Assembly: GCA_030606485.1 (NCBI GenBank)
Contig: JAUWGH010000001.1
Span: 744,001 to 808,000 of the forward strand
Length of the DNA: 64,000 nt
Direction of reading: 5' to 3'
From: Promethearchaeota archaeon
GTDB lineage: Archaea; Asgardarchaeota; Lokiarchaeia; Sigyniarchaeales; SOKP01
Below are positions 1 to 64,000 of this stretch, one piece after another (the stretch's first letter is position 1; each line of letters opens with the position of its first letter). Below the pieces are notes generated by a model that made no database searches, had not been told where the DNA came from, and saw only the letters and a program-made list of their open reading frames with translations. The position numbers and the translations under genes are program-made.

Positions 1-312
1 TATTGCATTAGGTGGAGCTGTTTTATCAATTTGTGAAAATATGTCCTTTTTTAATTCTAACTTTTCAGGTACTGCTTCAATGATAAGATCTGCGTCTGCT
101 ACAGCTTCATTAAGATTTTCGTGAAAAGTAACTTCTCCTTCTATTTGATTACGTTTTTTCTTTCTTGTTAATGAATTTGCTAATTTTTCACATCCTTTAG
201 GATTCACATCATAGAAACGTACAGTATAATCTTTTAATGCTGTTTTTCGTATAATCTGATCCCCCATAAATCCAGCTCCTATTACCGCAACAACATTTAT
301 ATTTTTATTCAT
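1..312 (-). CDS. 3-hydroxyacyl-CoA dehydrogenase, partial (N-terminal part)
   Basis: The gene begins with an ATG at 312 on the minus strand and runs off the left edge, so only the first 104 codons are seen. The N terminus is a Rossmann NAD-binding fold with the family signature GAGFMGDQI at about residues 11-19, followed by a basic stretch and an acidic ADADLIIEAVPE segment typical of 3-hydroxyacyl-CoA/3-hydroxybutyryl-CoA dehydrogenases. The family oxidises (S)-3-hydroxyacyl-CoA to 3-oxoacyl-CoA with NAD. The C-terminal catalytic domain lies outside the window, so chain-length preference and any fusion to a crotonase domain cannot be judged. The thiolases and 4-hydroxybutyryl-CoA dehydratase in the same window fit a C4 acyl-CoA pathway, which is inference. 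Confidence 0.85.
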   Translation of the reverse strand, partial: MNKNINVVAVIGAGFMGDQIIRKTALKDYTVRFYDVNPKGCEKLANSLTRKKKRNQIEGEVTFHENLNEAVADADLIIEAVPEKLELKKDIFSQIDKTAPPNAI

Positions 313-449
313 ATTTTATTTTCACTAAAAATTTATTTGTGTTTTTAATAATTAGTAATTTGATTAGAGTCTTAAAAAATATATTTTAAAAAAATTATGA
401 TAAAAAAATATTTTAAAATGATTAAGATAAAACTAAATAAACAATTCAA

Positions 450-1424
450 TTAAGATTTAGTTAATTGTTCAATATATCTTAAAAAATAATCATTTTCTTT
501 TTCAGTTCCTATTGTAACTCTTATGTATTCTGAACTTAATTGCTCAGAAACGTCGTGAACATAAATTTTTTGTTTTAATAATTTTTGAGAAATGTTTTCA
601 ATACCAGTTTTCATTAAAATAAAATTAGTATAACTTGGAAAAACTGTAATTCCCATTTTTGAAACTGAAGTTACTATTCTTTTTTTTTCTTGTTCAATTT
701 CTTTAATATATTTTTTCATGTAATCCAAATTATGTAATGCATTAATAGCAGCTACGACACTAGGATAAGGTAACATAATTTCTAAACCAATAAATTTCCT
801 TTTTATAACATCTCCGCAAAGTATATACCCAATTCCAGAACCCGCTAAACCAAAAGATTTACTTAATGTCCTTACAATGGCTAAGTTAGGAAAATCAATT
901 AATAAATTTACATAAGATATCTTTGAAAATTCGAAATATGCCTCATCTATTAGAAATATCACATTTTCATTTTCCAAAACTGTCTTTACATCTTTTTTAT
1001 TTAATAGCAGACTTCCAGTGGTATTATTAGGGTTGTCAAACACAATCATAGTTGGTTTATTAATTTCATCAATAAATTGTTCTAAAGAAATTTTAAATTC
1101 GGGTTCTCTTAGTCTGATTTTTAACAGCGGTGAAGAGGTTTTTTGAGCGGTATTTGTGATCAAAATAAATGTTGGATCTGCAATAATTATCTGCCGATTT
1201 CTTGCAAAAAGATAAATGAATTCTTTTATCAATATATCTGAAGCTGAACTTAAAATTATGGAATCTTGAGGAACTTTTGTATAATCAGAGATTAATCCAA
1301 TTAATTCTTCTACTTTTACTTGGGGAGTATAACGATTTATATTTTCAATACTTTCCTTTACAGGGTCAATAATTTCTTTTGGAGGGGGTTTAAACATTTC
1401 ATTTTTATCTAATCTAATTCTCAT
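450..1424 (-). CDS. hisC: Histidinol-phosphate aminotransferase-like PLP enzyme
   Basis: This 324-residue protein is a class I/II (fold type I) aminotransferase close to HisC. Visible family marks are the NPNNTTG motif near residue 131, the DEAYFEF motif at 160-166 and the PLP lysine K189 inside TLSKSFGLAGSGIGY. HisC transfers an amino group between glutamate and imidazole-acetol phosphate in histidine synthesis. The length is slightly short for HisC (usually 340-370), and no other his genes lie nearby, so a related role (for example a CobD-like threonine-phosphate decarboxylase or another amino acid transaminase) is not excluded. The gene lies 25 bases downstream of the NAD-kinase-like gene on the same strand and may be co-transcribed with it. 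Confidence 0.8.
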   Translation of the reverse strand: MRIRLDKNEMFKPPPKEIIDPVKESIENINRYTPQVKVEELIGLISDYTKVPQDSIILSSASDILIKEFIYLFARNRQIIIADPTFILITNTAQKTSSPLLKIRLREPEFKISLEQFIDEINKPTMIVFDNPNNTTGSLLLNKKDVKTVLENENVIFLIDEAYFEFSKISYVNLLIDFPNLAIVRTLSKSFGLAGSGIGYILCGDVIKRKFIGLEIMLPYPSVVAAINALHNLDYMKKYIKEIEQEKKRIVTSVSKMGITVFPSYTNFILMKTGIENISQKLLKQKIYVHDVSEQLSSEYIRVTIGTEKENDYFLRYIEQLTKS

Positions 1425-1449
1425 ATTTTAATGTCCTTCAATAATAAAT

Positions 1450-2553
1450 TTAACATTCTATTTGCGTTATGAGTTCTTCTTTATATCCAATAATTACTTT
1501 GGTATAACCTTTTAGGATATCATCAACTTTAATATCCCCCGTGTCAACTCTCAAACACATTAATCCTTTCATCTTATCTGCCGTTGCTACAATTTTTATG
1601 TTTTCCTTTCCGACTTTTGAAATGATTTTTGGTGTTAATTGTTTATTTCCTCTTCCAAAAATGAACCCCTGCCCTCCGATAGGGGAAACAATTATTTCCA
1701 CATTATTATATTTATCAAGTAATCTTAGAATACCTTCTTCATTTAAATCTTCTCCAACTCGTTTGTTATTATGTATAGCATCGATACCAAGTAGAGTCTT
1801 GGGTAAGTTTAACGCATCTGTAATTGCTTTAACAGTTGTACCGGGTCCCATTAAATATAAAATATCATCTTTCATGTTTTCAATTACATGATCGGCAATT
1901 TCAACTTTATTTTCCGCTGCAGTCTTATTGATTTTTGAACCTATTTTTCCTGATTGCAATAAGCGCTTGACATTTGGTACCTTTAAATAACCATATAATC
2001 TCGAATCTAATATGCCTTTTCTGAAAGAATCTTCATTAATATCGAGAACTTCTTTTTCTTGGGTATCTGTTCCTTTTACAAAAACATCCACCATTTCCGC
2101 TGCGGCTCTAGGGTTGAGAGCAAAAACAGAACTAAACATTTTTACGCCCGATGGGATAGCAACAACGGGTTTTTTCAATCCAATAGCATCAAAGATGTCT
2201 CTGGCAGTTCCGTCACCTCCACAAAAAATGAGCAAATCAATATTTTCTTCCATCATTATTTTTGCAATTCTTTTTGTATCCTCCGCTGAAGTGTCTTTAC
2301 CAATCTCGCCAATAGTACTAAATTTAAACCCTTTATTTTTAATAATATCTGCACCCATTTTGCCAGGGGCTACAAGAAAAAATATATCTTCTTTGTTTTC
2401 TAATTTAAATAATAATTCATTAAGTCTTTTTGGTGTTATTGGTTGAGCTCCCATTTTTATTGCTCTTTTATAAATATCTCCATCTGTTCCTTTTAGTCCT
2501 ACACTTCCTCCCATCCCGGCGATTGGATTTATTAATAGTCCGATTTTTTTCAT
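1450..2553 (-). CDS. NAD kinase-like protein (COG3199 family)
   Basis: A 367-residue member of the predicted ATP/polyphosphate-dependent NAD kinase family COG3199. The N terminus has the diagnostic stretch LLINPIAGMGGSVGLKGTDG (residues 6-25), and the diacylglycerol/NAD kinase phosphate-binding motif CGGDGTARD lies at 111-119. A glycine-rich GPGTTVKAI segment and a late IGGQGFIFGRGN motif complete the family pattern. Known relatives phosphorylate NAD or related nucleotides, but substrate assignments in this branch are uneven, so the exact reaction is inferred. It is longer than bacterial NadK (about 290). It probably heads a two-gene unit with the HisC-like gene. Confidence 0.8.
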   Translation of the reverse strand: MKKIGLLINPIAGMGGSVGLKGTDGDIYKRAIKMGAQPITPKRLNELLFKLENKEDIFFLVAPGKMGADIIKNKGFKFSTIGEIGKDTSAEDTKRIAKIMMEENIDLLIFCGGDGTARDIFDAIGLKKPVVAIPSGVKMFSSVFALNPRAAAEMVDVFVKGTDTQEKEVLDINEDSFRKGILDSRLYGYLKVPNVKRLLQSGKIGSKINKTAAENKVEIADHVIENMKDDILYLMGPGTTVKAITDALNLPKTLLGIDAIHNNKRVGEDLNEEGILRLLDKYNNVEIIVSPIGGQGFIFGRGNKQLTPKIISKVGKENIKIVATADKMKGLMCLRVDTGDIKVDDILKGYTKVIIGYKEELITQIEC

Positions 2554-2786
2554 ATTATTAAATATAAAATTAAAATAATTCTAATACTTTAATGATTGCA
2601 AATTCTGAACATTTTTAAAAGTCATTGATAAATCTTAATTTTATTGTTGTCTTCAAAACAATTTAATACTAAATTTTTAATTTTAAAATATTAAACAGAT
2701 GGTTATATAAAGAAATTATATATTATTTAGTAAAATATTAATTAAAATCTTCCAAATTAAAAAGTCTTGAATTATTTAATATTTTA

Positions 2787-2999
2787 TTAGCTGAACCAAT
2801 CTAAAACTTGAATATCTCTTGTTGGATGACAACAACTCATTGCATGATTATCTAAATCATAACCCCCTTCATGATGTGCTGCAATAAGAGCTGAACCATC
2901 CGGAATATTTTCTAGTCCAATAACTTTTAACCGATGGTAAAATCTAAAATACCAACGATAAAAAAACTTTTGAGATTTCCTATATGTTTCAATTTTCAT
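2787..2999 (-). CDS. Truncated PlsC-like acyltransferase fragment
   Basis: This 70-codon reading frame matches only the start of a PlsC/lysophospholipid acyltransferase: a basic N-terminal helix, then GLENIPDGSALIAAHHEGGY containing the HX4D catalytic motif (H-E-G-G-Y-D). Family members are 200 residues or more, with further glycerol-phosphate-binding motifs that are absent; the frame ends at TAA (2787-2789), and the roughly 230 AT-rich bases downstream show no continuation in any frame. Its ATG overlaps the stop of the AlkD-like gene as TAATG, so it may still be translated by coupling. It is best read as a degraded gene, though a sequencing or assembly deletion is possible. Confidence 0.55.
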   Translation of the reverse strand: MKIETYRKSQKFFYRWYFRFYHRLKVIGLENIPDGSALIAAHHEGGYDLDNHAMSCCHPTRDIQVLDWFS

Positions 3000-3736
3000 T
3001 ATATCTTTTTTAATATCAATTCTCTTTTTTCTTTCGGTAATTTTTCACTAGCATATCTAAGAATTAATCTTGGGAGATTTTTTTTATTCTCCTCTAAGTA
3101 ATTAAAAATTATATCAGGTTTATATTTTGAACACGTCTTAAGCAACCATCCTATTCCTTTTTGGATATAATCTTCAGGATATGAAAGCATTTTTTCTACC
3201 AAGTTAAATACATAAGACGCATCAAAATCTTTTTTTAAAGAAATAGTTTTTAATAAAATAACCATAGATGCACGTCGAATCCACAAATTTTCAGAATAAG
3301 ACCATAATTCGATAGTTCTTTTCGCTAACTTATCATTTTTTACGAGAAATGGTCCAATTATTCTTATAACACTGCTATCACATAAAGCCCAAGTATCACA
3401 AGATTCGAAAAGAGCATCATGAAATAAATTAATAGTGTGTTCGTCAAACTGTTTTTTAAACCGATTAATAAAAAAAAATCCAGCGAATTTTTCATCGTTG
3501 ATATTAGATTTTAATAAAATTTTAAAAATCTCAATTGAATCATTGAAAGTTACATTATTTTCTTTAAAAACATCTCTTACAATCTTTTCAATCTCAGATA
3601 TTTTAAGAGCATATGTCTTAAAATTGGGATTACTTGAATTAAGAATTTTTAACATTCGCTCTTTTTGATCTTGAGTTAGCGTTTGAGCATTTGCTTTTAA
3701 TTGAGTTTTAATTTCATTTACTACTTTTTGAATCAT
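2999..3736 (-). CDS. AlkD-like DNA alkylation repair protein (HEAT-like)
   Basis: An all-helical 245-residue protein of the AlkC/AlkD HEAT-like DNA glycosylase superfamily, which removes positively charged alkylated bases without base flipping. The AlkD pattern is visible: WALCD places W116 and D120 four residues apart, WIRRAS supplies R155 thirty-five residues after the aspartate, as between D113 and R148 of Bacillus cereus AlkD, and W197 lies in the YIQKGIGWLLK helix. The C-terminal LPRLILRYASEKLP helix is also typical. Residue equivalences are by eye. Its stop overlaps the start of the truncated acyltransferase. The GNAT gene upstream is 17 bases away, so these genes may form one transcription unit. 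Confidence 0.8.
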   Translation of the reverse strand: MIQKVVNEIKTQLKANAQTLTQDQKERMLKILNSSNPNFKTYALKISEIEKIVRDVFKENNVTFNDSIEIFKILLKSNINDEKFAGFFFINRFKKQFDEHTINLFHDALFESCDTWALCDSSVIRIIGPFLVKNDKLAKRTIELWSYSENLWIRRASMVILLKTISLKKDFDASYVFNLVEKMLSYPEDYIQKGIGWLLKTCSKYKPDIIFNYLEENKKNLPRLILRYASEKLPKEKRELILKKI

Positions 3737-3753
3737 AAGAAATCTCTTATAAT

Positions 3754-4221
3754 TTAATCATATTTTAACACTTTATCTAATAATAAACCTTCGTCGTCAA
3801 TTCCCATTTTCTTGTATAAAGCAATTGCCTTTTTATTTTTAAAACTTGTAGTAATGTGGAATGCTGTAGCTTTTTTTGATCTTGCGATATTAATCAATTC
3901 ACTTAATAGTTTCTTGCCGTATCCTCTATTCTGAAATTCCTTTTTAATATAAAAATTTTGAAGATATGCACTGTAGCCTGCATGTCCAAATTCGGGGTAA
4001 ATCCAAACATCCCCAAACCCCATTAATTGATTATTTTCTTCAACAACGAGTATAGTATGATATTTATCATCAAATCCTTCAATCATTATTTGCTTTATTA
4101 TATCTTTATTTATCTCTATTTCACCAAAATCACCTTGGTAAATCTCATCAATTGCCTCTTCAAATAATACAGTTAAATCCACTAAGGTATCAATATCTTC
4201 CTTCTCTGCTTTGCGAATCAT
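3754..4221 (-). CDS. GNAT family N-acetyltransferase
   Basis: A 155-residue single-domain acetyltransferase of the GNAT fold. Acetyl-CoA-binding motif A is clear: NFYIKKEFQNRGYGKKLL at about residues 89-106, with the Q/R-x-x-G-x-G/A core QNRGYG at 97-102. The N terminus starts with the usual IRKAEKEDIDTLVDL strand-helix, and the C-terminal AIALYKKMGI is the common motif B end. The acceptor substrate cannot be told from sequence. It lies 17 bases upstream of the AlkD-like gene and about 20 bases downstream of the beta-helix gene on the same strand. Confidence 0.85.
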   Translation of the reverse strand: MIRKAEKEDIDTLVDLTVLFEEAIDEIYQGDFGEIEINKDIIKQIMIEGFDDKYHTILVVEENNQLMGFGDVWIYPEFGHAGYSAYLQNFYIKKEFQNRGYGKKLLSELINIARSKKATAFHITTSFKNKKAIALYKKMGIDDEGLLLDKVLKYD

Positions 4222-4243
4222 AATTTTAAGTCTTATTTTATTT

Positions 4244-4675
4244 TTAAATTGAGAAAGAAATTTTTTTAAGATCTTCTTCTGAATCTGCTTTCCCGATAAT
4301 TATACAGTTTTTTATATTAAGATTATTTAAGTTTAAAGAACTGTCTTTAGCAACAACACAATTTTCTAAGTTAATATTAGCTCCAATCTTTACATTATCA
4401 AGAAGAATACTATTAGTAAGTTGGACATAATCACCTATTTCTGAATTATTTCCAACATAAACATTTGGTCCCAACAGAACATCATCGCCTAATTTAACTT
4501 TATCTCCAAGATATACTGGTTCAATAAAGGTGGGGTAATCACCGACGTAATTTTCAACATGAAGCCCTTTAAATTGCGTTTTAAATAAGTCTAACATTAA
4601 ATTATAAATTTTTGAAGCATCAATTTCTTGATTATTTGCTAAAATATTTCTAATAATTTCCAATTTTTCTTTCAA
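4244..4675 (-). CDS. Left-handed beta-helix (hexapeptide repeat) protein
   Basis: A 143-residue protein with a short helical N terminus followed, from about residue 50, by imperfect hexapeptide repeats ([LIV]-G-x4 rungs such as YLGDKV, LGDDVLLG, YVGNNS, IGDYVQ, KIGANI). These form a left-handed parallel beta helix, as in the C-terminal domain of sugar-phosphate nucleotidyltransferases (GlmU, ManC). No nucleotidyltransferase domain is present, so it is a stand-alone helix that could be a partner subunit or a small acyltransferase; no catalytic histidine is obvious. The start codon is TTG with an AAGGA-like Shine-Dalgarno about 10 bases upstream, so the start is moderately certain. Confidence 0.7.
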   Translation of the reverse strand: MKEKLEIIRNILANNQEIDASKIYNLMLDLFKTQFKGLHVENYVGDYPTFIEPVYLGDKVKLGDDVLLGPNVYVGNNSEIGDYVQLTNSILLDNVKIGANINLENCVVAKDSSLNLNNLNIKNCIIIGKADSEEDLKKISFSI

Positions 4676-4783
4676 TTTCTTTCAATCCTTCTTTTTACTT
4701 GTTGGCTATAATACTCCTAATTTTTAAACAATTTTATATCTTCAATGGCATTATTTGTCCATATTATTTATTTTAATACAAAA

Positions 4784-5506
4784 TTACTTTCCTAAACCAA
4801 TGATTTCAATTAATTTATTAATATTTTCTCCTGTTTTTGCACTTGTAGTTATAACTTGAATATTAGGATTAATTTTTTTTGCATCACTTATCATTTTATC
4901 TATGTTTGTTTCTAATATCTCAGCCAGATCTATTTTATTAATTACTGCAATATCGGACATTTTAAACAACATTGGATGCTTTTCAATAACCCATTCTCCT
5001 TCTGTAATCGAAACAATTGTTATTCTTTTATCTGTGCCCAAAACGAAATCAGAGGGACAAATTAAATTTCCGACATTCTCAATAAAAATAAGATCATAAT
5101 TATTCAAATCCTTATTTTTAATTATCTGGTTTATATGATAAGCGTTTAAAGCACACTCTCGGCCGGTATTAATTTGGATTGACTCCGCATTGTGTTTTTC
5201 TATTCGATTTGCATCCACTCTGGTTGTAACATCACCGCATATAACTAATATCCTATATTTTGAACCTAATTTTTCAAGTATTTTTTCTATTATTGCAGTC
5301 TTGCCAGCGCCAATTGCACCGACTATATCAACGGATTTTATGTTATGTTTTTTAAATTCTTGATTTATTTGGTCAGCTAAAATTTCATTTTGTTTCATAA
5401 TATCTTCTTCTATTTGTATCGCAAGTTCCCTTTCTTTTCCTTTAGTCAATTTATTACTGTCAAGTTCCATAAACCTTTGAATTTCACGTTCTTCTTTATC
5501 AGACAT
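4784..5506 (-). CDS. hypB: Hydrogenase nickel incorporation GTPase HypB
   Basis: A 240-residue SIMIBI-class GTPase matching HypB, which delivers nickel to the large subunit of [NiFe] hydrogenase. The P-loop GAIGAGKT is at 63-70, a CGDVTTRVDANRI switch region at 90-102, ENVGNLICPSDF at 143-154 and the guanine-specificity NKID at 190-193. Of the intersubunit metal ligands of archaeal HypB (Cys-His plus a second Cys), C118 and C150 are present, but the His expected directly after C118 is alanine (RECALNA instead of a CHLDA-type motif). No hydrogenase or other hyp genes lie close by. UreG is a relative, but the metal-site cysteines and the VGNLICP motif favour HypB. Confidence 0.85.
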   Translation of the reverse strand: MSDKEEREIQRFMELDSNKLTKGKERELAIQIEEDIMKQNEILADQINQEFKKHNIKSVDIVGAIGAGKTAIIEKILEKLGSKYRILVICGDVTTRVDANRIEKHNAESIQINTGRECALNAYHINQIIKNKDLNNYDLIFIENVGNLICPSDFVLGTDKRITIVSITEGEWVIEKHPMLFKMSDIAVINKIDLAEILETNIDKMISDAKKINPNIQVITTSAKTGENINKLIEIIGLGK

Positions 5507-5659
5507 TTAATTTTACCAAAATACGTGTTAAAATTTTTTATTACTGATATTGTTATTAATAAATTAAAGGTTTAAAAAAAATTTAACTTGATTTCTAATT
5601 CTTAGAAAAAGGAAAAAGAAGAGAGAAAAAAAAAAGTTATCAATTATTAAAATCAATTA

Positions 5660-7186
5660 TTATTTTTTCAGTTCCATTACTTTTCTAAACTTTTCTAACA
5701 TTTTTCTGGGAGTTACAGGTGGTCTATCATATCTATGTAACTTTTTTCTTATTCCAAACAAATATTTCGCTATATCCTTCAATTTTTCAATATCATATCT
5801 TGCCATCATTGTAATAGTCTCCATCTGCGGAGAGCCTCCGCCATGCAATCCTGCAACTTGCATTACACCAGCAAGATCTGCGACCAACATATTTTCTATT
5901 CCCCTAAAACAACGGTATATATTTACAGGATCTACTCTTGGATTTCTCTTTAAATACTTCATTGCCAATTCACCCACATCTTTAGCAAAGAAAGAACCCT
6001 CAAAAGGCAATGCAGCAACAATTCCACCAGAAAGATCGGCTAATATTTTATATTCATTATAAATCTCCTCGCCAGCTAATCTCCTTCCTGCGTTAGTTAA
6101 TATTTCATCCGGAATGTAGGTCCCGGAGGGTGCTTTTTCAGCACGATACGCGCTTGCTATACCTGCAGCATTTACAAGCTCAGCTGTTCCTATTAAATGA
6201 GACAATTTATCTCTAACATGAGAAGTTTTTTCGATCCCGTTATATTCCGCCACTAATGCGGCAGCGCTTGCAATAACTTCAGATACAGCTGGTTTACAAC
6301 CAGTATATGAATGTCGATGATAATGAGCGAACATTAAAGCCAAAAAACCAGCGTAGGGAGTTTGCCTTGGATCCGCATTTCCGTTTAAAAAAACTCGCTC
6401 ATTTGGAACAAAAACATCATCAAAGATAATCATGGTTTCAACATCACCTAATCTTAACCCCGGAGCTTCCAGACCATATTTACTTTGCCGGAAATATGCT
6501 GGTCTAACAAGTAATTTAACACGATCCCAATCTGATGGTAAAGCAAATGCAACTGCATAATCATTATCTTTAGGCCCCATAAATCTTGTTGGAACTGCGA
6601 CAAGTTCATCAGCATAAGCTGTATTTGTGATACATATTTTACAACCTCTCACAACAATACCATCTTCTTTTGTTTCAATCACCCTCAAATATTGATCAGG
6701 ATCTTCTTGTTCGTGAGGACGTTTTAATCTATCTCCCTTAGTATCAGTTTGTGCGCAGCTTGCGACCAAATCGTTTTCTTGGAAATATTTAAGATACACT
6801 TCAAATCGTTTATAGAAATCAGTTCCTAATGCTTGGTCAACCTCATATGTAATAACAGATAATGCATTTATTGCATCTATTCCCATACATCTCTGAATAC
6901 AACCTCCTACTCTATGGCTAAGAACACGGGTCATTTGTTGCTTTTTCAATAGATCATCTACACTATGGTGTATATGACAAAAACGGTTTATCCTTTTCCC
7001 AGTTAAATGAGAGGTTGCAGTGCATAAATCCTTATATTCTTCTTCATCTACATGATCAAAAGTTTCTTTTATTATATTCATACCTCCCCTAATTCGGGGG
7101 TCGTCTCTTCCCACTATTTCTTCCCCTATCCAAATATTATGCTTCATCTTTTTAAGATCTTCATAATATTGCTCAAAAGTTCTCAT
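5660..7186 (-). CDS. abfD: 4-hydroxybutyryl-CoA dehydratase / vinylacetyl-CoA isomerase
   Basis: This FAD and [4Fe-4S] enzyme dehydrates 4-hydroxybutyryl-CoA to crotonyl-CoA by a ketyl-radical mechanism. All four cluster ligands of the Clostridium aminobutyricum enzyme have counterparts: C96 and C100 (GGCIQRCMG), H290 and C297 (HYHRHSYTGC), with spacings like the known C99, C103, H292, C299. The flavin domain with KICITNTAYADE and the acyl-CoA dehydrogenase-like C-terminal helices are present. I chose the ATG at 7186 (508 residues); a TTG at 7216 would add ten residues, but the ATG gives numbering closest to the characterised enzyme. The plain 4-hydroxyphenylacetate 3-hydroxylase family, a relative, lacks these cysteines. 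Confidence 0.9.
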   Translation of the reverse strand: MRTFEQYYEDLKKMKHNIWIGEEIVGRDDPRIRGGMNIIKETFDHVDEEEYKDLCTATSHLTGKRINRFCHIHHSVDDLLKKQQMTRVLSHRVGGCIQRCMGIDAINALSVITYEVDQALGTDFYKRFEVYLKYFQENDLVASCAQTDTKGDRLKRPHEQEDPDQYLRVIETKEDGIVVRGCKICITNTAYADELVAVPTRFMGPKDNDYAVAFALPSDWDRVKLLVRPAYFRQSKYGLEAPGLRLGDVETMIIFDDVFVPNERVFLNGNADPRQTPYAGFLALMFAHYHRHSYTGCKPAVSEVIASAAALVAEYNGIEKTSHVRDKLSHLIGTAELVNAAGIASAYRAEKAPSGTYIPDEILTNAGRRLAGEEIYNEYKILADLSGGIVAALPFEGSFFAKDVGELAMKYLKRNPRVDPVNIYRCFRGIENMLVADLAGVMQVAGLHGGGSPQMETITMMARYDIEKLKDIAKYLFGIRKKLHRYDRPPVTPRKMLEKFRKVMELKK

Positions 7187-7466
7187 TTTTTTATTTATCC
7201 CTTTTATATTTTTCAAATAAATTTTTTTAAATTAATATAGTTAATTAAAATAATCAACTCGGATGTTAATAAGTCTATTTTTTTTATTTAAAATAAGAAA
7301 TTTTACATTGTAATATAACAATAATAGGCGATTTGATATATTTGAAATAAAACTGAATATTTAGAAGAATTCATAAAAAGTAAATGGCTTGCTAATGCAC
7401 ATATATTATTTGTGTATTATTTGGATATTCTCTGGATCACATACAAGTATAATTTAGAAATAGATC

Positions 7467-7916
7467 GTGATATTTTTCGAGTTTAAATATCATCATAATT
7501 CAATTTACTATAAAAAATTAGATTTAAATAATTTTTTAAAAAAAAGGTTGTGTGTTGGATTGAAACTGTGGAAAAAAGGTCGATATGATTTTAGAACGTC
7601 AGTAGAGGAGACTATGGGATGTTTACACAGAATGGGGGCAGTTGAGAGCTCACATCTCTCACAGTATTTAATTAAAAAGTATAATTTGTCTTCCTTAGAT
7701 CAGGTTGAAGATGTAAAAAAGCAGTTATTGAGGGGTAATATTTTAATTATTAATGTAGCTACTATTTTGGGGGATCAAAATGTGTCAATAATTGATTTTA
7801 AGAGATCTATTGATCAAATAAGGGCGGAGATTAATTTAACAGGAGGATCTATAGGAAGGATCGGAGATACTTATTTAATAATTACACCAAATAGCCATAT
7901 AAAGATTTCCCACTAA
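7467..7916 (+). CDS. sepF: SepF-like cell division protein
   Basis: The C-terminal 80 residues match the SepF (DUF552) fold: ILIINVATILGDQ, then a long helix IIDFKRSIDQIRAEI, then GGSIGRIGDTYLIITP as the closing strands. Archaeal SepF anchors FtsZ to the membrane at the division site through an N-terminal amphipathic helix. The start is uncertain: the longest frame begins with GTG at 7467 (149 residues), but its first 30 residues are low-complexity and AT-rich, and a TTG at 7560 would give a compact 118-residue protein starting LKLWKKGRYDF. No ftsZ is in the window. It precedes the PUA gene by about 80 bases on the same strand. Assignment to SepF rests on the fold pattern. Confidence 0.65.
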   Translation: MIFFEFKYHHNSIYYKKLDLNNFLKKRLCVGLKLWKKGRYDFRTSVEETMGCLHRMGAVESSHLSQYLIKKYNLSSLDQVEDVKKQLLRGNILIINVATILGDQNVSIIDFKRSIDQIRAEINLTGGSIGRIGDTYLIITPNSHIKISH

Positions 7917-7993
7917 ATAATTCCAAAGCGAAAAACTAAAAACCATAGTAACTTTGAATATAAATAGAGATTTTGATTTCAATTATTTTGTGA

Positions 7994-8509
7994 GTGAAAT
8001 TTTTGGACATTAAACAGCGGCATTTTATTCGATCTTCTGAAATAAAAGAAATTATTTCACAAATTAAAAAAACTTATTTTCAAGGTTTTGTTGATAAAAT
8101 TTTTCCAAAAAAATCAAAAGTTGAGCGAATCTTAATTGAACATGGCGATGAGTTAATCGCAATTAATAATAAACTTAGCTTGTGGAAAAAGGGAAAAATC
8201 TACATTCCTATACTGTCCTTATTATTAGAAGGTAATTTAGGATTAAAAACCATCGTTGTAGATATGGGTGCAATAAAATTTGTGACTAATGGTGCTGATA
8301 TAATGCGTCCTGGAATAACAAAAATTGAACCTTCAATTAAAAAAGGTGATATAGTCAGAATAGCAGATGAAACACATGATCGAATTCTGGCTGTTGGACA
8401 AGCTACGTTTGATGCGAGGGAGATGGAAAAAAAGACGTCCGGGAAAGTTGTTAAAAACCTTCACACTATAAAAGACCCGGTCTGGAAATTTGCTAAAACC
8501 TTTAAATGA
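7994..8509 (+). CDS. PUA domain protein, archaeal MCTS1/Tma20-like
   Basis: A 171-residue two-domain protein. The N-terminal half (about 1-90) resembles the pre-PUA domain of MCTS1, and the C-terminal half is a PUA RNA-binding domain with the conserved VVDMGAIKFVTNGADIMRPGI stretch, which is very close to the eukaryotic MCT-1 pattern of DxGAIKxVxxGAxIMxPG. Eukaryotic MCTS1 with DENR works in ribosome recycling and re-initiation; archaeal homologues are presumed to act on tRNA or the small subunit, but this is not proven. The start is GTG at 7994 (KFLDIKQRHF). It lies directly after the SepF-like gene and is convergent with the ubiquitin-like gene. Confidence 0.8.
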   Translation: MKFLDIKQRHFIRSSEIKEIISQIKKTYFQGFVDKIFPKKSKVERILIEHGDELIAINNKLSLWKKGKIYIPILSLLLEGNLGLKTIVVDMGAIKFVTNGADIMRPGITKIEPSIKKGDIVRIADETHDRILAVGQATFDAREMEKKTSGKVVKNLHTIKDPVWKFAKTFK

Positions 8510-8605
8510 AAATATTTTTTTAAAATTGAAGATATACACTGATAGAAGGAAGAAATGGAATATATTGTTTAAATTATGAAAAAAAGGAAGATTTAATTAG
8601 ATTTT

Positions 8606-8860
8606 TTATATTCCGCCTGCTTGAGTGGCCATCACTGTAATTACATCCTTTTTGGGATGAATCCCGACTTTGGTAAATTTAAGATTATCAGGAAGAACTT
8701 TTCCTTTAAAAATAAACTGGATTGCTAAGATTGGATTGAGTTTATACTCTCGTTGAACTGTTTTCTTAATTTCTGCTATGCTATTATTTGGGTCTACTTC
8801 TACTAATTTAATTGCTTGGTCTGGGGGTACCCCAGTAAGTCTAAATCTATATTGCGTCAT
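8606..8860 (-). CDS. Ubiquitin-like beta-grasp protein ending in Gly-Gly-Ile
   Basis: An 84-residue protein with the ubiquitin fold order: strand 1 YRFRLTG, strand 2 AIKLVEVDP, helix SIAEIKKTVQREYK, strand 3 AIQFIFKGKVLPDNLKF (compare the ubiquitin LIFAGKQLEDG turn), then VGIHPKKDVITVMATQ as the last strand. The C terminus is AGGI, so Gly82-Gly83 is followed by a single Ile84, as in a modifier precursor that must be trimmed to expose GG. It is not MoaD or ThiS, whose last strands carry FPP/GGG patterns and which sit in cofactor operons. Conjugation to targets is inference. It stands alone on the minus strand with a 244-base AT-rich promoter region upstream; no E1, E2 or RING gene is adjacent. 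Confidence 0.75.
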   Translation of the reverse strand: MTQYRFRLTGVPPDQAIKLVEVDPNNSIAEIKKTVQREYKLNPILAIQFIFKGKVLPDNLKFTKVGIHPKKDVITVMATQAGGI

Positions 8861-9104
8861 TATTTTTTCAGTTTCTTTTATTTATTTTAAGTCTAAATTA
8901 ATATTTACTAATTATTTTTCAATTTGGATTGTTTTTTGTTATTTATAATTTTTCAAAAGAAATTATAAAATATTTCAGTTAATTATAGGTAATCGATACA
9001 AATATTTAAAGTTTAGGTGTTTAGTAGTTATCTTTTTGTTCAATTCTTTAGTTTTAGTTCGAACAATGGTATAATTTTTATTTCTATTTTTCTTATTTTA
9101 TTTC

Positions 9105-10328
9105 ATGAGTATTTCAAATGAAAAACGAAAAATTAAAGAAGAAATATTAAGTCAAGATTATTTTAAATCGATGGCCAAATCTGATAGAATTCTTTTTGTT
9201 CTTCGGACTTTTGGGCCACAGAATTTTACTTCATTAAAGGATCTTTCAAAAATGAGCAAATCAACGGTTTCGAAATATGTAAACCTTCATCTCCAGAAAG
9301 ATTATATAGAAAAAAGATTATTTGAATTAGAAAATAACCAAAGAAGGCCAAAATATGTCCTTACTGAATCTGGTAATAAAATTTCAAAAGAACTTTTTGA
9401 AAAATTTGATGATAACTTAATTTTAATGAATAAAATTAATCGTAGTATTTCGAAACTATCACAACTAATTCAATTTTATGAGAATATTTCTGTAGATCAG
9501 TCAATAATTAATCGAATAATTAGGATTATATCAAAACTGGGAGATCAGTTTTTTACTTTAGAACAAAACGAGGATTTGTATATGTCCCTCTTTTTTATGT
9601 TTTATAACTCCGCTCTAACACCGAATTTTAGATTTGAACTTAAGGAGTTTTGTACTTTATACAAGGTAAATGAAGTCAGCATTGATTATCATATCTATAA
9701 AATTATGTCTAGTAATTTAGGATTTCATTTGTTTGAACGAGGAGATGATAAGTTCTTTTTTCATTCTGAAGATCTTTTAGGAACTATCACCTTGCGTTTA
9801 ACAAAAGATCTGCTTATAGAAGAATTGATACATTTTAATATTGAGGGAAAAACGAGAATTGATAATTTGGATAAAGTTGCAGAAGATATAGCAAAATCTC
9901 TTTTAAAAATGGGGCTTATCTGGGGTAGAATTAAAAAAGAATTTGAATTATTAATAGAAAAATTGTTTATTAAAATGGCGTTAGATATGGGATTCCCTAA
10001 AATCAATTTAATAAATTTAATTCTCTCTTCAAAAAAATTTAATGAAAATAAATTACCAATTGACTCATTAATTAAAATTTTCAATGGTTCTGAGGATTAT
10101 GTTGATTTAAATTTGGTTCCAAGTAAAATAAAATCAGACGAAAAAATTAAAGATATTTCTGGAATTAAGTTAGAGGGAGTAGTAGGGTTTTGTTCTTCTT
10201 GTGGACAATTAATTTTAAATAATGTTATCCAATGTCCTGAATGTAAAAAAAGAATCAATAAAGATCATTTATTAATGGAAATTGATAAAGCTCTCAAATT
10301 AAAAAATAAATATCAAAAGGGAACTTAA
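9105..10328 (+). CDS. Winged-helix regulator with C-terminal zinc ribbon
   Basis: A 407-residue protein with an N-terminal winged helix (about 24-90: DRILFVLRTFGPQNF, helix SLKDLSKMSKSTVSKYVN, wing RRPKYVLTESGNKI), a long alpha-helical middle with no family I recognise, and a C-terminal zinc ribbon of two CxxC knuckles (C363/C366 and C377/C380). The arrangement suggests a DNA-binding transcription regulator whose middle senses or dimerises. The gene has its own AT-rich upstream region and is followed by the radical SAM pair 140 bases on, so it could regulate them, but this is only neighbourhood inference. Confidence 0.6.
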   Translation: MSISNEKRKIKEEILSQDYFKSMAKSDRILFVLRTFGPQNFTSLKDLSKMSKSTVSKYVNLHLQKDYIEKRLFELENNQRRPKYVLTESGNKISKELFEKFDDNLILMNKINRSISKLSQLIQFYENISVDQSIINRIIRIISKLGDQFFTLEQNEDLYMSLFFMFYNSALTPNFRFELKEFCTLYKVNEVSIDYHIYKIMSSNLGFHLFERGDDKFFFHSEDLLGTITLRLTKDLLIEELIHFNIEGKTRIDNLDKVAEDIAKSLLKMGLIWGRIKKEFELLIEKLFIKMALDMGFPKINLINLILSSKKFNENKLPIDSLIKIFNGSEDYVDLNLVPSKIKSDEKIKDISGIKLEGVVGFCSSCGQLILNNVIQCPECKKRINKDHLLMEIDKALKLKNKYQKGT

Positions 10329-10466
10329 CGATACTAATAATTTTATGCGATAACTTGCGAAAATTTGGATAAAAAAATATTTTTTTTTTATTTCATTTTA
10401 TTAAAAAGACAAAGATTTTTTTGATTTTGAGATTTTAGTTATTTATTCAATAATGGAATTAATCCG

Positions 10467-11996
10467 ATGAAATGGAATAAAATTCTACTTTTAGTGGCCA
10501 ATTATAGATGTACGGGTTATGATTTTTACGATTCTGCATTTCCACCATTAGCCCTTGAATATATTGCGGCTTACGTGGAGGACTTAGTCGATGTAATAAT
10601 TTTAGATTCTAAAGCAGATAATTTGAGTTTAAAACAGGTTAAAAAAAAGATTAAGGAATATGGACCTGACTTAGTAGGTTTATCGGTTCCAGTATCAAGT
10701 GCAATTAATGATGTATTATTATATGCAAAAATTGCTAAAGATTTTAGTTGCACTACAGTAATTGGGGGCTGGCATCCAACTTTAGCTGTTGAACAGACTT
10801 TATCATCTCCTTGGATTGATATTTTAGTTAGAGGAGAGGGAGAATTTACATTTCGAGAGTTGATTGAAAAGGGGACTCCAGAAAATGTAAATGGTTTATC
10901 TTATAAATCGAATGGAGAATTAATTCATAATCCAGATAGACCTTTTCTTAAAAATTTAGATGAGTTAAAGTTTCCAGCGAGACATTTAGTCAAACAATAT
11001 AAATATAAAGCATTTAATATGAATTGTGATGCTATAGAAACTTCACGTGGATGCCCTCAAGCATGCAGATTTTGTAGCACTCACGTGGTTTACAAGCGGA
11101 GCTGGAGACCTAGATCTGTTGAAAATGTAATTAGAGAATTAGAAGTTATATCAAAAAATAAAAAAATTAGTGATGTATTCTTTGTTGACGATAATATACT
11201 TGTTAACATGAAACGAATTGAAAAGCTCTGTATGGAAATTATAAGAGCTAAAAGAGAGAGAAGGATTAAAAAACATTTGCATTTTTTCTTCCAAGGAAGA
11301 TTAGATTCAATGGCAAGATATCCGGAAATCACAAAATTAATGGGTAAAGCAGGTTTTTGGCTTGTTCTTGTAGGAGTTGAAGCAACTGATAATAAAGGAT
11401 TAAAACATGTAGAAAAGGGCTGTAGTATAGAAAATATCAAAAAAGGAATAGAGGTATTACATGAAAGTGGGATAATTGTTATGGGTAATGTAATTATTGG
11501 TGCAAATCTTGATGATACTGTGGAAGATGTTCTAATTACGATTAAACGAACGAGAGAATTAACGTTAGATTTACCAAGTTTTACTTTGTTAACACCATTT
11601 CCTGCAACAGGGTTTTACATAGAATTAAAGGAAAAAAACCTATTATTAACTGAAGATTATTCAAAATATAATTGGCTCACACCTGTAATAAAAACACAAA
11701 ATTTCAGTCCTAAAGTTCTTAGAAAATTATTATTTCTTGGTTTCTATCATGTTGGCTTTTATGGTGGAGATTGGCCTACTAAATGGAATTTACTTCGTAG
11801 AGGAATTAAATCAAGAGGAATTAAATACATTTTTCATCCTGGAAGAGCATACAGAACTGTTAAGTCTTATTTTACGTGGCGAAAGATTGTTATGGATAAT
11901 ATACAAGGCTTAAATAAAGAAGAAAGGAATCAACTACTCTTAGGAAATGTTAAGGATATGATTGAATTAAAGCAAGCAATCATAAAAAGGAGTTAA
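10467..11996 (+). CDS. B12-binding-domain radical SAM protein (first of tandem pair)
   Basis: A 509-residue protein of the BchE-like class of radical SAM enzymes. Residues 1-140 form a Rossmann-like cobalamin-binding domain (FPPLALEYIAAYVED, DLVGLSVPVSSA, IGGWHPT, VRGEGEFTFREL), and the radical SAM core carries C196-x3-C200-x2-C203 in SRGCPQACRFCST for the [4Fe-4S]-SAM cluster. The classic DxHxxG cobalamin motif is missing, with DSKADN at the expected place, as is common in this class. Members methylate unreactive carbons or make ring closures on lipids, tetrapyrroles and peptides; the substrate here is unknown. The next gene, 10 bases downstream, is a paralogue. Confidence 0.8.
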   Translation: MKWNKILLLVANYRCTGYDFYDSAFPPLALEYIAAYVEDLVDVIILDSKADNLSLKQVKKKIKEYGPDLVGLSVPVSSAINDVLLYAKIAKDFSCTTVIGGWHPTLAVEQTLSSPWIDILVRGEGEFTFRELIEKGTPENVNGLSYKSNGELIHNPDRPFLKNLDELKFPARHLVKQYKYKAFNMNCDAIETSRGCPQACRFCSTHVVYKRSWRPRSVENVIRELEVISKNKKISDVFFVDDNILVNMKRIEKLCMEIIRAKRERRIKKHLHFFFQGRLDSMARYPEITKLMGKAGFWLVLVGVEATDNKGLKHVEKGCSIENIKKGIEVLHESGIIVMGNVIIGANLDDTVEDVLITIKRTRELTLDLPSFTLLTPFPATGFYIELKEKNLLLTEDYSKYNWLTPVIKTQNFSPKVLRKLLFLGFYHVGFYGGDWPTKWNLLRRGIKSRGIKYIFHPGRAYRTVKSYFTWRKIVMDNIQGLNKEERNQLLLGNVKDMIELKQAIIKRS

Positions 11997-12006
11997 AAAT
12001 AGTATT

Positions 12007-13461
12007 ATGGTAATTAACGTCCCTAAAGAAAATCATTTCAGATGGAAAAGAATTCTTTTAATCAAACCAAACTATAGGACAACTGGTTGGGATTACTATA
12101 ATGTGGATTTCCCACCAATAAATTTGACATATATTGCGAGTTATTTAACAGATTTAAATGTTAAGGTGGAAATACTCGATGCTAAAGTAAATAATTTAAC
12201 CCATAAACAAATAAAGAAAAAGATACAAAAATACAACCCTGATATTGTAGGAATTTCAGTATTTGTTTCTGCAGCGATAAATTTTTGTTATGATATCGCA
12301 AAAATTGTGAAAGAAGTTAATTCTAATTGCACAGTCGTATTTGGGGGACGACATCCAACCTTCGAACCCGATGAGACATTAAAATGTAATGAGGTCGATT
12401 ATATAGTTAGGGGAGAAGGAGAGTTAACATTCAGAGATTTAATAATAAAAGGAACCCCAGAAGCTGTTAAAGGACTTTCTTATAAATTGAATAGAAAAAC
12501 ACTCCACAATCTTGAACGCCCATTAATTCAAAATTTTGAAAGAATTAGATTTCCAGCAAGACATCTTACAAAAAAAAACAAGTATAAGATGTTTACAGTA
12601 AGGTTGGAAACGATTGAAACCTCAAGAGGATGTCCTCATACATGCACATTTTGCACCACTCATATTATCAATAAAGGTAAATGGCGACCTAGACCAATTG
12701 AGAAAATAATTACAGAGATGAAAATGATATCACACAATAGAAAAATTTCGGATATCTTCTTTGTAGATGACAATTTAACCGCCAATACCAAAAGAATTGA
12801 AAGATTGTGTGAGCGAATTATTGAATGTAAAAAAAATAAGGAAATTAATGATTTCAAATTTTTTGCCCAGATTAGAGTGGATTCTATAGTGAAATCACCT
12901 CATATGGTGAAGAAAATGGCAGAAGCCGGATTTTGGGTTGTTTTTATTGGAATTGAAAGCATAAATGAAGAAACATTAAAAGAAGTAAGAAAAGGATTTA
13001 ATTTCTCTAAAGTTTTAAAAGCTTTAGAGATTTTACATAAAAGTAACATTATTGTTATCGGAAACTTAATAATTGGGCTTGATTTGAATGCAACCGAAAT
13101 GGATATTAAAAAAGAAATTCAATTTATGAAAAATGTCGATGTAGATATCATTAGTTATTGTTTATTAACGCCCTTTCCTGGAAGCGAGACTTTGAAGGAT
13201 TTAGAAGCAAAAAACTTAGTTATCACTAAAGATTGGTCGAAATATACGGTATTTGACCCTGTTATGAAAACATTTCAATTAAGCCCAAAAAGTTTACTTG
13301 ATCTATTATATTACTCTTTTAGAGAATTAAAAATTCTGAATAATTGGAGAGGTATTGCATCCCGAATTGTTAAAACGCGCGGACTTATTTTTGTTCTTAA
13401 TCCAATTAAATTAATATCACTTATTAATTCCTATTTAAAAGTGAGATATTTATTTAAATAA
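12007..13461 (+). CDS. B12-binding-domain radical SAM protein (second of tandem pair)
   Basis: A 484-residue paralogue of the preceding gene with the same plan: an N-terminal cobalamin-type domain (VDFPPINLTYIASYL, DIVGISVFVSAA, FGGRHPT, VRGEGELTFRDL) and a radical SAM domain with C209-x3-C213-x2-C216 in SRGCPHTCTFCTT. The two are alike along their length, including RPFL/RPLI and FPARHL linker motifs, so they arose by duplication. The 10-base spacing indicates one operon. Again DxHxxG is replaced (DAKVNN). Two diverged copies suggest either a heterodimer or consecutive steps on one substrate; this is inference, and the substrate is not known. Confidence 0.8.
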   Translation: MVINVPKENHFRWKRILLIKPNYRTTGWDYYNVDFPPINLTYIASYLTDLNVKVEILDAKVNNLTHKQIKKKIQKYNPDIVGISVFVSAAINFCYDIAKIVKEVNSNCTVVFGGRHPTFEPDETLKCNEVDYIVRGEGELTFRDLIIKGTPEAVKGLSYKLNRKTLHNLERPLIQNFERIRFPARHLTKKNKYKMFTVRLETIETSRGCPHTCTFCTTHIINKGKWRPRPIEKIITEMKMISHNRKISDIFFVDDNLTANTKRIERLCERIIECKKNKEINDFKFFAQIRVDSIVKSPHMVKKMAEAGFWVVFIGIESINEETLKEVRKGFNFSKVLKALEILHKSNIIVIGNLIIGLDLNATEMDIKKEIQFMKNVDVDIISYCLLTPFPGSETLKDLEAKNLVITKDWSKYTVFDPVMKTFQLSPKSLLDLLYYSFRELKILNNWRGIASRIVKTRGLIFVLNPIKLISLINSYLKVRYLFK

Positions 13462-13585
13462 TTTTTACTGAATTAATGATATTTTAACTCGAAATAATTT
13501 TTAAAGATCGAATATAAAATAATTATAAATTTAATAAACAACTTTTTTATTTAGAAATAATATCGCAATAATCAGCAACATTAAT

Positions 13586-13703
13586 GCAGGGATAACCGAG
13601 CCTGGTCAATAAGAAACTTGAATATGGGTCAAGACTGATTATAGGTGCTGGACTTAAGATCCAGTGGCGTAGGCCTTCGGGAGTTCGAATCTCCCTCCCT
13701 GCA
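13586..13703 (+). tRNA. tRNA-Leu(UAA) with a D-loop insertion
   Basis: A class II tRNA. The acceptor stem pairs 13586-13592 (GCAGGGA) with 13696-13702, discriminator A at 13703, no encoded CCA. D stem ACC (13595-13597) pairs with GGT (13644-13646). Anticodon stem CTGGA (13648-13652) pairs with TCCAG (13660-13664), loop CTTAAGA, anticodon TAA at 13655-13657. A long variable arm (about 13665-13678) and the T arm GGGAG-TTCGAAT-CTCCC (13679-13695) follow. The D loop is about 33 bases too long; removing 13610-13642 leaves an 85-base leucine tRNA. The length and variable arm support Leu. Confidence 0.92.
13610..13642 (+). other. Probable tRNA intron in the D loop of tRNA-Leu
   Basis: These 33 bases interrupt an otherwise normal D loop (GAGCCTGGTCAA joined to A and the GGT of the D stem). 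Inside, CTTGA (13617-13621) can pair with TCAAG (13629-13633) around a 7-base loop, and ATAA (13609-13612) with TTAT (13639-13642) next to the proposed joints. Archaeal tRNA introns at non-canonical sites are known and are cut at bulge-helix-bulge structures. The exact joints are uncertain by a base or more, and I could not model a strict bulge-helix-bulge. Confidence 0.6.
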
Positions 13704-13784
13704 CATTTTCTCTTTTTTTCTTTTCAAGGATGAAATATAGACTAAAAGAAGAAAAATTAAAAAAATAAGATTATTTACTAATAT

Positions 13785-15104
13785 TTACTCTCTTTTTATA
13801 ATTGTCGCTTGTCCCATTCCAAATCCAACGCACATACTGCTAATTGCATAGGTTTTATTGAATTGCTCGAGTTGCTGCAAATTGGTTCCTATTAATCGCG
13901 TTCCAGTAAATCCTGTAGGATGACCAAGTGCGATAGCCCCACCCCATACATTAAAGCGCTCATCCCGCCAATCTATTCCTAAGTCATGGCAGCATGCAAA
14001 TACAACTGTTGAAAAAGCTTCATTAATTTCGATAAAATCCATCTCATCAAATGTTGTTTCGGCTCTTTTTAACGCTATTGGCATAGAATGTATAGGTCCT
14101 TCAAGCATTGTAATTGGATCACATCCAATCACGGCAGAAGAAACAATTGAGGCTCGAGGTTTAAAACCCAATTCTTCCGCTAAATATCTTGACATCCATA
14201 ACTGCGCTCCAGCTCCGTCAGAAGTTGGACAACTATTTCCCGCAGTTAATAATCCTTTCCTTTTACTTCCTAAAACTTTTAATTTTTGTAATATTTCAAA
14301 GGAAGTGGTAGGTCTTGGAGCTTCATCTTTTTCAACTAATTCAGAGGTGCTACTATCTTGTGCCACATTTCCATTTTCATCATAAATTGGTTCTCCATTC
14401 TCATCTAATTTAGGAACCCATATTGGTTCAATTTCTTTGCCCCTTCTATCGTAATTTGCGCACGCTTTCTTATGGGAGTCTAAAGAAATTCTATCTAGTT
14501 CTTCTCTCATCCTTTCCCGAGTGAATCCCGCTTTCTCTTCCCAAATCCGTCCCATCAGATCTGCAGCCGAGATTTGTGTTTGAATTCCTTGTTTGTATTT
14601 TTCTGCACTTGCTTTTATTTCTGGATTATGTACAATTTCTTTATGTGGGCTAACCATGATAACTTTTCCATCTTTAAGAATTTTAAGATCCTCCATGATT
14701 GGATATCTATTTTGAACCTCAATACCACCAGCTAGAATACAATCACAATAACCTGAGGCTATTGCTTGCCAAGCTGAGAGCACTGCTTGAGAACCTGAGG
14801 CACAATGACGATTAATTGTCATACCAGGAACTTTCACAGGTAATCCAGCTGCTAAAGCAGCATTTCTTGCAATATCCATACCACATTCGCCAATTTGGGT
14901 GCAGCAAGCAACTATAGAATCATCAATAAGAGTTTGATCAAATTTATTTCGCTCCAATAAAGTCCGATAACTATGTACGATTAAATCATCCCCTCTTAAA
15001 CGGATAACCTTACCCCTTCTCCTCCCAATAGGAGTTCGAACATAATCAATTAATACTGGTTCTCTTTTTGGGTCCTTAAAATACGATTCATACCAAATTT
15101 TCAT
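13785..15104 (-). CDS. Thiolase (acetyl-CoA C-acyltransferase)
   Basis: A 439-residue thiolase with the full catalytic set: nucleophile C101 in NRHCASGSQAV, H395 in GGAIALGHPTG and C425 in SSMCVGFGMGQA, which is the pattern of the degradative/biosynthetic thiolases rather than of the SCP-x-like archaeal ones. It condenses two acyl-CoA molecules or cleaves 3-oxoacyl-CoA. It is about 45 residues longer than typical, with an acidic insertion around 245-270 (polar, NGEPIYDENGN) in the lid region. It stands alone on the minus strand, with tRNA-Leu downstream. With the second thiolase at 31.8 kb it would serve acetoacetyl-CoA chemistry. Confidence 0.9.
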   Translation of the reverse strand: MKIWYESYFKDPKREPVLIDYVRTPIGRRRGKVIRLRGDDLIVHSYRTLLERNKFDQTLIDDSIVACCTQIGECGMDIARNAALAAGLPVKVPGMTINRHCASGSQAVLSAWQAIASGYCDCILAGGIEVQNRYPIMEDLKILKDGKVIMVSPHKEIVHNPEIKASAEKYKQGIQTQISAADLMGRIWEEKAGFTRERMREELDRISLDSHKKACANYDRRGKEIEPIWVPKLDENGEPIYDENGNVAQDSSTSELVEKDEAPRPTTSFEILQKLKVLGSKRKGLLTAGNSCPTSDGAGAQLWMSRYLAEELGFKPRASIVSSAVIGCDPITMLEGPIHSMPIALKRAETTFDEMDFIEINEAFSTVVFACCHDLGIDWRDERFNVWGGAIALGHPTGFTGTRLIGTNLQQLEQFNKTYAISSMCVGFGMGQATIIKRE

Positions 15105-15298
15105 TTATTTCACGTTCAATAGTTATTATTTCTTGTTTATTATCTTTTAATTAATCAATATGTAATGAATTATTAGTTTTTTTTTATTTAAAATGGATAG
15201 GTTATAAATTTCCAAATAATTATTTATTTTTTGACTTAATCATTAAAAATTAATTAAAAAAAGTTTAAAGGGAAAAAAGATTTTAATATTTACTTAAA

Positions 15299-15907
15299 AT
15301 GGGTCTAAGAAATTCATTTAATAAACTTCTGGATTGGGATAAAAGAACATTTTTAAAACTGTACAGAAATGAGTTATCCCGGAAATATATGATAGTTGCA
15401 AGGATAATATCATTTTTTGGTAATCTTTACTTTTTAATTGGTGTTTGCATTGTAATTCTCATTGTAAATTATATAATTAGAGATTATTATTTTTTCTCGC
15501 TAGTGTCGGGAGGGTTTAACCAGACTTTTTTCTTTTATATTATAATAAGATATGTAATAGTAAAGAGAAAACGACCTTATGTTGAGCTAAAAGACCATTC
15601 AATTAAAAAAAGAGATAAAATTACTAAGACGAAAAAGGCTTTTCCAAGTGGGCATATAACCTTTTTTCTTTTTTTCATATATTTATTTGCCTTTTATTTT
15701 AATTCGTGGATAATTTTACTGGTGGGAGTCATTATAGCGTGTTTAATGGGTTTAACACGAATAACGCTTGGTATGCATTATCCATTGGACATAATTTTTA
15801 GTATAGTGTTTGGTTTTATATTCAGCTTCTTATATATTCACTTAACTGCACCTATGTGGGTTGGGGGATACCTCACCTTTTTTCAGTGGATACAAGATGT
15901 GTTTTGA
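15299..15907 (+). CDS. PAP2-family membrane phosphatase
   Basis: A 202-residue membrane protein with about five hydrophobic segments and the three phosphatase motifs of the PAP2/BacA-like lipid phosphatase family: KRKRP (K89 to P93), PSGH at 116-119 and TRITLGMHYPLD (R154, H160, D164). The family removes phosphate from lipid phosphates, such as phosphatidic acid or polyprenyl diphosphate. In an archaeon a polyprenyl or archaetidyl phosphate is the likely substrate, but this is inference. The start ATG at 15299 follows an AT-rich region. It stands alone between divergent and downstream genes. Confidence 0.85.
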   Translation: MGLRNSFNKLLDWDKRTFLKLYRNELSRKYMIVARIISFFGNLYFLIGVCIVILIVNYIIRDYYFFSLVSGGFNQTFFFYIIIRYVIVKRKRPYVELKDHSIKKRDKITKTKKAFPSGHITFFLFFIYLFAFYFNSWIILLVGVIIACLMGLTRITLGMHYPLDIIFSIVFGFIFSFLYIHLTAPMWVGGYLTFFQWIQDVF

Positions 15908-16045
15908 TTCAAGATTTTTATATGTTCTCAATATGTTTCTTCATACATGACGTATTTAACTACAAATAAAATATATATATCTTTAAGATATTTTCAGTAA
16001 ACGCTAAAAAATATTATTTTAAAAAAAAAATTAGATTAAAAAAAA

Positions 16046-16050
16046 AGGTG
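16046..16050 (+). promoter_or_regulatory. Shine-Dalgarno of the AOR gene
   Basis: AGGTG lies six bases upstream of the AOR ATG at 16057, in an A-rich leader. It supports that start. Confidence 0.55.
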
Positions 16051-16056
16051 TAAATT

Positions 16057-17793
16057 ATGCCTAGGAAAATTATAAGAGTAAATATGAAAAAGCTTGAAAC
16101 AAATTATGAAGATTTGCCAGAGAAATATCAATATCTGGGCGGACGCGGTCTTACTTCAACAATTGTTGCAGAAGAAGTCCCCCCAACTTGTCATCCGTTA
16201 GGACCTCATAATAAGGTTGTATTGGCTCCAGGGATTGTTACCGGGACAAATGCTCCAAGTTCCGGTCGTCTTTCCGTTGGAGGTAAGTCTCCTTTAACTG
16301 GGGGAATAAAAGAAGCCAATGTGGGAACAAATTTTGCACAGATGCTTGGGAGAATGCGTATTGGAGCAATTATTATAGAGGAACAAACTGAAGGAAAAGA
16401 TTATTATCTTCTTAAAATTACAAATGATGGAACTGAATTTATTAAAGCAAATAAGTGGGTAGGAAAGGGACTCTATGAGGTATATAAGGATTTGCGCAAA
16501 GAATTCGGAGAAAAAATCGGTATATGCGGTGTTGGTATAGCTGCAGAACTATTTGGAGGTAATTCAGGACTATGTTTTAATGACCCAGAAGGATTACCTA
16601 GTAGATATGCTGGAAGAGGTGGACTTGGAGCCGTCATGGCGTCTCGGGGTTTGAAATTTATAGTTGTTGATGAAACTGGTGCTCCAGGAGTAGAAATCAA
16701 GAATGAAGAAGTCTTTAAAAAGGGTACAGCAAAGCTCCTCAAAGCACTTGGAGATCATGATGTGACTAAGCCAGGTGGAGCTCTCAATACTTACGGTACA
16801 GGTGTCTTAATCAATATTATAAATGAAAATGGTGGATTACCTCAGAGGAATTTTTCACGAGGACAAGATGACAGATCCGAAAAAGTATCTGGTGAAGCAA
16901 AAGCTGAGGAAATAAAGAAAAGAGGTGGAGTACGTCCTCATGGTTGTCATACAGGGTGCGTTATTCAGTGTTCTGAGGTTTGGACAAAACCTGATGGAAA
17001 AGATCCTGTTGGGGTTCTAGAATATGAATCTGTTTGGGCATTAGGTCCAAATTGCGAAATCTATGACTTGGATACCATAGGCGAACTCAATCGCGCATGT
17101 AATGATCTCGGGTTAGATACAATTGAGACAGGTACTACTCTCGCTGTAGCTATGGAAGGTGGATTAGCTGATTTCGGAGATGGAAAAGCATCTTTAAATC
17201 TTCTAGAAGAAATACGCAAAAAAACACCAACTGGGAGGATTTTAGTTAATGGAACGGAATTTACTGGTAAAGCTTTTGGAGTAACGAGAATCCCTACTGT
17301 AAAAGGTCAGGCTATGCCTGCTTATGATCCGAGAGCCATAAAGGGAATAGGGGTCACCTATGCGACCTCTCCTATGGGAGCAGACCATACTGCTGGATAT
17401 GCAATAGCTACAGAAATCATGGGCGTAGGAGGTGAAGCTGATCGTTTGGATACTAAAAAGGCAGAACTCTCACGCAATTTACAAGTTGCCACAGCTGTTA
17501 TAGATTCGGTAGGTTACTGTCTATTCATAGCTTTTGCGATCCTTGATATTGTTGAAGGTTTGGAAGGCGTTGTAGAATCAGTTAATGGTGTGTTAGGGAC
17601 AAGTTTAACATTAAATGATATCCCCACAATTGGAATGCAAGTCATTGAAACTGAAATTAAATTCAATAAAGCAGCTGGGTTCACATCTTTAGACGATAGA
17701 CTTCCTGAATTTATGAAGGAAGAAAAATTTCCGCCAGATAATGAAGTTTTCAATGTTTCAGATGAAGAACTGGACAGTGTCTTCAAGTTTTAA
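16057..17793 (+). CDS. aor: Aldehyde:ferredoxin oxidoreductase (tungsten)
   Basis: A 578-residue AOR-family enzyme that oxidises aldehydes to acids with ferredoxin, using a tungsto-bispterin cofactor and one [4Fe-4S] cluster. The N-terminal domain has YLGGRGLTS, the pterin-binding APGIVTGTNAPSSGRLSVGGKSPLT region, and GRGGLGAVMASRGLK. Cluster cysteines are C297, C301 and C305 (GCHTGCVIQC) and C488 (DSVGYC); the first spacing is x3, where the Pyrococcus enzyme has x2, as in AOR-like subgroups. Two MoaD-like genes follow directly, and the three form one unit. Substrate is unknown; in a fermentative archaeon, aldehydes from amino acid breakdown are likely. Confidence 0.9.
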   Translation: MPRKIIRVNMKKLETNYEDLPEKYQYLGGRGLTSTIVAEEVPPTCHPLGPHNKVVLAPGIVTGTNAPSSGRLSVGGKSPLTGGIKEANVGTNFAQMLGRMRIGAIIIEEQTEGKDYYLLKITNDGTEFIKANKWVGKGLYEVYKDLRKEFGEKIGICGVGIAAELFGGNSGLCFNDPEGLPSRYAGRGGLGAVMASRGLKFIVVDETGAPGVEIKNEEVFKKGTAKLLKALGDHDVTKPGGALNTYGTGVLINIINENGGLPQRNFSRGQDDRSEKVSGEAKAEEIKKRGGVRPHGCHTGCVIQCSEVWTKPDGKDPVGVLEYESVWALGPNCEIYDLDTIGELNRACNDLGLDTIETGTTLAVAMEGGLADFGDGKASLNLLEEIRKKTPTGRILVNGTEFTGKAFGVTRIPTVKGQAMPAYDPRAIKGIGVTYATSPMGADHTAGYAIATEIMGVGGEADRLDTKKAELSRNLQVATAVIDSVGYCLFIAFAILDIVEGLEGVVESVNGVLGTSLTLNDIPTIGMQVIETEIKFNKAAGFTSLDDRLPEFMKEEKFPPDNEVFNVSDEELDSVFKF

Positions 17794-17806
17794 GAGTTCA
17801 TAAAAA

Positions 17807-18100
17807 ATGCCTATACAGGTAAGATTGTATGGAGATCTGAGAAAAATATTACCACAACACAATTATTCAAAAGGTGCTCCAAGTGTCATTGAGATCGATG
17901 GTACAGAGATTAAATTAGTAAGTGATATTTTTAAAAAAATCGGCATAGAAGAAAGTGAAACAAGCCATATTTTTGTTAATAGAATTTTTTCCGGACTTCG
18001 TAAAAAGGTTAAAGATGGAGATGGAGTTGCGATTTTCCCAAAAAATATGGGATTACTATATAAATGGTACTTTAAGAAGGTGGAAGATAATGATGAATAA
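17807..18100 (+). CDS. MoaD/ThiS-like protein without C-terminal GG
   Basis: A 97-residue ubiquitin-fold protein starting PIQVRLYGDLRKILPQHN, with GDGVAIFPKNMG near the end where sulfur carriers have FPPxxGG. The chain then continues about 15 residues (LYKWYFKKVEDNDE) and has no terminal Gly-Gly, so it cannot be thiocarboxylated in the normal way. It lies 13 bases after AOR and overlaps the next gene, which is a complete MoaD-like protein. It may be a structural partner of AOR or of the second carrier. No known catalytic role for a tail-less MoaD is established. Confidence 0.75.
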   Translation: MPIQVRLYGDLRKILPQHNYSKGAPSVIEIDGTEIKLVSDIFKKIGIEESETSHIFVNRIFSGLRKKVKDGDGVAIFPKNMGLLYKWYFKKVEDNDE

Positions 18101-18332
18101 TTTGATTTCTGTTATAGTTAAATTATTTGCCGATTTAAGACAATATGGAGCGGCTAAGTCAATGATGGATTTACCAAAAGGTAGTGATGTAAACTCTATT
18201 ATTGAAAAGTTTAAAATACCTAAGGAAGAGAAAAGGTTAATAACATTGGTTAATAGAAAACGTCAAAAAAATGATTTCACTCTCAAGGATGGTGATATTA
18301 TAGCAATTTTCCCATTAATCGGTGGAGGATAA
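18090..18332 (+). CDS. MoaD-like sulfur carrier protein ending in Gly-Gly-Gly
   Basis: An 80-residue ubiquitin-fold protein: ISVIVKLFADLRQYGAAKS, helix NSIIEKFKIPKEE, and a C-terminal FPLIGGG typical of MoaD. MoaD carries a thiocarboxylate on its terminal glycine that provides the dithiolene sulfurs of molybdopterin/tungstopterin. Start: ATG at 18090 (or the next ATG at 18093), preceded by GGTGG in AGAAGGTGG, overlapping the last 11 bases of the previous gene. A longer in-frame upstream extension is a shadow of that gene. The AOR context suggests pterin cofactor supply for this enzyme. Confidence 0.8.
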   Translation: MMNNLISVIVKLFADLRQYGAAKSMMDLPKGSDVNSIIEKFKIPKEEKRLITLVNRKRQKNDFTLKDGDIIAIFPLIGGG

Positions 18333-18363
18333 TCAATCTTTACCAAAATACATATTAAAAATA

Positions 18364-18379
18364 ATTTTTTCTTTTTTTT
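18364..18379 (+). terminator. T-rich tract after the AOR-MoaD unit
   Basis: Two runs of T separated by one C follow the stop at 18332 by about 30 bases. Archaeal RNA polymerase terminates at such runs without a hairpin. Similar tracts are common in this AT-rich DNA, so the call is weak. Confidence 0.3.
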
Positions 18380-18513
18380 ACTAATTTATTTCAAATTATT
18401 TATCAGTTAAGAAATGCTTAAGTAGATCTTTTTATCTTTTTCTTTTTAAGGTTAAAATTAAACTCAATCATTGTTATTATCTCAAATATTTTATTATAAA
18501 GAGGATATGAATT

Positions 18514-19182
18514 ATGGGAAAATATACTTGTCATTTGAGTAAAAAGGTAATAGCTCCTTGTACATTTAATCGACCAGGCATTGAAAATTGCCCTATGAGA
18601 ATCGCCCCAGAAATTTTGGAAAAAGCAAAAAAAATATATGAAGAAGTTGATGAAATTAAAGAAATCACAAAAAATGCGTCAATAGTTGAAGCAACGGGTT
18701 ATATCAAGTGGCCAAGATTGAAAGACACTATTGAATTTGCCAAACTTCAAGGATATAAAAAATTAGGTATCGCTTTTTGTGTCGGATTAATGAATGAAAC
18801 CAAGAAAGTAGTAGAAATTCTTGAACGGTATGATTTTGATGTGACAAGTATTTGTTGTAAAACAGGAGGTCTTTTAAAAACAGAAGTTGGTGTTCCTAAA
18901 GAATTTGAAATGAAATCAAAGACCGGATACATGATAGGGTCGGTGACTTGTAATCCTGTTGCTCAAGCATTACTTTTAAATGATGCTGGGACTGAATTAA
19001 ATATAATTTGTGGTTTGTGTGTTGGGCATGATATTACTTTTACAAAATATTCAAAAGCCCCTGTAACTACTCTTATTGCTAAGGATAGAATGACACAACA
19101 TGCTCCATCATCGATATTATTTACACATTATGGAAATTCTTTCTTTTCTGAGGATCTTCGGGGAAAAAAAATCAAAAAATAA
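18514..19182 (+). CDS. DUF1847 putative metal-binding protein
   Basis: A 222-residue cysteine-rich protein of the DUF1847 family. Cysteines near the N terminus (C6, C16, C25 in YTCHLSK, APCTFNR, ENCPMR) and the later clusters SICCKTGG, SVTCNPVAQA and IICGLCVGHD suggest metal or iron-sulfur binding. The middle resembles a Rossmann-like sheet (LGIAFCVGLMNETKKVVEIL). Function is not established for the family; it is common in anaerobes. The ATG at 18514 follows AGAGGA about 8 bases upstream. Likely a single-gene unit. Confidence 0.75.
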   Translation: MGKYTCHLSKKVIAPCTFNRPGIENCPMRIAPEILEKAKKIYEEVDEIKEITKNASIVEATGYIKWPRLKDTIEFAKLQGYKKLGIAFCVGLMNETKKVVEILERYDFDVTSICCKTGGLLKTEVGVPKEFEMKSKTGYMIGSVTCNPVAQALLLNDAGTELNIICGLCVGHDITFTKYSKAPVTTLIAKDRMTQHAPSSILFTHYGNSFFSEDLRGKKIKK

Positions 19183-19296
19183 AATTTCTATTTTCTTTTT
19201 ATTCAATTTTAAGTCATTGGGTAATAGTAATCCAAGAGATTATTCAATAGAATTGATATTCTCAAAATATAAATAACTAAAAAATTTATTGTGATT

Positions 19297-20379
19297 ATGC
19301 AAAAAAAAATTGATATACCCCAAGAATATTTTAATAAATCTTATTCTGATTCAATAGTTGATGGATTTAAACTTTTTAAGAAAACCTATTTTAAGATTTT
19401 ACCAATCTTTGTCTTAATTTTAATCATTTTTTATATTATTTCAAGCCTAATTATGATAGATCTAAACAGGCAATTATTGGAATTAAATGTACAATTAAAT
19501 CAAATGCTTGAAAATATAGATTATGAAACAGCAAGCATTGAAGAATTACAGGAAATAATGAATTTTATGTTACCCATTTTAGGTTTCAGTTTTCTACTTA
19601 TAAGCACAGAATTATTTTTTTCAAATTTTCCTCAATTTTTGGCCTTTGGTATTGTTGGGGGATATTTATATAAAACATATCTAAAACAAGAGGTCAATTC
19701 TGCAGTAGAATTTAAAAGATCTATGAAAATCGAAATATTACTAATTCCTCTATTGTTTGCTTTATTAGTTTCAATCGGTTTTTTACTTTTACTTATACCA
19801 GCCTTTTTAATATATGTTTTTTATATATTCTCTCCAGTAATGCATTCAATAGAGTCAGAAGAAAAATTAATGTGTATTAAAACGAGTCGACGTTATTCAA
19901 AAAAGAATTTTTGGAGAATTATAGGATTGTGGTTTATAAATTTAATAATATTAGGTGGTAGTTCATTGATATATAACTTAAGTCTTGATCTAACAATCCC
20001 TGCTGCGTTTTATCCTACAGTTGGAAATTATTTGATGATTATCCTATATAATTTAATCTATGACATTGTTTATATTCTACTGTCCCCACTTTTAGCGTGT
20101 CTTTTAATTACTTTTTTGGTTTTTAGCAAAAAAGAGTTGTATAACAGAGAGCAAAGAATGCAATATTACCAAAGAACACCACAACAACAAATTCCTTTAC
20201 CTAGTTCTACTCCCTATGAAATTCCAAGGCACCCTGCTCCTAAACCTAAAATTCAACCAGAAACAACAGACTCAGAATCACCTATCTTTTGCCCCTATTG
20301 TGGATTTGCAATGGAGAGACATTTTAATTTCAGATTTTGCCCTAATTGTGGCGAGAAGATTCCTAAAACCGGCATGTAA
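19297..20379 (+). CDS. Polytopic membrane protein with C-terminal zinc ribbon
   Basis: About 360 residues, with roughly six hydrophobic segments spread over residues 25-280, a proline/glutamine-rich linker (QQQIPLPSSTP) and a C-terminal zinc ribbon with CPYC and CPNC knuckles. The membrane part resembles the glycerophosphodiester phosphodiesterase-type membrane domain of many archaeal proteins, but I cannot name a function. The ribbon is expected to be cytoplasmic. The start could be the GTG at 19291 or the ATG at 19297; I use the ATG. Four other proteins in the window also end in, or carry late, zinc ribbons. Confidence 0.6.
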   Translation: MQKKIDIPQEYFNKSYSDSIVDGFKLFKKTYFKILPIFVLILIIFYIISSLIMIDLNRQLLELNVQLNQMLENIDYETASIEELQEIMNFMLPILGFSFLLISTELFFSNFPQFLAFGIVGGYLYKTYLKQEVNSAVEFKRSMKIEILLIPLLFALLVSIGFLLLLIPAFLIYVFYIFSPVMHSIESEEKLMCIKTSRRYSKKNFWRIIGLWFINLIILGGSSLIYNLSLDLTIPAAFYPTVGNYLMIILYNLIYDIVYILLSPLLACLLITFLVFSKKELYNREQRMQYYQRTPQQQIPLPSSTPYEIPRHPAPKPKIQPETTDSESPIFCPYCGFAMERHFNFRFCPNCGEKIPKTGM

Positions 20380-20542
20380 TAAGAAAAAAATTGCGATATT
20401 AATTCCAAAATTTTAGAATAATGCTCAATTTTAGTTTTTTTTTTTCAAAAAGCATAAATGTTTTAAAATATATAGTTATTTAAATTTCCACTTTTACATT
20501 TTTAAATATAAGAACCCATTTGGTTTGAAGTCAGAGATTTAA

Positions 20543-21322
20543 ATGATTTTCAATACAGAATATAAGTTTGAGATTCCAAAAAGTGATATTAAAAATCCAA
20601 TAATGTTAATTGGATGGCCAGGAATTGCTTTAGTTGGAAAAGTTGCTATTACAACTATAATAGCGTCAATAAACGCAAAATCCTATATAAAAATCGAATA
20701 TAACGATTTTCCTCCAAAATCGATTGTTGAAAAGGGCAATATGAAATTACCAACTGCAGATATTTATTATAAATCTGGTGAGGAATATGATTTTTTCTTT
20801 TTAACGGCAGATTTTCAGCCTCAAACTGCTGATGGTATCTATGAGTTTAGCAAAAATTTATGTGAATTAATGAAAATCATCACTAATGATAGTATACAAA
20901 TGTATATAAGTACTGGAGCGTTAATTCCTGAAGTAATACCGGAAATTGTTAATGTTCACATATCTGGAACAGATCCAAATATTGTTAAGGATTTTTTAAA
21001 ATTAGAAAACACAAAATTAATGGAAGGAGGGATCATTGCAGGAGCTAATGGAATATTACCTGCGTATGCTGGTGTTAAAGGATATGCACCTGGAGTTTGT
21101 TTGCTAGCCGAGACCGTACCAGTTCCTATGTTAAATGCAGATCCAAAAGCTTCAAGAGCTCTGGTTTCAACTATTAAAGATTATTTTTCTCTTTCAGAGG
21201 TAACCTTTGAAGAGTTAGATAAACAAGTTATCGATCTCGAAAAATTGATTTCTTCATTAAAGTCTAGAGTTGTAAGTGATTTTGGGAAAAAAAAAGCCGT
21301 CGACGAATCATATTTTCGATAA
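20543..21322 (+). CDS. PAC2 family protein (proteasome assembly chaperone-like)
   Basis: A 259-residue PAC2-family protein. Marks are IMLIGWPGIALVGKVA at about 19-34, the QPQTADG segment, and the GANGILPAYAGVKGYAPGVCLLAETV stretch late in the chain, which are shared with archaeal PAC2/COG2047 proteins. Eukaryotic PAC1-PAC2 and archaeal homologues assist 20S proteasome assembly, though many archaeal members are not tested. The last 25 residues form a charged helix. A proteasome link would fit the modifier theme of this window, but no proteasome gene is present here. Confidence 0.8.
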   Translation: MIFNTEYKFEIPKSDIKNPIMLIGWPGIALVGKVAITTIIASINAKSYIKIEYNDFPPKSIVEKGNMKLPTADIYYKSGEEYDFFFLTADFQPQTADGIYEFSKNLCELMKIITNDSIQMYISTGALIPEVIPEIVNVHISGTDPNIVKDFLKLENTKLMEGGIIAGANGILPAYAGVKGYAPGVCLLAETVPVPMLNADPKASRALVSTIKDYFSLSEVTFEELDKQVIDLEKLISSLKSRVVSDFGKKKAVDESYFR

Positions 21323-21410
21323 AAATACATTTTAAATATATAGGCTCTATTTTAGGAAAAAAAAAGGTCAAATAATAAATAAAATTAATGTATATTCAGA
21401 TGACCAATAA

Positions 21411-21863
21411 ATGGATAATTCGAAATTATTAGCACCTTGCGGTGTATATTGTGGTGTTTGTCCATATTTAATCGCATATAAAAACAATGATGATAGGTTA
21501 AAGCAAAAATTATCAAAGAGTATCGGGATAAAACCAGAAAAAATAATCTGTGAAGGTTGTAATTCCGATTTAACTATTTTCTTTTGTAGAGTGTGTAAAA
21601 TAAAGGAGTGCGTGCAAAATAAAAGCATTCAGAGTTGTGCAAATTGTGAAGAGTTTCCTTGTGATTTAATAGAACGGTTTCCATATAAAGAATTCTTTAA
21701 GAAAGTAAAGTGGGATGTGAATTATCAAAAGAAATTCGGTAAAGAACAATGGATTTCTAAAACTATTGAATTAAACACTTGTCCAACATGTCAAACATTG
21801 CAGCATTGGAGAGCTAGAATATGCAAATCTTGTGGCACAAAATTAGAAGAGCGATACTTATAA
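21411..21863 (+). CDS. DUF3795 cysteine-rich zinc protein
   Basis: A 150-residue protein with the DUF3795 pattern: LLAPCGVYCGVCPYLIAYKN at the start, then CEGCNS, FCRVCKIKECV and SCANCEEFPCDL. A second pair of CxxC knuckles at the C terminus (CPTCQ, CKSCG) makes a zinc ribbon. Function is not known for this family, which is common in anaerobic archaea and bacteria. The ATG start at 21411 is preceded by a short AT-rich leader. It sits alone in the same orientation as its neighbours. Confidence 0.75.
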   Translation: MDNSKLLAPCGVYCGVCPYLIAYKNNDDRLKQKLSKSIGIKPEKIICEGCNSDLTIFFCRVCKIKECVQNKSIQSCANCEEFPCDLIERFPYKEFFKKVKWDVNYQKKFGKEQWISKTIELNTCPTCQTLQHWRARICKSCGTKLEERYL

Positions 21864-21939
21864 AAATAACAGAAACATTAATATCTTCATAAATTTAATC
21901 GAAAAATTCACAAAAGAAAATAAGTATCTTTAACATTAT

Positions 21940-22461
21940 ATGCCATTAACACCATTTCATTTAGGTCCAGGTTTATTGATTGGATTAATATTACTTTATT
22001 ACATTGATTTCCCAACTTTTTTGATAGCAAGCGTAATTGTTGATGTGGAACCAATTATTGTTATCCTATTTGATTTAGATTATCCTTTACATGGTTTTTG
22101 TCATAGTTTTTTGGGAGGGACCATTATTGCTTTTCTCTTAGCAGCAGTGATGAGTAAAATCAGAAAACCAATTTCTCCTTTATTGTCATTTTTTAAATTA
22201 GAACAAGAAATATCATTTAAAAGAATCTTAGTAGCTGCTTTAGCCGGTGTTTATATCCACATTCTATTCGATGCCCCAATTTATACCGATATTCAACCAT
22301 TATTCCCTTTAGAGATAAATCCCTTCTATCGAAGTTCTGGAGCACCTGGATTAATGGAAACAATGATATGCGTATGGTGCTTTATGGGTGCAGTTCCTGT
22401 TTATTTAATTATATTGTTACAAGCTTGGAGAGCTTCAAGAAAGATAAATTCGATTGAGTAA
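21940..22461 (+). CDS. Membrane-bound hydrolase-like protein (YdjM/DUF457-like)
   Basis: A 173-residue membrane protein with about four hydrophobic segments and the conserved starting motif MPLTPFHLGPGLLIG, plus the histidine/aspartate motifs VIVDVEP, HGFCHSFLGG and HILFDAP. These match the LexA-regulated, membrane-bound putative hydrolases (YdjM, DUF457), in which the histidines and aspartates are thought to bind metal. Substrate unknown. The ATG at 21940 is clear. Confidence 0.7.
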   Translation: MPLTPFHLGPGLLIGLILLYYIDFPTFLIASVIVDVEPIIVILFDLDYPLHGFCHSFLGGTIIAFLLAAVMSKIRKPISPLLSFFKLEQEISFKRILVAALAGVYIHILFDAPIYTDIQPLFPLEINPFYRSSGAPGLMETMICVWCFMGAVPVYLIILLQAWRASRKINSIE

Positions 22462-22592
22462 GAGACCAGATAATATTTAGGTAAATTTCATCCTTGGGCG
22501 AAAAATAGAATTAATTACATTTTTAAAATTCCATTGATACTTCTAAATTAATTAATCTAATAGGATTCAAATTAAAAAGAGATGTAGAAAAA

Positions 22593-24611
22593 ATGAAATT
22601 TTTTAAGCTGTTTAATCCGATAAAAATCGGACAGATTGAATTAAAAAACAGAATTGTAATGCCTGCGATGCATACAGGCTATGCAAAAGATGCTTTTGTA
22701 ACAGAACGATTAATTGATTTTTATACTGAAAGGGCGAGAGGTGGGGCGGCATTACTTCTAATTGGCGGATGCCATGTTTCAAAAGTTGCAATGGGTTTAC
22801 CAAGCATGATTGGGATAAGTGATGATAAATATCTGCCTGGTTTAACTGATTTATCCAATGAAGTCCATGAAGCTGAAATTAATGTTAAAGTTGGAGCTCA
22901 ATTATATCACTCTGGGAGATATGCATTTCCATTTATTATTGGGGAACAACCAGTATCTGCTTCTGCAATTTATTCAAGATTTTCAAAAACCACACCAAGA
23001 GAATTGTCAAATGATGAAATAAAAGAAGTTCATAACCAATTTGCCGCTGCAGCAGTTCGATCGAAGGATAGTGGTTTTGATATAGTAGAAGTTTGTGCAT
23101 CCGCAGGTTATTTAGTTGGTCAATTTCTATCACTGGTGGTAAATAAGAGAACTGATCGATATGGTGGCGATCTCGAAAGTCGGTTAAATTTTCCTTTAGA
23201 GCTAATTGAAACTGTCCGGGGTAAAATAGGAAATTTTACATTTGGATTTCGAGAATCAGGGGATGATTTTATGCCAGGAGGTTTAACATACAACGATAAA
23301 AGAAAAATTGCTATAGAATATGAAAAAGCAGGTTTAGATTTCATTAATGTAACTGGTGGATGGCATGAAACAAAGGTACCTCAAATAACGGCTGATGTTC
23401 CACCAGGAGCGTATTCATATCTTGCTGAAAATATAAAAAACGTATTATCTATTCCTGTATTTGCTTCAAATAGAATTAATGATCCATTATTAGCAGAAGA
23501 AATTTTAATAGCAGATAAAGCAGATTGCATCTGTATGGGGAGAGCCTTAATAGCCGATCCTTATCTCCCAAATAAAGCAATGAACGGTGAATTAAGAGAT
23601 ATTCGTCACTGCGTTGCATGTAATCAAGGTTGTTTCGATAGAATATTTATACCAAAACCAATTCAATGTTTAAGAAATGCACAAGCAGGAAATGAGAAAA
23701 AATATAAACTTAAAAAGATTGACAGTGTTAAAAAAGTAATGATTATAGGAGCAGGTCCAGCAGGTTTAGAAGCAGCAAGAATAGCACGGATGCGGAGTCA
23801 TACTGTAGAATTATTCGATAAAGCCGATAAAATTGGTGGTTTAATTTATTCAGTATATACTCCACCAGGCAGACAAGAATTTGAAAAAATGATTGATTAT
23901 TATAAATACCAGATTGAAAAACTTGGAATCAATTTACATCTAAATATAAATGTCACAGAGCAAATAATCGAACAAATTAATCCTGAAGTTATAATTTTCG
24001 CAATAGGTACGATACCAATTATTCCAAATATTCCAGGAATCGATAATGAAAATGTCTTTTTAGCTACTGACATTTTAGAGAGAGAAGCGCCATTAGGTAA
24101 AAATGTCGTAATCATCGGAGGAGGTGGAACAGGTATTGAAGTGGCGATTTATGCAGCAAAATATGGTGCTATGAAAAATGATGTACTTGAATTTTTAACT
24201 TTTTATAACTGTTTAGAACCTGAGGTTGCTTTGAATATGCTTCATAAAGGAAATAAAAAAGTTACTGTATTGGAAATGTTACCTCGTCCCGGAAGTGACA
24301 TAGGTAAAACCACAAAATGGACTTTATTAGGAAAATGTGATAAGTTAGGAGTAAATATAATCACTAATGCAAATATTACTAAAATAGAAAAGAATAGAAT
24401 AATTTATTCACTTCCTGATCAAGAGAATTTAGAAATCGAGGATGTTGATACATATATTATAGCAACGGGTGTAAAACCAAATAATGAGCTCTATAATCAA
24501 GTCAAAAATACGGGAAAATTCAAGAGCTTATTCCTAATCGGGGATTGCAGGGAACCTGCAACAATTTTAGAGGCAATTCACAGGGCATATAGAGTCGCAA
24601 ACAAGATTTAA
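22593..24611 (+). CDS. FadH-like NADH:flavin oxidoreductase (Old Yellow Enzyme family)
   Basis: A 672-residue three-part flavoenzyme like 2,4-dienoyl-CoA reductase. Residues 1-335 form the OYE barrel (active-site Y173 in GYLVGQFLS and H258 in GGWHETKVP match the FadH Tyr/His pair), C340, C343, C347 and C359 hold a [4Fe-4S] cluster, and the C-terminal half has two dinucleotide folds (VMIIGAGPAGLEAARIA at 382 onward and VVIIGGGGTGIEVAIYA). It would reduce an activated C=C bond with NAD(P)H, passing electrons via FAD and the cluster to FMN. The substrate could be an enoyl- or dienoyl-CoA, or another enone. Starts with ATG after an AAAAAGAGATG leader. Confidence 0.85.
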   Translation: MKFFKLFNPIKIGQIELKNRIVMPAMHTGYAKDAFVTERLIDFYTERARGGAALLLIGGCHVSKVAMGLPSMIGISDDKYLPGLTDLSNEVHEAEINVKVGAQLYHSGRYAFPFIIGEQPVSASAIYSRFSKTTPRELSNDEIKEVHNQFAAAAVRSKDSGFDIVEVCASAGYLVGQFLSLVVNKRTDRYGGDLESRLNFPLELIETVRGKIGNFTFGFRESGDDFMPGGLTYNDKRKIAIEYEKAGLDFINVTGGWHETKVPQITADVPPGAYSYLAENIKNVLSIPVFASNRINDPLLAEEILIADKADCICMGRALIADPYLPNKAMNGELRDIRHCVACNQGCFDRIFIPKPIQCLRNAQAGNEKKYKLKKIDSVKKVMIIGAGPAGLEAARIARMRSHTVELFDKADKIGGLIYSVYTPPGRQEFEKMIDYYKYQIEKLGINLHLNINVTEQIIEQINPEVIIFAIGTIPIIPNIPGIDNENVFLATDILEREAPLGKNVVIIGGGGTGIEVAIYAAKYGAMKNDVLEFLTFYNCLEPEVALNMLHKGNKKVTVLEMLPRPGSDIGKTTKWTLLGKCDKLGVNIITNANITKIEKNRIIYSLPDQENLEIEDVDTYIIATGVKPNNELYNQVKNTGKFKSLFLIGDCREPATILEAIHRAYRVANKI

Positions 24612-24667
24612 TTTTTTTTTATCATTTTATTTATATCATCCAATTTCAAAACTTAAAAGGAAAAATA

Positions 24668-25576
24668 TTGGTCAAATCTACAACAAAAAAAAGACAAAAG
24701 TTTTCACTTAGCTCTATAGAAAAAATATCCGGTGTATCTAATCAAAAAGTAATAGAGTACATAGATGATTTAATTAGATTTCTTAAAAAAAAAGTTGGTT
24801 CAGATAAAATAATATCAATTATCTTATTTGGAAGTAATACTTATTTGAATGATACATCTAAGATTTCAGACTGTGATATATTGGTAATCTTATCTGATGA
24901 TATCTCAGATGCCGAAATCAATTCATTAGAAAAATATTTCTTCGAATTAGAGATTAAACACGAGTTAAATATTAAACCAAAAAATTTTTTGGATTCTGTA
25001 CTCAAAATTATTGAAAAATCTACGGGAATGTATGTATCTCATTTTGTAACAAGAAAATCATATTGGTTAACAAAAAAATTTGCAAAAATCTTTCGAGTGA
25101 ATAGAATTTTTGCTTATATGTTCGCTCCGAGAAATATTGTGATAAAAAGTATGATTAGTTCCTCAATTATTCTTTTGGGAGACGATTTACGATACATTGA
25201 TAAAGAAATTACCATTACTTCATTTGGAATGATTAAAAGTATTCTTTTAAATTTAATTATTTCAATTTTTTCAATTGGATTTGGTTTATTTTATAAAAAT
25301 AATTTAAAATATGAGTTAGAAGCAATAAAATGGTCCATAAAAGCAACAAATTTTTATTTATTTAATGATACTTGCGAGCTTAATAAAACAGTCAAACGTT
25401 TTTTAAAACTGAGTAATCAAAATAAAATGTTAATCTCTTTTTTCAAGAGATTTTTATATTTAAGACGGTCACCAAATAGACGAAGTTTTGGACATTTTTT
25501 TTTGACTCCAATAAATATACTTAAAGTCCATCTTTTAGGATTATCGTATAAAAAATTAATTAAAGATAAAAAATAA
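24668..25576 (+). CDS. Nucleotidyltransferase domain protein
   Basis: A 302-residue protein whose residues 30-105 fit the Pol-beta type nucleotidyltransferase fold: SIILFGSNTYLND followed by SDCDILVIL, giving G55-S56 and the metal-binding D68-x-D70. The rest (about 120-300) is basic and helical with a hydrophobic stretch around 195-210 and no recognised domain. Such proteins include antibiotic adenylyltransferases and MNT-type toxin/antitoxin enzymes, but no HEPN partner is obvious. The start is TTG, with AAAAGGA about 6-8 bases upstream. Confidence 0.65.
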   Translation: MVKSTTKKRQKFSLSSIEKISGVSNQKVIEYIDDLIRFLKKKVGSDKIISIILFGSNTYLNDTSKISDCDILVILSDDISDAEINSLEKYFFELEIKHELNIKPKNFLDSVLKIIEKSTGMYVSHFVTRKSYWLTKKFAKIFRVNRIFAYMFAPRNIVIKSMISSSIILLGDDLRYIDKEITITSFGMIKSILLNLIISIFSIGFGLFYKNNLKYELEAIKWSIKATNFYLFNDTCELNKTVKRFLKLSNQNKMLISFFKRFLYLRRSPNRRSFGHFFLTPINILKVHLLGLSYKKLIKDKK

Positions 25577-25669
25577 TATGATTATTAAATAATTACAAAT
25601 TAATAGATTCAAATTTTTATTATAATTAATACAGTTTGAACTAATTAAATAATTCCTTGGGATGAATTA

Positions 25670-26212
25670 ATGTCCAGAATTGGCACAAATTTGAAGGATA
25701 TATATCTAGAAATTATATCACATGTAAAATTTGAATTAGAATTTCATAGGGATAAAGAAAATCCAATGTTTGAGAGGATTATGAAAACTCGTCAATTCCA
25801 AACGAAGCTCCAGAGTTTGAAAGATTTTATATTTGAATATTATGATCTTCTCTATAAAGATAAAGAAAACCCAGTTACTAGGGCCGCTCTTAAAGAGCAG
25901 CTCAACAATCTCTCTCGCTTAATCAACTACTATGATGATCTCAGTAATTTCTACGATGATTTGGTGCTTGGAAAAATAACAAAAGAAAAATTTAAAGATA
26001 TAATCAACTATAGTCATATTCAGTTACTTTTTTTAATTCTAACTTCAATATTGGACTGGGAACACTACAGAAACTCTTTTATTTTCCCTGAAGATAAAGA
26101 AAAAGAAAAAAAGTTTAAACAATTTCTTACAAAAATAGCTTCTGAAGAAATCAAGAGTATTGATGATATTCGGGAGTTAGAACAAAAAATTTTCCAGGAT
26201 TTAAAGGTTTAA
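25670..26212 (+). CDS. Unknown helical protein
   Basis: A 180-residue, highly charged and largely alpha-helical protein that I do not recognise. There are no cysteine clusters, membrane segments or known catalytic motifs. Repeated acidic and aromatic helices (YYDLLYKDKENP, INYYDDLSNFYDDLV) suggest a helical bundle. It is convergent with the MFS gene, whose stop lies only 9 bases away. Start is ATG at 25670, after the sequence TTGGGATGAATTA. Confidence 0.55.
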   Translation: MSRIGTNLKDIYLEIISHVKFELEFHRDKENPMFERIMKTRQFQTKLQSLKDFIFEYYDLLYKDKENPVTRAALKEQLNNLSRLINYYDDLSNFYDDLVLGKITKEKFKDIINYSHIQLLFLILTSILDWEHYRNSFIFPEDKEKEKKFKQFLTKIASEEIKSIDDIRELEQKIFQDLKV

Positions 26213-26220
26213 ATTCATTT

Positions 26221-28506
26221 TTAAAAAATTTTAAAATCTTCTTCCCTTAATTTATCATATTCGTCAAAGATTAAATCAATTTTATTTAGAAGTTTTTTAA
26301 CAATTTTTTGTTTGTCTTTATGAGCTTGCATTGTATCTAAGATAATTTGTTCAATATCCACCTCATATTCACCTGTAATCGCAGAAATTTTCTTAAATTC
26401 TTTTTGACTGATACCTAAGGTGTCCAATTCACTTAAAATTTGAGTCAGATTATCTTCTAATTTTTGAGTGGCACTTTTAGCTTTTATACTTTTATCATGC
26501 AATGACTCAATAGTTTTAAGATACTTTTTATCTTCTTCAGAAAGCTCTATCTCTTGAATGCTATAACCCTCAATACGCTCTTTCAAAAGTAATTCCACAC
26601 GATTGTAGATTGCTATTGCTCGTTTAACATCTAATAACACAGCAAATAAGTCGTATTTTCTTTTTAAACGTGCTTCACATATCCACAAATAACCATCATC
26701 ATATAGAGTTTTAAGTTTACCTAGGCTACTAATTTCCCACTCATCAAGGGATAATATTAATTGTGATTTATCTATCTCTAACTCTTTTCTTCGCTCTGGT
26801 GAGATATCTTCTTTTGATAATTCTTTTTGTAACTTTTTATAGTCTTGTTTGAGGAGAATCGCTTTTAATTTGAGAATATGAGCCTTATTTTCAATATTGG
26901 TAATACTTCTACTTTCACCCCTTTCCTCACAAAAGGAAAAAATATCTATTGCCTCATCTAATAAAGATATAAATTTTTTTACATTTGATTTGAAGTAGAA
27001 TCTTAAATCATATACTTTCTGCAATGCTCGATCAATTTGAATTTCTAATTCAAATATATAGTCAATTAATGATGTTTGTTTTCTTTCTGATAATATTTTT
27101 GATTTTTCATCCATGTCCTTAACTACAGATTTCAGAGATAATGCCCAACAAATTCCTCCAGGAATCCAAAATAATATTGCGATAATCATCATATTATAGA
27201 CACTTCCTAATAATTGTATTAAAGTAAAGGAAATAAGGAGAGTGATACCTTTTCCAGTTTGTTCTGAAAGACGAAATAGGGATGCAGTAGTACCTTTATG
27301 CTCGGGTAAATTAACATCAAACATTACAGCATTTCTATTTGCAATGGGTCCCGCACTTAAAGTTGATCCAATCAATGCAAAAATGAAGAAAATTATATAG
27401 GAAGGATAGTTAACAAATATTGCTCCAACAGCAATAAAAATATACTGGCCTGTTTGTTCAACGGGAATTGGTTCGGGAATATTTAAAGATTCCACAAAAT
27501 CTGAACTTATTGGTTTTAACATGAAAAATGCAATTAAGCATAATGGAACTGTTGTAATCATACAAAAAACCGCCAATCTAACACGATTTTTACGATTCCT
27601 TCTAAATAATGTATCGCTTAACCTTGAAAGGAGCATATTTCCTAAAATATATCCAATCCCAACTAAACCCCCAAAAATTGTTGCTGTTTGTATACGTATA
27701 GCTGCAGGCAATATATTAAAAAAAGATTGGGACAACATAGAAATTAAAAAATATACAATTATCGTTCCCGGGATAATTGCGAAAAATCCTTGAATTATTA
27801 GATATTTATTTGTATTTTTTTGTATAATTTGTGTTAATTCACTTTTAGAGATCTTATAAACATATTCTAATTCATATTGGGATAAATCTAATAATTCTGC
27901 CTCACTGGCACCTCGTTGTGGAAAGTCCACAAAAAATAATATAAAAGTCACAATAATGCTTATTATTGAGAGAAGAATGAAGGGAAATTTCCACCCAAAT
28001 CCTAATATGTTTAAAGGGCCTAAAAATGAAGACAAACCCTGGCCAACACCGTTGGATACACTAGAAAGAATAGCAATTGTTCCAAACCAACCAGAACGCT
28101 CATCTGGCGGAATAATATCTGATATAATAGAGTATCCTACTGGTAAAACACATCCCAACCCAAAACCGCTTAAAATTCTGGATAAAATCAATACTTCAAA
28201 ATATTCACTTGTTCCAGTAAGAATCATTCCAATCGTCCAAGCAAAAGCCCCAGCCATTAAGACTTTTGACCTATTTATTCTATCAGTGTAATAACCCCAA
28301 AGTAAGGCAAAAAAAGCACTAGTCAATACAAAAAAGGCATCCGGAATTGCTACAAGTGAGTTATCAATATTAAAATATTCTTTTATTACACCATAACTTG
28401 GTATTAGCATATTCGCACAAGCAACGGAAATAAATAAAAGAATCATGATTAAAATTACGGGAATTAATTGCGAACCCCTAATTTTAGTAATAGGAATATG
28501 AGTCAC
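26221..28506 (-). CDS. MFS transporter with a long cytoplasmic helical tail
   Basis: A 761-residue protein. Residues 1-460 form a major facilitator transporter of about 12 membrane helices, with GYYTDRINRSKVLMAG (the MFS loop 2-3 motif) near residue 70, and a second related loop, SRLSDTLFRRNRKN, in the second half. Residues 460-761 form a soluble, charged and coiled-coil-rich domain (LEIQIDRALQKVYDL, KLKAILLKQDYKKLQ, KLEDNLTQILSELDTL), which is unusual for MFS carriers. Substrate cannot be told. Start is GTG at 28506. The tail is continuous with the transporter in one frame, and there is no internal start that would suggest two genes. Confidence 0.75.
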   Translation of the reverse strand: MTHIPITKIRGSQLIPVILIMILLFISVACANMLIPSYGVIKEYFNIDNSLVAIPDAFFVLTSAFFALLWGYYTDRINRSKVLMAGAFAWTIGMILTGTSEYFEVLILSRILSGFGLGCVLPVGYSIISDIIPPDERSGWFGTIAILSSVSNGVGQGLSSFLGPLNILGFGWKFPFILLSIISIIVTFILFFVDFPQRGASEAELLDLSQYELEYVYKISKSELTQIIQKNTNKYLIIQGFFAIIPGTIIVYFLISMLSQSFFNILPAAIRIQTATIFGGLVGIGYILGNMLLSRLSDTLFRRNRKNRVRLAVFCMITTVPLCLIAFFMLKPISSDFVESLNIPEPIPVEQTGQYIFIAVGAIFVNYPSYIIFFIFALIGSTLSAGPIANRNAVMFDVNLPEHKGTTASLFRLSEQTGKGITLLISFTLIQLLGSVYNMMIIAILFWIPGGICWALSLKSVVKDMDEKSKILSERKQTSLIDYIFELEIQIDRALQKVYDLRFYFKSNVKKFISLLDEAIDIFSFCEERGESRSITNIENKAHILKLKAILLKQDYKKLQKELSKEDISPERRKELEIDKSQLILSLDEWEISSLGKLKTLYDDGYLWICEARLKRKYDLFAVLLDVKRAIAIYNRVELLLKERIEGYSIQEIELSEEDKKYLKTIESLHDKSIKAKSATQKLEDNLTQILSELDTLGISQKEFKKISAITGEYEVDIEQIILDTMQAHKDKQKIVKKLLNKIDLIFDEYDKLREEDFKIF

Positions 28507-28589
28507 CTACTTGTGTCAAAGAAATATTAGAAAAAAAAATGATTATTATAATAAAGTAAAATTTAATTGAAAAATCTTATTAAATCAAT

Positions 28590-28599
28590 CATACGTATG
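28590..28599. promoter_or_regulatory. 10-base perfect palindrome upstream of the MFS gene
   Basis: CATACGTATG is a perfect palindrome about 85 bases upstream of the MFS start on the opposite strand. This could be an operator for a dimeric regulator, but the length is small enough to arise by chance. Confidence 0.25.
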
Positions 28600-28724
28600 G
28601 ATCCTTCACAATTTCTGCTTTTACAACAATTATTTATTATACAATTTTCACTCTTACAGAGATACATTTTATAAAGTTAAATTCGTATAATTGAATAGAA
28701 AGGGTGTAATTAAAACTGACCTAT

Positions 28725-28740
28725 ATTGGCAGTGGCCAAT
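28725..28740. promoter_or_regulatory. Inverted repeat with short spacer
   Basis: ATTGGC and GCCAAT flank AGTG, a perfect 6-base-pair inverted repeat that is richer in G+C than its surroundings. It could be a protein-binding site or a small hairpin; no gene abuts it. Confidence 0.25.
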
Positions 28741-28979
28741 TAAAAAATTTGGAGATAAAATCGATTTTTAAAAATAAAATAGAATCTTGGGATTAATAGT
28801 TTTCTGTTAAAAAAGAGCTAAATGTAAATATCGAATGTAATTATCTTTATATTAAGAAAAATAATTAATTTGCTTCGATTTTATATTTATGCATTGTGAG
28901 TTTTGAAAAAATTTATTTGAAATAAATAACAATTATAGTTAAATCTAAAAAGAGAATTAATTATTTAAAATCTATTTCT

Positions 28980-29054
28980 GGGCCTGTGGATTAGTGGAAG
29001 ATCGCTTGCTTGGCATGCAAGAGGTCGCGGGTTCAATTCCCGTCAGGTCCACCA
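28980..29054 (+). tRNA. tRNA-Ala(GGC)
   Basis: A complete 75-base tRNA with an encoded CCA. Acceptor GGGCCTG (28980-28986) pairs with CAGGTCC (29044-29050) and includes the G3-U70 wobble pair that marks alanine tRNAs. The anticodon arm is CTTGC-TTGGCAT-GCAAG with anticodon GGC. The T arm carries GGTTCAATTCC, discriminator A at 29051 and CCA at 29052-29054. No intron. Confidence 0.95.
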
Positions 29055-29216
29055 TTTTTAATTTCATTATCTTCGCCTTAATCAAATTTTTTTCTAAAAT
29101 AAATCTATGTAGATTCAACAATAAGATTTAAATATATAGAATTCTTTTTTTAAAGTAAGATACACTATGTATTTTCAACAATTAACTTAATATTAAAATA
29201 TAAATTGTGAAAAAAT

Positions 29217-29732
29217 ATGGATGTTAGTTCTAAGTTTTCTGAAGAAAGTTTGAGAAAAATTGCTGAAGAAAAAATTAATTATAGAATATCTGTTAAAATT
29301 CATGTAACTGCTTTCCTCTTGGTGAATGCACTACTCTTTTTTATAAATATCTTAACACTTCCAGATAAGTTATGGGTAATTTATCCATTTTTTGGATGGT
29401 TAATTGGATTAAACATCCATACTATGTTATATATTTTATATGCACGGGGAGTATATCCTATGGCAAAAAGAGCTTTTATTGTTAATTTAACTGCTTATCT
29501 CTCAACAATGTTATTATTGTTTCTTATTAATATTTTAACTCTCAGTTCATATATATGGGCTATTTATCCAGCCATAACTTGGGGATTTGCTTTGGTCGCA
29601 CATCTAATCATTTTCTTGCTATATTTTCAACAGTCAAAAATTAAAGAAGATGAAAGAAAATCAAAAAAAGAAATGTCTATTGAAAAAGAACTCCAAAAAA
29701 TGAAGATTAGATTAGAAAAACAGAAGAAGTAA
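29217..29732 (+). CDS. Duplicated 2TM-domain membrane protein
   Basis: A 171-residue protein with four membrane helices made from two copies of a 2TM unit: KIHVTAFLLVNALLFFINILT-like and VNLTAYLSTMLLLFLINILT-like segments, each followed by a WxIYPxxxW helix and a basic tail. Family members with one 2TM unit often sit beside sensor or regulator genes. It is 14 bases upstream of the PadR gene and probably in one operon, so the regulator may act on this membrane protein, as happens for PadR-linked transporters. The C-terminal 35 residues are a charged helix. Confidence 0.75.
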   Translation: MDVSSKFSEESLRKIAEEKINYRISVKIHVTAFLLVNALLFFINILTLPDKLWVIYPFFGWLIGLNIHTMLYILYARGVYPMAKRAFIVNLTAYLSTMLLLFLINILTLSSYIWAIYPAITWGFALVAHLIIFLLYFQQSKIKEDERKSKKEMSIEKELQKMKIRLEKQKK

Positions 29733-29746
29733 TTTGTGAGAAATTT

Positions 29747-30406
29747 ATGTGGTTTGGAAAATTTTTAGACATTAAAGATCAAGTAGAAGCAGAGACTTCT
29801 GAATTTAAGAAGAAATTATTTGCTGATATTAAAAAAGATAAATTGACGCCCTTGGAATTCTCAATACTAGAGAATATTTTTAACCATGAAGAGATTTCAG
29901 GTTATGATCTTATTCATTATTTAAACGAACATTTTGCAGGAACTTGGGAAGCCAAATCCGGCACGATTTATCCTATTTTATCAAAATTAAAGGTCAAAGG
30001 TTTCTTAAAAACAAGAACTGTTAAAAGCCCAATCGGTCCTTTGAAGAAACTATACCAATTAACCGAAGCAGGAAAAGTGATTTTGAAAGGAAAGGTAAAA
30101 CAACATTTCTTTGACCAAATAAAATTTATGGAAAATTATTTAAACGAATTAATATCGATATATATTCATTCATTTCCAGAAGAGGAGCATAAAGACAAGA
30201 TTTCTGAAGTTCAAGATTTAGTAGAAAAATCATTTGAAAGAATTATTAAAAACATTCCCTTAACAGTTGCCTTTAAAGAAACGTGTCCAAAATGTAAAAA
30301 CGAGATTGAAAGAAAAGTTGCTTTTTGTCCGCATTGTGGAGAACCTATGTATTCAGATAAATCAGAACGTTCACATGTAGAAAATGAGAAGGAAGTAAAA
30401 ACATAA
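29747..30406 (+). CDS. PadR-family regulator with C-terminal zinc ribbon
   Basis: A 219-residue regulator. The winged helix (about 35-120) has the PadR signature: ISGYDLIHYLNE, then SGTIYPILSKLKVKGFLKTR and a wing ending KLYQLTEAGK. A dimerising helix follows, and a two-knuckle zinc ribbon (CPKC about 184 and CPHC about 198) closes the chain, which is extra to the usual PadR plan. PadR proteins repress their own operon or neighbours and respond to small molecules. It is in one unit with the 2TM gene. Confidence 0.85.
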   Translation: MWFGKFLDIKDQVEAETSEFKKKLFADIKKDKLTPLEFSILENIFNHEEISGYDLIHYLNEHFAGTWEAKSGTIYPILSKLKVKGFLKTRTVKSPIGPLKKLYQLTEAGKVILKGKVKQHFFDQIKFMENYLNELISIYIHSFPEEEHKDKISEVQDLVEKSFERIIKNIPLTVAFKETCPKCKNEIERKVAFCPHCGEPMYSDKSERSHVENEKEVKT

Positions 30407-30450
30407 TTATGAAAAACAATTTTATTTTTCCAACTTAATTTTTTTAATTT

Positions 30451-31173
30451 CTATTGTTTCTCAAATTTTTGAACAGAACCATCTTCTTTACCAATATAAG
30501 CAATTGATGCCATATTTATAAAAAGTCCAGTATCGACAATCCCTGAAATACTTAATAATTTTTTATTTAAATCCTGAGGGTCTTTTATGATATTAAAATC
30601 AACATCAATAATGAAATTACCATTATCTGTAACGACAGGACCCATTTTGGCTACACCCATTCTTAAATTAGGAACACCACCTAATTTTTTCATCTCTTTC
30701 ATTATTGGAATGCAAGCTCCGGGCAAAATTTCAAGTGGAACACCCTTTTTCCATTTTTCGCCAAGATATGTTGACTTTTTTCTAAAATCTGCTATTATAA
30801 TTAATTTTTTAGAATAAGAAGCGAGAATTTTTTCCTGAAGCAGGCAACCGCCGCCACCTTTTATTAAATTAAGGTTTTCATCAATTTCATCAGCCCCGTC
30901 GAGATCTACATCAATCTCGGGATTTTGATTTAATGTCCCTAAAGGTAATCCATTTTCAATTATTAACTGCTCTGCCTGATATGATGTAGGAATACAGATG
31001 ACATCCCATTTATTTTGTTTTACAATTTTGGCTAATTCCTTTACGGCAAAAACAATAGTAGAACCACTACCTATACCAATTTTTATATTATTTTGAATAT
31101 TTTCTTCAACTGCAAGTTTTGCAGCTTCACGCTTACATTTTTCAATAAGATTAATATCTCCCATCTTTTTCAC
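30451..31173 (-). CDS. rpiA: Ribose-5-phosphate isomerase A
   Basis: A 240-residue RpiA that interconverts ribose 5-phosphate and ribulose 5-phosphate. The signature segments are all present: GIGSGSTIVFAV, IPTSYQAEQLI, LDGADEIDENLNLIKGGGGCLLQEKIL, and a late DVDFNIIKDPQ. Length fits the family. It is 20 bases downstream of purE on the same strand; both supply purine nucleotide synthesis, since RpiA feeds phosphoribosyl diphosphate. Start is ATG at 31173, with a nearer ATG at 31164 also possible. Confidence 0.92.
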   Translation of the reverse strand: MKKMGDINLIEKCKREAAKLAVEENIQNNIKIGIGSGSTIVFAVKELAKIVKQNKWDVICIPTSYQAEQLIIENGLPLGTLNQNPEIDVDLDGADEIDENLNLIKGGGGCLLQEKILASYSKKLIIIADFRKKSTYLGEKWKKGVPLEILPGACIPIMKEMKKLGGVPNLRMGVAKMGPVVTDNGNFIIDVDFNIIKDPQDLNKKLLSISGIVDTGLFINMASIAYIGKEDGSVQKFEKQ

Positions 31174-31193
31174 ATTCCATATCTTCCCCCAAC

Positions 31194-31619
31194 TTAGATC
31201 CTCCTCAACAACCCCAAAACCCGAATGGCTAAATATGCTGCATTATCACCGCGATCAATTCCCACACAAGCAACAGGTACTCCTGGTGGCATTTGAACAA
31301 TAGATAATAGTGCATCTAATCCCCCTAAATTATGATTTACAGGAACCCCTATTACTGGTTTTTCTGTTTTGGAGGCTATTACTCCAGGTAAGGCTGCAGA
31401 TAAACCTGCAACTGCTATAAAAATTAAGGATTTTGTCGAGTTAATGTATTTATCCAATTCTTCGGGATTTCTATGTGCAGAAAGAATTTTAAATTCATGT
31501 GGTACATTATTTTCTTCTAACACTTTTAGTGCTTTGTCAAAAACTAACTTATCTGAATTACTACCAGCAATAACTGATACTAATGATTCCTCATTTTTAC
31601 CTATGTTAAAATTGGACAT
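31194..31619 (-). CDS. purE: N5-carboxyaminoimidazole ribonucleotide mutase / AIR carboxylase (PurE)
   Basis: A 141-residue PurE. The family core is clear: [30 protein letters not shown] (substrate-binding histidine in SAHR), [34 protein letters not shown] and the C-terminal [10 protein letters not shown]. It makes 4-carboxy-5-aminoimidazole ribonucleotide. Whether it is a class I mutase or class II carboxylase is not decided here, and no purK is adjacent. In an operon with rpiA. Confidence 0.92.
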
Positions 31620-31821
31620 AATTAATCTAAATATTTTAAAAATAAAAAGAATTCTAATAGGTTCTTAATATTTTCAAAAAAATTTATCAAAAACTATAAT
31701 GTTATGTTTTGATATTCAAAATCTGTTTATCAAAAAGTTTAATATAATTTTTTTATTTGATTAATTAACATCAAAAACTTATTGTTAAAATAATTTTTAG
31801 AAAAAAGAGGGAACTTTAAAA

Positions 31822-33111
31822 ATGGGTAAAGAAATGAATGAAGTATGGCTTATAGATTATGCTCGTACGGCTTTTTCCCGTTCAAGACCAAAACAACCTG
31901 AAAGAGATGTATTTGGAGAAATCCGAAGTGATGAATTACTTGGTATGTTAATGAGAGAATTCTTTGATCAAAAATTAGCCGATAAAGGAATCGAAAAAAA
32001 GGATTTGGATGAAGTAACAGTTGGTACTGCAATGGCAGTCTATGAAAATTGGACTTATGGGGGTCGACTTCCCTGTTTTATAGCTGAGATTCCAGCGGAA
32101 GTACCAGCATTGTTTGTGGATAGACAATGCGGATCTGCTGGTTCGGGAATGCATGTTGGCATAATGGAAATTATGACAGGTTATAGTAAAATATGTTTGG
32201 CTACTGGAGTTGAACACATGACCCGAGTTTCAATGCAAAATGATTGGATTAGACCAAACTTGGCTATGGTAAATAAAAAGAGCAAATGGTATAGACCCCA
32301 ATACGACCTTATGACTACAATAAATATGATCCAAACCGCTCAAAAACTATACGAACAAGAAATACCTGCCTTTACTAAAGAAGATTTGGATAAATTTGGA
32401 GTAAGATCTCATAATTTAACGGTTAAAAACCAAAAAGAAGGATGGTTTAAAGGAGAAATTATTCCAATTGAAGGACATGCTGAAGGAAACGTTGAAGAAC
32501 CAATGATGGTTGATAGAGATATGGCAGCGAGAGCCTCCACCTTAGAAGGTGTTGCAAAATTAAGGAGATTATCAAGGCCTTTCTTTTTAGAAAAAAATGG
32601 CGGCAAACAAGGATATTTTGATCGAGAAGGCACTAAAGAAGGAGTAATTACAGCAGGAAACTCATCACCATTAAACGCTGGAGCGACTGCAGCTCTTGTG
32701 ATGGATGCTAAAGAAGCAGAAAAAAGAGGGCTTAAACCAATGGCGAAAATTGTTTCTATTGGTTGGGGTGCTGTTGATCCATCAGTTATGGGCAGAGGAC
32801 CTGTCCCTGCAACGGAAATGGCTTTAAAATATTCTGGTCTAACTGCTGATGATATGGATTATTGGGAGATAAACGAAGCATTTACTGTTGTTACTTTAAA
32901 TTGTATGAAACACTTTAACATTCCGGAAGAAAAAGTTAATGTTATGGGTGGTGCGACAGCAATTGGTCATCCTTTGGGCTCGACAATGGTTAGATTACCA
33001 GGTACCTTAGCCCGAATTATAAATGACAAGAAGGCTAAGTATGGTTGTGCTAATGCTTGTTGCGGTGGTGGTCAAGGAGTAGCTGTTATATTGGAAAATC
33101 CAAATGCATAG
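31822..33111 (+). CDS. Thiolase (acetyl-CoA C-acyltransferase), second copy
   Basis: A 429-residue thiolase. Nucleophile C103 lies in VDRQCGSAGSGM, H383 in GGATAIGHPLGSTMV and the second cysteine C414 in ANACCGGGQGVAVI. Sequence differs clearly from the thiolase at 13.8 kb, so the two are not a recent duplication and probably have different chain-length or direction preferences. The leader AGAGGGA about 11 bases before the ATG is a fair Shine-Dalgarno. It is monocistronic with convergent TPR gene downstream. Confidence 0.9.
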   Translation: MGKEMNEVWLIDYARTAFSRSRPKQPERDVFGEIRSDELLGMLMREFFDQKLADKGIEKKDLDEVTVGTAMAVYENWTYGGRLPCFIAEIPAEVPALFVDRQCGSAGSGMHVGIMEIMTGYSKICLATGVEHMTRVSMQNDWIRPNLAMVNKKSKWYRPQYDLMTTINMIQTAQKLYEQEIPAFTKEDLDKFGVRSHNLTVKNQKEGWFKGEIIPIEGHAEGNVEEPMMVDRDMAARASTLEGVAKLRRLSRPFFLEKNGGKQGYFDREGTKEGVITAGNSSPLNAGATAALVMDAKEAEKRGLKPMAKIVSIGWGAVDPSVMGRGPVPATEMALKYSGLTADDMDYWEINEAFTVVTLNCMKHFNIPEEKVNVMGGATAIGHPLGSTMVRLPGTLARIINDKKAKYGCANACCGGGQGVAVILENPNA

Positions 33112-33146
33112 ATTAACTAAATTTTTTATATACTTTTTTTTTTAAT

Positions 33147-33869
33147 TTAAATTTCATAATTTGCAAGATAAGTTAAGAAATTATCCAACTTTGACTCATT
33201 TAAGACTAAAAAATCTCCATTAATCTTAAATTCGAACTTTTCAGCCCATAAAATAATTAAATTTAACACATCTTCTTTATTCAAATGAAGTATTATTCCT
33301 ATATCCTCTATTTTTATTTGTGAAGAAATCTTAATCAATCTTTTTAATTTATCAATAAAATCCTTAGGGAAAGAATGAAAATTAATAGACTCTAAATCAG
33401 TATCAGATTCATTTGACATTTTTAACATTTTTTCTGACTCTCGTTTCCCTTGGATTGCATAACTAAATGAAGGATCAATTTTTAATGATCGGTTATAATA
33501 ACATAGAGATAATACATAATCCTTTATATCCTCATAGAGAAGCCCCATATTATATAATACATATTTATCTTTGGGATTTATTTTAAGAGATTTATTATAA
33601 AACTCGATTGCCTTTTCAAATTTTTTCTGTTTGAAAGAAAGAATTCCTAAATTATACCAAGCTTTTGTGTTGTTTTTATCTAATTCAATAATTTTTTCAT
33701 AACATTGAGCAGTTTTTTTATAATCGGGCGTAAAATTATCATCTAAATATAATCCATATTTAAATAGACAATTGATTAAGTGTTTTATTACAATAGGATC
33801 ATTTACATTTATCTTTAATAAATCTTCAAATTCATCGATTGCCTCCTCATATTTTCCTTGACTAAGCAA
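33147..33869 (-). CDS. TPR-repeat protein with uncertain start
   Basis: At least 240 residues. Residues 1-145 contain tetratricopeptide repeats (AWYNLGILSFKQKKFEKAIEFYNKSLKI and VLYNMGLLYEDIKDY type), followed by a C-terminal segment (about 170-240) that looks like a winged helix (IKIEDIGIILHLNKEDVLNLIILWAEKFEFKINGDFLVL). The only initiator codon in frame is a TTG at 33869, which begins inside the first helix of a TPR. The frame upstream still reads NDIEKGLLLLSQGKYEEAI without an ATG; a good ATG at 33907 is in another frame. A one-base indel or an ATT start is possible. Confidence 0.6.
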   Translation of the reverse strand: MLSQGKYEEAIDEFEDLLKINVNDPIVIKHLINCLFKYGLYLDDNFTPDYKKTAQCYEKIIELDKNNTKAWYNLGILSFKQKKFEKAIEFYNKSLKINPKDKYVLYNMGLLYEDIKDYVLSLCYYNRSLKIDPSFSYAIQGKRESEKMLKMSNESDTDLESINFHSFPKDFIDKLKRLIKISSQIKIEDIGIILHLNKEDVLNLIILWAEKFEFKINGDFLVLNESKLDNFLTYLANYEI

Positions 33870-34012
33870 TAATAATCCTTTTTCTATGTCATTCTGATCT
33901 CTATCATTAGAAATATTAACGCACCTAACTAATTAGAGTACTTTTTTGTTTAAAAGATATGTTTAAGAAAAATTAAATAAAAAATATTAAATTTTATTAA
34001 TAATCTTACTAA

Positions 34013-34468
34013 TTATAACTCTGTTTCATATAAAACTTCTTTAGATTTCTTGATACCTAATTTTAATAATAAAGATCTTAAAGCACTATCAGAGTCGCGA
34101 CATTTAATGTATGCTTTGTTTATCTTTAAGGTGGTTTTTACATATTTCATTAATTCTCTTATTATGCGCTCTTCTATACTACGTTTGTAAGAATCTTCTT
34201 TTTTTGTCATCACTTGATGAATTAGACAATTTTCGTTTCCCAATATATCGATGTATGTAGAAACAAACCCAGCACCTACAATTTCCCCATTTTCTCTTGC
34301 TAGAATTATTGAATTTCGATATTTAAGATCGAGAACTCTTTTATTCATTTCTGATTCAAATCGTTCCTTATATGAGAAGAAGTAAGATTTGTTTTCGATA
34401 AAATCCTCAAAAATTTCTAAAATTTCTTCTTTATCTTTTCTGGGATCGTATCTATCAATAACAATCAT
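34013..34468 (-). CDS. GNAT-like acetyltransferase
   Basis: A 151-residue protein with a GNAT-type layout: VIDRYDPRKDKEEILEIF at the start, then a central sheet RNSIILARENGEIVGAGFVSTYID, and a helix-strand end with an acceptor motif similar to motif A but weak (TKKEDSYKRSIEERIIREL rather than the usual RGxG). The family call is plausible but the cofactor motif is degenerate, so the activity is uncertain. It lies divergent from dUTPase, with about 250 bases between. Confidence 0.45.
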   Translation of the reverse strand: MIVIDRYDPRKDKEEILEIFEDFIENKSYFFSYKERFESEMNKRVLDLKYRNSIILARENGEIVGAGFVSTYIDILGNENCLIHQVMTKKEDSYKRSIEERIIRELMKYVKTTLKINKAYIKCRDSDSALRSLLLKLGIKKSKEVLYETEL

Positions 34469-34720
34469 AGATAATTCTCCATTTATAGATGTTAAATTAA
34501 ATTTAAGTTATAATATTTTGAACTTAACTTTAATCTTATCTTTTTTCTTTTTAAGTGTGTTATTGCAAAATTATTCATATTTAATGATAAAAAAATTTAG
34601 AAGTTACAAATTAAAATTAAAATTATTTATTGATTGATAAAATTTCTTTTTATTTTTATTTTTATTATCATACCTATTGTACTAATTTTGATTTAATTAT
34701 ACATTTAGAGTCTAAAATTT

Positions 34721-35212
34721 ATGAAAATTCCTTTCAAAAAAATTGATAAAGAGATTCAAATTCCCATTCCTTCTAAACCCGATGATGCTGGAGCAGATGC
34801 TCGGATAACCGGTTTTAAAAAAGTTATTATTGATGATAAAGGTGAAAAACAATTGGAAGTAGTTAAATCCGACACATATATCTTACGCCCTCTTGAAAGA
34901 ATTGGATGTTCTTTAGGATTTGCAACTGCAATACTCGAAGGATTTTATTTTAAGGTTGTTCCAAGAAGCGGTCTTGCTTTATGGGAGGGTTTAAGTATTG
35001 TAAATGCACCAGGAACTATAGACTCTGGTTATAGAAATGAATGGATGGCAATTGTAGTAAACTTATCAAACTCAGATGTTGTTTTGCATAAGGGTGATAG
35101 AATTTGCCAAATAATTTTAGCTAAAAAATATGATTATGAATTTGTAGAAATAGATAAACTCCCCGAGTCAGAAAGAAATTTTGGGGGTTTTGGTTCTACT
35201 GGTAAAAAATGA
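34721..35212 (+). CDS. dut: dUTP diphosphatase-type protein (dUTPase/dCTP deaminase family)
   Basis: A 163-residue trimeric-type dUTPase. All five motifs can be placed: DAGADARI (1), VPRSGLAL (2), GTIDSGYRNEWM (3, with the catalytic Asp), KGDRICQIILAK (4) and NFGGFGSTGK (5). It hydrolyses dUTP to dUMP and limits uracil in DNA. An extra polar stretch after motif 1 (KVIIDDKGEKQLEVV) makes it slightly longer than the core family. Monocistronic, with an AT-rich upstream region. Confidence 0.9.
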   Translation: MKIPFKKIDKEIQIPIPSKPDDAGADARITGFKKVIIDDKGEKQLEVVKSDTYILRPLERIGCSLGFATAILEGFYFKVVPRSGLALWEGLSIVNAPGTIDSGYRNEWMAIVVNLSNSDVVLHKGDRICQIILAKKYDYEFVEIDKLPESERNFGGFGSTGKK

Positions 35213-35220
35213 AAAGTAAA

Positions 35221-36729
35221 TTAATTAAATCTCTTTCGATATTCTGAATATTTTGCTAATACACCCATACATTTTGTTGGATAATCCCAGAAATCGAAAA
35301 TAGGAACATCATAAGAGATAAACTTTTGATACCAAGGATATCTATAAGGATATGGTCCAACATAAAATACGGGAATTGAATACTTTTTCATTAAACGTTT
35401 TATTGGTTTCAGAACACGGAGATCTATTATTTGTGATAAACTTTTCATTGTTTCGTCAATATACATTCCAGATTTACTCATAGTTTCCATAACATCATCA
35501 AAATCGAAGACTCCATAAATTATTATTGCGTCTATCTCATTTGATTTCATTAAAAGTTTAGGAAATTTGAGAAACATATTCAAAAAGTCAATATCGAAAG
35601 TTACGTCAATAGGATTACATGCACTGGCAGTAGGAGGAATATATTTTCTAATCTCTGATTGTAAATATTCAGAAAACTCAGGGACTTTAAGACCATACAT
35701 TTCGGCGGTTTTAACCATCATTGAACCTGAGCCTCCAGAATCTGTAATTATTCCCAATCTATTTCCGTTTGTAAATATTTTATTATTTTGAGCAAAAGAT
35801 AAAGTTCTAAGATAATATAAAAAATCTGTTATAGAATCAGTGGAGATAATGCCTGTTTCCTTGAAGACTGCATCAAATATTTTTTGATTTCCGCCAATTG
35901 CACCAGTATGGCTCATAATTGATCTTGTTGTCGCTTCTGTCCCACCAGCATAAATCGCCACAATAGGTTTTTTAGGAGTTATTTCCTTGACTAATTTAAT
36001 AAATTCTTTTCCACGCTTGATTTCTTCTATGTATAATCCAATTACGCTTGTTTGAGGGTCTTCTTTGAAGAATTCTAAGATATCAACTAAATCAATATTA
36101 TTTTCATTACCCACTGATATTGATTTACCAATTTTAACAGCCCAATCATTAGCTTGCCAAAATGTGTGACATGCAATAGTTCCAGATTGACTAGCTATGG
36201 AAATATTACCCCTTTCAGGGAAATAATAAATCCACATTGTATTAAAATGAGATTTTATAATCTCTGGCTGATACCAACCATTATAAATACCGAGACAATT
36301 TGGGCCAATAAACCTCATATTATATTTCTTCGCAATACTATCTATCTTTTGTGAGAGTTTAGTTCCATCAAGACCAACCTCTCTGAAACCACCAGATGTG
36401 ATAATTAAACGTTTTATTCCTTTTTGACCACACTCTTCCATTATTTGAGGGATGATTCTGGGTGGTAAAATAATAAATGCTAAATCAGGGGTCTCGGGCA
36501 AATCTAGTATATTCTTATATGCTTTCATTCCTTGAACTTCATTTAGCCGAGGATGAATGGGGAAAATTTTCTCTTTAGGAAATCCTCCAGCAAGAATGTT
36601 CCTTAATTGCATTGACCCCATTGTAGTAAGTAAATTATTATTTGCTCCAAAAATGCAAATACTCTTTGGATTCAATATAGAGTAAAGAAAATGTGATTCA
36701 TTTAAGTCTTCTTCATGATTTGAAGTCAT
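35221..36729 (-). CDS. NDP-forming acyl-CoA synthetase, alpha-type subunit
   Basis: A 502-residue protein with a CoA-binding Rossmann domain (PKSICIFGANNNLLTTMG), a ligase-CoA succinyl-CoA synthetase alpha fold (IGPNCLGIYNG, ASQSGTIACH) and the phosphorylated histidine H274 in MSHTGAIGG. This matches the alpha part of ADP-forming acetyl-CoA synthetase (ACD), which makes ATP from acetyl-CoA. The ATP-grasp beta domain is absent, so a separate beta subunit must exist elsewhere, or the protein has lost the ATP step. It is longer than the usual alpha subunit (about 460). Confidence 0.8.
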   Translation of the reverse strand: MTSNHEEDLNESHFLYSILNPKSICIFGANNNLLTTMGSMQLRNILAGGFPKEKIFPIHPRLNEVQGMKAYKNILDLPETPDLAFIILPPRIIPQIMEECGQKGIKRLIITSGGFREVGLDGTKLSQKIDSIAKKYNMRFIGPNCLGIYNGWYQPEIIKSHFNTMWIYYFPERGNISIASQSGTIACHTFWQANDWAVKIGKSISVGNENNIDLVDILEFFKEDPQTSVIGLYIEEIKRGKEFIKLVKEITPKKPIVAIYAGGTEATTRSIMSHTGAIGGNQKIFDAVFKETGIISTDSITDFLYYLRTLSFAQNNKIFTNGNRLGIITDSGGSGSMMVKTAEMYGLKVPEFSEYLQSEIRKYIPPTASACNPIDVTFDIDFLNMFLKFPKLLMKSNEIDAIIIYGVFDFDDVMETMSKSGMYIDETMKSLSQIIDLRVLKPIKRLMKKYSIPVFYVGPYPYRYPWYQKFISYDVPIFDFWDYPTKCMGVLAKYSEYRKRFN

Positions 36730-36999
36730 TAATAAAATTAATTAAAATTGATATTTAGATTTTTTTTTAATTCTAAATCCAATAATATCACAATTGTAAC
36801 TGAAATTATTTATTTTTGAAAACGATATAAATAGTAGAAGAAGAGCGTATAAGATAATAAGTAAAATTTAAAAACACTTTTATAATAAAATTCCCTGAGA
36901 TGTGCTCCAAAATTGTATTTCATAAACCCTCCAAGCTCATTACTAGCCTTTGGAACGAAATCCGGGGTAGAATTAGGAGGGAATAAATGTGTTTTAAGT

Positions 37000-37923
37000 A
37001 TGGATGATGTTAGCAACTTAAAATTTGAACAAGAAATATTCACGGAGATTTCATGGGGTGAGTTTTATCGTGAAGAAGGTATTGAGGATCAGATTAAAAG
37101 TTTTACCACACAAGAGTATTCATCAATTAGAGAAGATCCTGAAGAATTAACAAAGAGATTGGTAGATGTTATTTATAAAATAATGAATGAAAAGAAACTT
37201 TTTTTTGGGATTTTGGACGTTGAAGTTGATGCTTTTATGAATGAGAACGTTGCAATTAACGGATTAGAGTTAGATTATGAAACAGTAAATAGATTAATGA
37301 AAGCTCATAAACATGGAAGGGACTTAGATCTTTTTCCAGATTTAATTACTTCTTCAATTGAAAAAGAAGATAGAATAAATATAGAATTTCAGGGCAAGGC
37401 AAAAAATTTATTTCATATAATTGGAGAAAGAATTGAAGATTTAGCAGATAAAATTAGAAATGCAAAGGGATTTGGCATTGGATTGGTTGCTACCTCGAGA
37501 GGTGCTGCAAATTTTTACATTTTGACCGAAAATATTGTAATGAAAGAAGGTGAGGTAAAGGAGATGATTATTGATCAAGATAATATTGATACGGTTTTTT
37601 ACGCCATCCAGAGAGAAGTATTAGTTCCAATTTGTTGGTTTAGAATCGATATGGGTATAAGTGCGATAGAAACCTTGGAGTTATGGGAGAAAATAAAGGA
37701 GAAACCAGAATTAATTAAAGCAATAAAAAGATATGATGATTATATTCAGGCTTTAATTTATAAAAAATATAAAGCTATGTCTCAACCTCCGAGGGGTAAA
37801 GACATTAAGAAAGATTCCAATGATATAACTCCTGAAGAGAGAGAGAAGGCATTGCGAGAAATGGAGAAAACTATAGAAGTTTTAACCAACCATCTAAAAG
37901 AAGCGAGAGAAAGAGAAAAATAA
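37000..37923 (+). CDS. Unknown protein, charged helical C terminus
   Basis: A 307-residue protein not recognised. The start is taken as ATG at 37000 (MDDVSNLKFEQE); the frame continues upstream to a TTG at 36913, but that extension has an odd composition and overlaps the promoter region of the divergent gene. The central part is a mixed alpha/beta fold (KGFGIGLVATSRGAANFYILTENI) and the last 50 residues form a charged helix rich in Glu/Lys. A GGAGGG at 36976-36981 is about 19 bases upstream of the chosen ATG, which is too far for normal use. Conserved cysteine clusters are absent. Confidence 0.6.
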   Translation: MDDVSNLKFEQEIFTEISWGEFYREEGIEDQIKSFTTQEYSSIREDPEELTKRLVDVIYKIMNEKKLFFGILDVEVDAFMNENVAINGLELDYETVNRLMKAHKHGRDLDLFPDLITSSIEKEDRINIEFQGKAKNLFHIIGERIEDLADKIRNAKGFGIGLVATSRGAANFYILTENIVMKEGEVKEMIIDQDNIDTVFYAIQREVLVPICWFRIDMGISAIETLELWEKIKEKPELIKAIKRYDDYIQALIYKKYKAMSQPPRGKDIKKDSNDITPEEREKALREMEKTIEVLTNHLKEAREREK

Positions 37924-37951
37924 TTTCTACATCTGTTTTTTGTATTTTTTA

Positions 37952-38263
37952 TTATTCTTTAATTATTCTAGGGGCTTTAAAAAATCCGTCTTGCTTTTCA
38001 CGTGCATTCTTTAAAGCTTCCTCTTGAGTGAGGGATTTTCCTGGAATATCTTCTCTAAAAACATTTTTTAAACCATCAATCACGTGCCTTGTGGGTTCTA
38101 CGTTTGTAGTATCAACCTCATTTAATTTTTGAAAGTAGTCTAATATATCATTTAATTGTTTTGAAAAAGTCTCCTTCTCCTCTTCGCTTAAATCAATTAA
38201 GGCTAATCTTGCGAGATGTTCGATTTTTTCTCTTGAGATTATTTTTTTGTTTTCCATTAGCAT
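37952..38263 (-). CDS. gatC: Glutamyl/aspartyl-tRNA amidotransferase subunit C
   Basis: A 103-residue GatC: an N-terminal helix (ISREKIEHLARLALIDLSEEE), then FSKQLNDILDYFQKLNEVDTTNVEPT, and the long linker with FREDIPGKSLTQEEALKNA. GatC stabilises the GatCAB amidotransferase that converts Glu-tRNA(Gln) or Asp-tRNA(Asn) to the correct amino acid. No gatA or gatB lies nearby, so the complex genes are dispersed. Start could be either ATG of the MLM pair. Confidence 0.88.
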   Translation of the reverse strand: MLMENKKIISREKIEHLARLALIDLSEEEKETFSKQLNDILDYFQKLNEVDTTNVEPTRHVIDGLKNVFREDIPGKSLTQEEALKNAREKQDGFFKAPRIIKE

Positions 38264-38409
38264 TCAATAGGATTTTTTTAATAATTATCTTCCTTTTATA
38301 AGAAAAAAGATTTTGATTATTATTATTATTATTAAAATATGATTTATTATTTTTTTAGAAGGGAATATTGAAATTAAAATTAACTGATTATAAATAAATG
38401 AGATAAAAA

Positions 38410-38778
38410 ATGACTGAAAAGGATTTATGGGATGAAATTCCTTACATGGGGTATATTGCTCTTGGAAGAAGGGGTATGGAAAAAATTGAACTTACTCAAT
38501 GTTTTATTCCGGGTTGTGAAAATAAAAATATAGAGAAATTGAAGCCGATTAAAAAAGAAGAAACAGAAGATGAGGTCAAATTAGTGCAAACTTATTCCAT
38601 CCATTGTGAGGAGTGTAATAAAACATTCAAACTTTCATTTGAAACACTAAAGAAAGTAGCTAGAAAAAAGAAAAGATCTATAGATGAAAATAATGAAGAT
38701 CAAAATGAGATCCTTTCTATGGGTTTGATTTATGTCTTTGATGATAATGGAAAAAAAATGCATTTGGGTTTTTTCTAA
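38410..38778 (+). CDS. Small zinc-binding protein of unknown function
   Basis: A 122-residue protein with one four-cysteine set in two pairs, CFIPGC (about 37-42) and CEEC (about 75-78), likely binding zinc. The rest is charged, with no catalytic motif. A few tens of bases separate it from the HAD gene downstream on the same strand, so they may be co-transcribed. I cannot name a family. Confidence 0.55.
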   Translation: MTEKDLWDEIPYMGYIALGRRGMEKIELTQCFIPGCENKNIEKLKPIKKEETEDEVKLVQTYSIHCEECNKTFKLSFETLKKVARKKKRSIDENNEDQNEILSMGLIYVFDDNGKKMHLGFF

Positions 38779-38808
38779 GTTAAATTTTATTATTGGAGAA
38801 ATTCAAGA

Positions 38809-39519
38809 TTGAACTTTAATTATTTCTTATTTGATTTGGATAATTGCCTTGTCGAAATTCCTAACATAGGGAATTATTTCGATCAATTACTTGTAGAAAC
38901 ATTGAAGGAATTTGATGTTAAAAGAATTCCCGAATTCAATGAGAGAAAACAGATTTGGTTTGTTGGAAAACAATACATTAATTTGTTAAAATCTTGGGGC
39001 ATTAAAACCCATCAAAAATTCTGGAAAGTGCTTGATTTAAAAGATTTTAAACAACGGAAGAAATTAATTCATGATGGCAGAATTATGCTTTTTGAAGATG
39101 TTTTACAAGTTCTTAAGGAACTTTATAGATTAAATAAAAGAATGGGTATAATAAGCAATACTCCAGATAATATTATAAAATATCAATTGGATTATTTTAA
39201 AATAAAAAAATATTTTGATATTGTTGTTGGGTTAGGTGAAGATCAAACCATTTGTAAGCCAGAACCTACTGGAATAAATATTGTATTAAATTATTTCTCG
39301 GAAAACGGGCAAATTAAAAGAGAGAAAAACTTTAAAAGAATCCAATCAGAAGCAATTATGATTGGAGATTCTATAGTGGATATTATTTCTGCTAATAGAG
39401 CGAAAGTCAAATCTTGCTTAATATTAAGAAAACAACATCATTATACTGAAGAAATTAAAAGTTGGGAATACCAACCTAATTTTATTATTAATCAATTAGA
39501 TGAAATTTTAAAACTATGA
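38809..39519 (+). CDS. HAD-superfamily hydrolase
   Basis: A 236-residue HAD phosphatase. Motif I is FDLDNCLVE (catalytic D of DxD), motif II is GIISNTPDN, motif III is the lysine in CKPEPTGIN and motif IV is MIGDSIVDI. The helical cap between motifs I and II is of the C1 type. Likely a phosphatase on a small phosphorylated metabolite; substrate unknown. Start is TTG at 38809, in a context preceded by TTGGAGA, a good Shine-Dalgarno. Confidence 0.8.
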   Translation: MNFNYFLFDLDNCLVEIPNIGNYFDQLLVETLKEFDVKRIPEFNERKQIWFVGKQYINLLKSWGIKTHQKFWKVLDLKDFKQRKKLIHDGRIMLFEDVLQVLKELYRLNKRMGIISNTPDNIIKYQLDYFKIKKYFDIVVGLGEDQTICKPEPTGINIVLNYFSENGQIKREKNFKRIQSEAIMIGDSIVDIISANRAKVKSCLILRKQHHYTEEIKSWEYQPNFIINQLDEILKL

Positions 39520-39585
39520 AAAATCCCTAATATATCAAAATTTGATAAAACAATTTTTTAAATAAATTCCTATATTAGATAAAAT

Positions 39586-40002
39586 ATGATTGACCAACTG
39601 AAAAAGAAACTTAATGAACTTGAGACAAAAAAGAGTGAAATTCAACCAAAGGTTGAGGAGTTAGCAGCAAAAAAAGAGGAAGAAATCGAAGCTGTAAATC
39701 AAAAATATTACCATTTAGTTCAAGAAGTTACTATGGACGTTGAAAAATTTGAAAAAGAAATAAATAATGGTTTTATAAACTCTTATATAGATATCGTAAT
39801 GGAAGAGATTGATACAAAGAGAAGTACAGATGAATATACAGTTACCGATAGAATTAAACAATATCGAGAAGAAATCTCAACGATAGAAATATTTCCTAAG
39901 GAATTAATTGAAAAATTAGATAAGGTAATTAGTGGGGAAGACCAGATAGAAGAGATCGCATATTATATTGATGATATTAAAAAAGAATACATTAAATCCT
40001 AG
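39586..40002 (+). CDS. Coiled-coil protein of unknown function
   Basis: A 138-residue, highly charged protein with a heptad-like N-terminal half (MIDQLKKKLNELETKKSEIQP) and a second helix after residue 75. It has no transmembrane or cysteine motifs. It could be an adaptor, prefoldin-like or chaperone, but I cannot place it in a family. Monocistronic, with a short AT-rich leader. Confidence 0.5.
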   Translation: MIDQLKKKLNELETKKSEIQPKVEELAAKKEEEIEAVNQKYYHLVQEVTMDVEKFEKEINNGFINSYIDIVMEEIDTKRSTDEYTVTDRIKQYREEISTIEIFPKELIEKLDKVISGEDQIEEIAYYIDDIKKEYIKS

Positions 40003-40056
40003 ATTTTTCAAGTTATATGTTTTTTCGATTAATATTTAATTGTTTTTTATTGAGTT

Positions 40057-40620
40057 TTAAATTATTGTGGCATTAGCTTTTTGTATCGCTAAAATTTTAT
40101 AGTTTATTATAATTGTTTTATTATATAATAATCCATCTTCTAGAAATCCATAGCCTAATGCATCTTTATTAGTTATATCATCAATTCTATCTTTATCAAG
40201 ATCAACAGTTGCACTAATATTAAACGTACGGCCATATCCAACAGATTTTCCTAAGAGTTCATTATAAAATCCCAATATTAAACCATTCTCTACATTCTCA
40301 TCATACCGTGAAGAAATATTTAATGTAGCATTATACATTTGAATAACAGGATTATAATCATGATTTTCCTCTGCCCAGATGCTATAATTTAATAGAACAA
40401 GATCATATTTCTCAATTGTTTCTGTTTCTCTAGGAGTAAATGTAATAAAGATCGCAATGATCAAAATTCCGGATATAGCTAAAAAGATAAGAACCATCCA
40501 AATGCTTGTTCGGGATTTGTGATATGCGTACTTTTTAGGAGGTAATGGTTCTTCTTTATTATTATAAGTTTCTTCTTTTGATCTTTTCGGATTGCGTTTT
40601 AAATTACCCAACGTTATCAA
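40057..40620 (-). CDS. Membrane-anchored protein with FKBP-like outer domain
   Basis: A 187-residue protein with a basic cytoplasmic N terminus, one membrane helix at about 38-61 and an outer domain (about 70-187). The outer domain has the order of an FKBP fold: YDLVLLNYSIW, then GLILGFYNELLGKSVGYGRTFNI, ALGYGF and a final NKTIIINYKIL strand, but with an unusual insertion of acidic residues (DLDKDRIDD) and few catalytic aromatics. It has several NxS/T sequons. The FKBP match is by eye. Start codon is TTG at 40620. Confidence 0.5.
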   Translation of the reverse strand: MITLGNLKRNPKRSKEETYNNKEEPLPPKKYAYHKSRTSIWMVLIFLAISGILIIAIFITFTPRETETIEKYDLVLLNYSIWAEENHDYNPVIQMYNATLNISSRYDENVENGLILGFYNELLGKSVGYGRTFNISATVDLDKDRIDDITNKDALGYGFLEDGLLYNKTIIINYKILAIQKANATII

Positions 40621-40846
40621 TCATTAATTTAATTATCTATATTTAGAATAGAGATAAGAATTTTAAAAACTTATTTTAGAAAAATATTTTCAATTATCCT
40701 TGTTTTATTAAGAAATATTAGAGAGAGATCAATTTTTTGATCTTAATATTACACAATTGTCCCATTAAAAACATATTTTTATAAATAGAATTTCTTAATT
40801 ATGTATAAAATTGAATTTATTCATCAAACTTAATATTTGAAAGAAT

Positions 40847-42592
40847 TTGCCGACAAAAAAGAGTCTAGTTCAGAATAAGGAGTTAAATAGCAATTTACTG
40901 CGCAAGAAAATTTGGAAGATTATAAATTTGCTTGAAGCAAATCAGTTATTTGTTCATTCACGTAAAATTGAAATATCTTTCACTCCAGAGGGAAAGAAAA
41001 AAGTAGAAAAAAGAAATCTTCCGGAAATATTAACAATCTGTATGCTTAACGCAATAGCTCCCAATTCCGCAATGTTATTAATTGGTGGGCACGGGGGCGG
41101 TAAAACCTCAATCTGTAAATTATTAGGCAGAATGGTCACGGGGAAATCACTCAAAGAAATAGAAGCTTCGATAGTTCGAGGGCATCCACAACTAACGGAG
41201 GAAAAGTTAATAGGAACTTTAAAATTAGGGGAATTGATGCAAGGAAAGGAAATAGTCAGTTGGAGAAGATTTGTGATAGATTTCTGGAAAATAATTGATG
41301 AAGTGAATCGGTTGTCTCCATATGCTCAGGATATATTACTATCATTGTTAGCTGAGGGGCAAGTTAAATATTTTGACGAGGTTCAAAATATTTCAAAATT
41401 TAGTTTATATGCAACAATAAATCCACAAGATGTGGGAACTTTTGAATTATCGGAACCTTTTTTAGATAGGTTTGGTATATCAGTTCAAATTTCCATGCCA
41501 ACAAGTCATGATCTTCAAATTATATTAAAAGGTAAAGATGAAAAATATAGTGGTTACGATGAGCTTGTTCAAGTGCCCCAGGTATTAACACTTGACGATC
41601 TTATGGAGATTTGGTACCAAGTTGATAAGATAGATTTCACTACAGATGCTAATAATATCATTCATGCAATAATTCGTGAGTTTACTTTATGTATGCGAAT
41701 TGATAAAGGAAATATTGAGGAATTAAAACCAGGTGAAGGTTTATGTTCCGGTTGTCATTTTAACACGAAGGTAAATATTTGTAATAAGGTTTCTTCAATA
41801 TTAAGCGTTAGAGTAGCAAAAGATCTTCTGAGATATTCAAAAGCATTGGCATGGTTATTGGGTTTAAATAAAATAGTGCTTCCTTTAGTGGTAAATATTG
41901 CACCATATGTGATTTCACATAGAGTTGATTTTACTGATAGAGAATTGAATGCTAGTCCATATTATGGAAATAAATTATATTATACAAAAGATTTGATTGA
42001 TAATGTTAGAAAGAGATATTTAAAGCGAAAAGAGGCTTATGATGTTTTAGATAAATTTAGATTAGGCGAAGGTTCAGAAACCGATTTGCAGACATTAAAG
42101 AAATATGTTAATAATGATTTAATAGTGAAACTAGATTTAGACCCATTAATTAAGACATTAAATAATAAAAAATATGCAGAAGTTGCGAAAGAAATTACAG
42201 CTGCTTCAAAGAGAAATGATATTGAAATACTTTCTAAAATTAAAGATGATTTATTAGAAAACATTGAATTTCCAAATCGCGGGGATTTAATAAATCGTTG
42301 TAATGAAGAGTTATATAAACAAACCATAAGGGTTTTTAATTTCAAATATAAATATTGGCAAGATATATGGGCTTCAATAGCCGTAGAATTTCCTGAGTTG
42401 GATGAATTGATTAAACAGTCTTTTGAGAAACGGCAAACGAAACAAATCAGGACTAAAGATTTATTAATTGAGATAAATGTTTCTGGTACAAGTGAGAATT
42501 CAACGGTGAATTTTGGTATTTCTGGAGGATCAGATGCTTTAAAATTGAAAAAACTAATCGAAAAAGAACCTTTTATCGAGGAGAACAAATAA
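40847..42592 (+). CDS. MoxR-like AAA+ ATPase with cysteine cluster
   Basis: A 581-residue AAA+ protein of the MoxR/RavA type. Walker A is GGHGGGKTS (80-88), Walker B is IIDE (149-152), sensor 1 lies at about ATINP (189-193), and a conserved arginine region LDRFG follows. The lid carries four cysteines, C282, C300-x2-C303 and C312 (with H304), which may bind zinc or an Fe-S cluster. MoxR ATPases act as chaperones for metal enzymes, with VWA partners. Downstream, with overlapping Shine-Dalgarno, is a VWA/HEXXH gene. Start is TTG at 40847. The last 190 residues are helical, without known domain. Confidence 0.8.
   Translation: MPTKKSLVQNKELNSNLLRKKIWKIINLLEANQLFVHSRKIEISFTPEGKKKVEKRNLPEILTICMLNAIAPNSAMLLIGGHGGGKTSICKLLGRMVTGKSLKEIEASIVRGHPQLTEEKLIGTLKLGELMQGKEIVSWRRFVIDFWKIIDEVNRLSPYAQDILLSLLAEGQVKYFDEVQNISKFSLYATINPQDVGTFELSEPFLDRFGISVQISMPTSHDLQIILKGKDEKYSGYDELVQVPQVLTLDDLMEIWYQVDKIDFTTDANNIIHAIIREFTLCMRIDKGNIEELKPGEGLCSGCHFNTKVNICNKVSSILSVRVAKDLLRYSKALAWLLGLNKIVLPLVVNIAPYVISHRVDFTDRELNASPYYGNKLYYTKDLIDNVRKRYLKRKEAYDVLDKFRLGEGSETDLQTLKKYVNNDLIVKLDLDPLIKTLNNKKYAEVAKEITAASKRNDIEILSKIKDDLLENIEFPNRGDLINRCNEELYKQTIRVFNFKYKYWQDIWASIAVEFPELDELIKQSFEKRQTKQIRTKDLLIEINVSGTSENSTVNFGISGGSDALKLKKLIEKEPFIEENK
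42578..42583 (+). promoter_or_regulatory. Shine-Dalgarno that points to a CTG start
   Basis: GAGGAG lies inside the last codons of the MoxR-like gene, nine bases ahead of a CTG (42593-42595) directly after its stop. It has no ATG, GTG or TTG at the right distance, so it supports CTG as the start of the VWA gene. Confidence 0.5.
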
Positions 42593-44347
42593 CTGCCACC
42601 TAAATCAAAAAAGGTAAAACTCAAGAGTCGAAAAGAAGTCTCTAAAAAAATATTGCTACAAAATGAAGAAAAACTAAGAGATCTTGCAGGAATCGCATGG
42701 TCTAAGGCTTTAGAAGAATATTTTTACCCACCTTTATCAATTCCAAACTTTAAATTTGATTACACTCGTATTGAAGGGTTTTATATTGATATATCTGAAC
42801 AATGGCAAATAACTATGAATTTGGCTCAAGCACCATTGTTTATAGAAAATAATGATTATGTAAGATATTTTTTTGTTAATGCTATGCACGAAATTGGACA
42901 TTATGATCTTATTCCTTATGATGGGTTAATAAATGCACGTCTATTAAGTGCTGCAATGAAATCAGTTTCTTATATTTTTGCTCCGATTGTTGTAAATTTT
43001 TTTTCTGATTTAATTATAGATACAAAATTACATCAGAAATATCCAGAGGATATGTTATGGGAAGCACAACACACCTTTAATGAAATTATAGGTAAGAAAA
43101 AGAAAATTGCACCTTTTGCCGAATTGATCTTTAGAAGTTATGAACTCTTATGGACTCAAAAAATCGATGAAAAATATGATTTCAGGGAAGTAAATGATAC
43201 TGCAAAGAGAATTACCAAAATTATTAGGAAAAATTTTGAAGATGATTCAAAATGGGAGGAAAAAACGAGAAAAATTGCTGCAATATTGAAACCAATTGTT
43301 AATGATACATTTACGCTTATCGGAGTTGGGGCTAGATCCTGTACTGAGGGAAATACTCGTAGATTTTCTGATGATGGTAAAGGAAATATTATAGAAATGC
43401 CTGAAGAAATTGTTCAAATAATGGGAAATCCATTAGAAAATCGAAATTCAGATAGGATTAAAAGTAATAATGAGGATGCGAAAAACAGGAAAGCTGAAGA
43501 ATTTGCAAAAGAGAAAAATTTCAATGAATTTGGATCACCAGCAGTGCAAGCGGGTATTTTAAAAAATGGGGAAGTTTTAAACACATGGTATCGAGGTTTG
43601 GCTAAAGATTTAATTTCAATTAAACTATATGAGAAAAAACCAAGTGGATTAATGCCAGCATATCCAGAAACTTGGAGGATAGGGGATCCTCTAGAAGAAC
43701 TTGATGTTGTTCAAAGTTTATTGAATTATCCCAAGCTTATTCCTAATATTACTACAAAAAAGTGGGTTTCTATAGAAGGACCTGGGATTATGCAAGAAAA
43801 ACAACTTCCAGACTTAATGATCGTTTTAGATTCATCTGGTTCTATGAATTGGTCATATTCTAAAAGAATAAGTAAGAATTCAAAATCACCATATCATATT
43901 GCCTTAGTAGCTGCGTTTGCAGTATTACATTATGTTGCTAAAAAGGGGTGTAAATTTAGTGTCATTAATTTTTCAGGGAGAGCGGATATTTGTGATTGGA
44001 CATTTGATTATATCAAGGCAGAAAAAAGATTATTAAAATATCAAGGAAGTGGAACGGTTTTACCCATAAAATCTATGAAAGAATTAGCAGAGAAGGCAGA
44101 AAAGAATATTTTAATCATCTTAGTCACAGATTTTGGGTTATATAATTGGAAACCTGCAAGAAAAGGAATGTTAGAAATTTTGAATAAAGGACATAAAATT
44201 GTTGGTTTTTTTATCAGTCCATCTTTTAGACAAGATGGAGATGAACGATTTAAAGAGTTATACGATAAGGGAGCGATTTTTTATCAAATTTCAAATGTTA
44301 GTGATTTGATAGATCTAGTTATTAAAGAAGTAAAGAAAAATTATTAG
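42593..44347 (+). CDS. HEXXH and von Willebrand A domain protein
   Basis: A protein of 584 residues if it starts at CTG 42593, or 564 from TTG 42653. The Shine-Dalgarno favours CTG. Numbers below use the CTG start. An N-terminal metallopeptidase-like motif HEIGH is at 99-103 with acidic residues downstream (SDLIIDTKLH), and the C-terminal VWA domain has MIDAS VLDSSGSM (D413, S415, S417) plus a later TDFG. Similar metallopeptidase-VWA proteins (DUF2201-like) pair with MoxR ATPases. The pair may mature or unfold a metal-containing partner. Upstream ATPase and this gene are directly coupled. Confidence 0.75.
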   Translation: MPPKSKKVKLKSRKEVSKKILLQNEEKLRDLAGIAWSKALEEYFYPPLSIPNFKFDYTRIEGFYIDISEQWQITMNLAQAPLFIENNDYVRYFFVNAMHEIGHYDLIPYDGLINARLLSAAMKSVSYIFAPIVVNFFSDLIIDTKLHQKYPEDMLWEAQHTFNEIIGKKKKIAPFAELIFRSYELLWTQKIDEKYDFREVNDTAKRITKIIRKNFEDDSKWEEKTRKIAAILKPIVNDTFTLIGVGARSCTEGNTRRFSDDGKGNIIEMPEEIVQIMGNPLENRNSDRIKSNNEDAKNRKAEEFAKEKNFNEFGSPAVQAGILKNGEVLNTWYRGLAKDLISIKLYEKKPSGLMPAYPETWRIGDPLEELDVVQSLLNYPKLIPNITTKKWVSIEGPGIMQEKQLPDLMIVLDSSGSMNWSYSKRISKNSKSPYHIALVAAFAVLHYVAKKGCKFSVINFSGRADICDWTFDYIKAEKRLLKYQGSGTVLPIKSMKELAEKAEKNILIILVTDFGLYNWKPARKGMLEILNKGHKIVGFFISPSFRQDGDERFKELYDKGAIFYQISNVSDLIDLVIKEVKKNY

Positions 44348-44371
44348 GTAATATTCTGCATTTTAGAATTT

Positions 44372-44965
44372 CTACAGAAATTCTTTAAGATTAATTTGTG
44401 AGTTATCCTTTAATTCAAAATAATCAAAAAAATGAGTAGTTAGAAAAACCTTTTTATTGTTTTCTTCAATAAATTCTTTCTTTTTTAATGTTTTTATATA
44501 ATTATATGCTGAACTTCCAAATTTGGAAGAGATTTCTCTCTTACTTACATTGGGGTGTTTAAAAATCACATATGCTAATATTTTAATTTCAAATTGATTG
44601 AATAAGTCGCCGAGTGTAAATTTTTCGACTGCATTTATTATCTCTTTTTTTACGATTAATTCAAATCGTTGATCGGAATATTCTATAATTTTTAACACTG
44701 TATCAAATAATTTGTATTCTTTTTGGATATCATGGATTGCATTTATTATTCTTTCTTTTGAGGTTTTTGTTAAAATTTTTAAAAATTCTCGAATTTTAAC
44801 AGGACGTCGTGCTTGAAATAAAATGGATTCAATAGTTCTTTTAAATTCATCATATTCTAAAATTTGTCTTAAATATATTTCTGCTTTATCAATAAATGCT
44901 GAATCTTCACAATCGAAATTATTATCGCTATTATTGAATCCGTATTCAATTTGATTACTCAGCAA
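44372..44965 (-). CDS. scpB: ScpB-like segregation and condensation protein
   Basis: A 197-residue protein with two winged-helix units, as in ScpB: the first near 45-110 (FQARRPVKIREFLKILTKT) and the second near 125-180 (LAYVIFKHPNVSKREISSKFGSSAYNYIKTLKKKEFI). ScpB is a kite subunit that helps SMC and the kleisin ScpA organise chromosomes. It overlaps the 3' end of smc by 11 bases, and the smc genomic link strongly supports the call. No ScpA-like kleisin is between or next to them. Start is TTG at 44965. Confidence 0.7.
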   Translation of the reverse strand: MLSNQIEYGFNNSDNNFDCEDSAFIDKAEIYLRQILEYDEFKRTIESILFQARRPVKIREFLKILTKTSKERIINAIHDIQKEYKLFDTVLKIIEYSDQRFELIVKKEIINAVEKFTLGDLFNQFEIKILAYVIFKHPNVSKREISSKFGSSAYNYIKTLKKKEFIEENNKKVFLTTHFFDYFELKDNSQINLKEFL

Positions 44966-47900
44966 TTTGCGCTAAAGCCTCCCTTATATTAATATTGACA
45001 ACTTGACTAATTCCATCAGTAATTGAAATTCCTAATAATTGGTCGCTTCTTTCCATAGTTGGTTCTTTATGAGTGATTAAAATAAATTGTGATTTGGAAG
45101 AAAGTTCTTTAATCATCTCTGCTACAAGAATTGTATTTATCTCATCTAAATTTGAATCAATCTCATCAAGGATATAATATGGTGATGGAACATATTGTTG
45201 GATTCCCAATATCAGGGCAATTATAGTAAGAGCCTTTTCTCCACCTGAAATTGATCGAATCTGACACCACTTTTTGCCCCCAGGTCGTGCCATTATTCTT
45301 AGACCGCCCTCAAAAGGATCATCATGATTTTCTAATTCTAGCTTAGCTTCTCCATTTGGACTTAATTTTGAAAAAATCGTACCGAAATTTTCATTTATTT
45401 GATAAAAAGTTCTCATAAAGACATCTTTTTTCTCTGTTTCAATTTGCTCTATGAAATCAAGAATTGATTGTCGTTCATTTACTACTTGATTATGTTTTTC
45501 AATTAAATCTTCATATCGGTTCTTAATTTTATCATATTTTTCAATTGCTCTCATGTTGACAGGTTCAAGTAACGCTTTTTTCTCTATACAGTCTTTAATA
45601 ATTTCATCTAATTTTTGCTGAGAAATCGATATCTTTTGTTTGATTTCTTGAGGGATGGTATTTTCTTCCTTCTCAAAAAAATGTTCGAAATTTTCTCCGA
45701 ATTCGGTTTTAAATTCATTCAATTGTTCAATTAGATTTTCCATTTTATTCTCTAATGTATTAACTTGAAGTGACTTAGGATGAATTGATGATTTCATCTC
45801 TTCAATTTTTATCCTTAGATCTGTAATTTTTTTTATTAATTGATTTTTTTCATCGATATATTGCCCAAGAATCTGATTTTCTTCCAATATCTTCTCATTA
45901 ATTATATATATTTCTGAATTTATTGATTTAAGAGACCCATCAATGGATGCAATTTCAGATAAATTAATTTTAATTGTTTCTTCTTTTTTAGAAATTGTCT
46001 GTTCAATTTCTTTAATATGATTTTCAAGGAAATCCTCTAATTTTGCTTTGATTTTTGTAATTTTTAATTCAAGTTCTGAAATATTACTTGTAAGGTGGCC
46101 TTTTTCTTCCTCTAAAATTTGAATGTCGTTTTTTATTTTAATATTTTTACTATTTTGAATCCCTTCTTGCAATTTTTTCTCTTGATCTTTTAAATCAGAT
46201 ATTTGATGAATAATTCCATCTAATACCTTCTTATTCTCCGTAAAACTTATTTTAACTTGATTATTTTCATCATCAATTTTTTGAATCTCGCTCTCTAAGG
46301 AATTTAACTCCTTTTCTTTTTCATTTATTCTTTCTTCAAAAAGATTTAATTGTTGGGTTATTTCGTTTAGAGAATTATTTCCTTGAATTCTAGTCTTATA
46401 ATATTCAGTTATTTTCATATCAATCTGCTTAAGTTCAGAAAGTAACATATTTTCTTTATTTCTTAGTTTATTTAAGTCCTCTTCAAGTACTGGAATTTCA
46501 GATTCTTCAATAGTTTTAAATGAGAATCCCATTCTTTTTTTATGGGAACCTCCATGCATTAAATGCGAAACTTCCACTATATCTCCTTTTATTGTAACTT
46601 TTCTCGCACTTATTGGCAATTTTATTGCTGTTTCTAAATCCTTAACGATTATTGTTTTACCAAAAACAAACTCAAACGCTTTTACAAATTGAGAGTTAAA
46701 TTGGATTAAATTAACAGCTCTACCGATTACATTTTCATTAAGATTAATTGTAAAATTTGGGTAATTTACCTTAATTTTATCTAATGGAATAAATGAAGCA
46801 CGTCCGATTTTATTTTCTTTCAAATATTGAATACATTCTTTAGCAGTTTTTTGAGAATTTACTATAATATAATTTAATTTTGCACCACCAGCTACTTCAA
46901 GAGCAATATCATATTTCGAATCAATTTTTCCCAACTGTGATATGGTCCCAAAAATCTCGCCATTTATTATACTTGTATCCTTAATTTTTAGAATTGCCTC
47001 TACTGCTCGATTTTGACTAAAATTTTTAATTGTTTTTATTTTAGATTTGAGAGAAATGAGTTGAATATGTCTATCTTCGATAATTTCTTGTAATCTTTTG
47101 ATCTCGTTAAGTATTTTAATTTTTTCACTTTCTAAATTTATAATATTGTGGGTAATAGTTCCTGTTTTTTCATGCTCTTTTCTTTTTTCATTTAATTGTA
47201 TTAGGTTTTCTTTAAAATTCTGGAGTTCTCTTTTTAATTTGGTTATTTTCTCCTGTGTATTGAGTCTAATATTTTCGAAATTTTGCTGCTTATTTTCCAG
47301 AACTTTCATTTCTGAATAAAGTTGATTTTTTGTTTCTTGGTCTTTTGAAATTTTTTCTCTTAAAATTGATAATTGCTGTTGGATTTCTATATAGGTGGAA
47401 TCGATTTTTTCTAATTTTTTTTTCAAAACATCCAATTCTTGAATTTTAATCGTTAAACTATTATGATGTATATCTTTTTCTTTCTCGAATTGAATTAATT
47501 CTTGTTTTAAATTCTGCTTTTCTTTTTGAATATTTCCTTTTTTATTTACAGATTCGATTATTTCTTGCGATAACTTGTCTATTTCTTTATTTAAATGTTC
47601 TTTTGAAGTTTCATATTTCACTTTTTCTGTTTTTAAATCATTAATTTTTTTTGTTAATTCTAACAATTCATCAGATTCTAGATTCTTTATCTTTTTATTA
47701 ATAATTTCGAGACTTTCATTTATTTCACTTAAGAGATTTCTATTATTTATGATATTTTTTTCTATTTCATTAATTTCTTGATTAATTACTAATTTTTTCT
47801 CTTCAATTTTCCTTATATCAGTGCGAATAGAATTAATTTTTGCAATCAATAAGGCTTTTTCCGTATTTTTTTGTTCATAATCTAAACGTTGATATTCTAG

Positions 47901-48542
47901 TGCATCATTTTTTTCAGACTCAAGATTGGTCAGTTGAATAGAAACTTCGTTTAAAAGAATGGTAATACGAGATATGTTTTCTTCAACTTTTTCCAGCTGT
48001 TTTTCTGCGCTTTCCTTTTTTTCATTATAAGATGCAATTCCAGAAATTTCATCAATTAAAATACGCCTTTCCAAATTCGTCATATTTATTATTCGAAATA
48101 ACTCTCCCTGTAATATCAGATTTGTAGAATTTGGAATAAGATTACATAAATCCATTAAATCCTGTAAATCCCTTCTGGTTGTTCGTCTTCTATTAATATA
48201 ATAATTCCCGTTGCCTTTACTATCAATTTTTCTTGAAATAATGACAGCTTTACTATCAATAGGAATTTTTCCATCTGAATTATCGAAAATAATATCAACT
48301 TGCGCAAAATTAGAAGGACTTTTCTCGACAGAACCCCCATTGCAAATTAAATCTCTCACATTTTTTACTCTCAGCTTATTTCCTGATAACTCTCCAAGAG
48401 CAAAAACGAAAGCATCTAAAACATTAGATTTTCCTGATCCATTAGCCCCTACAATTGCAGAAAATCCCTTGTCAAAGTATATTATAGTTTTATTTCGAAA
48501 ACTCTTAAAACCTTGACATATTATTGATTTAATATAAGGCAT
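44955..48542 (-). CDS. smc: SMC chromosome segregation ATPase
   Basis: A 1195-residue complete SMC. Walker A is GANGSGKSN near residue 33, followed by the long coiled coil (170-505), the hinge (about 510-670, with EVAGGAKLNYI and a late VEVSHLMHGG), a second coiled coil, the ABC signature SISGGEKAL and Walker B YYILDEIDSNLDE near the end. It forms a ring that loops chromosomal DNA. Its neighbour scpB overlaps downstream. Starts with ATG at 48542. Confidence 0.97.
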   Translation of the reverse strand: MPYIKSIICQGFKSFRNKTIIYFDKGFSAIVGANGSGKSNVLDAFVFALGELSGNKLRVKNVRDLICNGGSVEKSPSNFAQVDIIFDNSDGKIPIDSKAVIISRKIDSKGNGNYYINRRRTTRRDLQDLMDLCNLIPNSTNLILQGELFRIINMTNLERRILIDEISGIASYNEKKESAEKQLEKVEENISRITILLNEVSIQLTNLESEKNDALEYQRLDYEQKNTEKALLIAKINSIRTDIRKIEEKKLVINQEINEIEKNIINNRNLLSEINESLEIINKKIKNLESDELLELTKKINDLKTEKVKYETSKEHLNKEIDKLSQEIIESVNKKGNIQKEKQNLKQELIQFEKEKDIHHNSLTIKIQELDVLKKKLEKIDSTYIEIQQQLSILREKISKDQETKNQLYSEMKVLENKQQNFENIRLNTQEKITKLKRELQNFKENLIQLNEKRKEHEKTGTITHNIINLESEKIKILNEIKRLQEIIEDRHIQLISLKSKIKTIKNFSQNRAVEAILKIKDTSIINGEIFGTISQLGKIDSKYDIALEVAGGAKLNYIIVNSQKTAKECIQYLKENKIGRASFIPLDKIKVNYPNFTINLNENVIGRAVNLIQFNSQFVKAFEFVFGKTIIVKDLETAIKLPISARKVTIKGDIVEVSHLMHGGSHKKRMGFSFKTIEESEIPVLEEDLNKLRNKENMLLSELKQIDMKITEYYKTRIQGNNSLNEITQQLNLFEERINEKEKELNSLESEIQKIDDENNQVKISFTENKKVLDGIIHQISDLKDQEKKLQEGIQNSKNIKIKNDIQILEEEKGHLTSNISELELKITKIKAKLEDFLENHIKEIEQTISKKEETIKINLSEIASIDGSLKSINSEIYIINEKILEENQILGQYIDEKNQLIKKITDLRIKIEEMKSSIHPKSLQVNTLENKMENLIEQLNEFKTEFGENFEHFFEKEENTIPQEIKQKISISQQKLDEIIKDCIEKKALLEPVNMRAIEKYDKIKNRYEDLIEKHNQVVNERQSILDFIEQIETEKKDVFMRTFYQINENFGTIFSKLSPNGEAKLELENHDDPFEGGLRIMARPGGKKWCQIRSISGGEKALTIIALILGIQQYVPSPYYILDEIDSNLDEINTILVAEMIKELSSKSQFILITHKEPTMERSDQLLGISITDGISQVVNINIREALAQIAE

Positions 48543-48778
48543 TTTTTAACCCATAGATGAAAGGAGTTGATATTAAATCTGATTTTCTTTAAAAAATATC
48601 TAGATGTATTTCTAAATAATACAGAAAATTATCATATCAAATAGAATAATATCTACGTAATATGAATGAATAGTTAAATTCAGTTGACTTTTTTTACATT
48701 TAATTTATTGAAATTGGAATATATCAACAATATAAGGAAAATAAGAGATAATTTTTGAGTGAATAAATTTTAAGTTAG

Positions 48779-51079
48779 TTAATTCTTAGTTTTGCTTCGT
48801 ATTTCTTCTATAATAGTGGCATATTTTTCAAGTAGTTTAATTAATTTTTCTTTATCAGGAACTCTTTTTAATTCTTTTTCAAATTTGGGATAATATTTAA
48901 TTAATTTATCATAAAAAGAATTTAGAGATTCTTGTAATTCGTTTTCATTTTTAATTTTCTTAGAAATTGATTTTAAAATATCTAAATATTTTGATTGTGT
49001 TAGACAAGAAGCTAGTTTTTTATAATAATAAATAACGGTTTTTGAATAATCTTCGGGATGGAAATTTATTAAATAATTATCTATATCGAAATCCCAATGC
49101 GGTATAAAGTTTATAAATTTATCATCAGGATTTTCTTTATTGTCTAAAAGATTTAATTCAAGATTTGATTTATTTAATTCCTCTAATAGAGGATACAAAA
49201 CACCTGAACTAACTTTTGTTTCTAATTCAATTATTGGGACAATCTCAGAGATTAAGAATTTATATTCTGGATATTGTTCGGGATTTTCAATCCGATAGAT
49301 ATATTCTTTTTTAATTAATTTAATAATTCTATCCTCAAGAAACTCATCATGCTCTTTTGTAAATGAAACCGTTTTTTCCTTTATAGATTCAGTATGTTTT
49401 TGCTCTGATATTACTTTTTTTGAAAAATTAGTAGAGAGAGATTGAATGAATTTATCTGAAGCTTTCTCTTTATCAATTTTTTTTTGAAGTTGCATTGCAT
49501 CACCAGGCTGTTTTTGAAGGGTTTCTACTAGTTGTTCTGATAGATAATGCCTTGCTTTTTTAGCAGCTTCTCCTTTCTTTTGAAATTTTTCGGTAATTGA
49601 AGTGAATTCAGCATATTTTCTTTCGGGACCTTCCTTTTCTTGTCGTGTTAATACTCTAAAATCAACTTTCTTGTCATCAATTTTACGAATAATTGAATAA
49701 ACAATTCCCTTAGATAATTGCGATGCTTTTATTAATTCTTTTTCAATTAAATCAATTGGAAAGGCTTCACCCCTTCGAATAAATTCATTTCTCAAAATTT
49801 TTAATATTGTTTCCATACTTTTTTCTTCTTCTTTTACAATCTCTTTCTGAATTCGCATAAACATTGAAGTTTCATGAGGTTTTAAGTAATAAACCAAAAT
49901 AGTAAGTCCTAAGAATATTATCATAATAATTGAAATTAAAAATCGATCATGCATTAATAATTCTGAAAACCCACCAATTTCTTGATTTGGAGTGCTAGTA
50001 GCTACAGCGAATCGTGATATGGTTTGTCCTAAAACACAAGCTAAAAAAAACATTATTAAACCGTCTTTTTTAAAGAATAAAATTCGCCATCCCAGAGTAC
50101 CTCCAATTTTTCGTATAATTCTTATTAAAAATATCATTGAAATCAAAAATTCAAAAATAAATAGATACCCAATAATATTTGAGGCTCCACCAAAAGCTCC
50201 TTTTAATGCATCTGATGTTTCTGGTAGAAGAATAGTATATAATGTCACTTGGTAAATTTGATAAAAAAATATGAAAAAAACAATTATAGCAAATGTAAAA
50301 TTATCAAATAATCCCGCTCTTCTGGTTTCTGCTCGCTTCCTAGTAAGAATGAATTCAATAATTATAAACACAATAGTTGTAATCAGTGAAATATATATTA
50401 ATGGCATTACTCTTTTCATTTCAATTAAATAAACTTCAGTTGATCCTATTGGATTTAAAGTTCCCAACAGATCTAGAGTGAGAAAAACAATAAAAGCTCT
50501 AAAAAACCAAGAAATAATTACTAAAAATCCTAAAATTAGAAAAGGAATTAAAAAGATTATGAAATTCCTAAAAATTGAATATTTTGACACTACTTTTGCC
50601 TCAATTTTAGTAGAAAATTTTCTTGAATACGTATAAAATCTTGAACTTTGTAAAATTAGCCAGATCATAGCTAATATTAAAAGAAAGCTCATGTAATTAA
50701 ATTGAAATAGAGTATCTACTAAGGAAAATAGAAAAAACCATCCCGTAATAAGTCCAGAAAAAATTACTATTTGCTTAATAGCAGTATTTTTTTCAAATAT
50801 AAATTGTCTTATTTTATCCACGCTAAATAATATAGAGAGTGAAAAATAAAAAAAAATTAATGCATTTCCAAAAATAAAAGGATCTCCAAACATCACAATT
50901 TGGAAAAAAATATTATCAGGATTATTAATATTAAAAAAAATCATAAAAGAAAAAAACAAAAAAATTCCAAATAACCCCCAAAATTTTTTTCCAAAATAAG
51001 ATTTTGGAGGTTCTTTGCCTTTTACATAAATCTCTTTATTGAAAATGACTCTTTTAAGATTATAATAAATGTTTTTCAT
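48779..51079 (-). CDS. Large polytopic membrane protein with cytoplasmic winged-helix-like tail
   Basis: A 766-residue protein. Residues about 30-415 have about 11 or 12 hydrophobic segments. The rest is soluble and charged. Two parts look like winged helices: about 430-490 (FPIDLIEKELIKASQLSKGIVYSIIRKID, then a basic wing) and about 575-650 (FLISEIVPIIELETKVSSGVLYPLLEEL). The family is unknown to me. A membrane protein tied to DNA-binding-type domains suggests a membrane-linked regulator, but this is inference. Its promoter region abuts cooC. Confidence 0.55.
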   Translation of the reverse strand: MKNIYYNLKRVIFNKEIYVKGKEPPKSYFGKKFWGLFGIFLFFSFMIFFNINNPDNIFFQIVMFGDPFIFGNALIFFYFSLSILFSVDKIRQFIFEKNTAIKQIVIFSGLITGWFFLFSLVDTLFQFNYMSFLLILAMIWLILQSSRFYTYSRKFSTKIEAKVVSKYSIFRNFIIFLIPFLILGFLVIISWFFRAFIVFLTLDLLGTLNPIGSTEVYLIEMKRVMPLIYISLITTIVFIIIEFILTRKRAETRRAGLFDNFTFAIIVFFIFFYQIYQVTLYTILLPETSDALKGAFGGASNIIGYLFIFEFLISMIFLIRIIRKIGGTLGWRILFFKKDGLIMFFLACVLGQTISRFAVATSTPNQEIGGFSELLMHDRFLISIIMIIFLGLTILVYYLKPHETSMFMRIQKEIVKEEEKSMETILKILRNEFIRRGEAFPIDLIEKELIKASQLSKGIVYSIIRKIDDKKVDFRVLTRQEKEGPERKYAEFTSITEKFQKKGEAAKKARHYLSEQLVETLQKQPGDAMQLQKKIDKEKASDKFIQSLSTNFSKKVISEQKHTESIKEKTVSFTKEHDEFLEDRIIKLIKKEYIYRIENPEQYPEYKFLISEIVPIIELETKVSSGVLYPLLEELNKSNLELNLLDNKENPDDKFINFIPHWDFDIDNYLINFHPEDYSKTVIYYYKKLASCLTQSKYLDILKSISKKIKNENELQESLNSFYDKLIKYYPKFEKELKRVPDKEKLIKLLEKYATIIEEIRSKTKN

Positions 51080-51232
51080 TTTTATTTTAAATTTGTTGTT
51101 ATTTAAACCCTTAACTAAATAAATTCACATATATTGATAATACAATCTAAATTTAATTATATAATATTTAATTTCTGGCTTAATTAAAATATTTTATAAC
51201 TAAAAAATTTAATAACCTTTTATATTTAAATA

Positions 51233-52030
51233 ATGAAAATGGCAGTAGCTGGTAAGGGAGGTACAGGCAAAACATTAATTGCGGGAACATTAGCTAGATT
51301 ATTTGCTCAAGATGGTTATAAGGTTCTAGCTATTGATAATGACTCATCTATGAATTTAAGTTATTCTATAGGGATTGATGAATATATCCGTCAAAAGATA
51401 GTCCCAATAAAAGAAATGCTTGACCTTATAGAGCAAAGAACGGGACAAAGACCTGGTACAGCAAGTGGGGGAATATATAATATAAACCCTAAAGTCTCCG
51501 ATATTCCTGATAAATATAAAATCTATGGTCCTGATGGAGTTCAATTACTTGTTGTTGGTTCAATTGAGGAACCGGCCACGGGATGTCTTTGCCCAGAAAA
51601 TGTTCTAATTAGAACTCTTCTTTATAACCTTTTTGTGCAAAGAGATGAAGCAATAATTGTGGATTTTGAAGCTGGATTGGAACATTTGGGAAGAGGCACT
51701 GGTAAGGGAATAGAGATCATGCTTATTGCAACAGAACCGTCAATAAAGTCAATAGAATTAACTAAACATATACTAAAATTGTCAAAAGGATTAGGAGTAA
51801 AAAACAATTTAATTGTATTGAATAAAATTAAAGACGAAGCAGAATTAGAGATAATTAATAAAAAATTGAAAGAAATTGGATTAAATTCATTTCATGTTAT
51901 TCCTTTTGACCCAGAAATTGGAAAAGCTGATTTAGAGGGGGTTGCACCACTCGATTTTAATCCAAACTCAAAAGCCGTTCAATCGATTCGAGATTTGTAT
52001 AAAAAATTAAAAGAATTCAAACAAAATTAA
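51233..52030 (+). CDS. cooC: CooC-like nickel-insertion ATPase
   Basis: A 265-residue MinD/NifH-class ATPase. The deviant Walker A KGGTGKT (8-14) is followed by the DNDSSMNLS switch, and the metal-site motif C118-L-C120 (TGCLCPENVLIR) is typical of CooC, the ATPase that supplies nickel to CO dehydrogenase. The EEPATGCLCPEN match separates it from ParA and MinD. The CODH itself is not here. Two ATGs (51233 and 51239) are possible starts. HypB also appears in this window, again with no target enzyme. Confidence 0.85.
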   Translation: MKMAVAGKGGTGKTLIAGTLARLFAQDGYKVLAIDNDSSMNLSYSIGIDEYIRQKIVPIKEMLDLIEQRTGQRPGTASGGIYNINPKVSDIPDKYKIYGPDGVQLLVVGSIEEPATGCLCPENVLIRTLLYNLFVQRDEAIIVDFEAGLEHLGRGTGKGIEIMLIATEPSIKSIELTKHILKLSKGLGVKNNLIVLNKIKDEAELEIINKKLKEIGLNSFHVIPFDPEIGKADLEGVAPLDFNPNSKAVQSIRDLYKKLKEFKQN

Positions 52031-52085
52031 TAGTAAAAAATTTATATATGAAAATTTGATTTTAGAGTATAGGGAAAAATTTTTT

Positions 52086-52349
52086 ATGAGCGAAGATAAT
52101 TTAAAACTTCAAGAATATGTCAGAAAAGCAATAGAACTCTTGTGTCAAAAGAACTTTTCAGATGTAGTTATATTAAGCTCTTATAAAATCAATTCCGTTT
52201 TACGAGAGTATTTTGGTGTAGATATTAAAGTGGATAGAGTTGGTCGAATGCTTGCGAATATTGCCAAGAAAAATCAATTAAAAAGACTTAAAACAAATAT
52301 TCCTAAATATTCTTTAAAAATCTCTCGTTTATCAAAACTTAAATTCTAG
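52086..52349 (+). CDS. Small basic winged-helix-like protein
   Basis: An 87-residue basic protein beginning MSEDNLKLQEYVRKAIELL and ending in a lysine/arginine-rich tail. Helix ILSSYKINSVLREYFGVDIKVDRVGRMLANIAKKNQL resembles a small winged helix, so DNA binding is likely. A TTG ten codons upstream is also possible, but ATG at 52086 gives a better N terminus. It lies about 55 bases after cooC, and may be co-transcribed. I do not recognise the family. Confidence 0.55.
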   Translation: MSEDNLKLQEYVRKAIELLCQKNFSDVVILSSYKINSVLREYFGVDIKVDRVGRMLANIAKKNQLKRLKTNIPKYSLKISRLSKLKF

Positions 52350-52371
52350 ACATATTGAATTAAAAAAGGAT

Positions 52372-53787
52372 TTATATTTTTTTTACTTTCTTAATAGATT
52401 TTTGTAATGTTTCTAATTGAGAGGCTAATTTTTCAGTTTGTTCTTTAGTTACAGATAATTTATCTGAGATATTATTAATTTCCTCATTTAAGATCTCGTT
52501 GAATTTGGTTGATATTGTATTAACTTTCTGATTTATTCCCGATATTGTTTTTTCCGTATTTTCATTTGTATTATTAACAATTTCAGTTTGTTTATTTACA
52601 TCTTGAGAGATTTTTTCTTGAATTTTTTCCAAATCCTCAAAAATTTTTGAATTTTGTTTTATTTTTTCTCCAATTTCATTTATTTTTTGACTAATATTTT
52701 CATTGATAATTTTGACAATATCTTCAACGATAAGATCAATGTTATCATTAATTTCTTTTGTAAGTTCAATTTCAGAATCTAATCTTTCTTGTACTTGGTT
52801 TTTGATTTCCAATTTAAATTCTTCCATTTGAGTTGATAAAGTTTTTTCAAACCATTCTTCTACTTTTTTAATACCTAAATCTATTGAATTCTGCATAATA
52901 GAAATAGTATTAGCTATAAAAGCTGAACTCTTAGAAGTACCAACTGTAATATCATGCGTCCATTTATTTATTTTGTCTTGAAATGTTGGTAAAAAATTGT
53001 CTTTAAGTTCTTGGGTGCCCTTCACAAAACCATCTATAGTAGGCTTTAAGGGAGATTCCTCTTTCATTTCAACTATCTCTCCTTCAGTAGGTTTAGGAAT
53101 TTCTTGAAGGTCTCCAATTTCATCATATTCTTTTATTATAATGGGACTTTCTTTTTGGGATTCTTCAACTAGATTTTTAATAATTTTGAAAAAATCTAAG
53201 GAATCTGGAGGCTCGACTTCTACAACAATTTCATGATAATCACTTTTTTCACCTAATTTATAATTATCTAATCTGAAGGATTTAAACCCTAATGAATCGT
53301 TTTTTCCCATTTGGGAATGATCAAATACAACTGCAAAGGCATCGGGTGTTCCTTCCTTTTGCCAAAATAAATGATTTTTAATATCTGTATTTGTAAAAAT
53401 TAATCCTAATCTTGGGTGGCTATGATACCAACCAATTATAGACATATTCTTTTTATTAGCCTCTTCATCAATAGAAGCAAATTTCTTGTAATCTAGATCA
53501 TTAAATTCGATATCAATACTTGATCCATGATTTATAGGAACAGCTTCATAACAAATTAGATTTTTTCCTTTTTCTGCCTTTTTTCCGATACAAACACCTA
53601 GAACTTCTACATTTTTCTCAAGACCTTCGCTACCGAAGCGTAAAACATGAGAAATCATAGTAATATAAGCATCTGATTTTATTATTACTTTTCCTTCATG
53701 TGAAAAATCTTTATCAACTACTTTATCTTGAGAAAGTCTTTTGCCAGGTGGCTTAAGTCCTTTATCCAGGGGTGGTTCTTGAGACAT
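52372..53787 (-). CDS. MPN/JAMM protein with coiled-coil tail, variant motif (second of pair)
   Basis: A 471-residue paralogue of the gene upstream. The MPN domain (about 30-195) is Rpn11/CSN5-like: catalytic E61 in NVEVLGVCIG, H122 and H124 in GWYHSHPRLG, T132 in place of the usual Ser, and D135. The C-terminal part (about 250-471) is almost wholly alpha-helical, with long heptad stretches. JAMM enzymes cut ubiquitin-like isopeptide bonds. The Ser to Thr change may keep or reduce activity. GGAGGT nine bases upstream of the ATG lies within the end of the first gene, so the two are translationally coupled. No signal peptide or membrane helix. Confidence 0.85.
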   Translation of the reverse strand: MSQEPPLDKGLKPPGKRLSQDKVVDKDFSHEGKVIIKSDAYITMISHVLRFGSEGLEKNVEVLGVCIGKKAEKGKNLICYEAVPINHGSSIDIEFNDLDYKKFASIDEEANKKNMSIIGWYHSHPRLGLIFTNTDIKNHLFWQKEGTPDAFAVVFDHSQMGKNDSLGFKSFRLDNYKLGEKSDYHEIVVEVEPPDSLDFFKIIKNLVEESQKESPIIIKEYDEIGDLQEIPKPTEGEIVEMKEESPLKPTIDGFVKGTQELKDNFLPTFQDKINKWTHDITVGTSKSSAFIANTISIMQNSIDLGIKKVEEWFEKTLSTQMEEFKLEIKNQVQERLDSEIELTKEINDNIDLIVEDIVKIINENISQKINEIGEKIKQNSKIFEDLEKIQEKISQDVNKQTEIVNNTNENTEKTISGINQKVNTISTKFNEILNEEINNISDKLSVTKEQTEKLASQLETLQKSIKKVKKI

Positions 53788-53790
53788 TCT

Positions 53791-55206
53791 TTAAGAACCT
53801 CCTTGATTTTTGTCGTTAATATCTTTCAATTTTTGAATATTATTAGACACTTCATCTAAGATTGAAAGAGTAGAATCTAAAGAACTAATAAGATCGTTTT
53901 GCTTCTTTTTTATTTCATTAATTTCCTTTATTAAAGGTTTTAGAGTTTTTTCTAATTGTTTTTTAATCTTTTCTGCGTTTGAATCTATTTCTTGCACCGT
54001 TTTATTACCTAGTTGATTAATTTTCCTGGAAACCTCATCAATTAATTTAGTATTTTGAATTATATGATTAGAATTATTCTCATAACTAGATTTTAATGAA
54101 GTAAATTTTTCTTTACTGTTATTGATTAATGAATCTGTTTCATTAATTAGTGTATTTATTTGTTCTGTGAATATTTTAGATATATTCGATTCAATAGTCT
54201 CTTTTAATTGGTGAATAGAACTTTTTAATGCATTTTTATTAATATCTAATGTGTCTAATTTATCATCAATATATGTTTCCATATCTCTAAATATGTCCAT
54301 AATTGCAAATTTAGTCCAGGTGTGTAATTCCCTTAGACCATTTGATAAATTTTCCTTTAGAGATATTAGACCTTTTCTAGTTTTTAGATTGATATCAATT
54401 GTTAATTTAGTTGTTTTTTGACCCCATTGGTTTAAATATCTAATTAATGGTTCAAAGAATGAATAAGTAAATTTTGAAATACCATCATTCAATGATTGCA
54501 TTAATTCCATTAAGTTTAAATCAGGTTGTTTTGCCATCATTTGACCTTGACTAGGAATAGAAATTTCTCCAAATATATCTGGAATCTCATTAATTTCTAA
54601 AATAAGAGGTTCTTTTTTATGTATGTTATCTATTAAATTTTTAATTTCATAATAAAATCCAATATTATCAGGAGGTTCTACGATATATTTTACATCATGA
54701 TAACTAGTTGGTATTTCCGTAAAAGATGGTTTATCTAATCGAAAGATTTTAAAACCCATATTTCCTTGCTCCTCCAATAGTTCGTGATCGAAGACAATAC
54801 CAATTGCACTGGGATTTGGATTTTGAAATCCTAACTGATTTATAAGGTCAACTGCTGAGAAAAAAACGCCCAAACCAGGGTGAGAGTGGTACCAACCAAC
54901 GGAAAACCAACCCTTATCAGCAACCTCTGCATCGATACTTGCAAATGATATATAATCTGCTTCAGCAAATTGTACTTCAATTTGACCTCCATGATTTATC
55001 GGAATTGCATCATGTACTATAACATCTTTAATTTCTCCAGACCCTTCTAATTCTCCTAACAATACACCCATGCATTCACTGTAATTATCAGGATCCTTAA
55101 TTTTTGAACCAAACCGTAAAACATGAACAAGCATTTTATAATAAGCTAATGGTTTAATGATTACCTTCGAGTTATCAATGAAATTTTGCTTTTGTGTGTG
55201 TGCCAT
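53791..55206 (-). CDS. Rpn11-like MPN/JAMM deubiquitinase-type protein with coiled-coil tail (first of pair)
   Basis: A 471-residue protein from ATG 55206 (two residues longer from TTG 55212). The N-terminal MPN+ domain has the full JAMM zinc motif: E44 in SECMGVLLGE, H107, H109, S117 and D120 in YHSHPGLGVFFSAVD, as in Rpn11 and CSN5. After an Ile/Pro-rich linker, the last 230 residues are helical coiled coil with no membrane segment. In eukaryotes such domains sit in the proteasome lid or with ubiquitin-like targets. The second MPN gene follows within four bases. Specific substrate and partner are not seen in sequence. Confidence 0.9.
   Translation of the reverse strand: MAHTQKQNFIDNSKVIIKPLAYYKMLVHVLRFGSKIKDPDNYSECMGVLLGELEGSGEIKDVIVHDAIPINHGGQIEVQFAEADYISFASIDAEVADKGWFSVGWYHSHPGLGVFFSAVDLINQLGFQNPNPSAIGIVFDHELLEEQGNMGFKIFRLDKPSFTEIPTSYHDVKYIVEPPDNIGFYYEIKNLIDNIHKKEPLILEINEIPDIFGEISIPSQGQMMAKQPDLNLMELMQSLNDGISKFTYSFFEPLIRYLNQWGQKTTKLTIDINLKTRKGLISLKENLSNGLRELHTWTKFAIMDIFRDMETYIDDKLDTLDINKNALKSSIHQLKETIESNISKIFTEQINTLINETDSLINNSKEKFTSLKSSYENNSNHIIQNTKLIDEVSRKINQLGNKTVQEIDSNAEKIKKQLEKTLKPLIKEINEIKKKQNDLISSLDSTLSILDEVSNNIQKLKDINDKNQGGS
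53797..53802 (-). promoter_or_regulatory. Shine-Dalgarno GGAGGT coupling the MPN pair
   Basis: GGAGGT on the minus strand falls in the final codons of the first MPN gene (GGS then stop), nine bases ahead of the second gene's ATG. The two genes are thus likely translated together. Confidence 0.65.
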
Positions 55207-55412
55207 ATTCAAAACTTCTTAATTAATTAATCTCATTTTAATTTTCATATACCAATATTATTTTTTGAGTTTTTATAATATTATCCAAATTCAATTATTA
55301 TTCTAATTAGCTGTGTTTAATTTAAATTTAATATTAATTTGGAAGATATGATCTAAATAATGAAAGTTTCATAACTCAATTTTAATATTTATAAAAAACT
55401 TTAAAAAGAGTA

Positions 55413-56069
55413 TTAATTGTAATCCTTGAATTCCTTTCCACAACTTGGGCAATGCTTTATCTGAAAACCACAGAAAGGACAAAAAATCTTTCCTAAAGCT
55501 CTTTCTTTTAACTCGTCTGTTTCTGCAGCATCTTTAGATGGAATCTTGGGAAGTTCTTTCTCAGTTGAAATTATTTCAGGAGATTTTTCTTGGATAGTTG
55601 ATTCTTTTTCTACATCATGTTTTTGAGAAACTGCTTTAGCTTTTGTTCTTTGGAGAAATTTTTCTCGTTCTGATAATTCTTCCTTAACCCATCCTTGAGT
55701 TCTAGGCCTTTTTAATTCTGATTCTGGAACCTTCTCTAACTGTGCTTCCTTTACTTCTTGAATTGGGATTATAACTTTCTTCTTATCTTTATTCTCTCTT
55801 GCTTGTCTCAATAAAAATTGAGTTGTTTTCATGATTTGATGAGGATTTATATTTGGGATTGCAACTGTTTTGAGGACCCAACTGACGATACGATTTCCAT
55901 TTGGTGTAATTCCCTCAACATTATCGTAAATATAAGAATCTATAATTGTGTCTCTTCCTTTCATTAATCTAGATGCCCATTTTTCATTAATTTGTCCTAA
56001 CTGTAATCTGTAGGAAGTCCCAGCAATTCCAAGCTGAGAAGTGAGTGGTTCAAAATCTTTTTCAGACAT
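55413..56069 (-). CDS. Unknown protein with C-terminal zinc ribbon, upstream of the MPN pair
   Basis: A 218-residue protein from ATG 56069 (four more from a TTG at 56081). The N-terminal 95 residues look like a compact folded domain (LGIAGTSYRLQLGQINEKW) that I do not recognise. A charged, Pro/Lys/Glu-rich linker follows, and a C-terminal zinc ribbon has CPFC and CPSC knuckles. It is on the same strand as the MPN pair but about 200 bases upstream, so an operon is possible. A role as binding partner of the MPN proteins is speculation. Confidence 0.55.
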   Translation of the reverse strand: MSEKDFEPLTSQLGIAGTSYRLQLGQINEKWASRLMKGRDTIIDSYIYDNVEGITPNGNRIVSWVLKTVAIPNINPHQIMKTTQFLLRQARENKDKKKVIIPIQEVKEAQLEKVPESELKRPRTQGWVKEELSEREKFLQRTKAKAVSQKHDVEKESTIQEKSPEIISTEKELPKIPSKDAAETDELKERALGKIFCPFCGFQIKHCPSCGKEFKDYN

Positions 56070-56081
56070 GATTTTACCCAA

Positions 56082-56398
56082 ATTGAAATTTATTACAATG
56101 ATATAAATAATATTTATATTTTTATAATTAATTCTAATTTTTTATATCTTTATTGTTTTTGACTGAATTTTAGTATGTGTTTAATTATAAAACTGATGAA
56201 ATTTTTAATATTAAAAATCTCTGTAGTTGTTGATATTTTATAAAAATGATATTTTTTATATTATGTCGATTCTCTCCTTATATTTAAAAAGAAAATTCCC
56301 CTAAATATTAATGCTACAATAAATATTCTTAAATATTTTGGAACTTCTAAAATCAATGGAATTAAAAAGAATAATTTTTATTTTTATTAAGGGAGAGT
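56082..56398. other. Divergent intergenic region of 317 bases
   Basis: Extremely AT-rich DNA between the zinc-ribbon gene and the ribonucleotide reductase. I see no gene, tRNA or clear repeat. It probably has promoters for both directions. The reductase has GGGAGA a few bases ahead of its ATG. Confidence 0.6.
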
Positions 56399-58660
56399 AT
56401 GAAAAAATTGGAAGATTTTAATGAAAATGATGAGGATTTCAGTTTAATCGATTTATACCCTAAATATGTAATCAATTCTAAAGGTATACTTAAAGATTTT
56501 GATATTACATATATCGCAAGATCAATTAATAGAGAAACTGGATTGGAATTTGAGACTTGTGAGAAAATTGCTCAGGAAGTTCTCCGAAAAATTATTGGAC
56601 AAGGGTTAAAAAGAGTTTCTTCCACGTATATTAGAGAAATAGTATGCCTTGAATTAACTGCAAGAGGATTAGAAAAATTTAGAAACATTTATGCTCGCTA
56701 TATTAACATTAGTATGACCAAATTCTCTTTAGATGAGGATTTTATTGAAAAATTTAAAAAAATTCACCCAAAATGGGGTCCCCTAGGTTATATTACTTAT
56801 AAAAGAACTTATGCAAGATATATAGAAAAAGAAAACCGTAAGGAAGAATTTTGGGAAACACTGAGAAGGGTTGTTGAAGGATGTTTCTCAATTCAAAAGG
56901 AACATTGTGTAAAATTGGGTTTACCATGGAGCGAAGATAAAGCTCAAAAATCCGCTCAAATAATGTATCAAAAAATGTGGGATTTTAAATTTATTGCTCC
57001 AGGTCGTGGATTATGGATAATGGGAACCCCATTTATTGATAGACATGGCTCTATGGCCCTTAATAATTGCGGCTTTGCCTCAACTGAGGATATAGATATT
57101 AAAGGGACGATCCCATTTGAATGGACAATGGATGCATTAATGCTGGGTGTTGGTGTAGGATTTGACACAAAAGGGGCAGGAAAAATAATTATTAAGAAAC
57201 CAAAAGAAGATGATTTTCTATTTCGCATTCCAGATAGAAGAGAAGGATGGGTTGAAGCATTAAAGTATACTTTAGAGGCATATTTTTTTGAAAAAACCAT
57301 ACCAAAATTGGATTATTCCTTAATAAGACCGGCGGGGGAATTAATTAGAGGATTTGGAGGAATCGCCTCTGGACCAGAACCGCTTGAAAAAATGATTGAA
57401 AACATTAAGGATCTTTTAAACCAACGTATTGGAGATAAACTTCGTTCAACAGATATAGTCGATATCATGAATTTTATTGGTAAATGCGTAGTTGCCGGGA
57501 ATGTTCGCCGGAGTGCTGAAATAGCCCTTGGAGATATAAATGATACGGAATTTATAACTATGAAGCAAGATAAGGAGAAATTAACGTCCCACCGCTGGGC
57601 AAGTAATAATTCAATATTTGCAAAAATTGGTATGGACTATTCATTTGTTGCTGAACAAATTGCAAAAAATGGAGAGCCGGGTGTATTATGGTTAGAAAAT
57701 TCCAGAGCTTATTCAAGAATGGCTGAGCTACCCGATTATAAAGATAAGAAAGTGGCTGGCGTAAATCCTTGTGGAGAACAGAGCCTTGAATCATATGAGC
57801 TATGCTGCTTGGTGGAGTCCTTTCCTTCAAACCATGAGTCCTATGAGGAGTTTCAAGATACACTAAAATATGCATATCTTTATGCAAAATCAGTTACTTT
57901 ATTAAATACACATTGGAAGCAAACAAATGCAATTATGGGCAAAAACAGAAGAATTGGCACTTCCCAATCGGGAATAATTAATGCTTTTGTTAAGCATGGG
58001 CGTAGGGAAATATTTAAATGGTGTGAAAAGGGTTATAAATACTTAAAGGAATTAGATTCTAAATATTCAGATTGGCTAACTACCCCTAAGTCAATTAAGA
58101 TGACCTCAATAAAACCCAGCGGTACTGTAAGTTTACTTCCGGGAGTAACTCCAGGAATACATTATCCGCATTCTGAATATTATATACGCAGGATTCGCTT
58201 TAATGAAAATTCAGATTTGCTTCCTTTTCTGAGAGAAGCGGGATATCAAATTCATACAGATAAATACTCTCCCAACACCAGCGTTGTAGAATTCCCTATT
58301 CATGAGGAATATTTTGAAAGAGGAAAAAGTGACGTATCGATGTGGGAACAGTTAGAAAATGCTGCTGCATACCAGAAATATTGGGCTGATAATCAAGTGT
58401 CTATCACAGTTACTTTTAAAGAAAAAGAAGCAAAAGAGATTAAAGTTGCTTTAGAAATATTCGAAGATAAGTTGAAAGGAGTTGCATTCCTTCCCTTGAA
58501 CGAACACGGTTATGAACAAGCTCCTTATGAAGAAATTACACAAGAACAGTATCATGAAATGAAATCGAAATTAAAACCACTCAATCTGAGTACAGTTAAA
58601 AGTGAAGCACTGGGTGAAAGATTTTGTGATGCAGATTTCTGTGAGATTAAATTCAAATGA
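56399..58660 (+). CDS. nrdJ: Adenosylcobalamin-dependent ribonucleotide reductase (class II, RTPR-like)
   Basis: A 753-residue class II reductase, which makes deoxyribonucleotides with adenosylcobalamin. Catalytic residues correspond to the Lactobacillus leichmannii enzyme: C224 and C469 as the redox pair (LNNCGFAS and ESYELC), radical C458 with N456 and E460 in NPCGEQ, and C743/C748 (FCDADFCE) as the C-terminal relay. An N-terminal domain of about 100 residues is like an ATP cone. The distances C224 to C458 and C458 to C743 are about 55 and 38 residues shorter than in the Lactobacillus protein, so the loop inserts differ. GGGAGAGT precedes the start. Confidence 0.92.
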   Translation: MKKLEDFNENDEDFSLIDLYPKYVINSKGILKDFDITYIARSINRETGLEFETCEKIAQEVLRKIIGQGLKRVSSTYIREIVCLELTARGLEKFRNIYARYINISMTKFSLDEDFIEKFKKIHPKWGPLGYITYKRTYARYIEKENRKEEFWETLRRVVEGCFSIQKEHCVKLGLPWSEDKAQKSAQIMYQKMWDFKFIAPGRGLWIMGTPFIDRHGSMALNNCGFASTEDIDIKGTIPFEWTMDALMLGVGVGFDTKGAGKIIIKKPKEDDFLFRIPDRREGWVEALKYTLEAYFFEKTIPKLDYSLIRPAGELIRGFGGIASGPEPLEKMIENIKDLLNQRIGDKLRSTDIVDIMNFIGKCVVAGNVRRSAEIALGDINDTEFITMKQDKEKLTSHRWASNNSIFAKIGMDYSFVAEQIAKNGEPGVLWLENSRAYSRMAELPDYKDKKVAGVNPCGEQSLESYELCCLVESFPSNHESYEEFQDTLKYAYLYAKSVTLLNTHWKQTNAIMGKNRRIGTSQSGIINAFVKHGRREIFKWCEKGYKYLKELDSKYSDWLTTPKSIKMTSIKPSGTVSLLPGVTPGIHYPHSEYYIRRIRFNENSDLLPFLREAGYQIHTDKYSPNTSVVEFPIHEEYFERGKSDVSMWEQLENAAAYQKYWADNQVSITVTFKEKEAKEIKVALEIFEDKLKGVAFLPLNEHGYEQAPYEEITQEQYHEMKSKLKPLNLSTVKSEALGERFCDADFCEIKFK

Positions 58661-58801
58661 ATAAAAATGAAATATCATTCAATTATTAAAAAGTCTAGAG
58701 ATTTTAGACAAATATTATTAAGTTTATTAAGTAGACAATCTTAATAATTGCGAAATACCAATACTCATTATATTACAATATAAAAAAAAGGTTGAAAGAT
58801 A

Positions 58802-60076
58802 ATGGTAAAGATTATTCATCTTGCAGATACTCATCTTGGTTTCAGATTAAGAAAGAACTTTAAAAATGACTGGTTTAAATTTGGTGAAATTCGTTGGTAT
58901 GAAAATGATTTTTATAAGAGATGGGATGATTTTTTTAATTATTGTATTGATAATAAAGATAATATTGATTTTATAGTTCATTCGGGGGATATTTTCCATA
59001 CTCCATTCGGAGAAAATCCATTTCCACCACCAGAACCGGCAAGAGAAGTTGTTGTTAAAAGCTTAAAAACTTTTTTTAAAGAAACTGAAAATAAAATTCC
59101 CATTATCTTAATTGATGGTAATCATGGTATTTATCAAGGATATAGATATTCAATTATGGATAGTATCACCTCCATCTTTCCAAAACTCCATTATTTTTCC
59201 GTCTGGGACTTAAAACATGCCATAACTAATTCTGAACCATTAATTGTGGAATTTCCAGAAAAAAGCACTCGATTTTATTTGTTTCCTTATTTTGAATTTA
59301 ATCTAAACAATGATATTAAAATTGATTATGATAAATGGATTGAAAAACAGAGACCTAAAGAAGATATGGTCGAAATTGCTGTAGTTCATGGATCTGATAT
59401 AGATAACACGCTTCACGAGAAAGTAAAGTCGTTCAATTACTCATATATTGCATTAGGTCATGAACATAACCAGAGAAAATTTTCTGGTAATGCTTATTAT
59501 TCAGGATCATTTGTACCACTTAATTTTGATGAGGTAAATCTTTCAAACGGGTATTTAGAAGTTATTATTGAAAAAAATAAGAAACCTGTGGTCAAGAATC
59601 ATATTTTCGAGAAAAATCGTGTTTTTGAAGAAATTGATATAGAAGTAGACCCATCAACTACAAATAATTCAATATTTTCTACCATAGATGAAAAAATTGA
59701 ACCATTTAAGACCCAAAAATGGGAAGGGGTTTCTGCTGCCCGATTAAAAATAATTTTTAGAGGTAACGTACCTCTTACAAGTTTTTGGAATTTGAGTGAA
59801 GAATTGAGAGCATATCAGTCCAGAATTATTAGTGGAGGGAGCTATAATATTTTACAACTTATTATCGACTGGCATGGAGTTTCGAAATATTTAGGTGATG
59901 AGTTAGCTCCAGAAATTTTAGAAGAATACATATTAAGTAATCCTAAAGAGGAATTTCTGGAATATATTCATGGAAAAATTAAACCAGCTGAAGGATATAA
60001 TGTAGATTTATTGGCAGAAATCGCAATAGAAGCAATTGAAACATCTTTAAAAAAATTTGGAGGAGAAACAGATTGA
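58802..60076 (+). CDS. mre11: Mre11-like nuclease subunit
   Basis: A 424-residue Mre11/SbcD. The phosphoesterase motifs are in order: D9 and H11 in LADTHLGFR, D63 in HSGDIFH, N107-H108 in IDGNHGI (usually GNHD), HGSD, and GHEHN. The capping domain follows, and the C-terminal helical part binds Rad50. It cuts DNA ends for repair. It overlaps rad50 by four bases and herA follows, which is the archaeal end-resection cluster order. Confidence 0.93.
   Translation: MVKIIHLADTHLGFRLRKNFKNDWFKFGEIRWYENDFYKRWDDFFNYCIDNKDNIDFIVHSGDIFHTPFGENPFPPPEPAREVVVKSLKTFFKETENKIPIILIDGNHGIYQGYRYSIMDSITSIFPKLHYFSVWDLKHAITNSEPLIVEFPEKSTRFYLFPYFEFNLNNDIKIDYDKWIEKQRPKEDMVEIAVVHGSDIDNTLHEKVKSFNYSYIALGHEHNQRKFSGNAYYSGSFVPLNFDEVNLSNGYLEVIIEKNKKPVVKNHIFEKNRVFEEIDIEVDPSTTNNSIFSTIDEKIEPFKTQKWEGVSAARLKIIFRGNVPLTSFWNLSEELRAYQSRIISGGSYNILQLIIDWHGVSKYLGDELAPEILEEYILSNPKEEFLEYIHGKIKPAEGYNVDLLAEIAIEAIETSLKKFGGETD
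60059..60065 (+). promoter_or_regulatory. Shine-Dalgarno of rad50
   Basis: GGAGGAG lies in the last codons of mre11, seven bases ahead of the TTG start of rad50 at 60073. It supports that unusual start and coupled translation. Confidence 0.65.
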
Positions 60077-62184
60077 AAATTAAAAGAGTGGAATTTAAAA
60101 ATTTCAAATGCTTTCCAGATTTAATACTTCCTGAAAAAGAGACCGAGAATTTCTCCGAAGGTTTATTTTTAATACAAGGAACAACTCCCGAAAGATCAAA
60201 TAGTTTCGGGAAAACGAGCTTTGTTGAAGGGATTCTTTTTGGCTTATTCGGACCAAAAAGTACAATTTTATCAATTAATAATTTAATTACTTTTGGTCAA
60301 GATAAAGGAGAGATAAAGATAATATTTGAACTTGATGGGGTCGATTATATGATACAGAGATTATTAAATAGAACGAGTTCAAGTGGTTCCCAAAAGTTAA
60401 GAAATTATATAAGAGTTAATAATACTTGGAAATCCGACAACACGATTAAAATTGAAGAATTATTAGAGATTAAGAGAGAACAAGCATTACAAACATCTTT
60501 TGTAAAGCAGGGTGAGATAGAGAGTTTGGCATCAGCTAGCCCAGCGAAATTACGGGATTTAATAATAGATTTATTTCGTTTAAACATTGTTGACTATGCT
60601 TCAGATTATCTTAAGAATATAAATAAAGATGCTATAAATCGGATAAAATCTATAAATAGAAATTACATTGCTCCTTCTGAAATTGATAAGGATATTAATA
60701 GAAAAGATCAACAATTAACAGGAAATAATATAGAAATTAAAAATAATTCTAAAAAAATCGATACCTTAAAAACTCAATTAATAAACTTTCCTGATAAGGA
60801 AAAATTAACAGAACTCAAAGATATTAAGCAAAAAATTGAACAATTTGTTGGCAAAATTGAGGTATTCTTAGAGCAATTAGCCAATAAATTAAAACCTTTA
60901 AGCTCAGATGATAATATCCAAGAGTCCAATATTGATCATTTTATAAAAATAAAAGAAAATGAAATCACTAAATTAGAAAGTAATAAAGATACACTGTCAG
61001 AAGCATTAAAAAAAGTTCTTTCAGAAATAAATAAGAAAGAAGGAATTATTTCACAGATTGAAAAAAATAAAGGTAAAATAAATAAAAACTTCGATTTTAA
61101 AGGAGGGAAAAGAATAGCTAAGTGCCCAACTTGTACAAGAGAAATAAGTTATCAAGATGCTCAAGAGATTTTAAATCACTATGATAATGAGATTAATGCT
61201 TTAATAAATGATGTAAATAAATTAAAACCAGATTTGGAAGAATTAGAAAATAACAAACAAGATATAGAAAATAAGTTGGATGAATTAAACTCAGTTTTTA
61301 GAAACTTGCAAGACATTAAAGAGATTTATACTAAAAAGAAAAAATTTGAAATAGAAATAGAAAATAAACGATTGATAAACACAAATTTATTGAGAAAATT
61401 TAATGTATCAACAGAAAAGGAATTTCTAGAAAAATTTAACGTGAAAAATTTAGATCATTTAAGAGAAAAAATAATTAAAATCGATAGTGAAATAAATTCT
61501 TTAGTAAACGTAAATAAGAGAATCGAAAGTGAAAATAATTACTTAAAGAATGAAATTCAGGAGCTCAATTTAAAAAAGAAGAATATGATCAAACTTCGAG
61601 ATGAAAGAGAACAGTTGGAAATGAAAATTAAGCATGTCGATAAAAATAAAGAACTAGTAAAAGGATTTATTACAGAGTATATGGTTGAAAAGAGACTGAT
61701 CCATAATATTCAATATGAAACCAAAAGATTTCTAAAATATTTTTCAGGTGGTCAATATTCAAATCTAGATTTAAAGAGTGTGGATAAAGGACGAGGTATA
61801 AAAATTGCTATATTTGATGAATTTAGCCAAACTATGAAGGATATTGATTTCCTTAGTGGAGGAGATAAAGTTGCTCTTGGATTTGCTTTAAGAATGGGGA
61901 TCTCAGAGTTAATGACAAAAATCAGACCAACCAAAAATTCCCCAAAGAAAAATCCTAAAATTGATTTTATGATTTTAGATGAACCATTAGCAGCATTAGA
62001 TAAAGATCGTAGAAAACAAGTATTAACAACTCTTGAAAGTCAAAAAGATTTCAATCAAATTTTTTTAATTACACATACAGATATTCCAGAAGAAATTAAG
62101 CCAAATTTTATAAAAATCAAGAAAAATTTTGAAAATGGGTTAAGTTCAGCCGTTTATATAGATAAAGAAAAAAATCAATTATAA
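60073..62184 (+). CDS. rad50: Rad50-like ATPase with unusual P-loop
   Basis: A 703-residue ABC-type SMC-like protein, partner of Mre11. Its P-loop, GTTPERSNSFGKTS (36-49), differs: the first glycine of GxxxxGKT is R41, and it keeps G46-K47-T48. The zinc hook is C351-P-T-C354. The signature FLSGGDKVALGFALRM and Walker B FMILDEPLAALD are normal. Coiled-coil arms are shorter than in most archaeal Rad50 (about 880 residues). Start is TTG at 60073, overlapping the mre11 stop as TTGA. Confidence 0.88.
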   Translation: MKIKRVEFKNFKCFPDLILPEKETENFSEGLFLIQGTTPERSNSFGKTSFVEGILFGLFGPKSTILSINNLITFGQDKGEIKIIFELDGVDYMIQRLLNRTSSSGSQKLRNYIRVNNTWKSDNTIKIEELLEIKREQALQTSFVKQGEIESLASASPAKLRDLIIDLFRLNIVDYASDYLKNINKDAINRIKSINRNYIAPSEIDKDINRKDQQLTGNNIEIKNNSKKIDTLKTQLINFPDKEKLTELKDIKQKIEQFVGKIEVFLEQLANKLKPLSSDDNIQESNIDHFIKIKENEITKLESNKDTLSEALKKVLSEINKKEGIISQIEKNKGKINKNFDFKGGKRIAKCPTCTREISYQDAQEILNHYDNEINALINDVNKLKPDLEELENNKQDIENKLDELNSVFRNLQDIKEIYTKKKKFEIEIENKRLINTNLLRKFNVSTEKEFLEKFNVKNLDHLREKIIKIDSEINSLVNVNKRIESENNYLKNEIQELNLKKKNMIKLRDEREQLEMKIKHVDKNKELVKGFITEYMVEKRLIHNIQYETKRFLKYFSGGQYSNLDLKSVDKGRGIKIAIFDEFSQTMKDIDFLSGGDKVALGFALRMGISELMTKIRPTKNSPKKNPKIDFMILDEPLAALDKDRRKQVLTTLESQKDFNQIFLITHTDIPEEIKPNFIKIKKNFENGLSSAVYIDKEKNQL

Positions 62185-62204
62185 AAAAATGAGAGTGAAA
62201 AAAA

Positions 62205-63962
62205 ATGATAATAAATATAAATGCATTAGAAAGAGTTATTGAAATTAATATTGAAAAATATTATCCCGTCCATAGTTATATAAAATTAGAATGCCCAAAA
62301 GACAAACCAAAATATACTATTTTATGTATGAACCAACAGGTTATGACTGTTGAAGAATATATTGAATTAAGACGTCAAACTGCAAATATTGAAATCAACG
62401 AATATTTGATAAAATTACTTCAGACTGGATTAAAATATGTCTTATTTGCAGCGCCTATCCTTTTAATAGACCATGAAAAAGAAACGGAAGAGTTGAAAAA
62501 ACCTAAACCTGATAAAAATAATTATGTAATAAAACGTAATGTACTTATTGAAATTGAGAAGCTTATGCAAGGTGGAGTGTTATCTCCCCATACTTCAGAA
62601 ATTTCGAAAGATCAAAGCGATATCCCGGTTCTATTGGAAAATATTTTTCCACAATCAAATGGAGTTTTTATTGGACGTTTACTGTATGATAAAACAAATG
62701 TTTATATTCCAATCAAATCATTACCGGTTCATTTAGGAATTATTGGAACGACAGGCTCAGGAAAATCTAATTTAATGCAAGTTATGATTAATGGAGCAGT
62801 TGATCATAATTTAGAAGTAAAAACTAAGAATTTAACAAATATTCCATTAGTTTCTTCACTTGCAATAGACCCACATGATGAATATGCTTTAGGACCAGAA
62901 GGGAGGGGATTATATCACCTTGTTAATTTATTAGATTTAAAAATTAGAAATGATATTTTTGGTTCTTTTTTCTATTTATATCCAAGGGGAACAAGAATTC
63001 AAAGCATATTATCTCCTTTTTCTTTAGAATGTGTTATAAATTACGAGGAAATAACTCCATTGGATGTATTAAATGTTCAAAGTTTTACTGGGGTACAATC
63101 TGAAGTTATGGAAGCAGAACATTATGTTGCTCATGATGATTGGATTGAAAATATATTAACCGGTAATTTAACCTCATCTGGACACCATGATGCTTCTATA
63201 GCCGCTGTTAGAAGAAGATTGCGTCCTATTGAAAGATCAAATATTTTTCGGCCCCAATCAGCGAATAGTTCGACATTACCAGAGATTATTTACGCTTTAG
63301 AAAGTGGTAAAATCTTGGATTTTAATTGTTCCCTGTTAAGTGATTTTGAAATGTTTCTTTTTAATACAGTTGTGGCAAGAACAATTTTCAATATTAGAAA
63401 AGCACTAAAAGCGTCAGCTACTATGACTGATTTTAAAGCTCAATTATACTCTCGTTTACCCAACTTATTTGTTAAAAGTTATGATAATAAATTGAACATA
63501 TACATTAAGAAAGGAAATGAAGTTAAAGATCCAACAGATATGCCAATTGTAGTTTTTACAATCGAAGAAGCCCCATCTATACTCAATCCAGATTTGATGA
63601 GAGGACCAAATATTTTCAAAGATATCGCAAGACAAGGAAGAAAATTTCATATTTCATTGGCTGTGATTAGTCAACAGATTTCTACATTAGATAATGCAAT
63701 AATTTCAAATCTTAATACATATATTGATTTACCTGTTGGTAGTGATAAAGAGAGAAGAGGGCTTATTGATAATGCTTCAAGCTCAATCCAGATAAATGAT
63801 CTTAAATCTTTGGAGGGGACATTAGGCGTTTCAATAATAAACGGAAATTGGCTTACAAAATTTCAAAAGATCATTATTCCAAGATATAAAGATCATTTTG
63901 AAGAAAATAAAGCAAAATATGGTATATATAAATCAAAAGGTACGAAGACTCCCTTAATTTAA
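62205..63962 (+). CDS. herA: HerA-like DNA helicase/translocase
   Basis: A 585-residue ATPase of the HerA-FtsK superfamily. Walker A is GTTGSGKSN (181-189), Walker B region has IVVFTIEEAPS, and the arginine motif is late in KDIARQGRKFHIS. The N terminus (1-175) is a HAS-type barrel. HerA forms a hexamer that, with the nuclease NurA, resects DNA ends alongside Mre11-Rad50. It is 20 bases after rad50. No nurA is seen before the window ends at 64000, but it may follow. Confidence 0.9.
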   Translation: MIININALERVIEINIEKYYPVHSYIKLECPKDKPKYTILCMNQQVMTVEEYIELRRQTANIEINEYLIKLLQTGLKYVLFAAPILLIDHEKETEELKKPKPDKNNYVIKRNVLIEIEKLMQGGVLSPHTSEISKDQSDIPVLLENIFPQSNGVFIGRLLYDKTNVYIPIKSLPVHLGIIGTTGSGKSNLMQVMINGAVDHNLEVKTKNLTNIPLVSSLAIDPHDEYALGPEGRGLYHLVNLLDLKIRNDIFGSFFYLYPRGTRIQSILSPFSLECVINYEEITPLDVLNVQSFTGVQSEVMEAEHYVAHDDWIENILTGNLTSSGHHDASIAAVRRRLRPIERSNIFRPQSANSSTLPEIIYALESGKILDFNCSLLSDFEMFLFNTVVARTIFNIRKALKASATMTDFKAQLYSRLPNLFVKSYDNKLNIYIKKGNEVKDPTDMPIVVFTIEEAPSILNPDLMRGPNIFKDIARQGRKFHISLAVISQQISTLDNAIISNLNTYIDLPVGSDKERRGLIDNASSSIQINDLKSLEGTLGVSIINGNWLTKFQKIIIPRYKDHFEENKAKYGIYKSKGTKTPLI

Positions 63963-64000
63963 ATAGTAAAATAAAAAGTGGATTATTTGTGGGGTTAAAA

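Follow-up and report, generated by a model that had tools for sequence, protein, structure and literature searches.

A tandem pair of long-tailed MPN proteins in Lokiarchaeia, with a conserved active site beside an eroding one

Lokiarchaea are among the closest relatives of eukaryotes, and in the eukaryotic pairs Rpn11-Rpn8 and CSN5-CSN6 one MPN partner is intact and the other is degenerate. Two adjacent MPN genes, here named A and B, lie in a 64,000-nucleotide stretch of a Lokiarchaeal genome (the window), and a sequence-only reading of this locus had proposed that they form an archaeal parallel to, or precursor of, such heterodimers, with one active and one structural partner. Which of these descriptions fits the pair, and what might a second MPN protein do beside the first?

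Layout and predicted structure of the tandem

Both proteins exceed the cut-off of the Pfam JAB family, and each was found by Pfam and AlphaFold2 to join an MPN domain to a long helical C terminus, as had been described from the sequence (Table 1). Gene A encodes 471 aa from an ATG at 55206, or 473 aa from a TTG two codons earlier, and is 91-93 percent identical to its nearest named relatives, which are Lokiarchaeia. The junction between the genes reads GGA GGT TCT TAA AGA ATG. The GGAGGT noticed earlier is present in the last codons of A, 9 nt before the ATG of B, and the spacing from the stop of A to this ATG is 3 nt rather than the 4 bases first counted. We assembled 52 non-identical A-B tandems, in which the order is always A then B and the gap ranges from -26 to +17 nt (median 3). 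Of the 52 tandems, 31 have a GGAGG in the 25 nt before the start of B, and none has one before that of A. Since start-stop coupling is found across the tandems, we regard it as an old, kept feature.

Table 1. Features of the A-B locus and of other genes considered in the window
Feature	Position	Strand	Evidence
Gene A, MPN+ (JAMM) protein with long helical tail, 471 aa	53791..55206	-	PF01398 6e-14; intact JAMM residues
Gene B, paralogous MPN protein with long helical tail, 471 aa	52372..53787	-	PF01398 8e-12
GGAGGT ribosome-binding site for B, within final codons of A	53797..53802	-	sequence
MPN domain of A (residues about 13-196)	54619..55170	-	AF2 secondary structure; Foldseek
MPN domain of B (residues about 33-210)	53158..53691	-	AF2, pLDDT mostly 80-90; Foldseek
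Single long helix of A (residues 244-451)	53854..54477	-	AF2; hydrophobic period 3.64
Single long helix of B (residues 250-470)	52378..53040	-	AF2, pLDDT mostly 70-92; period 3.56
JAMM motif of A, HSHPGLGVFFSAVD	54847..54888	-	sequence
JAMM-like motif of B, HSHPRLGLIFTNTD (Ser to Thr)	53383..53424	-	sequence
Ubiquitin-like protein ending QAGGI	8606..8860	-	PF00240 4.5e-10; sequence
Conserved 222-aa gene, conserved N-terminal region and C-terminal zinc ribbon	55413..56081	-	family in 27 tandem loci; weak DZR match
Conserved convergent 97-aa gene, downstream of B	52056..52349	+	family in 27 loci
Conserved 766-aa protein, hydrophobic N-terminal half	48779..51079	-	family in 23 loci

AlphaFold2 models each tail as one continuous amphipathic helix of ~210-220 residues. 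Folded alone, B gave a model (mean pLDDT 76.6) with a well-predicted MPN domain, and its top Foldseek matches were Rpn11, CSN5, CsRpn11, and BRCC36. Because A, its stop, and B share one frame, a fused A-B chain could also be folded by reading through the stop of A, with 24 like rows in the alignment. This model has two MPN domains with one long helix each (pLDDT 69, pTM 0.33); Foldseek placed Rpn11 chains first (CsRpn11 TMt 0.84), and Rpn11, CSN5, BRCC36, and CsRpn11 lead for the fused model as they do for B.

The hydrophobicity of both tails in the window has a period of about 3.6, above all 500 shuffles. Over orthologues, the mean period is 3.64 in the A family and 3.64 in the B family, which fits two helices of equal pitch. 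The same periodicity raises another reading, because lipid-binding helices have an 11/3 repeat, to which 3.62-3.64 is closer than to a heptad: instead of forming a paired rod, the tails might be long amphipathic helices that rest on a membrane or lipid and so recruit a deubiquitinase to the membrane. Weak profile matches to apolipoprotein, perilipin, and apolipophorin, together with a conserved membrane-like gene nearby, would be in keeping with this. However, the Pfam lipid-protein matches fall well short of the cut-off, the tails resemble coiled-coil bundles in profile searches as well, and they are >60 percent polar; moreover, a membrane role leaves the decay of the active site of B, described below, unexplained. 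We consider it doubtful that the tails serve chiefly as membrane helices, and the two ideas are not exclusive, as membrane-bound tails are compatible with A-B pairing.

Distribution and ancestry of the pair

In searches of 58 relatives with A and with B, tallied from the match tables, 34 genomes, including that of the window, carried the two genes in identical order and on the same strand. In three further genomes, one of the two genes is truncated by the end of a contig; wherever A is uninterrupted in this set, B is present as well. A full-length A profile run against a 196-genome sample of the phylum recovered only the family of the host and two genomes of a neighbouring family, and the tandem also occurs in one genome of a third family (G038). 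Both genes are absent from G027, a nearly complete genome of the host's own family. Such wide conservation means that the tandem is not a product of chance, and the lack of conservation in related genomes that had been named as counting against the pairing did not occur. In one relative (G004, L093:3-1100), two more short or divergent MPN reading frames lie directly upstream of the A-B pair, which suggests a local expansion.

A tree of the full-length A and B proteins separates the two families with support 99.7. A recent duplication at the species level, another such outcome, is ruled out, as A and B fall on opposite sides of this one branch over all 52 tandems. In a tree of MPN domains, A and B are sisters, with 22 sampled rows grouped at 100/99; nearest to them are single MPN-coil genes of Sigynarchaea-like genomes (96/89), and they stand apart from Rpn11, CSN5, BRCC36, CsRpn11, and Rpn8/CSN6. 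BRCC36 does not join A; it falls with Rpn11/CSN5, on a long branch. The human Rpn8, Rpn11, CSN6, and BRCC36 sequences in this tree match PDB chains letter for letter, and CSN5 is a fragment that agrees with the profile-search stretch. The sole A of the third family (L080) is placed beside B in the domain tree (94/82) and with A in the full-length tree.

Are A and B then the direct ancestors of Rpn11-Rpn8 and CSN5-CSN6? The logic of an active and an inactive partner is shared with the eukaryotic pairs, and the solved structures closest to A and B are those of Rpn11, CSN5, and BRCC36. In addition, a grouping of B with Rpn8 and CSN6 is not rejected by an AU test (p 0.15, not significant, with long branches in play). 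Against such descent, A and B form one group at 100/99 away from the eukaryotic proteins, CsRpn11, and short E2-linked Rpn11-like proteins, the tandem does not extend beyond a few families of Lokiarchaeia, and neither Rpn8 nor CSN6 is among the 60 shown matches of the B profile. CsRpn11 is the best profile match of both A and B. Since the AU test leaves the B, Rpn8, and CSN6 grouping standing, a separate origin rests on branch support, shared tails, and narrow distribution. We regard direct ancestry as highly improbable, and the idea of a precursor to the eukaryotic pairs, or to Rpn8/CSN6, finds no support in the best tree. The idea of an archaeal parallel fares better: on these trees, A and B are most closely related to one another, as sisters from a duplication within Lokiarchaeia that is parallel to Rpn11-Rpn8.

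Hence, we do not place A-B within the BRCC36-Abraxas, Rpn11-Rpn8, CSN5-CSN6, or CsRpn11 families. Its closest working parallel is BRCC36-KIAA0157/Abraxas (BRISC/ARISC), where an active MPN+ protein is likewise joined by a partner of the pseudo-DUB type, a likeness read for A-B from sequence. In BRCC36-KIAA0157, the pseudo-DUB is essential for activity, and post-MPN helices hold the assembly (PMC4579573). In both pairs, each partner has an MPN domain and, C-terminal to it, a helical coil, a likeness of architecture only; by contrast, the A-B tails reach about 210-220 residues in one helix each, and A is a sister of B and does not group with BRCC36. With Rpn11-Rpn8 and CSN5-CSN6, A-B shares the combination of an intact and a degenerate partner and folds that match Rpn11/CSN5 best, but Rpn8 and CSN6 form a group of their own and match each other rather than B, and the degeneration of B is repeated and still under way, not ancient. 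A PF01399 search of the window genome gave matches but no clear PCI-lid partners for A-B; its strongest match (4e-10) is a 788-aa protein on another contig (L243:436-2802) that has zinc-finger-like and repeated winged-helix-like stretches and looks like a winged-helix protein.

CsRpn11 of Caldiarchaeum subterraneum is an archaeal JAMM deubiquitinase, as A is predicted to be; it is a single gene in a ubiquitin operon, monomeric in solution and with a short tail (PMC6043591), whereas A-B consists of two coupled genes with long tails. In open-licence papers, we found nothing on Asgard MPN pairs beyond that report. Finally, short Lokiarchaeal Rpn11-like proteins (about 268-278 aa, beside an E2) are JAB proteins of the same order as A and B and are seen in many relatives, but they have no long rod, are E2-linked, and form a separate group in the tree.

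Active sites and selection on B

The active-site residues E/H/H/S/D are complete in A in 49/49 copies in which all five are readable. In B, only 16 of the 52 orthologues retain E, H, H, and D with Ser or Thr; 12 have the zinc ligands with the catalytic Glu replaced by Gln, Asn, or Ala, and 24 are without a zinc ligand, so that Glu or a zinc ligand is gone in 36/52. When these states are mapped on the full A and B tree, B needs a minimum of 11 independent losses (9 for zinc ligands), provided that no site was regained; the Fitch count stands at 6 state changes overall. This pattern is the signature of a putative active enzyme with a predicted pseudoenzyme partner. The proposed division into an active and a structural partner, and the differing motifs on which it drew, accordingly hold across relatives. 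They hold less well in the window, where the motifs differ little (A, E/HSH/S/D; B, E/HSH/T/D), and in its genus, where B keeps all metal ligands and Glu (E/H/H/T/D in four genomes, E/H/H/S/D in a fifth). Because it reads E/H/H/T/D, B in the window genome may still be an enzyme, and it may be a second one there and in the 15 other tandems that retain ligands and Glu. In one genus (L071 and L079), the JAMM loop of A carries a three-residue insertion (HSHPNLFQHKIFFSPTD), and B there has Gln in place of Glu.

Could B be an ageing duplicate on its way out, kept by linkage only? Its active site decays repeatedly, and it evolves faster than A (mean MPN identity 0.39 in B, 0.55 in A). Between close relatives with dead B copies, however, dN/dS is 0.13-0.32 for B and 0.10-0.28 for A in the same pairs, reading frames are intact, and B is deeply retained across three families. 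A decaying pseudogene is ruled out by these ratios, and a duplicate held by linkage is very unlikely. Purifying selection on catalytically dead copies indicates instead that B is retained for some function. Conservation has shifted within the protein: mean column identity in the JAMM loop is 0.81 in A and 0.49 in dead B, while for the last MPN helix and its continuation it is 0.55 in A and 0.51 in dead B. After the MPN domain, B also has a fixed motif of its own, LQEIP.

The evolutionary distances of A and B are strongly correlated (r 0.95-0.98), also when flanking genes are accounted for (partial r 0.91-0.96). This argues for a tight functional partnership, in which the two proteins may be in contact; a shared rate history can also come from adjacency without binding. 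On a reading without contact, B would be a regulator or ubiquitin binder that acts on its own, and A would be a deubiquitinase working apart from it as a monomer or homodimer, the two sharing an operon and no complex. MPN proteins can act alone, as the monomeric CsRpn11 does in solution (PMC6043591), and B has LQEIP as a motif of its own. Nonetheless, A and B strictly co-occur, their start-stop coupling is conserved, their rates correlate beyond those of flanking genes, and their tails have equal periods; we find separate action unlikely.

Ubiquitin pathway, neighbouring genes, and a model for the pair

The window also encodes a ubiquitin-like protein that runs one residue beyond its diglycine, as a precursor that would need cleavage, and this protein is the likely substrate of the A-B pair. 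Its gene is about 44 kb from A-B, and the E1 and E2 genes are unlinked to the pair: an E2 and an E1-like ThiF gene adjoin each other at L193:9437-12293 (genome C10:380k), far from A-B. In Helarchaeota, a single-copy relative of A/B directly adjoins an E2. Given that the genome carries ubiquitin, E2, and E1-like genes and that this relative sits beside an E2, it is sound to suppose that A would act on ubiquitin. The window genome has five JAB genes, and the short E2-linked Rpn11-like protein is absent among them. Several Helarchaeota loci (L172:7263-8930, L171, L199, and L201) encode an MPN domain after a long N-terminal region, which contains TPR in L172, and before a winged-helix-like region.

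Around the pair, the 222-aa gene family is usually found 100-250 nt upstream of A, and its product is a possible third component of the system. For the 766-aa protein, no Pfam family was matched. Most relatives also have a third MPN gene, usually divergent beside A-B, whose product of about 316 aa carries an HSHPGFKVMMS motif (for example, L083:14558-15631; genome C10:810683). It is followed by genes for a cobalto/Mg-chelatase-like AAA-VWA protein, an ATP-grasp protein, and a Roadblock protein.

We suggest that A and B are probably co-translated subunits of one Lokiarchaeal deubiquitinase. A would be an Rpn11-type zinc isopeptidase, taking off the ubiquitin-like protein and perhaps also maturing it. 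The MPN domain of B would pair with that of A, probably via the first and last MPN helices and parallel tails. As the active site was lost from most B copies and yet B was kept, its own chemistry appears dispensable, and B might mainly stabilise, activate, or place A. The two helical tails, each roughly 30 nm long, could form a rod and in this way tether or oligomerise the enzyme. We infer the physical A:B complex, its substrate, activation by B, and the role of the rod from the evidence above. On balance, we lean slightly towards a stronger form of this model, in which Lokiarchaeia evolved, independently of eukaryotes and with at least 11 site losses, an obligate deubiquitinase heterodimer of an active and a pseudo-MPN protein on a paired rod of ~30 nm.

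Archaea thus seem to have reached independently the active/inactive pairing of the eukaryotic proteasome and BRCC36 complexes. If the model is true, a parallel pair in an archaeal lineage near eukaryotes would show that this design is reachable from one duplicated deubiquitinase, and Asgard ubiquitin systems would contain multi-subunit deubiquitinases. A-B would also offer a natural experiment on the origin of pseudo-deubiquitinases: related genomes carry B proteins that are intact, half-lost, or fully dead, so that the stepwise loss of chemistry from a pseudoenzyme would be directly testable.
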